Assembly: GCA_903911905.1 (NCBI GenBank)
Contig: CAIWFK010000336.1
Coordinates: 1 to 32,843 of the forward strand
Source: an uncultured Myxococcales bacterium
GTDB lineage: Bacteria > Myxococcota > Myxococcia > Myxococcales > Myxococcaceae
Direction of reading: 5' to 3'
DNA length: 32,843 nucleotides
Below are positions 1 to 32,843 of this stretch, one piece after another (position 1 is the first letter of the stretch; every line of letters starts with the position of its first letter). The translations under genes were made by a program, and so were the position numbers. Under the pieces are notes generated by a model. It made no database searches and was not told the DNA's origin. It saw only the letters and a program-made list of their open reading frames with translations.

Positions 1-1
1 C

Positions 2-1009
2 GATTGCGATGCGAAGCCGGGGCAGATGCGTGCGGCGGCGCCGAAGTCGTATTGGGACGCGGCGCGGAAGCTGGTCGAGGCCGTCAACGAGCAGGGCCGA
101 CAGGCCGCTCCACTGGGCGTCTGGCAAATCGTCAGGCAGGCCGCGAACGCGCTCAACAGCGTGATGGGCGGGCACTTTCGCGACGAGGCGCTCGAGCTCG
201 CCGAGCGCATCGACTGCGAGCCTCGCGACATCATCATTGCGAACCTCTCCTATGACCTCGGGCAGGTCGGCTGCACGACCTTCGGGTTGCAGACGGCTGA
301 TGGGCCGCTGCACGCCCGCAATCTCGACTGGAGCTTCCCGGGCAAGTTGCTGCGTGAGCACGTGGCGGTCGAGCGGGTACTCAACGCGCCCTCGGGCGAA
401 TATCTCCTCGTGACGTGGCCTGGGCTCTTCGGTGCGCTGACGGGGCTGGCGCCAGGTCGCTTCTCGGTGACCGTCAACTACGTCGTGCATGACGAGGAGT
501 CGACGCCGACGGGGCTCATGGGGCGCGCGTTCAAGGGCCACTGGCCCTCGACCTGGGTCGTGCGGACCGCGCTGAACGAGAAGGCGAACTTCGCCTCCGC
601 GGTCAAATACCTCGCAGAGGTGCCGTTGCTCTCGCCCGTGTTGTTCACGGTCGTCGGAACCAAGGAGGACGAGCGCGCCGTCATCGAGCGAAGTGCGACC
701 TCGAGTGTGGTGCGTCGAGGTGAGCCCGGCGGGCTGCTCTGCGTCACGAACCACTACGTGAGCAAGGGACTTGGCCGCCACAACGTCGACCTCGAGGACG
801 GCGATACCCGCGAGCGGCTCGACGCGCTGAGCGAGAAGCTGTCGACCACACCGCCGACGAACCGTGCCGAGGCGTTGGCGATTCTCTCGTCGAACGATCT
901 CTTCGACAAGAACGAGACCCAGCACCAGGTCGCGATGTGCGCGCGAACTGGCAAGATGACCGTTCAGGTGCCGGGGAAGAAGCAGCCCTTTGAGTTCGAG
1001 TGCGGCTGA
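2..1009 (+). CDS. Acid ceramidase / NAAA-like Ntn-hydrolase (5'-partial)
   Basis: The frame is open from the window edge to the stop, so the true start probably lies upstream; the ATG at 26 is only an internal candidate. The protein resembles the N-terminal nucleophile hydrolases of the acid ceramidase, NAAA and choloylglycine-hydrolase-like group, which cleave non-peptide amide bonds after autoprocessing exposes a Cys. Seen: a Gly-Cys-Thr-Thr-Phe stretch with the Cys codon at 272-274, followed about 20 residues later by ARNLDW, which matches the family pattern of nucleophile Cys then (G/A)RN(L/M)D. About 90 residues precede the Cys, as expected for the released alpha part. Substrate is unknown. 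It lies just left of the attachment core, so it is either flanking DNA or the far end of the element. Without its N-terminus a signal peptide cannot be judged. Confidence 0.72.
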   Translation, partial: DCDAKPGQMRAAAPKSYWDAARKLVEAVNEQGRQAAPLGVWQIVRQAANALNSVMGGHFRDEALELAERIDCEPRDIIIANLSYDLGQVGCTTFGLQTADGPLHARNLDWSFPGKLLREHVAVERVLNAPSGEYLLVTWPGLFGALTGLAPGRFSVTVNYVVHDEESTPTGLMGRAFKGHWPSTWVVRTALNEKANFASAVKYLAEVPLLSPVLFTVVGTKEDERAVIERSATSSVVRRGEPGGLLCVTNHYVSKGLGRHNVDLEDGDTRERLDALSEKLSTTPPTNRAEALAILSSNDLFDKNETQHQVAMCARTGKMTVQVPGKKQPFEFECG

Positions 1010-1110
1010 CGCGCCGCCCGTCATCAGCGACGGACTGACGACGAAAAGGACCCCCACTCCTCCCCCAGCATCACGACCATTCTCGGCCACTGGCAGCCAC
1101 TTCAGGTCCG

Positions 1111-2337
1111 TCAATCCGCGCGCTTCGTCTCACCACGCGCGCTTGAAAATCCCCGTGTCGGCGGTTCGATTCCGTCTCTGGGCACTGCAGTTCCTTGATG
1201 TTGCTGGGGTCGGGACGTCTCATGCGTCTCACCAGTCTCAGGGCCGCTACCGGTTTTGACTACCCATTGACTACCCGCCACGGTGGCGTTGGTGAAGGTC
1301 GTGGGCAGAGCCGTCACCGCGTTCTGCAGGGTGGTGTTGCTGAGGTGCCCGTAGACCAGCTCGACCATGCGCGAGGTGGTGTGCCCGAGCAGCTTCGCCA
1401 CCGTCATCGACTCCACCCCGGCCTGCTTGAGCCAGCTGGCGAAGGTCCGCCGAATGTCGTTCGGTGAGACCCGGGGCACGCCGGCGCGCTCGCATGCCAG
1501 CTTGAGGTCGCGGCGAATGTTGACCCACGGGCGGAACACCCGCCCCGTGCGCTTCACGCTGCGGCCACGCTTGATGGCGGCGGGGTTCAGCGAACGCGCC
1601 GTGAGCTCGGGCAGCAGGCCTGCGGGAATCGGCACCTGCCGGAGTGCTTCTTTCGTCTTCGTGCCGGGAAGGAGGACCCAGCCTCCGGTCAGGTCCACGT
1701 GCTCCCACTCGAGTCGCTCAAGCTCGCCAAGCCGAGCGCCCAGCATCACCCCCGTGAGCAGCATGAAGCGGCGCTCCTCGTCGTCGAACTCGGCGAGCAG
1801 CGCGCCGAACTGGTCACTCGTCAGGAAGCGACGCCTCGGGGTGTACCTGGCGCGGTACACGGGGACGAGCGCCTTGGGGTCGACGGCGAGAATGCCGCGG
1901 GAACACGCAATCCGCAGCGCCGCGCGGAGCGTGCAGAGTTCCTTGTGGACGGTGGACGGTGCAGCGACCTCCTTGAGTCTCTTGTTGATGTAGTCCTGCA
2001 CGTCGTCGAGCTTGAGCTCGTTGACGTCGAGCTGGCCGATGAGGCGGAGCAGGTGGCCAGCCTTGGTGGCGTACATGCCGAAGGTTGCCGCCGAGCGGTC
2101 CGACGAGCTGTCAGCGAGCAGGTAGTTCAGCGCGTCTTCGACTCGGTGCGGCTCGCGGTCCTTGGGTGCACCACCCGGAGAAGCGGTCGTGCGTTCGCGC
2201 TCACGGAGGACCTGGAGGGCTGCGCGTCGGTCTTTGCACTTGGTGCAGAAATAGACGCGGTCTCCTTGGGCATCGTAGAGCCACGCGTACCACGTGCCAC
2301 CCTTCTTCTTTTGGTAGAGCCGGTCGTTTGATTCCAC
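1111..2337 (-). CDS. int: Tyrosine recombinase / integrase
   Basis: This 408-residue site-specific recombinase should integrate and excise the element at tRNA-Phe. It has an N-terminal arm-binding-like segment (residues 1-50, starting MESNDRLYQKKKGG), a SAM-like core-binding region (about 65-150) and a C-terminal catalytic domain. Seen: box I Arg in GARLGELERLEW, box II as NDIRRTFASWL, then LLGHTTSRMVELVYGHL with the Tyr nucleophile. The usual box II His (HxLRH) is replaced by Asn here. The last 25 or so codons run antisense through the tRNA-Phe core and stop 32 bp beyond it, so the C-terminus depends on the sequence joined to the core. The upstream excisionase-like frame overlaps its 5' end by about 210 bp. 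Confidence 0.93.
   Translation of the reverse strand: MESNDRLYQKKKGGTWYAWLYDAQGDRVYFCTKCKDRRAALQVLRERERTTASPGGAPKDREPHRVEDALNYLLADSSSDRSAATFGMYATKAGHLLRLIGQLDVNELKLDDVQDYINKRLKEVAAPSTVHKELCTLRAALRIACSRGILAVDPKALVPVYRARYTPRRRFLTSDQFGALLAEFDDEERRFMLLTGVMLGARLGELERLEWEHVDLTGGWVLLPGTKTKEALRQVPIPAGLLPELTARSLNPAAIKRGRSVKRTGRVFRPWVNIRRDLKLACERAGVPRVSPNDIRRTFASWLKQAGVESMTVAKLLGHTTSRMVELVYGHLSNTTLQNAVTALPTTFTNATVAGSQWVVKTGSGPETGETHETSRPQQHQGTAVPRDGIEPPTRGFSSARGETKRAD
1143..1184 (+). other. tRNA-Phe 3'-half fragment, attachment (att) core
   Basis: These 42 bases read as the 3' part of a tRNA-Phe: anticodon loop TTGAAAA (anticodon GAA), 3' strand of the anticodon stem TCCCC, GTGTC variable region, a T-arm with GGCGG/CCGTC stem around TTCGATT, acceptor strand TCTGGGC and discriminator A. 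No 5' half precedes it: the bases before the loop (ACGCGCGC) do not pair with TCCCC and no D-arm or GCCCAGA acceptor strand is seen to the left. CCA is not encoded (CTG follows). The integrase gene overlaps it antisense, which gives the protein the PRDGIEPPTRGF tail common in tRNA-targeting integrases. This is the expected integration core. Confidence 0.85.
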
Positions 2338-2507
2338 GTCGAAACCTCAGTTCGTTGCCTTAGGTAGTTTTCCACGGCCGCCTCGGAGACGCGCATGGTG
2401 CGGTCCCCGATTACGACGTGAGCCATCCTCTTCATCTCGCGGTACGCAGCGGCCCGGCTGATGCCGAGCAGCGCAGCGACCTGGGCCGCGTTGAGCAGCG
2501 GCTTCAT
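2127..2507 (-). CDS. Excisionase/AlpA-like HTH protein
   Basis: The first 55 residues from the ATG at 2507 (MKPLLNAAQVAALLGISRAA onwards) form a compact helix-turn-helix of the excisionase/MerR-like HTH_17 type: an AAQVAALLGISRAAAYREM recognition helix-turn-helix, then a short wing. Such proteins bind att arms and direct the integrase toward excision, or regulate its promoter. A GGTGGGCG stretch precedes the ATG. The frame stays open well past the domain, 211 bp into the integrase gene in another frame; the last 70 residues are basic and low in complexity and look like an antisense-free read-through of int, so either a long natural overlap or a lost stop codon is possible. Position directly upstream of int fits an xis role. 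Function is inferred from fold and context. Confidence 0.6.
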   Translation of the reverse strand: MKPLLNAAQVAALLGISRAAAYREMKRMAHVVIGDRTMRVSEAAVENYLRQRTEVSTWNQTTGSTKRRRVARGTRGSTMPKETASISAPSAKTDAQPSRSSVSANARPLLRVVHPRTASRTESKTR

Positions 2508-2942
2508 CGCCCACCGCGCCAGACGAAGATGAGCGCAGCGGTTCTGCCTCGAGCCTCCTGAGCCCGAGCCTGCGTAGACGCGCAGCACACTCCTACGGGT
2601 TGTTGCGACACGACGGCACCCGCGCCCGAGCTCTACGCTCAGGCGCCCCAATCAACAGGGACCTACGGTGACAAACCCGGGCGAACCGCCCAGAACCGCA
2701 AGCCGGAATTTTTCTACACGGTGAAGCCAGCGCACAGGGGCGCTGGGCCGTGGTGGTGTTCCTGTCCTTCTCAGACCTCAAGCCGTGTCCGGTCGAAGAC
2801 CCCGGGTGACTGCTCGACTCCACCGTTCAACAGGCGGCGAGCCGTGGTCAAGAGCCCAGATGCCGTCGCCGGTTTACGGGGCTTCCCACCGAGGGCTTTA
2901 CGCGAAACGGCCACCTCGCCGAACGGGTGATAGAACCTCACC
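2508..2942. other. Intergenic region between xis-like gene and protease gene
   Basis: No convincing gene is seen in these 435 bases; the open frames crossing it have no recognisable domain or ribosome binding site. It separates the leftward xis/int genes from the rightward protease gene, so it should hold two divergent promoters, but no clear -35/-10 pair could be picked out. Arm-type integrase or excisionase binding sites may also lie here, although no repeated short motif was obvious by eye. Confidence 0.5.
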
Positions 2943-4190
2943 ATGGGCACGGGCGCGGTGTTCGCGGTGCTGGTGACGTTGATGGGCGCTGACGGCGGGG
3001 CGCCTCCGTTGCGACCGGTCGACCTGTACCCCGCGCTCGCGAAGGTGACCTTCGTCATCGAGACCGGGACCAAGCACGGCAGCGGTGTTCTCGTGGCGAA
3101 CAATCTGGTCGCCACCAACGCGCACGTGGTGCTCGGCAGCACGAAGGTCAAGGTGCGCCAGGGCAAGGTCACGTGGGACGCCGAGGTCTTTTCCGCTGAT
3201 GAGGATCGCGACGTCGCGCTTGTGCGAGTCGAAGACCTCGACCGGTCGCCAGTCACCTTTCGAACCGAGCCCCCGCTTGCCGTCGGCGAGAAGGTGTTCG
3301 CCGTCGGCTCCCCCCTGCACATGGACGCCACGCTCTCGGATGGAATCATCTCGGGTCTGCCGCACATGGAAGACGGGCAGGACTGGGTGCAGACGACCAC
3401 GCCCATTTCGCCTGGCTCGAGCGGCGGCGGGCTTTTTGACGAGCGCGGCCGACTGGTGGGCCTCACGACCCTGTATCTCCTCGATGCTCAGAACCTGAAC
3501 CTCGCCGTCCCCGCGGCCGCCATCCATGAACTCCAGGCGCGCGGGGCCGGGGTCGTGCAAAGCAAGAAGGCAAGGCAGGGCACGAAGACACCCCCGCCTG
3601 ACGCCGTCCGATGCCTCTTCACCAAGAAGGAGGTGCTGGCGAAATTCACTGCAGGGCTCGAGGTGGTCGAGTCCTCAGCCATCAACCAGTCGCTCTGGCT
3701 TCGTGGGTTGAACACGCAGATCCTCGTGATGAAGGCGGTCAACGGCGCGGTGATGGAGTTCGTGCTCGAAGACGTCAACGCCCGCGGTGAGCGGGTTTTC
3801 GTCACCGCCAAAGAAGCCGGGCGTCGAGTCGTTGTCTCCGCGACCAAGACCGGGGCGGAGGTCACCTACCTTCAGCCGACACAGCTTCGAGGTCAGCCGC
3901 GGGTTGTCGCCGTCACGACCGAGTGTGCTCCGACCCTCGCCGCGGTCATCGACGCGGAGCGCGCTGCGGTGAGCAGGGCCGCGTGGAGCGAGACCGAGCT
4001 GCAGCGTTACAAGAACGGCTGCGAGCGGGGCAGTGCCGACGATTGTCGGGGCGTGCTCGCCTTCTTCACGCTCAGGGAAGACACCGACGAGGCCCGAGAG
4101 GCGGCGGACCGGCTTTGCGCCGTTTCGCCGGACGACTGCCCGCCCAAGTCGAAGGAGTCGTCGCCCCCGAAGGGCGACAGCTCTCGATGA
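2943..4190 (+). CDS. Secreted trypsin-like (S1C/HtrA-type) serine protease
   Basis: The first 20 or so residues form a short hydrophobic signal-like segment (GAVFAVLVTLMG), suggesting export. Residues 30-215 are a trypsin-fold protease of the DegP/HtrA type: TNAHVV with catalytic His61, DRDVALVRV with Asp90, and PGSSGGGLFD with Ser160, so the triad is complete. No PDZ domain follows. The remaining 200 residues are unassigned; near the end, the segment around NGCERGSADDC resembles a Sel1-like repeat end with paired Cys. The gene points right, against its leftward neighbours, and ends 3 bp before the convergent stop of the next gene. It looks like cargo next to the integrase; the substrate cannot be told. 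Confidence 0.8.
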   Translation: MGTGAVFAVLVTLMGADGGAPPLRPVDLYPALAKVTFVIETGTKHGSGVLVANNLVATNAHVVLGSTKVKVRQGKVTWDAEVFSADEDRDVALVRVEDLDRSPVTFRTEPPLAVGEKVFAVGSPLHMDATLSDGIISGLPHMEDGQDWVQTTTPISPGSSGGGLFDERGRLVGLTTLYLLDAQNLNLAVPAAAIHELQARGAGVVQSKKARQGTKTPPPDAVRCLFTKKEVLAKFTAGLEVVESSAINQSLWLRGLNTQILVMKAVNGAVMEFVLEDVNARGERVFVTAKEAGRRVVVSATKTGAEVTYLQPTQLRGQPRVVAVTTECAPTLAAVIDAERAAVSRAAWSETELQRYKNGCERGSADDCRGVLAFFTLREDTDEAREAADRLCAVSPDDCPPKSKESSPPKGDSSR

Positions 4191-4193
4191 CCG

Positions 4194-4883
4194 TCAGTAC
4201 CACGCAGTGAACCCGAACCCGCGCGAGCCCCAGTACCTGAGCCACTTCACCGCGGCTCGGAGGTCGCGTAGTTCTCCGATGTCTCCGGCGTGGACCGCAA
4301 CGAGCGCGTCTTCGAGACGGTCGGCGTAGTCCACAGCCTCGTCGGCGCCGTGGTCGTCGAAGGCCTCGTTGGTCAGATCCTCGGGCAGGCACTCGGCTGA
4401 CGCGATTACCTTGCCGCGATAATCGAGCGCGCCAGTGAGCAAACCCGTGACAGCGGCGACGCCAGCTTGGTCCGCCGCGAGCTCGACCACGTACTTCCCG
4501 CGCTCGTCGGCGAGTACCTGCTCGAAGGGCCGACCCCAGTGGTCGATGAACGCCTGGTTCCTGTCGCCCCAGCTGTTGTTGCTTCCGTGGTTCGGCTTCT
4601 TGAGTTCTTCGGCGACCTGCACGTGCGCGGGCGTGAAGACCTTCACCCTGAACCACGCGGTGGCCGCCTCGTCGATGCCGACGCGGGGTGCGCCGATGAC
4701 GGCGTAGGGCGACACCGAGACCTGCTCGAGCGCGGCCTCGAGGTCGCGTCTCAGCAGAGCGCGCTGGTGCTTCGTGACGGACTTGTCGGCGTCGAGCGCG
4801 TCGAGCTTCCTGGTGATGGTGAGGTACTGCGCTTCGTGGCCAGGCTTCGCCTTGTGGGCATGCAGCATCCAGTCGAGGCCCAT
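4194..4883 (-). CDS. Hypothetical protein (229 aa)
   Basis: No family is recognised. The start ATG at 4883 is supported by AAGGAG seven bases upstream. The protein begins MGLDWMLHAHKAK, a MGLD-type opening shared by several small proteins of phages and mobile elements, and is soluble and acidic with no signal peptide or membrane segment. Residues 95-125 are Asn/Trp/Gly-rich (NHGSNNSWGDRNQ) and the C-terminus is aromatic. It is the last gene of the leftward run 4194-12125, ending almost stop-to-stop with the protease gene. The gene is probably real, because of its ribosome binding site, length and codon pattern. Confidence 0.6.
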   Translation of the reverse strand: MGLDWMLHAHKAKPGHEAQYLTITRKLDALDADKSVTKHQRALLRRDLEAALEQVSVSPYAVIGAPRVGIDEAATAWFRVKVFTPAHVQVAEELKKPNHGSNNSWGDRNQAFIDHWGRPFEQVLADERGKYVVELAADQAGVAAVTGLLTGALDYRGKVIASAECLPEDLTNEAFDDHGADEAVDYADRLEDALVAVHAGDIGELRDLRAAVKWLRYWGSRGFGFTAWY

Positions 4884-4989
4884 GGGGCTCTCCTTTTCGT
4901 TCGTGGGTGGTGGGGCATGGGTGCACTACCGGTCGGGCTGGCGCATTCCCGCAGTGTGCAAAGTCGTGGCGAGCTACAGCCCGGGAACT

Positions 4990-5475
4990 TCAGCCAGCGA
5001 CGGGTGCGCCCCGCGCGGCGCGTTCCCAGAGCTCAACGCTGACCCGGGGAACTTCGGCGCACGCCTGAATCAGCGGCTCAGTCGCCCCGTCGATGTCGCC
5101 CCGCCAACCGCCGTGGGCAGCGACGGTGGCGACCGTCTTGATGCCCCAGTTCGCAGCCAGCGCCAGGGCGTTGTGGAAGCCCTGACGGAGGTAGAGCTTC
5201 TGGTTGTGATGGTTGAACATGCTCACGAGGATGGCGAACTTGAAGCCGGCCTCGGGCACGTCCTGCAGGTCCATCACCCGGGCGTGGCCCGCGTGGATTG
5301 GGTAGTCGACCTTCTCGATGAGCCGCTTCCACTCGCGGTCGTCGTCAATCTTCTTGATGAGCTGCTGCCCGACGGCGCCGACCAGCTTCCGGTGGTCGCC
5401 GTCGACCGAGATGAGAATCGCGTCAGCGGTGGAGGTGAAGATGTCGCCGGTGAAGTGCTTGATGGTGTTGGTCAT
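4990..5475 (-). CDS. Macro-domain-like protein
   Basis: This 161-residue protein has the outline of a stand-alone macro domain, the fold that binds ADP-ribose or its derivatives and in some members hydrolyses ADP-ribose-1''-phosphate or removes ADP-ribose from targets. Seen: IKHFTGDIF near the N-terminus (compare the GDIT strand), ADAILISVDG (compare ADAIVNAAN), a Gly-rich VGAVGQQL helix start, then central strands FKFAILVSMF and KTVATVAAHGG followed by a Gly-Asp turn. The usual Asn of the NAAN loop is missing, so catalysis may be altered. The start at 5475 has GGAGA six bases upstream. The next gene upstream in the run encodes a cyclic-phosphate-processing receiver protein, which makes an ADP-ribose-phosphate or RNA-repair role plausible but unproven. 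Confidence 0.5.
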   Translation of the reverse strand: MTNTIKHFTGDIFTSTADAILISVDGDHRKLVGAVGQQLIKKIDDDREWKRLIEKVDYPIHAGHARVMDLQDVPEAGFKFAILVSMFNHHNQKLYLRQGFHNALALAANWGIKTVATVAAHGGWRGDIDGATEPLIQACAEVPRVSVELWERAARGAPVAG

Positions 5476-5516
5476 GCGGGTTCTCCAGGCGAGGCGTTGC
5501 TGGTCGTCGCAGGGTT

Positions 5517-5987
5517 CTACCCCTCGGCATCGTCTTCAGTCTCCGCGTCGAACCATTCCTGCACCTTCTTCAACCAGGCGGTGAGGGCCTCGGTCGTGAG
5601 GTCGGCGAACATGACGCGGGTTACCTCGAAGCCGGCTCCCGTCAGCGCCGCCGCCATCGCTGGTCCGCCTCGTGTGTTGGCGGAGTGCACAAGGATGGGG
5701 GTGCCGGTGTCGACCCGCCTGATGACCGTCTCGACGACCTTCTTCCCGTTGATGACGAGCGACATGTCGTTCCCCGAGTGCTTGTCGAGGTCATGGTCCA
5801 GCATCAGGCCGAAGTAGGTCCCAGGCGGGTCCTTGTTCAGGATGGCGATGGCTGCGCCGCCCGTCTTCGCCCAGACGAGTCGAACATCGTGGAGTCTCGA
5901 AATTCGCTCCAAGAACCATGCGTGGCGGTTGTCGTCGTCCTCCACCAACAACACCCGGCACAGTCGCTTTCGTCGGGCATGCGTCAT
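5517..5987 (-). CDS. Cyclic-phosphate-processing receiver (cREC)-like protein
   Basis: The protein resembles the cREC family, receiver-like domains proposed by Burroughs and Aravind to process cyclic phosphates in RNA repair and conflict systems. Seen in order: RVLLVEDDDNRHAWF (acidic pocket, then Arg-His), a central LMLDHDLDKHSGND with the Asp-His-Asp triplet, PILVHSANTRGG with His-Ser-Asn, and a final amphipathic tail. A classical response regulator would have a single phospho-acceptor Asp and no LDHDL or VHS motif. The ATG at 5987 is preferred over upstream starts because GAGGTG lies just before it; this gives 156 residues. It is co-directional with the macro-domain-like gene 42 bp downstream. 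Enzymatic activity is inferred from the family. Confidence 0.68.
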   Translation of the reverse strand: MTHARRKRLCRVLLVEDDDNRHAWFLERISRLHDVRLVWAKTGGAAIAILNKDPPGTYFGLMLDHDLDKHSGNDMSLVINGKKVVETVIRRVDTGTPILVHSANTRGGPAMAAALTGAGFEVTRVMFADLTTEALTAWLKKVQEWFDAETEDDAEG

Positions 5988-6049
5988 GTTCACCTCGGTT
6001 GTGGGCAACTGCGTGGGACGGCGTTGAGCGGCATTTCTGACCGGCGGTA

Positions 6050-6361
6050 TCAACGCCGCCGAGGGTGCGGCGCTGGCAGGACGACGTCAGGGTCGTCGCC
6101 CTCGCGGGCTGGAAACGCTCGGTTGTTCCTGTTCTCGATGAGCGCAGCGTCGGCGGCGCCCACGACCACCTTGCGCAGGAGGCGCACCCGCCCTGCGGCG
6201 AGGGCGAGCACGGACTCCAGCATCTTCGGTGCCCTGCTCACCGCGTCGTCGTGAGGGAGCGCGTTGGTGGCCAGCAGTTCCGCCAGCAACTGCGCCGACT
6301 CGATGACGTCGGCGAGCTCGTCGAGTTCGGCGGCCAGGCTGACCGATGTACTCTTGGTCAT
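6050..6361 (-). CDS. Small hypothetical protein (103 aa)
   Basis: No family is recognised. Starting at the ATG at 6361 (GGGAG upstream), the protein is mostly helical: an acidic first half (LAAELDELADVIESAQLLAE), a middle basic helix (RVRLLRKVVV) and a Pro/Arg-rich tail. The start overlaps by ATGA the end of a tiny Cys-rich frame upstream, which suggests translational coupling. The frame can be extended upstream to a GTG at 6481, but that part has no ribosome binding site and looks like the shadow of the Cys-rich frame. It lies in the leftward run between the annealing protein and the cREC gene. Confidence 0.5.
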   Translation of the reverse strand: MTKSTSVSLAAELDELADVIESAQLLAELLATNALPHDDAVSRAPKMLESVLALAAGRVRLLRKVVVGAADAALIENRNNRAFPAREGDDPDVVLPAPHPRRR

Positions 6362-6438
6362 CGCGACGCTCCCGCAGCCTTGCAGCGCTCCTTGAACTGG
6401 CAGCCTCTGCACGCCCAGCCGCGGACAGGAAACGACAC
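6358..6438 (-). CDS. Candidate micro-ORF with three-Cys motif (26 aa)
   Basis: A short frame between the Rad52-like gene and the 103-residue gene ends in an ATGA overlap with the latter. From a GTG at 6438 it reads as 26 residues including GWACRGCQFKERCKAAG. The C-x2-C-x5-C spacing with flanking aromatic and basic residues is like the Cys-rich C-terminal end of Cas4/RecB-type PD-(D/E)XK nucleases that hold an iron-sulfur cluster. There is no ATG in the frame, and a stop at 6478-6480 closes it upstream. It may be a true small metal-binding protein, or the remnant of a nuclease gene that once lay beside the annealing protein. Confidence 0.35.
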   Translation of the reverse strand: MSFPVRGWACRGCQFKERCKAAGASR

Positions 6439-6488
6439 CCCCGCTTCGACCGCCGTCAGGACACCGACGGCCGTGCTTCACGCCGCGT

Positions 6489-7307
6489 TCACGACGCCAG
6501 GCCTTCGCCCGGCGGGTCAGCGTGGCCCGAGCTGTTGCCGTTGAGCTGCGCGTCGAGGCTCTTGATGACTTGGCTCGCCTGCTCGCGCGAGATGAACTCG
6601 AGCTGGCAGCCGAACTGGGTCTTCACGCGGCTGCGCAGGGCCGACGGTTCCACGCCCAGCTTTCTGCCGATGCTCATGATGGCCGCGAGTTGCTTGCTCG
6701 AGAGCCTCGAACGGTCTGGGCTGGTCGTTGCCGGGCGGGTGTCGACCGCCTGACCGGTGCGCACGTAGCCGGGAGGCGTCTGCTGTGGCTGCGCAGCAGG
6801 AGCTCGGCTCGTTGCAACCTGTGTCGCCTGCAAGTCGGCGTGAGTCGAAGTCTCGAGCGCTTCCGGTGCGTCTGACAGCTCTCCGGCGTACGCCTGCCAC
6901 CCGCACCCCAGCATCGACGCAGCTTTCTTCGTCGCCGACGAGGTGCTCATTTTCCTCGCGTCAGCTTCTGACGTGTAGCTGACCCCACCTCCGTCGCCGA
7001 CCGCATCGGCGTACGCGACCGCACGCCCTGCCTGCCACTCCACCAACTCGAGCACTACGCTCGCGGTGGCCTCCCACCCCTTGCGACCGGAGGGCGCGGC
7101 CACTTCGCGTACAGAAACTTCGCGGTGGAGTCGCCAGCCGCCTAATCCTGCGACGGCGTTGAGCCGCTGAATTACATAGGCGACCTTGTAGCCAACGGTA
7201 TCGAAGCCACGTCCGTTTCGGCGGCCGTCTGTTTTTTCAAGCGCTTCGGGCGGGAAGGGTTCGCCGAAGTCCTGCAGCATCTGCTTCAACTTCGCTTCGG
7301 TTGGCAT
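6489..7307 (-). CDS. Rad52-family single-strand annealing protein
   Basis: This 272-residue protein resembles the Rad52/22-type single-strand annealing proteins of phages and mobile elements, which anneal complementary strands during recombination-dependent replication. Seen: an N-terminal domain with FDTVGYKVAYVIQRLNAVAG then GGWRLHREVSVREV, a beta strand VVLELVEW, and a conserved-looking YTSEADARKMSTSSATKKA helix leading to a Gly/Trp segment (LGCGWQAYAG). Residues 120-200 are a low-complexity linker rich in Ala, Thr, Gln and Pro; the final 70 residues form a helical domain that may bind DNA or a partner. The start at 7307 has AAGGAG eight bases upstream. A putative terminator hairpin separates it from the VWA/AAA+ genes upstream. 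Confidence 0.72.
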   Translation of the reverse strand: MPTEAKLKQMLQDFGEPFPPEALEKTDGRRNGRGFDTVGYKVAYVIQRLNAVAGLGGWRLHREVSVREVAAPSGRKGWEATASVVLELVEWQAGRAVAYADAVGDGGGVSYTSEADARKMSTSSATKKAASMLGCGWQAYAGELSDAPEALETSTHADLQATQVATSRAPAAQPQQTPPGYVRTGQAVDTRPATTSPDRSRLSSKQLAAIMSIGRKLGVEPSALRSRVKTQFGCQLEFISREQASQVIKSLDAQLNGNSSGHADPPGEGLAS

Positions 7308-7339
7308 GACTGCTCCTTGGTGCGTAGAAACGACGAAGC

Positions 7340-7361
7340 CCCCGCTCCGCGGGATGCGGGG
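7340..7361 (-). terminator. Putative terminator hairpin
   Basis: CCCCGC (7340-7345) and GCGGGG (7356-7361) form a 6-bp GC stem around a 10-base loop. On the minus strand it is followed by CTTCGTCGTTTCT, only moderately T-rich. It lies between the small gene at 7403-7498 and the start of the annealing-protein gene, where a transcript of the AAA+/VWA genes would be expected to stop or be attenuated. Confidence 0.4.
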
Positions 7362-7402
7362 CGAGGGCCTGGTCGGTGCTGCGTTTGAACTTCGGTGTGC
7401 GG

Positions 7403-7498
7403 CTACTTCTTCGGCTTCCTCGGGCGACCCGCGCAGGCGGCGTCGAGAAGAATCAGGGCGACCTTGATGGCCGTCCGAATGAAGGGGTTCCAGTTCAC
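7403..7498 (-). CDS. Small hydrophobic/basic protein (31 aa)
   Basis: A short frame starts with GTG at 7498, seven bases after GAGG, and lies 14 bp downstream of the VWA gene stop. The product has an amphipathic to hydrophobic stretch (FIRTAIKVALILLDAACAG) followed by the basic tail RPRKPKK. It could be a small membrane-associated peptide or part of the VWA/AAA+ unit. No family is recognised; the evidence is the ribosome binding site, the spacing in the operon and the terminator-like hairpin about 40 bp downstream. Confidence 0.4.
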   Translation of the reverse strand: MNWNPFIRTAIKVALILLDAACAGRPRKPKK

Positions 7499-7512
7499 GT
7501 TCGAACCTCGAG

Positions 7513-8772
7513 TCAGATGGTGAAGAGCGCCTCGGCGGCCGAGTCGTCGACCGTATCGAGGCGGTTGATGGCGTGAGCCTCGTCGCACCAGGGCGTCAAC
7601 GACTCCGCTGAGACGCCGATACCCACGCCGAGGATGGTGACGCCGAGCTGGCCGGCGAGCTGCTTGATGACCGGAGCGTCCTGCGCCTCGCTCTCGCCGT
7701 CGGTGATGAGCACCACATCGGCCTTGGGCATGGCGCCAGCGCTCTCCTGGATGATGCTCAGCGCCCGGGCGAGGGTGCCGGTGATGTTCGTGCCGCCGCT
7801 ACACGATACGAAAAGCGCCTCCTCGGGCAGCTGCCCACCCACCTCGACTCGGGCCTCGTGTTTTACCTGCCCGTCGAACGACACCAGCGCGAAGGGCCGC
7901 CTTTGTCGCTGCGCAACTTCCAGCAACGCGAGTGCGACGGCGGTGGCCCAGATGTCGGACTGCCCCGACATCGACCCGCTCTTGTCGATGCACACCACCA
8001 ACGGGCCTCGACCGAGCGAGTCGGTCCCCGAGAGCCGGTACTGCATGACGCGGCCTTCGAGAAGGCTGGCGAGGAACGCCTTGCGCAGGAGCGGGTGGGA
8101 GAGCTTCACCAGCTCAGACGGGAGCACCCGCGAGAGGTTCGAACCGAGCTCCACGTCTGATACCTCGTCGGCGCCGTGTCGCACCTTCGCCTTCTGCTTG
8201 GCGGCCGCGATGCGCTTGAACTTCCCCGCCAGCATGGCGATGCGGGCGAGCCGCTCGTCATTCTTGAGGCGCTGACTGAGTCGGCGGGCCTGCCCTGCAT
8301 CCGAGCGTGCGGTGGTGGTCGTGCTGGACCCAAACCCCACGCCCGAGAGACCTTCCTTCGTCTCGCGGTCCTTCTCGATGACCTGGGACGCCTTCTCGCA
8401 GGCCGCCGCGACCGTGCGGCGCAGGGCGGGTGGCTGAACGGCGCGTGGGGCCTGCTGCAAGTGCGGCTGCAACGCGGTCATCAACGTTTCGACGGCGGAC
8501 GCTGCTGCTGCTACGTCACCGAGGCACTCCTGCGCCAGGCGAGTGAAGGCCGGGAGTTCTCCGCACAGCACGTGCAGCTTCTCGGCCCACTGGGTCAGCT
8601 CGGTGTTGTCGTTGGCTGCCACCTTCTCGCTGCCGCCGGAGTACAGGCGGTCGAAGAGCTCGTCCTCGAGCTTGCGGGTTGGCGTGTCGTCCTTGTCCAC
8701 GGTGGGCAGGTCACGGGCGTCACGATGCATGAAAACGTGCCAGCGAGCCACGTCATGAACGAGGCGCAACAT
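7513..8772 (-). CDS. VWA-domain protein (ViaA/CoxE-like partner of AAA+)
   Basis: The 419-residue protein has a helical N-terminal half (with the segment SQRLKNDERLARIAMLAGKF) and a C-terminal von Willebrand factor A domain. The metal-ion-dependent adhesion site is complete: DKSGS at 263-267 within VCIDKSGSMSGQ, a Thr in SGGTNITG, and Asp in VVLITDGES. This architecture matches ViaA and related proteins that work with a RavA/MoxR-type ATPase. The partner gene lies immediately upstream; its stop and this ATG are 2 bp apart, so translation is coupled. In RavA-ViaA systems the pair acts as a chaperone or remodeller; the client here is unknown and may be the 292-residue protein encoded upstream or a DNA-replication protein. 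Confidence 0.85.
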   Translation of the reverse strand: MLRLVHDVARWHVFMHRDARDLPTVDKDDTPTRKLEDELFDRLYSGGSEKVAANDNTELTQWAEKLHVLCGELPAFTRLAQECLGDVAAAASAVETLMTALQPHLQQAPRAVQPPALRRTVAAACEKASQVIEKDRETKEGLSGVGFGSSTTTTARSDAGQARRLSQRLKNDERLARIAMLAGKFKRIAAAKQKAKVRHGADEVSDVELGSNLSRVLPSELVKLSHPLLRKAFLASLLEGRVMQYRLSGTDSLGRGPLVVCIDKSGSMSGQSDIWATAVALALLEVAQRQRRPFALVSFDGQVKHEARVEVGGQLPEEALFVSCSGGTNITGTLARALSIIQESAGAMPKADVVLITDGESEAQDAPVIKQLAGQLGVTILGVGIGVSAESLTPWCDEAHAINRLDTVDDSAAEALFTI

Positions 8773-8774
8773 GG

Positions 8775-9914
8775 CTACTTCTCCGTCCGGCGGAGGCCCA
8801 GGCCCGAGCTCACCGCGCGAGCCAGGTCCTCGTGCATCAGGGTGATGTCCGCGGTCGCGACGTCGATGGCGTCTTGCGCACGACGGCCCGCTGACCTGCC
8901 AAGCTTCACCAGCTTCTCCTGCTGCTGCGTGAAGGCCTCGAGGGTCTGAGCTGCGCTGGCGATGTAGATCTTTCGGTCGCCCGTCTTGATTCGCGCGACG
9001 TTCTCAGCGGCCTCGCGTGCCGCATCGAGAATCTCGGTTGCCTGCATCGACACAGGGTCCGCCAGCCGACCGACTAGTTTCGCGACCTTCGCGCGCTCCT
9101 TCGGCTCTCTCCAGAGCGCGTCGACGAGGATGGTCAGGTCCTCGGGCGAGGTCTGCTTCTCGCCGGCGAGCCACGCGGTCGCCTGCACCAATCGCAGGGT
9201 CTTCTTCCAACGGCGGTCGCTGGCGACGATGCCCTCAGCCTTGAGCGCGTCTCGAATGGTGATGAGGGCGTCAACCGTGGCGTCGGTGACCTTCACCTTC
9301 AGGACCTCCGCCTGTGCGGCGCGGAGGGTCTTCATGTCGAGCACCGTGCTGAGCTTCGGCTCCGGCGCCGTGAGCACGCCTCTCAGGTTCTGCGGACGGA
9401 GCAGGTAATCCACCTGGAACCGCAGGACGAAGCGGTCGAACAGGGCTTCGAGTTCCTTCCCCTCTGGCAGTTCGTTACTGCTTCCGAAGAGGGAAACCAG
9501 GGGGACCGGCAACGGAGCACCGCCGTTGCTGTACGTGCGCTCATTGATCAACGTCAACATCGAGTTGAGGATCGCGGAGTTGGCTTTGAAGACCTCGTCC
9601 ACGAACGCGAACTCGGCGGTGGGCAGCATGCCTGTGGTGACTCGCTCGAAGCGATCATGCTCCAAGCCGGAGAGAGAGACTGGGCCGTACAGCTCCTCAG
9701 GCGTGCTGAACTTCGTGAGCAACCGCTCGAAGTAGGAGCCGCCGAACGCCTGGGCGATGGCGCGCGTAAACATAGACTTCGCAGTTCCCGGCGGACCGAT
9801 CAGGAGAACCGACTCGGACGAGAGAACAGCGGCGAGGGAGCCGTCAACGACGTTGGCGCGCTCGGGGAAACGAGACGTCAGCTCCGCCCTCAGGGCGGCG
9901 AAGATCTTCTGCAT
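8775..9914 (-). CDS. RavA/MoxR-family AAA+ ATPase
   Basis: The ATG at 9914 is chosen because AAGGAG lies six bases upstream; a longer frame reaching 9986 lacks such a site. Of 379 residues, Walker A is GPPGTAKS at 40-47, Walker B FVDEVFK around 104-110, then NSMLTLINERTY, a sensor-1 strand LFGSSNELPEG and an Arg-rich FDRF finger. The long helical C-terminal half (about 190-379) follows the RavA layout. Members use ATP to remodel protein complexes, usually together with a VWA protein, here encoded 2 bp downstream. The annealing-protein gene downstream suggests a role around recombination or replication of the element. The TTGGTGATGGTGGGG leader motif overlaps the ribosome-binding site. Confidence 0.88.
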   Translation of the reverse strand: MQKIFAALRAELTSRFPERANVVDGSLAAVLSSESVLLIGPPGTAKSMFTRAIAQAFGGSYFERLLTKFSTPEELYGPVSLSGLEHDRFERVTTGMLPTAEFAFVDEVFKANSAILNSMLTLINERTYSNGGAPLPVPLVSLFGSSNELPEGKELEALFDRFVLRFQVDYLLRPQNLRGVLTAPEPKLSTVLDMKTLRAAQAEVLKVKVTDATVDALITIRDALKAEGIVASDRRWKKTLRLVQATAWLAGEKQTSPEDLTILVDALWREPKERAKVAKLVGRLADPVSMQATEILDAAREAAENVARIKTGDRKIYIASAAQTLEAFTQQQEKLVKLGRSAGRRAQDAIDVATADITLMHEDLARAVSSGLGLRRTEK

Positions 9915-9924
9915 GGTGAACTCC

Positions 9925-9939
9925 TTGGTGATGGTGGGG
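9925..9939 (-). repeat. Leader motif, copy 1
   Basis: TTGGTGATGGTGGGG on the plus strand (CCCCACCATCACCAA in the leftward transcript) overlaps the 5' edge of the ribosome binding site of the AAA+ gene. The same 15 bases recur exactly at 11715-11729 in front of an unrelated gene. The transcript side is C/A-rich and should be unstructured. Confidence 0.5.
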
Positions 9940-9987
9940 TTGATGAAGCCGGGCCTCTGCGTCAGGCCGCCTGCGACGACGTTCAAC

Positions 9988-10866
9988 TCAGCCGTGCTTC
10001 GCGTTGAGCAGGGTCTCTACCGACGCCGACAGGCCGTCGAGGGTGCGGTCGAGGTCGACCACCTGGACGTTGAGCACGTCGCGGTACAACTGGGCGCGGG
10101 CCTTCAGGGTGTCGAACGCGTCAAGCCGGCGGACCAGCGTGGACGTGCGCTCTGGCGGCTGCGCCAGAAACGACGCAACCTCGACCTTCAGCTCGGCGAG
10201 CTCAGTCTCAAGTGACCGACTGGCGGCGTCACCGAGGGTGCGGCTGGCGTCGGCAGAGTCGTGCACAGGAAGAAGGTAGAACCTTGACGACCCGATGCCC
10301 TCGATGCAGGCCTGCAGGTTCCTGAGTGACTGGGCGTAGGGCGCGGGAACCCACCAGACCCCGCCGTTCTCGCGCAGGAGGACAGCCGAGAAGGACTGCA
10401 AGGTGCGCGTGATGGTTCGGCGCACGTCGTCAGCGGTGTGCGTATCTCGCAGTTCGGCGAAGCGAGCCTTGATGGTCACGACCAGGTCGTGGCTCGGGTC
10501 GTCGGTGCCGACCTGGCCGGTCAGCAGCTCCAGCGACACCTTCGCCTGCTGCGTGTAGCTGAGCGTGCCGTCATCGTGCTTCTGCTCATGGACCACCGCG
10601 AAGGTGACCTGCACCTCGTCGTCGATGACAGGGCGGATGAGCCGGTCGGTCAGACCTACCTGGGCTTCGCGAACGGCGAGCTTGAAGGCCTTCTCGAGCG
10701 TCGGGGGCTCGGGTAGCAGTTGGTGGGGCAGGGTGGCGTGCTTCCATTTCGACTCGAGGTCGCTCCGCTTGATGGTGGCGTCGGCAAGGGCCCAGAAAAC
10801 GAGGTCCCCAAAGTGCGAGCCGCCGGTGTTCAGCGCTGTGACGATGGACCGCAGTGCGGTGTTCAT
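9988..10866 (-). CDS. Hypothetical protein associated with AAA+/VWA pair (292 aa)
   Basis: No family is recognised with certainty. The protein is soluble, without signal or membrane segment. The first part is mixed (NTGGSHFGDLVFWALADATI); the middle has a beta-rich stretch (VQVTFAVVHEQ) and a conserved-looking ENGGVWWVP segment typical of phage and element proteins in this context; the last 90 residues are a coiled-coil-like helical region. It lies 73 bp upstream of the AAA+ gene, in the same direction, and is the likely third component or client of the AAA+/VWA pair. The GAGG before the ATG could pair with a GCCTC 10 bases further upstream, so the start site may be partly hidden in a small hairpin. 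Confidence 0.6.
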   Translation of the reverse strand: MNTALRSIVTALNTGGSHFGDLVFWALADATIKRSDLESKWKHATLPHQLLPEPPTLEKAFKLAVREAQVGLTDRLIRPVIDDEVQVTFAVVHEQKHDDGTLSYTQQAKVSLELLTGQVGTDDPSHDLVVTIKARFAELRDTHTADDVRRTITRTLQSFSAVLLRENGGVWWVPAPYAQSLRNLQACIEGIGSSRFYLLPVHDSADASRTLGDAASRSLETELAELKVEVASFLAQPPERTSTLVRRLDAFDTLKARAQLYRDVLNVQVVDLDRTLDGLSASVETLLNAKHG

Positions 10867-10906
10867 GGTGGTGCCTCGGCGCCGAAGAGGCGCGGTTGGT
10901 GCTGGT

Positions 10907-10920
10907 GGTGATGGTGTGGG
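10907..10920 (-). repeat. Leader motif, degenerate copy
   Basis: GGTGATGGTGTGGG matches 13 of 14 bases of the motif at 9925 and 11715 (one change, GGTGGGG to GGTGTGG). It lies about 40 bases upstream of the ATG at 10866, again in the leader of a leftward gene. Confidence 0.35.
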
Positions 10921-10941
10921 CGGCCGCCAGATACGGCGCGG

Positions 10942-11223
10942 TCACCAGTCGTACGTCGGGAACTGCTCGAGCGTCGGGCCGTCGGCGTCGAACAGCACGT
11001 ACGCGCAGCCGTGCTGCTCTGCGAAGTGAAGGACGTCGCGAAGGACCTGCATCGCGGCGGGTTCGTCGAACTCGGCGGGTAGCTGCACTCCGACGTGAAC
11101 GAGCCAGCCGTGCTCGCCCGTCATGGTCGCCAGCGAGTCGATTGGTGCGGGCGCCCCGGTGGCGATCGCTGCTCCGAGGTGGCCGGTCGAGGCGACAAGG
11201 ACCGTGAGTGTCTCGGGTTTCAT
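10942..11223 (-). CDS. DUF5983-like protein (93 aa)
   Basis: The protein matches the outline of the DUF5983 family of plasmids and integrative elements: an N-terminal STGHL segment (compare STAH), a central GWLVHVGVQLP, and the C-terminal FDADGPTLEQFPTYDW, close to the family ending DADGP...LP.YDW. The family has no known biochemical function. The ATG at 11223 follows directly on the TGA of the upstream gene, so the two are translationally coupled and probably cooperate. It is a good indicator that the minus-strand backbone is mobile-element DNA. Confidence 0.65.
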   Translation of the reverse strand: MKPETLTVLVASTGHLGAAIATGAPAPIDSLATMTGEHGWLVHVGVQLPAEFDEPAAMQVLRDVLHFAEQHGCAYVLFDADGPTLEQFPTYDW

Positions 11224-11673
11224 TCAAGCACCGGCATGCTTCTCGGCGAGCTCTTTGGCCCAGGTCTGGGCGTCGAGGAACGTCGTGCCGCCGGCAGTGA
11301 TGACGGCCGCGCCGCCACCGAACTCATTGGGCCGCAGCTTGCTGCACGTGAAGGCCCACGAAAAGGTGATGACGCCCGTCGGGTTGAACTTCGCGAGATA
11401 CGCCTCGAGCACCGCTGCGACTTGCTCAGGCGAGCCCGACTCTTCGGCGTAGAGCCACAGCTCGTTCGATTTGATGGACCACTCGAAGTCGAGGCAGTCC
11501 CAGCCCTCCGAGGAATAGCGGCGGCCCAGCGCGCTGAGGCCTCGGCCGGCACGGGCTCCTTCGGTGCCGTCGAGCAGCTTTACGAGCGAGGTCAGTGTCG
11601 ACGTGACCCAGCTTGCCTCTGCGGGACTTCGCAGCGGCACGAGCAACGAGAACTGCAGGAAGTTGTTGGCCAC
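11224..11673 (-). CDS. Conserved mobile-element protein, unknown function (149 aa)
   Basis: The start is a GTG at 11673 with AAGGAG four to five bases upstream. The protein has a first half of LVPLRSPAEASW and a Trp-rich strand (WDCLDFEWSIKSNELWLYAE), then a helix and TFSWAFTCSKLRPNEFGGGA, a Cys-Ser-Lys/Gly-Gly-Gly segment that looks like a family signature of small plasmid and island proteins found near DUF5983 genes. I cannot name the family or its role. The next gene starts immediately after its stop. No signal peptide or membrane segment is present. Confidence 0.6.
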   Translation of the reverse strand: MANNFLQFSLLVPLRSPAEASWVTSTLTSLVKLLDGTEGARAGRGLSALGRRYSSEGWDCLDFEWSIKSNELWLYAEESGSPEQVAAVLEAYLAKFNPTGVITFSWAFTCSKLRPNEFGGGAAVITAGGTTFLDAQTWAKELAEKHAGA

Positions 11674-11683
11674 GACTCTCCTT

Positions 11684-11710
11684 CTGCGCGGTCTGCGCGG
11701 TCTGCGCGGT
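11684..11710. repeat. Tandem 9-bp repeat (3 copies)
   Basis: Three perfect head-to-tail copies of CTGCGCGGT lie just upstream of the ribosome binding site of the gene starting at 11673, and directly before the leader motif at 11715. Unit length 9 keeps any reading frame. It could be slippage or a protein-binding array. Confidence 0.7.
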
Positions 11711-11714
11711 TGTG

Positions 11715-11729
11715 TTGGTGATGGTGGGG
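11715..11729 (-). repeat. Leader motif, copy 2
   Basis: This is an exact second copy of TTGGTGATGGTGGGG (compare 9925-9939), 42 bases upstream of the GTG start at 11673, beside the 9-bp tandem repeat. Confidence 0.5.
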
Positions 11730-11801
11730 GATGGGAACGACGACACGCCGGTCCGCCGACCTGTTGGTCGCGCGGCTGCGTAGGTGAGGTTCAGGCGGGT
11801 T

Positions 11802-12125
11802 CTACGCGGGCCACTGCTGCTGTTTCGCGGCAGCTGTCTCGGTGAAGGCATCCATCGCGCGCACCTCGCGGTACCGCTGGAGGCTGGCGTGCCACTGCTC
11901 GTCGGTCATGAGCGCGTAGCCGAGCCGGTCGATGGCGTCGCCGAGGAAGATGCAGGTCTGCCACAGCGGGTGGTGAGGCGAGAGCTCTGCGAGTTGAATC
12001 GGGTGGACCAGCGCGACCCATAGGTCGGTCAGGGCTCGAAGGTTGCCAGCGTCCCAGGCGGCGCGAGCCTCGGGCACGACGTTCTTCATGGCATCGAGGT
12101 CCCTGAAGTTCACGTCGCGTTTCAT
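11802..12125 (-). CDS. Small hypothetical protein (107 aa)
   Basis: No family is recognised. It starts at the ATG at 12125 with AAGGAG seven bases upstream. The sequence is helical and rich in Leu, Trp and His (ALTDLWVALVHPIQLAEL, then SPHHPLWQTCIFLGDAIDRL), with a Gln-rich end. It is the first gene of the leftward run 4194-12125 and is divergent from the methyltransferase gene, sharing a 125-bp promoter region with it. A small helical adaptor or regulator is possible but there is no direct evidence. Confidence 0.5.
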   Translation of the reverse strand: MKRDVNFRDLDAMKNVVPEARAAWDAGNLRALTDLWVALVHPIQLAELSPHHPLWQTCIFLGDAIDRLGYALMTDEQWHASLQRYREVRAMDAFTETAAAKQQQWPA

Positions 12126-12250
12126 GGCGCGGCTCCTTGAAGGGGTTCGGTCCTTATACCCATCGGCAGGGTCGAATTTCGCACCGACGGCCGCGACCTA
12201 CATTGATGGGTCGGCCCGAATCCACGGGTTCACCTTTAACGAGAGATTGA
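12126..12250. promoter_or_regulatory. Divergent promoter region
   Basis: This 125-bp spacer separates the leftward gene at 12125 from the rightward methyltransferase gene. It is less GC-rich than its surroundings. On the minus strand GGTATAAGG could serve as a -10 element (12153-12161). An inverted pair ACCCATC (12158-12164) and GATGGGT (12205-12211), 40 bp apart, flanks the centre and could be an operator. No convincing -35 was found. Confidence 0.4.
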
Positions 12251-12997
12251 ATGACCTTGTCGCGAGTCACAGTGGTTGAGCGAGACGCCTTCGAGTTCCT
12301 GGGCAAGCTGAAGTCGGAGTCGGTTGACCTCGTCGTAACTGACCCGCCTTACGAGTCCCTCGAGAAGCACCGCGCGAAGGGCACCACCACTCGCCTCAAG
12401 GTCTCGAACGGGAGCTCGAACCCGTGGTTCACGGTTATTCCCAACGCGAGGTTGCCCGAGTTGATGACTCAGCTCTACCGGGTCCTGAAGCCCAACTCAC
12501 ACGCGTACGTTTTCTGCGACGAGACGACGCTCTTCCTGCTCAAGCCCGCCGGCGAGCAGGCGGGGTTCACTTTCTGGAAGAGCCTGGTGTGGGTCAAGAC
12601 GCGGCAGCACCTCCCGAAGGTGCTTCCTGCAGGGCCCGCGGACGTCGCCGCGTCCATGGTCCACATGGGCATGGGCTACCACTGGCGCAACAGCACGGAG
12701 CGCGTCGCCTTCTTCACGAAGGGCACCAAGTCGAACAGCGAATGCAAGCGCAAGCTCAACGACCTTGGCGCCCCCGACGTGCTTTTCGGCGCGCGCTCGG
12801 AGGGCGAATACCCGACGCAGAAGCCCTTGGCAGTCGTTGCTGCCCTGGTGGCGAACAGCTCCCAGCCTGGCGAGCTCGTGCTCGACCCCTTCTGCGGTAG
12901 CGGTACGACCGGGTTGGCCGCGCGAGACCTGGGGCGACGTGCGCTGCTGGTCGACATCAACGCCGCAGCGGCGCGCGCCAGGTTGGGCGCGCGGTGA
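12251..12997 (+). CDS. DNA methyltransferase (N6-adenine or N4-cytosine, DPPY type)
   Basis: This 248-residue protein is an amino-methyltransferase of the beta-like order: motif IV DPPY at 31-34 near the N-terminus, and the AdoMet-binding motif DPFCGSGTT at 212-220 near the C-terminus, preceded by YPTQKP. The target-recognition part in between is small, so the site is probably short. No cognate endonuclease gene is beside it, so it may be an orphan methylase that protects the element or hides it from host restriction. It is the first plus-strand gene of the defence block and is divergent from the backbone operon. The ATG at 12251 is preceded by a weak GAGAG. Confidence 0.9.
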   Translation: MTLSRVTVVERDAFEFLGKLKSESVDLVVTDPPYESLEKHRAKGTTTRLKVSNGSSNPWFTVIPNARLPELMTQLYRVLKPNSHAYVFCDETTLFLLKPAGEQAGFTFWKSLVWVKTRQHLPKVLPAGPADVAASMVHMGMGYHWRNSTERVAFFTKGTKSNSECKRKLNDLGAPDVLFGARSEGEYPTQKPLAVVAALVANSSQPGELVLDPFCGSGTTGLAARDLGRRALLVDINAAAARARLGAR

Positions 12998-13030
12998 GCC
13001 CACGTCAGCCCCGCGCCGTCGGGCACCGGC

Positions 13031-13061
13031 TTGATTCCCTCGACGCCGCGTGGTCGATACT
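13031..13061 (+). promoter_or_regulatory. Possible promoter of the zinc-knuckle/PIN gene pair
   Basis: TTGATT (13031-13036) and GATACT (13056-13061) resemble -35 and -10 elements with a 19-bp spacer, 45 bp upstream of the ATG at 13107. The spacing is longer than the ideal 17 bp, so the assignment is tentative. Confidence 0.3.
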
Positions 13062-13106
13062 GAACTGGCGGTCAGGTCGGGCGGGTAGTCGCGTCGGGAG
13101 ACTTCA

Positions 13107-13403
13107 ATGAACCACTTACTCAGTGCAGTGACCGTCGCGTCGGAGCGCACCAACCTTCACAGCGCGCTCGGCACGCCGCTCTACGCGCCGGTCATCACGA
13201 TGAAAGCGGTGTGCGGGGAGACAGCTGTGCTTCGCAACGCGACCGAGGTCGAGCTGCCGACACTGCGGTTCCTGACCGCACTTGAGCCATGGCCAGCCCC
13301 ACCAGAACCGTCATGCGACAGGTGCAGGGCGCGTTGGGAACTCGAGCAGGTCGTCAGCGACAAGCGCAAAGAACAGGGCGGGACCGAGGCGGCGCCGCCA
13401 TGA
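13107..13403 (+). CDS. Small Cys-containing protein upstream of PIN gene (98 aa)
   Basis: No family is recognised. The ATG at 13107 has GGGAG seven bases upstream. The N-terminal 60 residues are mixed and contain one Cys (KAVCGE); near residue 75 there is CDRCRARWELEQ, a CxxC knuckle followed by a charged helix, and the tail is hydrophilic. Its TGA overlaps the ATG of the PIN-domain gene by four bases (ATGA). In toxin-antitoxin pairs an antitoxin gene often precedes and overlaps the toxin gene in this way, but the protein has no ribbon-helix-helix or AbrB motif that I can see, so an antitoxin role is only a guess from layout. Confidence 0.5.
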   Translation: MNHLLSAVTVASERTNLHSALGTPLYAPVITMKAVCGETAVLRNATEVELPTLRFLTALEPWPAPPEPSCDRCRARWELEQVVSDKRKEQGGTEAAPP

Positions 13404-14137
13404 CCGTCACCGCCATCGTCGACACGAACGTCATTCTCGACATCTACTTGGTCAACGACCTCTTCAAGGCATACGCGAAGGCTGATGGCGATTCCGAAGA
13501 GGGCTTGTTTCGTCGCGCACGTGCGCGCGAGTCTCACTTGCTCGCCTGGTACCTGCACGAGAAGGGTGCCCTGACCCTTTCGCTGCCAAACGAGAGCCTC
13601 AAACTGATGATCAAGATGGCTGACCCGAAGGCGCTTCACACCGTGGAGTCGCAGCACGCTCAGCTCTCCATCTACTTCGTGAAGGACTACATTCTCGACC
13701 GGTGGCGCGGCTGTTACGTGCGTGGGTCCGACGACAACATCAAGGGCAACGCGTGCGACGACAGGTTGCTCGACCTCGCTGAACAGCATCGCGCGCCGCT
13801 CATCACGAACGAGGGCTACTCGGTCAACGGTATCTCGAATGATGAGCCAGGGAAGCTGCGGGCCAAGGCGCACAAGCGCGGTATCAAGGTCTATACCCCC
13901 CGTCAGTTCTGGGATGGCCACATGGGCGAGCGGGCGACGAAGAAGTTCATGGCGCGGTTCGACGCCATGGCACCCAAGTACCTGCAAGGGCAGGGGCGTA
14001 GGCCAGCGGCAGTGCGGGCAGTGGACCTGCGCCGCGGCATTCTGAGTCATATCTTCCTCGGCGAAACCGATGATGGTCGTGACTGCCTGTGCGCCTGGGT
14101 GATCCGCCTCGAGCCACGGGCGGCTGACAGGGTCTAG
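13400..14137 (+). CDS. PIN-domain protein (putative RNase)
   Basis: The ATG at 13400 overlaps the upstream stop; a longer frame from 13289 only reads the upstream gene out of frame. The first 155 residues fit a PIN nuclease domain: AIVDTNVILDIY with Asp8 at the end of strand 1, a Leu-rich helical middle, NACDDRLLDLAEQ with Asp120/Asp121, then APLITNEGY, a strand-turn typical of PIN ends, and KVYTPRQF. PIN enzymes cut RNA with Mg or Mn held by these acidic residues. The last 80 residues are an additional basic segment. At 245 residues it is longer than VapC toxins (about 130), so it may be a larger PIN-type effector. Coupling to the 98-residue gene suggests a two-gene unit placed beside the restriction genes. 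Confidence 0.68.
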   Translation: MTVTAIVDTNVILDIYLVNDLFKAYAKADGDSEEGLFRRARARESHLLAWYLHEKGALTLSLPNESLKLMIKMADPKALHTVESQHAQLSIYFVKDYILDRWRGCYVRGSDDNIKGNACDDRLLDLAEQHRAPLITNEGYSVNGISNDEPGKLRAKAHKRGIKVYTPRQFWDGHMGERATKKFMARFDAMAPKYLQGQGRRPAAVRAVDLRRGILSHIFLGETDDGRDCLCAWVIRLEPRAADRV

Positions 14138-14160
14138 CCAACGCCCCCGGGCAGGGTACG

Positions 14161-17100
14161 ATGCCGCTCAGGATGGGCGGGGCACCGGTATCAGCCAACT
14201 TCGGGTTTCTGGCCAAGCACGACCCGCTGCTGGTCTCTCTCGGCGCGCTGGCTGAGCGGTACTTCGCCGATGACCCGGTCGGCGCGCTCACCAAATTGCG
14301 CCTGTTCGCCGAGGTCCTGGCCCAGCACGTCGCCGCCAACCTTGGCCTGCCCCGCATTCCGGAAGAGCAGCAAGTCGACCTCCTTCAACGCCTGCGAAGC
14401 AATGGCTCGTTGACGCCCGAGGTGCACGAGCTCTTCGGAATCATTCGCCGGGCCGGCAACGCGGCAGTTCACCGTCACGCCGGTACGCATGGTGAGGCGC
14501 TTCACTGCCTGAAGCTCGCGCGACAGCTCGCCATTTGGTTCCACCGAGGCTTCGGCGGGTCGGCGGCAGTCTCGTTCAACCCCGGTCCGTTCTTGCCGCC
14601 GGCGGACCCGGCCACCGCCACCAAGGAGCTGGCAGCCGAGCTCGAGCGACTTCGTCAGCAACTCGACGACGTGAAGCTCTCAGCCGAGGCGACGAAGGCC
14701 CAGGCCGAGGAACAGGCCAAGCGAGCGCTCGACGCCGAGGCGCGCGCGAAGCAAGAAGCTGAGGAACGCTCCATCTGGGAGCAGCTGGCCGCCGAGGCGC
14801 AGGCGAAGCTATCTGCCGCACTCGAGGTCGCGGGCGCCAAGGCCGAGCAGGCGAAGCCCGAACAGCTCAAGCTCCTGACGGCGCAGATGGTCGAGGCCAG
14901 TGGCGAGCTCGACATCGACGAGGCCGACACCCGCATCATCATCGACGAGCAGTTGCGTCAGGCCGGTTGGGAAGTCGACTCGCAGGTCTTGCGGTACGAG
15001 TCCGGCACGCGCCCGGTCGCCGGGAAGAACATGGCCATCGCCGAATGGCCCACGAAGAGCGGCCCCGCGGACTACGTGCTCTTCATCGGGCTCGTCGTGG
15101 TTGGCGTGGTGGAGGCCAAGCGCAAGCGCAAGGACGTGAGCGGGTCGCTTCAGCAGGCGAAGCGCTACTCCGAGGGCTTCGGCCTTCACGGCGACGAGGC
15201 GTTCGCTGACGGCAGCCCCTGGGGCAAGTACCGGGTGCCGTTCCTTTTCGCGACCAACGGCCGGCCCTACTTCCGGCAGCTCGAGACGAAGTCGGGCATT
15301 TGGTTCCAGGACATTCGCCGCAACACGAACCTGCCGCGGCCCTTGGTGGGGTGGCCGACACCCGCGGCCCTGCGGGAAGACCTCAAGCGGGACATCGAAC
15401 TCGCCAACAAGAAGCTGAAGGAAGAGCCGCCGGAGAACCTGCCAGGGCTGCGGCCGTACCAGTTGAAGGCCATTCGCGCCGTCGAAGAAGCCATCTCAGG
15501 GCAGAACCGCACGGCCCTGGTGGCCATGGCGACCGGCACAGGGAAGACCCGTACCTTCATCGGGCTCATCTACCGTCTGGTGAAGTCGGGTCGATTCCGC
15601 CGCGTCTTGTTCCTGGTCGACCGAAACGCGCTGGGCGAGCAGGCCTCGACCGCCTTCAAAACCGAGTTCGTCGATGGCTCGCAGTCCTTCAGTTCGATTT
15701 TCAACATCAAAGAACTCGCCGACCTCAAGCCCGACCCCGAGACTCGGCTGCACTTCGCCACCGTCCAGGCGGTCGCCAAGCGGCTCTTTCGCGACGGTGA
15801 CGGCGTACCCGAGCTTCAAGTCAGCGACTACGACTGCGTCGTCATCGACGAATGCCACCGCGGTTACACGCTCGACAAGGAGATGTCGGACAGCGAGCTG
15901 ACCTTCCGCAGCCAGGACGACTACCTCTCGGTCTACCGGCGGGTCCTCGACTACTTCGACGCGGTGAAGATTGGGCTCACGGCGACGCCGGCCCTGCACA
16001 CCACCGAAATCTTCGGGCGCCCGGTCTACACGTACAGCTACCGCGAGGCCGTCATCGACGGCTTCCTGGTGGACCATGAGCCTCCCTTCGCGATTGCCAC
16101 CAAGCTCTCAACTGACGGCATTCACTTCGTCGCGGGCGAGTGGGTGTCGGCCATCACGGTCGGAAACCAGCCGGCCGACTACGTGACGGTACCCGACGAC
16201 GTCGACTTCGAGGTCGAGGCCTTCAATCGCCAGGTCGTGACCGAGAACTTCAGCCGGGTGGTCTGCGAGGAGCTTGCCGAGCAAATCGACCCGACTCTGC
16301 CGGGGAAGACGCTCATCTTCTGTGCCACCGACGCGCACGCGAACACCGTGGTCCAGCTGTTGAGCGAGGCCTTCTCGAAGCGGTACGCCGGCATCGACGC
16401 CGACTCGGTGAAGAAAATCACCGGCGCTAGCGACAAGCCGCTCGAGCTCATCCGCCATTTCAAGAACGAGAAGCTGCCGTCAGTCGCGGTGACGGTCGAC
16501 CTGCTGAGCACCGGCATCGACGTGCCGTCCATCTGTAACCTGGTGTTCCTGCGACGCGTGCGCAGCCGAATCCTGTACGAGCAGATGCTCGGCCGGGCCA
16601 CGCGCCTGTGGAGCGACGGCGAGTTCACCAAGGAGTCGTTCCGCATCTTCGACGCCGTGCAGCTCTACGCGGCCCTCGACCCCGTCTGCTCGATGAAGCC
16701 CGTGGTGGTAAACCCCACCATCACCTTCGAGCAACTCGTTGAAGAGCTCGAGCGCCTGAAAGACGGCGAAGAGCGCACGATGGTCGCCGAGCAGCTTCTC
16801 GCCAAGCTGCAGCGGAAGAAGCGCGCCCTCAACCGCCCGGCCAACGCCGAGGTGTTCGAGGCGGCTGCCGGCGCTTCGTTCGCCGAGACGATGGAGGCGC
16901 TGGCGTCGTCCAGCCCTGCGGAACTCGCAGTGTGGCTGAAGGCTCATGGCGCGCTCGCCCCGCTGCTCGACAAGCTCACGGCCGCTGCGACCCCGGTCTA
17001 CATCTCGAACCACCCCGATGAACTGGTAGGAGTGACGCAGGGCTTCGGCGAGGGCCACGAGAAGCCTGAGGACTACCTTGAGGCGTTCGGTCGCTTCATA

Positions 17101-17565
17101 AAGGAGAACGTCAACCAGGTTGAGGCCTTGAAGCTGGTGACGCAGCGGCCGAGTGCCCTGACGCGAGCCGAGTTGCGCCGGCTCAAACTTCAGCTGGACG
17201 AGGCGGGGTACCCCGAGTCGAAGCTGCGAGCCGCCTACAGCAAGGCCAAGAACGCTGACATCGCCGCGTCGGTGATGGGCTTCATCCGGCAGCGGGCGCT
17301 CGGCGAGCCGCTGCTGCCGTACGCGCAGCGAGTCGACACCGCACTTCAGCGCCTCTTGGCGTCACGGCCCTGGACGCGGCCGCAGCAGGACTGGCTCAAG
17401 CGCATCGCGAAGGCCATCACCGAGAACGAGGTGGTCGACAGGCCGCTCTTTGACGAGGGCGCGTTCCAGGCCCATGGCGGCTTCGCCCGCATCGACAAGG
17501 TTTTCGACGGGAAGCTCGGCGAGACCATCAGCGAGCTGCAGGACGCAGTGTGGAAGACGGGGTGA
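14161..17565 (+). CDS. hsdR: Type I restriction endonuclease subunit R
   Basis: This 1134-residue translocase and nuclease subunit cuts unmethylated DNA after ATP-driven translocation. Seen in order: an N-terminal helical DUF4145-like region (about 10-130), an Ala/Glu-rich coiled coil (155-250), the HSDR_N nuclease core with Asp304 and Glu318-Ala-Lys320 (VVEAKRKRK), then an SF2 helicase with Walker A MATGTGKT at 456-463, DECH at 563-566 and LTATPA, and a motif VI-like EQMLGRATRLW. The C-terminal 300 residues match the EcoEI-type R domain. The coiled-coil insertion and DUF4145 part place it in the EcoEI-like HsdR group. The start has no clear ribosome binding site; ATG at 14173 is an alternative. 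It precedes the unknown gene at 17588 by 22 bp. Confidence 0.93.
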   Translation: MPLRMGGAPVSANFGFLAKHDPLLVSLGALAERYFADDPVGALTKLRLFAEVLAQHVAANLGLPRIPEEQQVDLLQRLRSNGSLTPEVHELFGIIRRAGNAAVHRHAGTHGEALHCLKLARQLAIWFHRGFGGSAAVSFNPGPFLPPADPATATKELAAELERLRQQLDDVKLSAEATKAQAEEQAKRALDAEARAKQEAEERSIWEQLAAEAQAKLSAALEVAGAKAEQAKPEQLKLLTAQMVEASGELDIDEADTRIIIDEQLRQAGWEVDSQVLRYESGTRPVAGKNMAIAEWPTKSGPADYVLFIGLVVVGVVEAKRKRKDVSGSLQQAKRYSEGFGLHGDEAFADGSPWGKYRVPFLFATNGRPYFRQLETKSGIWFQDIRRNTNLPRPLVGWPTPAALREDLKRDIELANKKLKEEPPENLPGLRPYQLKAIRAVEEAISGQNRTALVAMATGTGKTRTFIGLIYRLVKSGRFRRVLFLVDRNALGEQASTAFKTEFVDGSQSFSSIFNIKELADLKPDPETRLHFATVQAVAKRLFRDGDGVPELQVSDYDCVVIDECHRGYTLDKEMSDSELTFRSQDDYLSVYRRVLDYFDAVKIGLTATPALHTTEIFGRPVYTYSYREAVIDGFLVDHEPPFAIATKLSTDGIHFVAGEWVSAITVGNQPADYVTVPDDVDFEVEAFNRQVVTENFSRVVCEELAEQIDPTLPGKTLIFCATDAHANTVVQLLSEAFSKRYAGIDADSVKKITGASDKPLELIRHFKNEKLPSVAVTVDLLSTGIDVPSICNLVFLRRVRSRILYEQMLGRATRLWSDGEFTKESFRIFDAVQLYAALDPVCSMKPVVVNPTITFEQLVEELERLKDGEERTMVAEQLLAKLQRKKRALNRPANAEVFEAAAGASFAETMEALASSSPAELAVWLKAHGALAPLLDKLTAAATPVYISNHPDELVGVTQGFGEGHEKPEDYLEAFGRFIKENVNQVEALKLVTQRPSALTRAELRRLKLQLDEAGYPESKLRAAYSKAKNADIAASVMGFIRQRALGEPLLPYAQRVDTALQRLLASRPWTRPQQDWLKRIAKAITENEVVDRPLFDEGAFQAHGGFARIDKVFDGKLGETISELQDAVWKTG

Positions 17566-17587
17566 CATCGTCCATGAAAGAACCTGA

Positions 17588-18343
17588 ATGGTTGCGATTC
17601 CAGATCTGTTCCGCGGCGACTCTTTGCCCTCGGTGGTCTTGGCTGCAAACGCTGCGAGCCGCGGACGAACCTTTGCTGAGCACTACTCGACTGACGGGTT
17701 GATGGCGAAGTTTGGCGATGGGGGTCGGGGGGCGTGGCTCAAGTGGCCGTTGCAACTACAGGTTGCGACCCACGTCGGGTATCGCCAGAGCGAGGACGGC
17801 GAGGTGGCGTTCGCCTACCGCAGCCCCTTCATCTCGTTTAGCGACGACAGGAAGGCGGCTTGGCACTTCCTTGACCGCACTGGTGAAAAGACGTTCACGG
17901 ACTGCGCCCTTGCCGATGCCACACATTTCATGTGGCGAATGGCGGGACTGACCGCGGTCGAGATTGGAGTAGGGCATTTCGCAATCGAGTTTCGGGCGTC
18001 CACGGCCAACGTCGACCACTTTCTGCAGGCAGGCGTCGCCGAGTTTCTTGTGGGCGACTACTCGAACCTCAAGGACACCCTCTCTCAGAGTTTCACGCAC
18101 CTCCACGTCCAAGCTGACGACTCACTGCACACCGCTCAGCTGATCCACGTTCCTAGGTATCTGGCGGCAGTGACTGAATCGTCTATTCCTGATGACCTGC
18201 TCGCGCGAGCCCGAGGATTTGGGGCGAAGTGGTCCGAGTGGCTTGTCCTCCCCACGGACGTAGAAGCTGGGCTCGGGCGCTCTTCGCGCTTGCCCCTCAA
18301 CGCCCATCTTGACCTCTGTGTGTTCGCACGGGAGGCACGATAG
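17588..18343 (+). CDS. Unknown protein between hsdR and hsdM, possible ADP-ribosyltransferase-like fold
   Basis: No family is recognised with confidence. The gene starts 22 bp after hsdR and ends 72 bp before hsdM, on the same strand, so it is probably co-transcribed with them. A feature of note is SPFISFSDDRKAAWHFLDR (about residues 79-97), preceded by HVGYR: a strand with Arg, then S-P-F-I-S-(F/T)-S and an A..F helix is a pattern seen in ADP-ribosyltransferase-fold proteins. No clear catalytic Glu was pinned down. Other possibilities are an anti-restriction regulator or a defence effector guarded by the restriction complex. There is no signal peptide or membrane segment. The region is slightly less GC-rich than hsdR. 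Confidence 0.4.
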   Translation: MVAIPDLFRGDSLPSVVLAANAASRGRTFAEHYSTDGLMAKFGDGGRGAWLKWPLQLQVATHVGYRQSEDGEVAFAYRSPFISFSDDRKAAWHFLDRTGEKTFTDCALADATHFMWRMAGLTAVEIGVGHFAIEFRASTANVDHFLQAGVAEFLVGDYSNLKDTLSQSFTHLHVQADDSLHTAQLIHVPRYLAAVTESSIPDDLLARARGFGAKWSEWLVLPTDVEAGLGRSSRLPLNAHLDLCVFAREAR

Positions 18344-18415
18344 AGGCGTCGCGAACGGTCGCTTTACTAGGGAAATTCGCCTTCCACCCTTACCTCCGAC
18401 GGTATGTTGCGGTCG

Positions 18416-19831
18416 ATGGCAACGAGCACCACCGACATCGTCTCGAAGCTCTGGAACCTCTGCACGCTGCTGCGTGAAGACGGGGTCAGCTACCTCCAGT
18501 ACGTCACAGAGCTCACGTACTTGCTCTTTCTCAAGATGCTGAAGGAGCAGGGACGGGAGGGGCTGTTGGCGAAGGGCTGCCGTTGGGGGGAGCTGACGAG
18601 CCGGTCCGGCATCGACCAGCTCGACCGATACCGCGAGATGCTTCTCGCCCTCGGCAAGTCGCAGAATCGAACCGTTCGGCAGATCTACGAAAACGCCGGT
18701 TCCACCATCAAACAACCGAAGAATCTGGCGATCCTCGTCGAGGCGTTTGAGTCCCTTGACTGGTTTTCAAACGAGCGCGAACACCTTGGCGACCTGTACG
18801 AGGGGCTCTTGGAGCGAACCGCGACGGAGAAGCGGGCGGGCGCTGGTCAGTACTTCACGCCTCGGCCACTGGTCGTGGCAATGGTCGCGTGCATCCGGCC
18901 ACAAGCGGGCGAATTGGTACAGGACCCTGCGGCAGGAACGGGCGGATTCCTGATTGAGGCAGACCGCTTTGTGAAGGCGCGGACCGACAACCTCTTCGAC
19001 CTTAAGTCGGAACAACAAGGATTCCAGAGGCAGCACGCGTTCTACGGAATGGAACTTGTTGATGAAACGCGTCGCCTGGCGCTGATGAACTTACTCCTGC
19101 ACGATATCGAAGGTGACGTTCGCGCGGGTGACACGCTGTCTCCACTGGGCGCACAACTACCCCAAGCGGACGTCATTCTGACGAACCCGCCCTTCGGCAC
19201 GAAGGCCGGCGGCGGCAAGCCGTCACGCGACGACTTCACGTTTCCCACGAGTAACAAACAGCTCGCCTTTACCGAGCACGTCTACCGCGGGCTCAAGCCG
19301 GGTGGCCGCGCAGCTGTCGTGGTGCCTGACAACGTGCTCTTCGAGGACAACGTTGGCCGCGAGATTCGCACCGACCTCATGGACAAGTGTGACCTCCACA
19401 CGGTGCTGCGGCTGCCCACGGGCATCTTCTACGCCCCGGGGGTGAAGACCAATGTGCTGTTCTTCACGCGAGGTGCGACCGACAAGGGCAACACGAAGGC
19501 GACGTGGTTCTTCGACATGCGCGCGAACATGCCTGCCTTCGGTAAACGCACGCCCTTCACCCATGAGCACTTCGCCGACTTCTTGAAGGCGTTCGGCGAC
19601 GACGGGTACGGCAAAGCGAAGCGCAAGGACCAGGGCGAGGAAGGCCGGTTCCGCAGGTTCACCCGCGAAGCCATCAAGGAACGGAACGACAACCTCGACG
19701 TCGTCTGGCTGAAGGACGACAGCCATACTGACGCCGAGGACCTGCCGGAGCCCGAGGTGGTGCTGGCGCAGATTCGCGAGAAGCTCGAGGGCGCGCTGGC
19801 GGCGGTGGCGGAGCTTGAGGGGGGGCTGTGA
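18416..19831 (+). CDS. hsdM: Type I restriction-modification methyltransferase subunit M
   Basis: This 471-residue N6-adenine methyltransferase subunit modifies the host sites and, with HsdS, forms the methylase core. Seen: an N-terminal HsdM_N helical domain (TTDIVSKLWNLC..., then YLQYVTELTYLLFLKMLKEQ), the AGQYFTPRPLV segment, AdoMet-binding DPAAGTGGFL at Asp170, and the catalytic TNPPFG with Asn257. The C-terminal end has the usual charged tail. The ATG at 18416 fits HsdM better than that at 18404; neither has a strong ribosome binding site. Its stop overlaps the GTG start of hsdS, so the M and S subunits are translationally coupled. Confidence 0.95.
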   Translation: MATSTTDIVSKLWNLCTLLREDGVSYLQYVTELTYLLFLKMLKEQGREGLLAKGCRWGELTSRSGIDQLDRYREMLLALGKSQNRTVRQIYENAGSTIKQPKNLAILVEAFESLDWFSNEREHLGDLYEGLLERTATEKRAGAGQYFTPRPLVVAMVACIRPQAGELVQDPAAGTGGFLIEADRFVKARTDNLFDLKSEQQGFQRQHAFYGMELVDETRRLALMNLLLHDIEGDVRAGDTLSPLGAQLPQADVILTNPPFGTKAGGGKPSRDDFTFPTSNKQLAFTEHVYRGLKPGGRAAVVVPDNVLFEDNVGREIRTDLMDKCDLHTVLRLPTGIFYAPGVKTNVLFFTRGATDKGNTKATWFFDMRANMPAFGKRTPFTHEHFADFLKAFGDDGYGKAKRKDQGEEGRFRRFTREAIKERNDNLDVVWLKDDSHTDAEDLPEPEVVLAQIREKLEGALAAVAELEGGL

Positions 19832-21141
19832 GCGCCTTGCCACCTGGTTGGCGGGAGGTCGAGCTTCAGTCGGTGGTCGAGGTGTGTGACTCGCTCCGCG
19901 AGCCTGTGAACGCGGAGGCCAGAGCGAAGCGTTTAGGGCCCTTCCCCTATTACGGTGCCAACGGTCAGGCTGGCACCATCGACGAGTTCAGGTACGACGG
20001 TGAATACGTTCTGGTAGCGGAGGACGGGGGCTACTTCGACCAGCCGTGGCGTGGAGTCGCGTATCGTGTCACTGGTCGCTTCTGGGTGAACAACCACGCG
20101 CACGTCCTGCGGGCCGGAACCGATGTCCTCGCTCGGTTTCTTGAGCTTCAACTGAACACGCTGGACTGGATGAAGTACGTCAGCGGGACAACGCGCCTGA
20201 AGCTGACACAAGCCGCGATGAACCGCATCGTGCTGCGCCTTCCGCCCCTCGACGTCCAGCGACGCATCGTTGCCAAGCTCGACGACCTGCTTGCCCAGAG
20301 TCGCGCGGCGCGCGAGCACCTGGAGGCCGTGCCCGACCTGGTTGAGAAGTACCGGCAGTCCGTGCTGGCGGCGGCTTGTTCAGGCACGCTGACTGCGGAG
20401 TGGCGTGCCAGGCACGGCCGGTCATTGTCTGGTGGTGACCTGTCGGTCGAGTTGGCCCGCGAGCGCACGGAAGCTCGCCGGCGTGCTGCAGTTGGGCCAA
20501 GCGACGAGTTTCAGTTCCAACTCCCGACCGGGTGGTCCTCAATAAGCCTCGACGGTCTCACGCGACATATGACCAGCGGGTCTCGCGCTTGGAGCGCCTA
20601 CTACGACGAGCACGGCTATGGCACGTTCGTCATGGCGCAGAATGTTGGCCCCATGCGGTTCGACATGACGCACCGGCAGGGGGTTGCGCCCCCAGCTGAG
20701 GATCCGGAACTTGAGCGTACCCGTATGCAACGGCAGGACCTGCTGGTCACAATCGTCGGGGCGAACACCGGCGACGTTTGTCGCGTGGACAAGGACGTGA
20801 AGGACCACTTCGTCTGCCAGAGCGTTGCCATGATCCGGTTGCTGCGGTCTGAAATGGCAGACTACGTAGAGCTGTGGCTTAACTCCTCCGCGCACGGGGC
20901 CGCTCAGTTCAGGAAGTGGTCCTACGGAGAAGGGCGACCCCACCTTAGCTTCGACCAACTCCGGGCCACGGTCGTCGGCCTGCCGCCGCTAGACGAGCAG
21001 CGAGAGATTGTAAGGGAGGTGCGTTCGCGACTGCACGCCATCGAATCCATGCGGCATGTCAGTGCCGCGTCAGTGTCGCTTCTTCCTGCGTTAGAGCGCG
21101 CACTTCTCGCCAAGGCGTTCAGCGGCGAGTTGGTCACCTGA
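19828..21141 (+). CDS. hsdS: Type I restriction-modification specificity subunit S
   Basis: This 437-residue subunit sets the DNA site recognised by the type I complex. It has two target-recognition domains: the first about residues 5-130 (PFPYYGANGQAGTIDEF, then GTTRLKLTQAAMNRI), the second about 225-390 (GEGRPHLSFDQLRAT near its end). Each is followed by a conserved LPPLD-Q helical spacer (LPPLDVQRRIVAKLDDLL and LPPLDEQREIVREV), which set the gap between half-sites. It starts at a GTG that overlaps the hsdM stop. The gene ends 12 bp before the convergent stop of a HEPN-like gene. It is full length, with no inverted repeats or partial hsdS copy nearby to suggest phase-variable shuffling. Confidence 0.95.
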   Translation: MSALPPGWREVELQSVVEVCDSLREPVNAEARAKRLGPFPYYGANGQAGTIDEFRYDGEYVLVAEDGGYFDQPWRGVAYRVTGRFWVNNHAHVLRAGTDVLARFLELQLNTLDWMKYVSGTTRLKLTQAAMNRIVLRLPPLDVQRRIVAKLDDLLAQSRAAREHLEAVPDLVEKYRQSVLAAACSGTLTAEWRARHGRSLSGGDLSVELARERTEARRRAAVGPSDEFQFQLPTGWSSISLDGLTRHMTSGSRAWSAYYDEHGYGTFVMAQNVGPMRFDMTHRQGVAPPAEDPELERTRMQRQDLLVTIVGANTGDVCRVDKDVKDHFVCQSVAMIRLLRSEMADYVELWLNSSAHGAAQFRKWSYGEGRPHLSFDQLRATVVGLPPLDEQREIVREVRSRLHAIESMRHVSAASVSLLPALERALLAKAFSGELVT

Positions 21142-21153
21142 CTCCGGCGGTAT

Positions 21154-21762
21154 CTACGGCGCAATGTCCTGTTGCTCGGTGACCTTCCCGTCGAGCGCCA
21201 GCTCAAAGTACAGGCCCAGGCCATCTTCGCGCTTTCTGTACGCCGGCAGTACGGCGCGCAGGAGCTTCTCGAGCGACGGGTAGTAGGTCACAGCGTTTTC
21301 CGGTCGCAGGACGTCCTCGGCTGCTGCCGGCGGACCGACGACCCGCATCTCGCTCATGGGCATACCGCTGGCGACCGGGAACGGCGGCGACTCCATGCGC
21401 TGGACGTTCTTGCCGCGCTGAAAATGAACAACGTGATGACGGGCCTCAAGTGTTGCCAAGAAGCCGCGAAGTGGCTTCTCGGTCTTCTCAAGCTTCGGGG
21501 TGAGGCCGAGCTCTTTCGAAAGTCGCGTCCATTTCCGCTCTTGCCCCCAGCGTTCAATCGCTTGCCAGTCGGTCGTGCCGAGCAGCGGCTCGAGCATGAA
21601 GTTCACCGCTGCCTCGCCGGCCGTCGCCGTGAGCAGCAGCGCCTGAAGCGGCTCGTACCTGGTCGAGTAGCCGTTCATCACGGCCAGATGGGCCTTGCGC
21701 GCGTAGTCGAGCATCACGAGCGGTAGAAGCGTGATGACGTCCATCGAGAGTATCGCCTGCAT
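21154..21762 (-). CDS. HEPN-like protein (202 aa)
   Basis: The protein is all helical and has the outline of a HEPN domain: a first helix with a buried acidic position (LLLTATAGEAAVNFMLEPLL, residues 42-61) and a later ARHHVVHF with Arg108-x4-His113, which matches the Rx4-6H RNase signature. HEPN proteins often act as RNases or structural partners in toxin-antitoxin and defence systems. The start at 21762 has AGAAGG upstream. It runs leftward against hsdS with 12 bp between stops. The neighbouring leftward gene (21799-22500) encodes a KorB-like HTH protein that might control it or serve as antitoxin. RNase activity is inferred from the motif alone. Confidence 0.5.
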   Translation of the reverse strand: MQAILSMDVITLLPLVMLDYARKAHLAVMNGYSTRYEPLQALLLTATAGEAAVNFMLEPLLGTTDWQAIERWGQERKWTRLSKELGLTPKLEKTEKPLRGFLATLEARHHVVHFQRGKNVQRMESPPFPVASGMPMSEMRVVGPPAAAEDVLRPENAVTYYPSLEKLLRAVLPAYRKREDGLGLYFELALDGKVTEQQDIAP

Positions 21763-21798
21763 GATGACCTTCTTGCCTTTAACGGCGGAGAGTCACCG

Positions 21799-22500
21799 CT
21801 ACTTCTTCTTGAGCGCGTCGATGAGTTCCTTCAGCGTCTTCGTCAACTTCTCGGCCTGCGCGCGCGCTTGATCCGCTTGCTCCTCCGACAGGTCGGCCAC
21901 TTCTGCTTTGGTGAAGGAACGACGCTTGCCCGCTTCGAGCGTAAACACCCTGATGGAGTGGTCGAGCGCCTTAACGATGCGCGGCTTGTTCGGGCGGCCA
22001 AGGTCGCCCTTGTTCTTGACGACCTCGTCGTGAACGATCCCGCGAAGTTCCCGTACGGAGAACTCCTTTTCGACGACACGATCGACAACCCGCTTAGCGA
22101 CGGTCTCAGCGCGCTCGGGTTTCCGCAGCGGCAGAAGAGCGACCTGGTGCGACTGAGGAAGTCTCTTGAACGCCGCCGTAGCCGGTAGTGCTTTGGTCAT
22201 CATGGCGAGTCGCAGGGCGTCGTTGAGCCAGGTCTTGCTGACTGGGAGCTCGAAGGTACCGCAGCGCTCACCCAGCCGTCTCACCGAGGCTCGCTTCTTC
22301 GGATTTCTCGACTGAACCTCTTCGAGGTTGTCGTCGTAGAACTCCTTCAAGAGGTAGGCGCCGACCTCCAGCATCCCCTTGCGCGTTGTTTCCTCGAGAG
22401 TCTTCCTGATGAAGGTGACGGTAGCGTTGACGAGCCTTTCGTCTACGGGCGCCTCGATCTCTCCAACCAGCGCGGCCTTCTTGAGTTCACCCGCGGCCAC
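21799..22500 (-). CDS. KorB/ParB central-domain-like DNA-binding protein (233 aa)
   Basis: A GTG start at 22500 follows GGAGG by five bases. The protein resembles the HTH region of ParB/KorB without the N-terminal ParB nuclease (CTPase) domain. Seen: VGAYLLKEFYDDNLEEVQ, a helical block around WLNDALRLAMMTKALPATA, then QSHQVALLPLRKPERAETVA and EFSVRELRGIV, corresponding to the pattern shared by ParB-type HTH domains (SH..aLl......r..la....v...lSVRel). The final 60 residues form a Lys-rich coiled coil. It shares this outline with the protein encoded at 30170-30952. It probably binds DNA as a regulator or partition-like factor. A 36-bp gap precedes the HEPN-like gene. Confidence 0.5.
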   Translation of the reverse strand: MAAGELKKAALVGEIEAPVDERLVNATVTFIRKTLEETTRKGMLEVGAYLLKEFYDDNLEEVQSRNPKKRASVRRLGERCGTFELPVSKTWLNDALRLAMMTKALPATAAFKRLPQSHQVALLPLRKPERAETVAKRVVDRVVEKEFSVRELRGIVHDEVVKNKGDLGRPNKPRIVKALDHSIRVFTLEAGKRRSFTKAEVADLSEEQADQARAQAEKLTKTLKELIDALKKK

Positions 22501-22554
22501 AATGACCTCCAGTGCTAACTGCCCAAGACCCCCGCGACGAGCCGCGAGCGCGGT

Positions 22555-23811
22555 TCACGGCGTGTCCCAGCCAGGAATCCTGCCCACCACGGGCAACTTC
22601 ACAATGTTCAACTCCATCGAGCCGAAGTTGTTCGCCGGCTCTGAGTCGTTGGGGCCGCACTCGAGGCGACCGCCCTGTTTGACGACAACGTTGCCGCTCT
22701 TTCCGATGATGAACTTGCTGATCGCCGTGCCGTCGACCAGGCGGCAAACCAGTTGTCCGAGGCGCCCACCCGGGCCGGGAACGACGAGGTACTCAGCGAT
22801 GCTCTCTCCGTCGGCGTCGGTCATCGAGCGCAACGGCCCCATCTTCCATTGGCCTCGGGAATGAATGAGCAGTCGGTCGTTCGCATCGACGTGAATGCTG
22901 ACGTCTCTCCACCCAACATTTGCCGGAATCGTCACGGTCTTCCATTCGGACGAGTGGCTGGCCCGCTCAAGAAAGGTCTCAAGCGGCGCAGGGTCGAACG
23001 CGGGTTGCTTCACTGTCGCCTTGTATTCTCTGAGTGCCGCGAGCCACTCAGCACTAGCCGCAAGCGCGCTCGAGGGGTCGGGCCATGGGTCAGCCAGAAG
23101 CGCGGTGAACAGGTCGTTTCGTTTCGTGCGTGCGGCCCTGTACTTCGCCAATACTTGGTCTTCAGCGGCCTTGGATGTATCAGCCGCGGCCTTGGCGGCT
23201 GCCTGTGCAGCATCAGCCTCGTTCTTGGCGGCTACCTTCGCGGCTTCCCCCGCGGCCTTCGCCGTCTCGTCCGCCGCCTTGATGCCCTTGACGGTGTCTC
23301 GCAGGTTCGGGAGCCACGAGGCGTCGTAGGTCGCTTCGAATACAACGTCGGCACCGCGACCGAGCACGTAAGTCGATTTCTTCCCGATCCATGCAACCGA
23401 CTCAGACGGCGTTCCCACCGCAAGTCGGTCAGTTCCCAAGCCGTCGACGACGGTCTTTGGCTCCCCGTAGTTCTTAATGGGCTCAGCGATGATGGTGCTC
23501 CACTGCTTGTCGAGGCGACGAACACCTTCGAGCGCGACCAACTTGTTCTCGAGGAAGTCGGCCCGTAGCTGCGTGAAGCCGTCTGGAAGGGAATTCTGGT
23601 TCACCGTGAACGTGCGCACGCCCTTGGTTGCGCTCGCCACTTCATTTGCAGAGACAGCTCCGACGAATTCCTGGGCAGCCATTCCCAGCTTCAGCGACGC
23701 AGGCCCGACGGATTGCGGCAGGCCTTTCTCGCAGCCAGCAAGAACGAGCGCCGACGCGGCGGCAATCACCAAGTACGCGACAGAAAAAGAATGTTCAGTT
23801 CGACAGGACAA
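22555..23811 (-). CDS. Lipoprotein with LecA-like C-terminal domain
   Basis: A TTG start at 23811, after GGGGG, gives a short basic N-terminus (SCRTEHSFS) and a hydrophobic segment ending in the lipobox LAGC, so the product is likely a lipid-anchored outer-membrane or periplasmic protein of about 418 residues. Next come about 120 residues of unassigned mixed structure, an Ala/Lys-rich coiled coil (about 175-220; ETAKAAGEAAKVAAKNE), and a C-terminal beta domain of about 110 residues that resembles LecA/PA-I-type or related jelly-roll domains: VGWRDVSIHVDANDRLL, HSRGQWKMG, then a Gly-rich VPGPGGRLGQLV loop and final GGRLECGPNDSEPANNFG. Such domains bind sugars, often with calcium; Asn-Asp in the late loop would fit. 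Role on a mobile element is unknown, possibly surface or phage-receptor masking. Confidence 0.6.
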   Translation of the reverse strand: MSCRTEHSFSVAYLVIAAASALVLAGCEKGLPQSVGPASLKLGMAAQEFVGAVSANEVASATKGVRTFTVNQNSLPDGFTQLRADFLENKLVALEGVRRLDKQWSTIIAEPIKNYGEPKTVVDGLGTDRLAVGTPSESVAWIGKKSTYVLGRGADVVFEATYDASWLPNLRDTVKGIKAADETAKAAGEAAKVAAKNEADAAQAAAKAAADTSKAAEDQVLAKYRAARTKRNDLFTALLADPWPDPSSALAASAEWLAALREYKATVKQPAFDPAPLETFLERASHSSEWKTVTIPANVGWRDVSIHVDANDRLLIHSRGQWKMGPLRSMTDADGESIAEYLVVPGPGGRLGQLVCRLVDGTAISKFIIGKSGNVVVKQGGRLECGPNDSEPANNFGSMELNIVKLPVVGRIPGWDTP

Positions 23812-24048
23812 GGAACCCCCAATGCGACCAGACGATGGCGTCGACGCAGAAGGCCGATGCGAGAAGCTGGTCACGGTAAACCCTCCCAGGGGCCCACCGC
23901 CGACCACGCCCCCCACCCACGAACACGAGACCACGCGCGTTGCGGCGCCGCAACGGGAAAGCGGTGGAGTGTCCGTACGTCAGGACAGTTGGGTCACGAT
24001 TGCTACCGCCAGGCCGAAGCCGTACGGTGTGGTGGTACGAGAGGTTCG

Positions 24049-24759
24049 ATGGCGCTAACGAACGACCTGCTTTCTTGTTGCGCGCAGTCAGTCGCCCGGG
24101 ATCTCTGGAATGCCGCCCAGAGAAACCAGCAGTGGTCGCAGCCATTTACTACCGCGTTTTCGATTCTGGTTGCCGCCGCAGTATCCAAGGAGCTGACTGC
24201 GAAACCTGTCATTGTCTATGCCGCGCCGCACTCTGGCCACACGACGGGGTTACTGAAGAAGCACATCTTTTCCAGCAAGAACTGGAGCGAGGTGCGTGCG
24301 TCTAGGAAGGGAGTTCGACACTTTCACTCGGAGTGGATGGTCGACATCACGTGTGTCGAGCCCGAAAGCAAAAAGAAGGAGACTCCGATTCTCGCGGTTG
24401 AAAGCGAGGCCTGTGTCAATCACGACACGAAGTACACCTTCGCGCAGACTGGATATGCCTGGGACTTCTGTAAGCTTGTGCACTTCAACTGCCCGCGACT
24501 GTTGTTTGTTGCAGCAGTGAACCGGTCGCAAAGTGACCGCCGGTCTCCAAGCCATCGTCGACTCGACGAGCTTGGCGAATCGCTAGAGGCTTGTCGGGCT
24601 GACTACGCTGGAGTCTTGGACAATCGTTCTGTGGGACTAATCTTGCTCCCTTCAACGTCCCGAGATGCTGCGTTTGGCCGGGTTGGCGTGTCCAATGGCG
24701 GGCGCCCTTTCGTTTTCGAGTCCTTGCCGAGTCTCTGGAGGGGGGCGGAGGGGGCATGA
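24049..24759 (+). CDS. Hypothetical protein, possible PD-(D/E)XK-like nuclease (236 aa)
   Basis: No firm family. The ATG at 24049 has GAGG six bases upstream and is preferred to longer upstream frames. Residues about 100-160 read SEWMVDITCVEPESKKK, then PILAVESEA and WDFCKLVHFNCPRLLFVAAV: an Asp-strand, then an E-S-E strand followed by (D/E)F.KL and a hydrophobic strand is an arrangement seen in some PD-(D/E)XK-fold restriction-like proteins; the Lys of ExK appears replaced by Glu. Activity is therefore uncertain. The gene points against its neighbours and its last 157 bp overlap the convergent zinc-ribbon gene. Confidence 0.5.
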   Translation: MALTNDLLSCCAQSVARDLWNAAQRNQQWSQPFTTAFSILVAAAVSKELTAKPVIVYAAPHSGHTTGLLKKHIFSSKNWSEVRASRKGVRHFHSEWMVDITCVEPESKKKETPILAVESEACVNHDTKYTFAQTGYAWDFCKLVHFNCPRLLFVAAVNRSQSDRRSPSHRRLDELGESLEACRADYAGVLDNRSVGLILLPSTSRDAAFGRVGVSNGGRPFVFESLPSLWRGAEGA

Positions 24760-25106
24760 CTCTGCGCTACGCATGCTGTGAGTTTCCGCGAGGGTGACCG
24801 AAGCAGCCGGTTTCGATCACGCCCGACCCAATGGCCACACTCAGCACAGGTCCAGCCGAGTTCAGCGGCGTAGCCGAGTGCCGTTACAGCTCGGCCGCAG
24901 GCGCACAGCAGGTGTCGCTTGGTCCCGCCGAACGCTGTCTTGCAGGGAAGCTGCAGAATCGTGACGTCGAACGTCGTCCCGTCGGGAGCGGCGAGCTGCA
25001 CGCGCGCGACACCTCGCCACGCGGGGCCGAAGGCCTGGCGCAGCTGCTTGATGGAAACGCGCGCGGTCAGCTCGTCCCGGTAAACGCGGGTTCGCTTGCA
25101 GGGCAT
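24603..25106 (-). CDS. Zinc-ribbon protein (168 aa)
   Basis: The ATG at 25106 lies 4 bp after the stop of the upstream gene. The protein starts MPCKRTRVYRDEL, has a beta-rich middle (RVQLAAPDGTTFDVTILQLP) and a zinc-ribbon-like CACGRAVTALGYAAELG...CAEC arrangement (CxC then CxxC), then a basic tail with low-complexity composition. The frame continues 157 bp into the oppositely oriented gene at 24049-24759, so the C-terminal 50 residues may be only a read-through. It is likely a small DNA- or RNA-binding protein of the replication module; the exact function is unknown. Confidence 0.5.
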   Translation of the reverse strand: MPCKRTRVYRDELTARVSIKQLRQAFGPAWRGVARVQLAAPDGTTFDVTILQLPCKTAFGGTKRHLLCACGRAVTALGYAAELGWTCAECGHWVGRDRNRLLRSPSRKLTACVAQSHAPSAPLQRLGKDSKTKGRPPLDTPTRPNAASRDVEGSKISPTERLSKTPA

Positions 25107-25110
25107 GGTC

Positions 25111-25584
25111 CTACTTCCCGCCGGTGATGTTGACGTTGTTGGCGATGACCCCAATCTGCACAGGAGTCTTCTTGTTCCCGGCGAAGTCGGCGCGCAGTTC
25201 GGCGGCAAGCAGCTGCATCCGTTGGGTGCTGCCGGAAAGAGCGCGGTCCAGCATCTTCACAGCGTCGTTGTCGCGGCGTGCCACGGCCTCTACGAGAAGA
25301 GCCGTCAGTTGCGCGGTAACCGCCTCCTGAAGGGAGAACGCCTTCGCCAAAGAACGTCTCCTGACTTCACCCAGTTCGTCGGCGGCCAGCGCAGCAGCTC
25401 GGCTGGAAACGAAGCTCGCTGTTTCGCCGGGACGACCCTTCACCAGCGATTCAACCGCCAGCTTTTCAACAGCGGTCAGCCGTAGACCAGGGACCGTCGA
25501 AACGGCGCGTGCGTCGACCGGCGTAGCGACGGGGTCGTCTTCTTCGGGGACCGGCGGACCGGCGGGGTGTCGGATGATTTCCAT
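25111..25584 (-). CDS. Hypothetical helical protein (157 aa)
   Basis: No family is recognised. The ATG at 25584 follows a weak GAGG 8 bases upstream. After a Pro/Asp-rich start (PPVPEEDDPVATPVDARAV), residues 45-135 are helical (LTAVEKLAVESLVKGRPGE, RRRSLAKAFSLQEAVTAQL), and the final residues PVQIGVIANNVNITGGK form a short beta tail like those seen at the end of some phage DNA-binding proteins. It follows the helicase gene and the large hairpin at 25639-25728, and precedes the zinc-ribbon gene by 4 bp, so it may be expressed with the replication genes. Confidence 0.5.
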   Translation of the reverse strand: MEIIRHPAGPPVPEEDDPVATPVDARAVSTVPGLRLTAVEKLAVESLVKGRPGETASFVSSRAAALAADELGEVRRRSLAKAFSLQEAVTAQLTALLVEAVARRDNDAVKMLDRALSGSTQRMQLLAAELRADFAGNKKTPVQIGVIANNVNITGGK

Positions 25585-25638
25585 AGGGGAAGCCTCTTGT
25601 GTGCACGGCCGTCTTTTCGCGAGGCCCAAAGACGGGCG

Positions 25639-25728
25639 CGCACACGTGGGAGAAAAAAGAAAAAGAGTGTGGCGGTGGGAGAGGGGAGGGAGGGACTGCG
25701 TTTTTTTTTTTTTTTCTACACGTGTGTG
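25639..25728 (+). other. Long hairpin with T15 run and G-quadruplex motif in its loop
   Basis: The outer stem pairs 25639-25648 with 25719-25728 (10 bp, core CACACGTG/CACGTGTG, one G-T). After a small internal loop, 25651-25667 (AGAAAAAAGAAAAAGAG) pairs with 25701-25717 (T15 then CT): 17 pairs with three G-T. The 33-base loop (25668-25700) holds GGGAGAGGGGAGGGAGGG at 25677-25694, four G-runs with loops of 3, 1 and 1. The G-T pairs are wobbles in plus-strand RNA but become C-A mismatches in minus-strand RNA. It lies in the 186-bp gap between the helicase stop and the next leftward gene. Function is unknown: origin, terminator or RNA element. Confidence 0.85.
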
Positions 25729-25770
25729 GGTACCGCCCGGTCTCAGTTCCCGGTCCGACAGACGGCGTGC

Positions 25771-27372
25771 TCACCTCGGCAGGGTGTAGGCCCGGAAAGC
25801 GTTCTTCGGCTCCATCGGGTACATCCAGATGAGTGTGTCCTTGGTACGCGTGAGCGCGACGTAGAGCAGCCGTGCTTCGTCGGCGGCGACCTTGGGGTCG
25901 GCAGCCGCGGCGTCGTAGCTGGTCTTCGACCGGTCCGGGACGATGGCGACGACGTCTGCTTCCGCACCCTTGGCTCCGTGGATGGTGCTCAAGATGACCT
26001 GGCCGTTCTGTGCTCCGGTCCAGCGCCGCGTGACGAGCAACGTCTCGCGCGCAGTCAGCTTGCCGAGGACCGAGGGCGTGCCTGCTTTGATCTGCGTGAA
26101 GACGGGGTGCTGCCCCAGTAGCCGCTCGAGATCGGCGAGCGTGTAGTGCTGGCTGCCCTCGACCGCGGCGAGCCGCCCACGGACCGGCGCATCATCGGCC
26201 AGGGCTCGACGCTCAAAGAGTGTGTTCAGCACCCTTCCCACCACCGTGCCGCCTTCGCGAAGGTTTTTGGTCATCGCAGCAAGAGCCAACAGCGGCGCGT
26301 CGGGTCGGCTCTCGGTGTAGAGCACCCCCGCGAGGTCAAGCTCCTTCTTGATGGGAAGAAGCGCCCATGCGTCGCGTGCGAGGACAAGGTTCGTCTTCCC
26401 CACGAGCAGCTTCGCCAGCTGAGGCGCCCGAATTCCGGTGAGCACGCGCCCCTGTACGGGGGTCGGGAGGTACGGCGTGCTGATGCGCCCCGGCACCCCC
26501 TGAATTGCCTTCAGGGCGAGGGCGTGTACCAAGGAGGGAACCCGATGGGACTGCGCGAGCACCTCACCCTGGTGCTCCCGGAAGCGCTCGATAAGCCACT
26601 GGGGGTCGGCGCCGGCGAAGCCGTAAATCGACTGGTCGTCGTCGCCCGCGACGTAGACCTTGCGGCACTGCGTCGCCCAAGCGTCGACCAACTGCGACAT
26701 CGTGGAGTTCAGGTCCTGGCACTCGTCCACAATCAGCACGTCGACGTCGGGATGTAGTTGCTTCTTGAGGGCTATCGCCCGCAGGTCCTCGAAGGTGATG
26801 AGGCCGTGCTCCTGGCGGTACTTCTCGTAGGCGTCGTAGTACCGGTCCAGACGGCCGGCATCGAGCCGCCGCGCCACGGCAGGACTCAGGCCGGTAAGCA
26901 TCTGCTGCTTGGTGAGGCCTGCGACGCGAGCGCGGTCGATTGCCGACGAGTAGTGTTTGGCGATTTCAGGGGCGATGCCCGGGAAATTGGCGTTGCGGAA
27001 CTCAATCTGGCGCTTCTCGGTGAAGAGCTTCGTGCTGTCGGCGCGCGTCAAGCCGAGCGAAATTGAGTCGAGCGTTCGCACGTAGCGGAGGTCGTCGCTG
27101 CTGAGGCCCGGGTTGCTCTCGCACAGCTTACGAATAGCTTCATCGCGTGCAGCGTTCGTGAAGGTCACCAGGGCAATCCGGTCGGGCGAGTAGGTCTGGG
27201 CCTCCAACTCGAACTTCGCGACCAGCGTGGTGGTCTTCCCGGTTCCAGGAGGGCCCTTGATGACGTGCCAGCGTTTTGCCTCCCGTTGAGCCCCGTCGAG
27301 CACCGAGCCGACTTCACCTACGTCCGGGGCGTCGAAGGGGTTGATGTCGTAGAAGAAGTCGAGCGCGTTCAT
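25771..27372 (-). CDS. UvrD/Rep-like superfamily 1 helicase
   Basis: This 533-residue DNA helicase has the full SF1 set: Walker A GPPGTGKTTT at 40-49, motif Ia VTFTNAARDEA, motif II DECQD at 216-220, motif III GDDDQSIYGFAG at 243-254, motif V near STIHGAKGAEADVV, and motif VI ARLLYVALTRTKD near residue 500. It is shorter than UvrD (about 720 residues) and lacks long inserts, as in phage and plasmid helicases. Its ATG overlaps the stop of the upstream gene by ATGA. Together with the PrimPol gene two steps upstream it should supply unwinding and priming for replication of the element. A large hairpin lies just downstream. Confidence 0.92.
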   Translation of the reverse strand: MNALDFFYDINPFDAPDVGEVGSVLDGAQREAKRWHVIKGPPGTGKTTTLVAKFELEAQTYSPDRIALVTFTNAARDEAIRKLCESNPGLSSDDLRYVRTLDSISLGLTRADSTKLFTEKRQIEFRNANFPGIAPEIAKHYSSAIDRARVAGLTKQQMLTGLSPAVARRLDAGRLDRYYDAYEKYRQEHGLITFEDLRAIALKKQLHPDVDVLIVDECQDLNSTMSQLVDAWATQCRKVYVAGDDDQSIYGFAGADPQWLIERFREHQGEVLAQSHRVPSLVHALALKAIQGVPGRISTPYLPTPVQGRVLTGIRAPQLAKLLVGKTNLVLARDAWALLPIKKELDLAGVLYTESRPDAPLLALAAMTKNLREGGTVVGRVLNTLFERRALADDAPVRGRLAAVEGSQHYTLADLERLLGQHPVFTQIKAGTPSVLGKLTARETLLVTRRWTGAQNGQVILSTIHGAKGAEADVVAIVPDRSKTSYDAAAADPKVAADEARLLYVALTRTKDTLIWMYPMEPKNAFRAYTLPR

Positions 27373-28568
27373 GATCGCACCTCGAGCGAGTTCGCGGCGT
27401 CTACGGTCGGCGATTCGCTACCTTCGCTGGCGCTCGCGGCAGTCGTCGAAGCCGCGGCGGGCGTTTGCATCGAGGTGGAGTCGCTCGCCGCTTCGCTGGA
27501 CTGAACCGACTCACTCCAAGCCTTGATGTTCTTCGAGGGCGCGACTTCTACGGAAGCATGAAACGTGCAGCCCTGTTTCTCGAGTACGCGAACCACGTCG
27601 CGCGGCTGCACTTTCGGGAGCTTCGCGCGCACGCGCTGCGTCACCGCGCCTTCGGTGAAGTATCGGACTTTGGCCTTTCCGTCGGAGAAGGCCATGTCGT
27701 CGAGGAGCGCCTCCATCGACTTCCCCTGGTGGATTTCGAACCGTGCTGTAGTGACTTCGCGCTGCAGGACAGCTTCGTCAGTGGCATCGCCCTTGAGCAC
27801 GGTCACTTCCGCCGACTTGAGCCAGTAGCCGACGAGCGCGTCCCAGAGAGAAGTCGCCTTTGGTGCCGGAAGCTGCGGGGGCTCGTGCAGGTGGCCCAGG
27901 TACAGCGCCTTGAACTCCTCGGGGCCCTTGCTCAAGCTCTTCGCTGAGAGCGCGAAGGTCTTTCCCCTGATGGTGAACTCGTAGCGCGATTCGTCCGACT
28001 CGAAAACTCGAACCCGCTCTACCTTGAAGTCGATGCAGTCGAGTGCCGACTCGAGGATTTCGTCGCTCGTGGCCTGCTTATCGGCATTCACTGCCGCGAG
28101 CTTTTGGGCAGCGGCTTGAGCGAGGCCGCGTGCGTAGGGCTCGCCCTGGCGCGCGGCGTGGCCATCGGGCCGGCACATTACCGCCGCGGCGAGTTCACCC
28201 TCGTCGGTTACGTCGCACTTCATCACCAACCGCTCGACGTACGCCTCGTCGTAGGCGGCGGGGCTGGGGAGGGGCTGTCCGTTCTTCTTCCCCACGCCAG
28301 TGAACAGCCCCTCGAGCTGCTTATGGGCCGAGTGCCGAGCGACGATTCGCGGACTCAGCGCGGGCACGAGGGGCTGCGGCAGCGGCGCAACAGGGCCGGT
28401 CGCTGGCGGCACCGCCGGAGCATTGGGCGGCGGGCCGGCGGGCCCAGGCTCCAACGCGCAGGTTGTCGTGGGCGTGGGGGCGTCGCCAGGGGTTTCGATG
28501 GTGACGTCGCTCTGCTGGTCGGTCGGTGCGGCAGGTTCAGGCGTCGGTGCGGTGCTGCAGTCAGTCAT
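27369..28568 (-). CDS. Replication-module accessory protein, unknown (399 aa)
   Basis: No family is recognised. The ATG at 28568 has GGAGA seven bases upstream. Residues 1-80 are a disordered Pro/Thr/Ala-rich tail (PTPEPAAPTDQQSD onwards). The middle has AAYDEAYVERLVMKCDVTDEG, a beta pair around YEFTIRGKTFALSA, and TSLWDALVGYWLKSAEVTVLK. Residues 285-345 (AKVRYFTEGAVTQRVRAKLP, then DVVRVLEKQGCTF) could be a winged-helix DNA-binding domain like those at the C-terminus of phage primase-helicases. The last 50 residues are Ser/Ala-rich. It sits between the primase and the helicase genes, overlapping the latter by ATGA, so a linker or loader in replication is plausible. Confidence 0.55.
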   Translation of the reverse strand: MTDCSTAPTPEPAAPTDQQSDVTIETPGDAPTPTTTCALEPGPAGPPPNAPAVPPATGPVAPLPQPLVPALSPRIVARHSAHKQLEGLFTGVGKKNGQPLPSPAAYDEAYVERLVMKCDVTDEGELAAAVMCRPDGHAARQGEPYARGLAQAAAQKLAAVNADKQATSDEILESALDCIDFKVERVRVFESDESRYEFTIRGKTFALSAKSLSKGPEEFKALYLGHLHEPPQLPAPKATSLWDALVGYWLKSAEVTVLKGDATDEAVLQREVTTARFEIHQGKSMEALLDDMAFSDGKAKVRYFTEGAVTQRVRAKLPKVQPRDVVRVLEKQGCTFHASVEVAPSKNIKAWSESVQSSEAASDSTSMQTPAAASTTAASASEGSESPTVDAANSLEVRS

Positions 28569-28605
28569 GGGGTTCTCCGTGAAGTTGGGGAAGGGGTGGG
28601 GAATT

Positions 28606-29823
28606 TCAGCGCTCATCGAGGTAGCCCTCGTCGAGCAGGAACCGACGTGGCGTGACCTGGCGCGTCCTGGCCTCGACCGAGAGTTGCCCGGGGTGCTCCG
28701 CGAGGTAGTTGAGGGCCGCTTCGACGTAGCGTCGCGACCAGGAGTGCTGCACGGCCAGGTGGTACGCGGCGCTGACGGGGTTGACGTAGCCGCCACGCAC
28801 ATGGAGAGGGACCTCGTCGCCGAGGGTCTCGTACTTCGTGGGTCCGCGGTCGAGGACCTTGCGCCACTCGAGTTCGGCCTTGCGACGCCCGTAGGACGCC
28901 AGCGGGTTCCACGCGGAGTGCCAGGCCTTGCCCGCGAGCTCGCAGAGGTCTTCGTGGCCGCCGACCGCCGCTGCGAGGTTGCTGCCGAAGAGGTGCCAGC
29001 AGTCCCGGCTCGCGCCGTCCCCGACCTCCAACAGCCACCCAACGAAGGGGAGGTCGAGCAGCTCCATGGTCTGGGCCTGCGCGGCCTCGTGCGGCGTGGT
29101 GCGTGACCCACGTGACGGTCGCTTGCGGGTCGCCTCGATGAGCGTGCCGGCCTTCTCGACTTCCTCCATGAACCACGCGGGCAGTTCGGGAAGGGTCGGG
29201 TACTGTGACAGCAACGACCCGTCCTGGAACCGGTAGCACCGCTTGGCCTTGTGGACCGTGGGCGGCATCACGACCATCCCGCCGTTGCCGCGAGTGTCGA
29301 TACCGCTCATCGGTCCAAGGACGCCCGTCTTGCTGGCGATGCCAGGGCCCGAGTGACGAAAGTAGAGCTGAAGCCCGCCGCCGCCGGTCAGCACAACGGG
29401 GCCGGGGCTCGGCTTGCCGTACTTCTCCATCAGCCCCTTCCAGTTGCCCAATCCGTCCTTGCCCTCGCCAGGCTTGTTGTCGACGTCGATGACGACGATG
29501 CCGCTGCGTGCGCCGGTCGGCATGCCGATGCCGTGAGCGCTGCGCAGGAGGCCGAAGCGTGCGCCATTCCCCCACCACTCATCACAGAGGCGCGGGTCGG
29601 CGAGAGCGTCCTCGGAGCCCCACGACAACCACGTGTGTTTCCCGGTCGCCGGGCAATTGGGGCCCAGGCGACACGAACAGCTGCCGTCTGCCCGAATGCC
29701 GTACAGCGGGAAGACCGGTATTCCGCGGCCCGTGTAGCCTCGAGCGAACTCGAGATTCACGTTCCGCTCGCTGGTCGTGATGGTTGGCGCGCCTTGGGGC
29801 GCAGGTGTATATTCGTCGTGCAC
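28606..29823 (-). CDS. Bifunctional primase/polymerase (PrimPol)
   Basis: The GTG at 29823 follows AAGGAGA by seven bases. The 405-residue protein has the Prim-Pol (archaeo-eukaryotic primase) domain at about 20-225: GIPVFPLYG, the Cys/His-rich CSCRLGPNCPATGKH insert usual in this family, catalytic VIDVDN with Asp113 and Asp115, TGGGGLQLYF, and SGIDTRGNGGMVVMPP. The usual His of the GGxHxYF motif is replaced by Gln152 here. The C-terminal half is helical and unassigned; there is no helicase domain fused, the helicase being a separate gene downstream. The enzyme should prime and perhaps copy the element's DNA. A hairpin lies directly upstream of its ribosome binding site. Confidence 0.9.
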   Translation of the reverse strand: MHDEYTPAPQGAPTITTSERNVNLEFARGYTGRGIPVFPLYGIRADGSCSCRLGPNCPATGKHTWLSWGSEDALADPRLCDEWWGNGARFGLLRSAHGIGMPTGARSGIVVIDVDNKPGEGKDGLGNWKGLMEKYGKPSPGPVVLTGGGGLQLYFRHSGPGIASKTGVLGPMSGIDTRGNGGMVVMPPTVHKAKRCYRFQDGSLLSQYPTLPELPAWFMEEVEKAGTLIEATRKRPSRGSRTTPHEAAQAQTMELLDLPFVGWLLEVGDGASRDCWHLFGSNLAAAVGGHEDLCELAGKAWHSAWNPLASYGRRKAELEWRKVLDRGPTKYETLGDEVPLHVRGGYVNPVSAAYHLAVQHSWSRRYVEAALNYLAEHPGQLSVEARTRQVTPRRFLLDEGYLDER

Positions 29824-29838
29824 TTTGAAGTCTCCTTG

Positions 29839-29874
29839 CCCACGACCGCCTGACCGCGGCCGTGGGTTTGTTTT
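29839..29874 (+). terminator. Rho-independent-type hairpin facing the plus strand
   Basis: CCCACGACCGC (29839-29849) pairs with GCGGCCGTGGG (29856-29866) with one A-C mismatch and a 6-base loop; TTTGTTTT follows on the plus strand, giving a textbook intrinsic terminator for rightward RNA. All genes here are leftward, so it would block antisense transcription into the RHH gene region, or act in the leftward mRNA as a hairpin whose base touches the primase ribosome binding site (29831-29837). Confidence 0.6.
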
Positions 29875-29879
29875 GGGTG

Positions 29880-30062
29880 TCAGTGGCGGTTGTCGAGCTC
29901 GCGCTCGAGGTACTGCTCCAGCGCTTCGCGGATGAGCTCAGCCATCAACGGCCGGCGCCCGAGGGATCGTGCGCGCATGCCGCGAAGTTCGTCGAGCTCG
30001 GCGAAGAGCTCGAGCGGCGCGCGAACGGTGGTGGTGTGAAACGTTGCCTGGGACTTGCTCAT
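29880..30062 (-). CDS. Ribbon-helix-helix (CopG/Arc-like) DNA-binding protein (60 aa)
   Basis: The ATG at 30062 follows GGAGG by eight bases. The protein has the RHH layout: a beta strand (ATFHTTTVRAPLELF), helix A (LFAELDELRGM), a turn with Arg/Ser, and helix B (RPLMAELIREALEQYLERELD). Such proteins bind DNA as dimers and often control copy number, partition or the operon they belong to. It lies directly upstream of the primase gene and could set its expression. A relatively AT-rich 107-bp spacer precedes it and may hold its promoter and operator. A longer frame upstream of the ATG has no domain and is ignored. Confidence 0.75.
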   Translation of the reverse strand: MSKSQATFHTTTVRAPLELFAELDELRGMRARSLGRRPLMAELIREALEQYLERELDNRH

Positions 30063-30169
30063 GAATAATTCCTCCGAAATTCGACCGTAAATCCATTCAA
30101 AATGTAGGTCAGGGCCGTCCGAGCGCGGGGCGGGTGTCTTGCCCCTGCGTCGGACCGCCCTCGCGACGG

Positions 30170-30952
30170 TCACACGCTCAGCGTCGACGCCTCGGTGTCG
30201 CTGGTCGTTGCGGTCTCGGCCTCGTCGTCCTCGATCCCGAGGTCCCGGAGCAAGTTCGTTGCGCCGGCGCAACTGCCGTCGAGCTTGGCGCTCACCACGT
30301 CGAGCTGGCGCCGCAGTTTCATGCGGAGCGGCTGCGCCTCGCTCGCGCTGTCGTCGATACCGGCGCGTTGTGCCGTATCAAGATCAAGAGGCTCGAGGAG
30401 GTCGTCGAGTGCCGAGATTGCCCGCTTCAGGGTGCGAACCAGGGCGTCGCTGGTGCTCCCGGCCTGGGGGAACCGCTTCGCCTTCTTCTCTCGGACTGGC
30501 TGGTGCTCGCGGACGTGTGCACGCAGCGCCTTCGTCGACAGCTTCTGGCTGGTCGCCGTATCCAGGAGCTCGTCGCGTTTGTCGGCCTGCTTGACTTTGG
30601 TGACTTCCGCGAGGTGGCCGAACGTGTTGCCCTTCGCGATGAGCTCGTCGAACTCCGCCTCGGGCCAGGCCTTCGCGACGCGCAGGCACTTATACAAGGT
30701 GGCCTTGGAGCACTTGGTCTCCTTGGCGATACGCTTCACGTCGCTCTCGTCGTGGTGCTTCAAGGCGACGCCGATTTGATACCTGGTCGTGGCGAGGTCG
30801 GTCTGTCCGCGTTGATGCAGGCTTCGCACCGTCTCGATGGTCTTCTCGATGTCGGGCTGGGCTTCGGTCGGCTGGTCGGTCGCAACGGGCAGGGAGGAGT
30901 TGTGGTCGTGAGGGAGCGTTTCGGCTTCGGCCGAGGTGGTGCTGAGGTCCAT
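30170..30952 (-). CDS. KorB/ParB central-domain-like HTH protein (260 aa)
   Basis: The ATG at 30952 follows GGAGA by seven bases. The protein resembles the HTH part of ParB/KorB proteins, without an N-terminal ParB nuclease domain. Seen: an acidic Ser/Thr-rich start, a helical block with VKRIAKETKCSKATLYKCLR (a clear HTH), AKGNTFGHLAEVTKVKQADK and LSTKALRAHVREHQ, matching the layout of the protein encoded at 21799-22500. A long Asp/Glu/Ala-rich helical tail follows. It probably binds element DNA as a regulator or in partition or plasmid-like maintenance. No ParA ATPase gene is in the window. It lies about 110 bp from genes on both sides, so it may have its own promoter. Confidence 0.6.
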   Translation of the reverse strand: MDLSTTSAEAETLPHDHNSSLPVATDQPTEAQPDIEKTIETVRSLHQRGQTDLATTRYQIGVALKHHDESDVKRIAKETKCSKATLYKCLRVAKAWPEAEFDELIAKGNTFGHLAEVTKVKQADKRDELLDTATSQKLSTKALRAHVREHQPVREKKAKRFPQAGSTSDALVRTLKRAISALDDLLEPLDLDTAQRAGIDDSASEAQPLRMKLRRQLDVVSAKLDGSCAGATNLLRDLGIEDDEAETATTSDTEASTLSV

Positions 30953-31063
30953 GGTGTTCTCCGCGCACACGAAGGCGCGCTGTTGGTGGTGGTGGCTTGT
31001 TGGGGGAAGGGCGGGCGACGCCGACTCGAGGTCGGCGCCTCCCTGGTTGTTCAGGGCTGCGCT

Positions 31064-31420
31064 TTACGCCTTGGTAGACGTGATCTTCACGGGCCTACGT
31101 GCCCCGACGCTCAGCTCGATGGCCGAATCCTTGATCTCGAGCCAGGTTGCGTCGGCTTCTTCGTCTACGAGCCGCAGCCCCACCTGCCAGGCGCCTTGCT
31201 CGTCGGGTGGCGCGCAGCCACAGGTGAAGACGACGACGTCCACGTCGGTCTTGCTGCGAACGTTGGTGACGAACCCCGCGAGGGTGTACCGACGCCCACT
31301 TTCCCCAGCGTCGAGGTGGCACATCTGGCCAACTGCGGGCGGCTCGTCAAACCCCAGTTCGCCCTTGCAGCGCAGGAACGGGTGCCCGGTACCCGCTTCG
31401 TGCTCGTGCTCAGCGGCCAT
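31064..31420 (-). CDS. Hypothetical protein (118 aa)
   Basis: No family is recognised. The ATG at 31420 follows AAGGAGG by six bases and overlaps the end of the XRE gene by 11 bp. The protein is small and beta-rich: after HEHEAGTGHPFLRCKGELGF it has GRRYTLAGFVTN, VVVFTCGCAPPDEQG (a CxC pair) and WQVGLRLVDEEADATWLEI. Three Cys-containing sites (FLRCKG, MCHLD, TCGC) could bind a metal. The last strand and tail are basic. Together with the overlapping XRE gene it probably forms a two-gene unit of the regulatory module. Confidence 0.5.
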   Translation of the reverse strand: MAAEHEHEAGTGHPFLRCKGELGFDEPPAVGQMCHLDAGESGRRYTLAGFVTNVRSKTDVDVVVFTCGCAPPDEQGAWQVGLRLVDEEADATWLEIKDSAIELSVGARRPVKITSTKA

Positions 31421-31646
31421 GGCGAGCCTCCTTGGCCTGGAGGGCGCCGACAGGCAGCCCGAGGGCCCGTTCGATGCGCTCAAGCAGGTCCTTCGGCCCA
31501 GGGTGTGCGCCCCGCAGCCAGTCGCTGAGCGTGGTGCTGGGTGTAGCGAGCTTCTGCGCGAGCTGGGTCTGGTTCAGCCCCGCCCGCGCGAGCTCGATGT
31601 TAAGAGTGGTGCGGCTGGTCTCGGTCTGCTTCTTGGTTCGGCCCAT
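31410..31646 (-). CDS. XRE-family HTH regulator (78 aa)
   Basis: The start at 31646 has AGGAG eight bases upstream. The protein is one Cro/C1-type helix-turn-helix: TTLNIELARAGLNQTQLAQK with the first helices, LATPSTTLSDWLRGAHP with the recognition helix, and LLERIERALGLPVGAL as the closing helices. Such proteins repress or activate promoters on prophages and integrative elements. Its gene ends 11 bp inside the next gene, so the two are translated together. A hairpin at 31709-31732 lies in its upstream spacer and may serve as terminator of the preceding gene or as an operator. Confidence 0.85.
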   Translation of the reverse strand: MGRTKKQTETSRTTLNIELARAGLNQTQLAQKLATPSTTLSDWLRGAHPGPKDLLERIERALGLPVGALQAKEARHGR

Positions 31647-31708
31647 CGGTGTTTTCTCCTGTGTGTTTGCTGCAGGAGAATCATCGTTCCGACGACGACG
31701 ACGCGCCG

Positions 31709-31732
31709 GGGCGCAAAAGGGAAGTTGCGCCC
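31709..31732 (-). terminator. Perfect 8-bp hairpin in spacer (possible terminator/operator)
   Basis: GGGCGCAA (31709-31716) and TTGCGCCC (31725-31732) pair perfectly around an 8-base loop. It sits 8 bp beyond the stop of the upstream leftward gene and about 60 bp before the XRE gene. There is no T-run after it on the minus strand, so an attenuator or a repressor operator is as likely as a terminator. Confidence 0.4.
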
Positions 31733-31739
31733 ACGAAAA

Positions 31740-32609
31740 TTATCTTCGGTTTTCAGGGTCTTGCTCGGGCGACTGCCGATTCGCGCGGTCGTCGGGAGTG
31801 CGATGAGTGCCGCGCCGAAGGTCATCTTCCGCGATGCCATGAGCCCTTCCCACGATGGTGATGGCTGCCTCCCTCGCGGTTTTCTTGAGGTACACGATCA
31901 GGTCCCGGAGAAGCAGTGCTCGTCCCGTCTCAACCCCAAGGACACCGTTGATGGCTGCGACCTGGTCACGCCTCCACTGCTCGCTGGTCGTCGAGCGCCG
32001 GTTCTTCAGCGCGGCTTGGGCGGCATCAACCAATCTTTCGATCTCGTCAACCTGGCTCGCGTAGACCAGCGGAAGTGCCAGCCGCCTCGCCGTTGCAGGA
32101 ACCCCTCGCGCCGATCTCGCAAGCTCCGCGGCGCGCTTAACCATCTCGTTCAGAAACTGAAGTCCTCTCGATGCAATGCTGTCGCCGATTCGCTGCTCGA
32201 GGGGGCCGCGCGCGCACTGGTCGTGGTTCACTAGGCCGTTCTTTGGATTGAAGAGCGCCTGCGTCATTAGTTCGATTTCGTCAACGACCTGAAGGGCGTC
32301 TCGAATGGTCTTCCGAGCCGTTGATGGCGCGGCGTCCCATTCCGCCTTTGAGATATTGAGTCGCGCGAGCCTGGCTCGCACTGGCCCACCCTCGATGGCA
32401 GTGGGGCGAATCATCGGGGCTTCGCTTGTGGTGACGAACTCGTCTGCAGGAAGGTCGGGCCAGGGTCCCAGTGAATCAGGCGGCGGGGCGGGCGCGTCGA
32501 GAGCGGTGAACCGAAGGTAGTGTCCCGTCATGTCGTAGGGCTGGAATTCGCTCGGCGACATCAGCCCGATGATGCTCGGTCGTGACTCTGACTCTTCGTC
32601 TGAACTCAT
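31740..32609 (-). CDS. Hypothetical helical protein (289 aa)
   Basis: No family is recognised. The ATG at 32609 follows AAGGAG by six bases and is preferred to the upstream ATG at 32636. The first 80 residues are low in complexity and rich in Pro, Asp and Glu; the rest is almost entirely helical with many charged residues (ARLARLNISKAEWDAAPSTA, MVKRAAELARSARGVPATAR, EIERLVDAAQAALKNRR), suggesting a coiled-coil or helical-bundle protein. It is the second gene seen after the partial XRE gene at the window edge. The basic tail (DDLRRGTHRTPDDRANR) may bind nucleic acid. There is no signal peptide. Confidence 0.5.
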   Translation of the reverse strand: MSSDEESESRPSIIGLMSPSEFQPYDMTGHYLRFTALDAPAPPPDSLGPWPDLPADEFVTTSEAPMIRPTAIEGGPVRARLARLNISKAEWDAAPSTARKTIRDALQVVDEIELMTQALFNPKNGLVNHDQCARGPLEQRIGDSIASRGLQFLNEMVKRAAELARSARGVPATARRLALPLVYASQVDEIERLVDAAQAALKNRRSTTSEQWRRDQVAAINGVLGVETGRALLLRDLIVYLKKTAREAAITIVGRAHGIAEDDLRRGTHRTPDDRANRQSPEQDPENRR

Positions 32610-32672
32610 CGAACGCTCCTTGGGGGCATGGGTCACGGCAGGGTCGTTTGATCTACTTGTTTCGTGCGCGCT

Positions 32673-32843
32673 TCACCGGCCCGACGTGCGTCGAGCCGGC
32701 CGGCCAGCGGGCCGCCGCTTGAACTTGGCCGGCTTGAGCAGTTGATACGCGTCAGTGCCGAGCGCAGCAGCGAGCTTCGCCAACGTCGCGAGCGTGAGGT
32801 TGACGGTGGCCGCCTCGATGGCCCGGAGATACCGCGGGGCGAC
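32673..32843 (-). CDS. XRE-family HTH regulator, partial (C-terminal 56 aa)
   Basis: The frame enters from the right edge of the window and ends with TGA at 32673. The visible part reads PRYLRAIEAATVNLTLATLA, then KLAAALGTDAYQLLKP: the second half of a Cro/C1-type HTH (recognition helix end, then the fifth helix with the LA.LA.ALG signature), followed by a basic tail (KFKRRPAGRPARR). The start lies outside the window. It is likely the main repressor of the element or of the leftward operon, since it lies upstream of the run of genes going left. Confidence 0.8.
   Translation of the reverse strand, partial: VAPRYLRAIEAATVNLTLATLAKLAAALGTDAYQLLKPAKFKRRPAGRPARRTSGR

Follow-up and report, generated by a model that had tools for sequence, protein, structure and literature searches.

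A gap between a helicase gene and the small gene behind it, in what appears to be the replication operon of a mobile element, is read here, tentatively and from its sequence and predicted folds, as a control region between two cistrons of the minus-strand operon. It may act as RNA, through termination or attenuation of the Rho type. Under that Rho-type reading, the G-quadruplex (G4) motif on the plus strand of the gap is mainly the mirror image of C-rich mRNA. If this holds, the operon would separate expression of the helicase from that of the small genes downstream. A caution for genome scans would follow as well: a G4 motif set in a hairpin in GC-rich DNA may be the reverse complement of a C-rich Rho site of the ordinary kind in the strand that is transcribed.

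Gene order around the gap

The window, that is, the whole stretch of 32,843 nt that was analysed, is contig C336 of a 7.57-Mb (7,570,351-base) assembly in 907 contigs. An integrase gene lies near one of its ends (1111-2337). The operon and the gap within it are laid out as follows.

28606 to 29823, minus strand: Prim-Pol primase/polymerase gene, a member of the operon (Pfam Prim-Pol, 3.8e-24)
27369 to about 28604, minus strand: mid gene, between the Prim-Pol and helicase genes
25771 to 27372, minus strand: UvrD/Rep-type SF1 helicase gene (Pfam UvrD-helicase, 1.3e-24; PHROG 1967 DNA helicase, 1.4e-60)
25585 to 25770, minus strand: intercistronic gap of 186 nt, between the helicase stop codon (25771) and the small1 ATG (25584); the homologous gap in the relative G056 is long too
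25111 to 25584, minus strand: small1, 157 aa, with a Shine-Dalgarno-like AAGAGG directly after hairpin B
24603 to 25106, minus strand: small2, 167 aa, with CxC/CxxC-like cysteines, syntenic in G056

The mid gene and the helicase gene overlap by 4 bases and small1 and small2 are 4 nt apart; in an operon otherwise so tightly packed, the 186 nt between helicase and small1 stand out. The first-pass annotation had located its structure between the helicase gene and the next gene of a primase/helicase module, and the gene coordinates and the Pfam and PHROG matches agree with this placement. Hairpin A, the G4 motif, the T15 run and hairpin B all lie inside the helicase-small1 gap. Elsewhere in the window, the plus strand carries a complete type I restriction-modification set (HsdR-, HsdM- and HsdS-like; 14161-21141), with an extra gene of no known kind between HsdR and HsdM (17588-18343).

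Hairpin A, the G4 motif and the T run

The plus strand of the gap contains the following features.

25639 to 25728, plus strand: hairpin A, with a 10-bp outer stem and an A/G:T inner stem; its loop is G-rich in the plus sense and C-rich in the minus sense
25677 to 25694, plus strand: G4 motif GGGAGAGGGGAGGGAGGG, which reads CCCUCCCUCCCCUCUCCC in the mRNA and is unpaired in the minus-strand fold
25701 to 25715, plus strand: T15 (A15 in the mRNA), the sole A or T run of at least 11 in the genome

Hairpin A reads directly as GCGCACACGTGGGAGAAAAAAGAAAAAGAGTGTGGCGGTGGGAGAGGGGAGGGAGGGACTGCG-T15-CTACACGTGTGTGG. The hairpin claimed for this place was recovered in the predicted plus-strand fold, in which a 10-bp outer stem and a 16- to 17-bp A/G:T inner stem enclose the G-rich loop, and the G4 motif was found in that loop as described. 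The T run had been called striking, and we agree: T15 is not a chance occurrence, because it is the one A or T run in the 7,570,351-base genome that reaches 11 or more. The G4 motif alone is not rare, because 25 such motifs were counted in 142 kb of own-genome contigs, or about one per 6 kb (a background rate from 20 contigs of about 142 kb, 3 of them without readable sequence); two lie in the window. With the G4 option allowed, the energy model lowers the plus-strand fold from −33.6 to −56.1 kcal/mol, a drop of 22 kcal/mol.

Compared with shuffled sequences, the 131-nt fold gave z-scores of −3.44 on the plus strand and −3.43 on the minus strand, and 1 of 200 shuffles was equally good on each. 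The two strands do equally well, and therefore the fold shows no preference for the plus strand, although the inner-stem wobbles had been said to work only there. The three wobbles arise because T15 faces the A/G tract GAGAAAAAAGAAAAAGAG, and they carry no strand information. On the minus strand an outer 8-bp stem of hairpin A is kept, with pair probabilities of 0.94-1.0. Ranked by energy among real 90-nt windows of the contig, the 90-nt element came 753rd of 2,184 on the plus strand and 2,130th of 2,184 on the minus strand. The fold of hairpin A is unusual for its composition, not for its stability, and its raw energy is unremarkable in this GC-rich window. A long inverted repeat spanning the whole gap was also considered as a single cruciform and set aside; it beats shuffles, but its outer part was matched in 80 of 8,256 real windows (1%).

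A C-rich stretch and a second hairpin in the mRNA

Read in the minus sense, which is that of the mRNA, the gap and its upstream border contain three more features.

25634 to 25711, minus strand: rut-like stretch of 78 nt, with 34 C, 8 G (C/G 4.25) and regularly spaced C
25599 to 25645, minus strand: hairpin B, with arms at 25599-25616 and 25628-25645, an 11-nt loop and 16 of 18 positions paired (17 in the mRNA strand when G-U is counted)
25760 to 25774, minus strand: X1, GTGAGCACGCCGTCT, which spans the end of the helicase gene at its stop codon; it is similar to the 5' arm of hairpin B and is able to base-pair with the 3' arm (25599-25616)

Rut sites are described as C-rich, G-poor and unstructured, with YC repeats (PMC9160355), and the RhoTermPredict rule looks for 78 nt with C/G above 1 and a C every 11-13 nt, followed by a hairpin downstream (PMC6407284). 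In the transcribed strand, 25634-25711 shows this C/G ratio and C spacing over 78 nt, and hairpin B provides the downstream hairpin or pause site. Rut prediction being of modest accuracy, the stretch has the top rut-like score of the window on both strands (4.25; the next is 2.92) and ranks second in about 169 kb of own sequence, where one sampled own-genome stretch is higher (6.0). The gap stretch on the minus strand also has the window's highest C-over-G at both 40 and 60 nt. The rut-like stretch follows the helicase stop codon; in the predicted mRNA fold its C tract is unpaired and its flanks are partly paired. A Rho gene is present in the assembly. The terminator scan revealed no intrinsic terminator (a GC-rich short-loop stem with a U run) on either strand of the gap, and no U run follows hairpin B. 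Rfam returned no match above its gathering score in the window, only chance-level miRNA and lncRNA matches, and a tRNA scan found nothing.

Hairpin B, which the first-pass annotation had missed, adjoins the Shine-Dalgarno-like AAGAGG of small1 and has a predicted energy of −29.3 kcal/mol on the minus (mRNA) strand. The pair that is imperfect reads G-U in the mRNA but A-C in the plus strand, a difference in favour of the mRNA strand. Arms of this kind (18 nt with no more than 2 mismatches and a loop of 3-20) occur at one other locus in 169 kb. Hairpins A and B compete, because seven bases (25639-25645) are common to both. The 3' arm of hairpin B (X3) has two predicted partners, with energies of −23.4 kcal/mol for X1:X3 and −28.9 kcal/mol for X2:X3. 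Without constraint the predicted mRNA fold pairs X1 with X3, and when the 14 nt after the stop codon are masked, in imitation of a terminating ribosome, hairpin B is predicted in its place, a switch calculated from the energies of a single sequence without covariation.

From these features we infer how the gap might work. Past the helicase stop codon, mRNA free of ribosomes would expose the C-rich, G-poor stretch 25634-25711 to Rho loading, and hairpin B downstream would pause or end transcription ahead of small1 and small2. Alternatively, hairpin B, placed directly before the Shine-Dalgarno sequence, could set the translation of both small genes. Hairpin A, hairpin B and X1 would vie for the same bases, and ribosome release at the helicase stop codon could shift the fold from one pairing to another. 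The first-pass annotation had offered an origin, a transcription barrier or a regulatory RNA; the last two are the likeliest of these roles, on the mRNA (minus) strand, opposite to the one it had named. Against the Rho-type reading stand the pairing of part of the rut-like stretch in the predicted folds and the homologous gap in G056, which shares no conserved sequence or structure with this one.

Relatives of the operon and of small1

Starting from the helicase, relatives were sought across the order (145 genomes) and the phylum (195 genomes), and also in IMG/VR, GTDB contigs, phages and plasmids. The order and phylum searches gave three matches, one of them the window itself, which leaves two other genomes of the 195. 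One of these, G056 (JACRCT010000256.1; L003, L031, L116), is distant (helicase identity 34%) and has the same order of mid gene, helicase, small1 and small2 with the same 4-nt overlap. Its helicase-small1 gap, about 356 nt long, has no T run, no G4 motif and no sequence similarity to the window gap. The mRNA strand of this gap is not rich in C (12 vs 26) and is more structured than shuffles (z −2.24 vs −0.86). Several TGTGACC/GGTCACA-like words in the G056 gap (L003, 1180-1310) may be binding sites. In the second genome, G163, a different gene follows the helicase after a 0.2-kb gap without any of the features. The middle protein of the G163 cassette (L196, 4005-5867, plus strand) is seemingly fused to a primase-like N-terminal part, and this fusion suggests that the mid gene of the window may encode the C-terminal part of a split primase.

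The small1 proteins form an unnamed family with no Pfam, NCBIfam or PHROG match (L199-L206, L208-L218). When relatives of small1 were sought in the 195 genomes of the phylum, they were found in 12, this one included, mostly apart from such a helicase. T/A runs and G-runs were absent from all 11 upstream regions examined. Several of these relatives have AT-rich bases such as TCCTAATATTCTGGG just before the start codon, as if their transcripts were leaderless. A short frame with a GDI..EDLGE-like end is seemingly conserved ahead of several small1 relatives (L209-L211 and L213-L215), at a distance of about 200-300 nt.

At 34 loci, comprising 33 viral or other genome contigs and L116, no T/A run of at least 10 was found downstream of the helicase. 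A G4 motif within 600 nt after the helicase occurs only at L116, where the 360 nt leading up to the small gene show none. The viral contigs scanned contain no exact copy of the left arm of hairpin A, and a mid-protein profile found no match in viral contigs either. We rejected a conserved element, having found no relative with a T/A run of at least 10 or a G4 motif in the gap. For a conserved structured RNA, no gap homologue with compensatory changes was found, the syntenic G056 gap being unrelated. Conserved arms with compensatory changes around a kept G4 loop, proposed earlier as a check, were found in none of the relatives, and G056, albeit distant, is one syntenic case of what had been named as refutation, a homologous place without the hairpin or the G-runs. 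As far as these sequences go, a long non-coding gap is common to the two syntenic loci, whereas the element itself is not.

Alternative explanations

The main rival of the Rho-type reading is a neutral low-complexity spacer, in which slippage would have made the polypurine tract and the T run in a non-coding gap, their pairing would simply reflect the match of A/G with T, and the hairpin and G4 motif would be functionless. This we consider possible but on the unlikely side. It agrees with the lack of conservation in any relative, an inner stem of hairpin A that is wholly A/G against T, the commonness of G4 motifs in this genome and the recurrence of the long outer inverted repeat in real windows. 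Slippage should, however, have produced more than a single T15 in 7.57 Mb, and hairpin B is GC-rich, not of low complexity, and rare; several rare features, moreover, fall within 186 nt of an otherwise tight operon. It is distinctly unlikely that the gap is the promoter region of small1 and small2, with AT-rich CTCTTTTTCTTTTTTCTC behind the G4/C tract in the minus sense. In GC-rich bacteria, many promoters combine an AT-rich element with a G4 motif ahead of it, on one strand or the other, and the gap shows the arrangement sought by G4PromFinder (an AT-rich 25-mer and, at most 50 bp upstream of it, a G4 in either orientation), but this rule is low in specificity, with 40.8% and 8.9% in the tests published with it (PMC5801747). 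Relatives of small1 elsewhere stand alone with AT-rich bases beside the start codon; in the window, however, no sigma-70-like site was found in 24400-27500, and the long pyrimidine runs lack a −10 form.

The presence of the gap inside a Prim-Pol/UvrD cassette and its DNA fold (z −3.1 on the plus strand, −3.6 on the minus strand) would suit a site where replication of the mobile element starts, either an origin or a single-strand initiation site, at which the A/T tract melts and the hairpin serves as primase/helicase site. We nevertheless regard an origin, as suggested earlier, as improbable. The gap has no iterons, its repeats being limited to one 8-mer pair, the suggested GC-skew check showed no turn, and its best 60 nt are 55% AT, below the 62% AT at 30053-30112. 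In the best described Prim-Pol/UvrD cassettes, those of pTN2-like Thermococcus plasmids, the predicted origin precedes the operon and does not follow the helicase (PMC3543421). An iteron-type plasmid or phage origin was rejected too, with no set of direct repeats beside an AT-rich region and no skew turn. A better candidate for an origin or promoter is 30053-30112, the AT maximum of the window, at the start of a ribbon-helix-helix gene (Pfam RHH_1; 29880-30062, minus strand) that separates the Prim-Pol gene from its next upstream neighbour; this small gene and the window's most AT-rich 60 nt both lie in 29824-30170, upstream of Prim-Pol. A plus-strand element, whose antisense transcript would form a G4 before U15 and terminate there, is very improbable: G4 and U15 do follow each other on one strand and the G4 option does stabilize the plus fold, but no plus-strand gene or promoter leads directly in, a simple terminator scan had no match there, and the arrangement is not conserved. 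We give still less credence to a bacterial counterpart of CSB II, in which a G4 (as RNA or RNA-DNA hybrid) in the hairpin A loop would stop a plus-strand transcript at U15 to prime replication via the element's own Prim-Pol/UvrD; nothing found favours such priming. Hardly credible at all is a T run produced by faulty assembly or sequencing, which the 907 contigs of a metagenome-like assembly and the uniqueness of the run might suggest, but the flanking helicase and small genes are intact and the opposite pairing tract is independent of the length of the T run.

Comparison with known systems

Mitochondrial CSB II combines a G4 with a T/A tract and ends transcription. The gap resembles it in that G-runs precede a T run on the same strand, close to a replication function, and differs in being bacterial, not conserved and without a feeding promoter, an RNA-DNA hybrid being hypothetical here. 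The pTN2-like cassettes of Thermococcus likewise place the Prim-Pol gene ahead of a gene for an SF1 helicase of the UvrD/Rep type, on a mobile element, whereas their predicted origin is upstream of the operon and a hairpin after the helicase is not mentioned in the portion of the account used (PMC3543421).

Like ribosome-controlled attenuators, in which hairpins are mutually exclusive, the gap has rival stretches for a single partner, and a stop codon lies at one of these. It differs from them in lacking a leader peptide, a U-tract terminator and covariation, and the gene upstream is a full helicase gene. With Rho-dependent terminators and their rut sites it shares 78 nt of C-rich, G-poor and presumably ribosome-free mRNA with regular C, a hairpin downstream and a Rho gene in the genome; the A15 run and the possible large hairpin around the C tract, both unusual, set it apart. 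As a Rho-type intercistronic region, the gap would add one more case to a known phenomenon.
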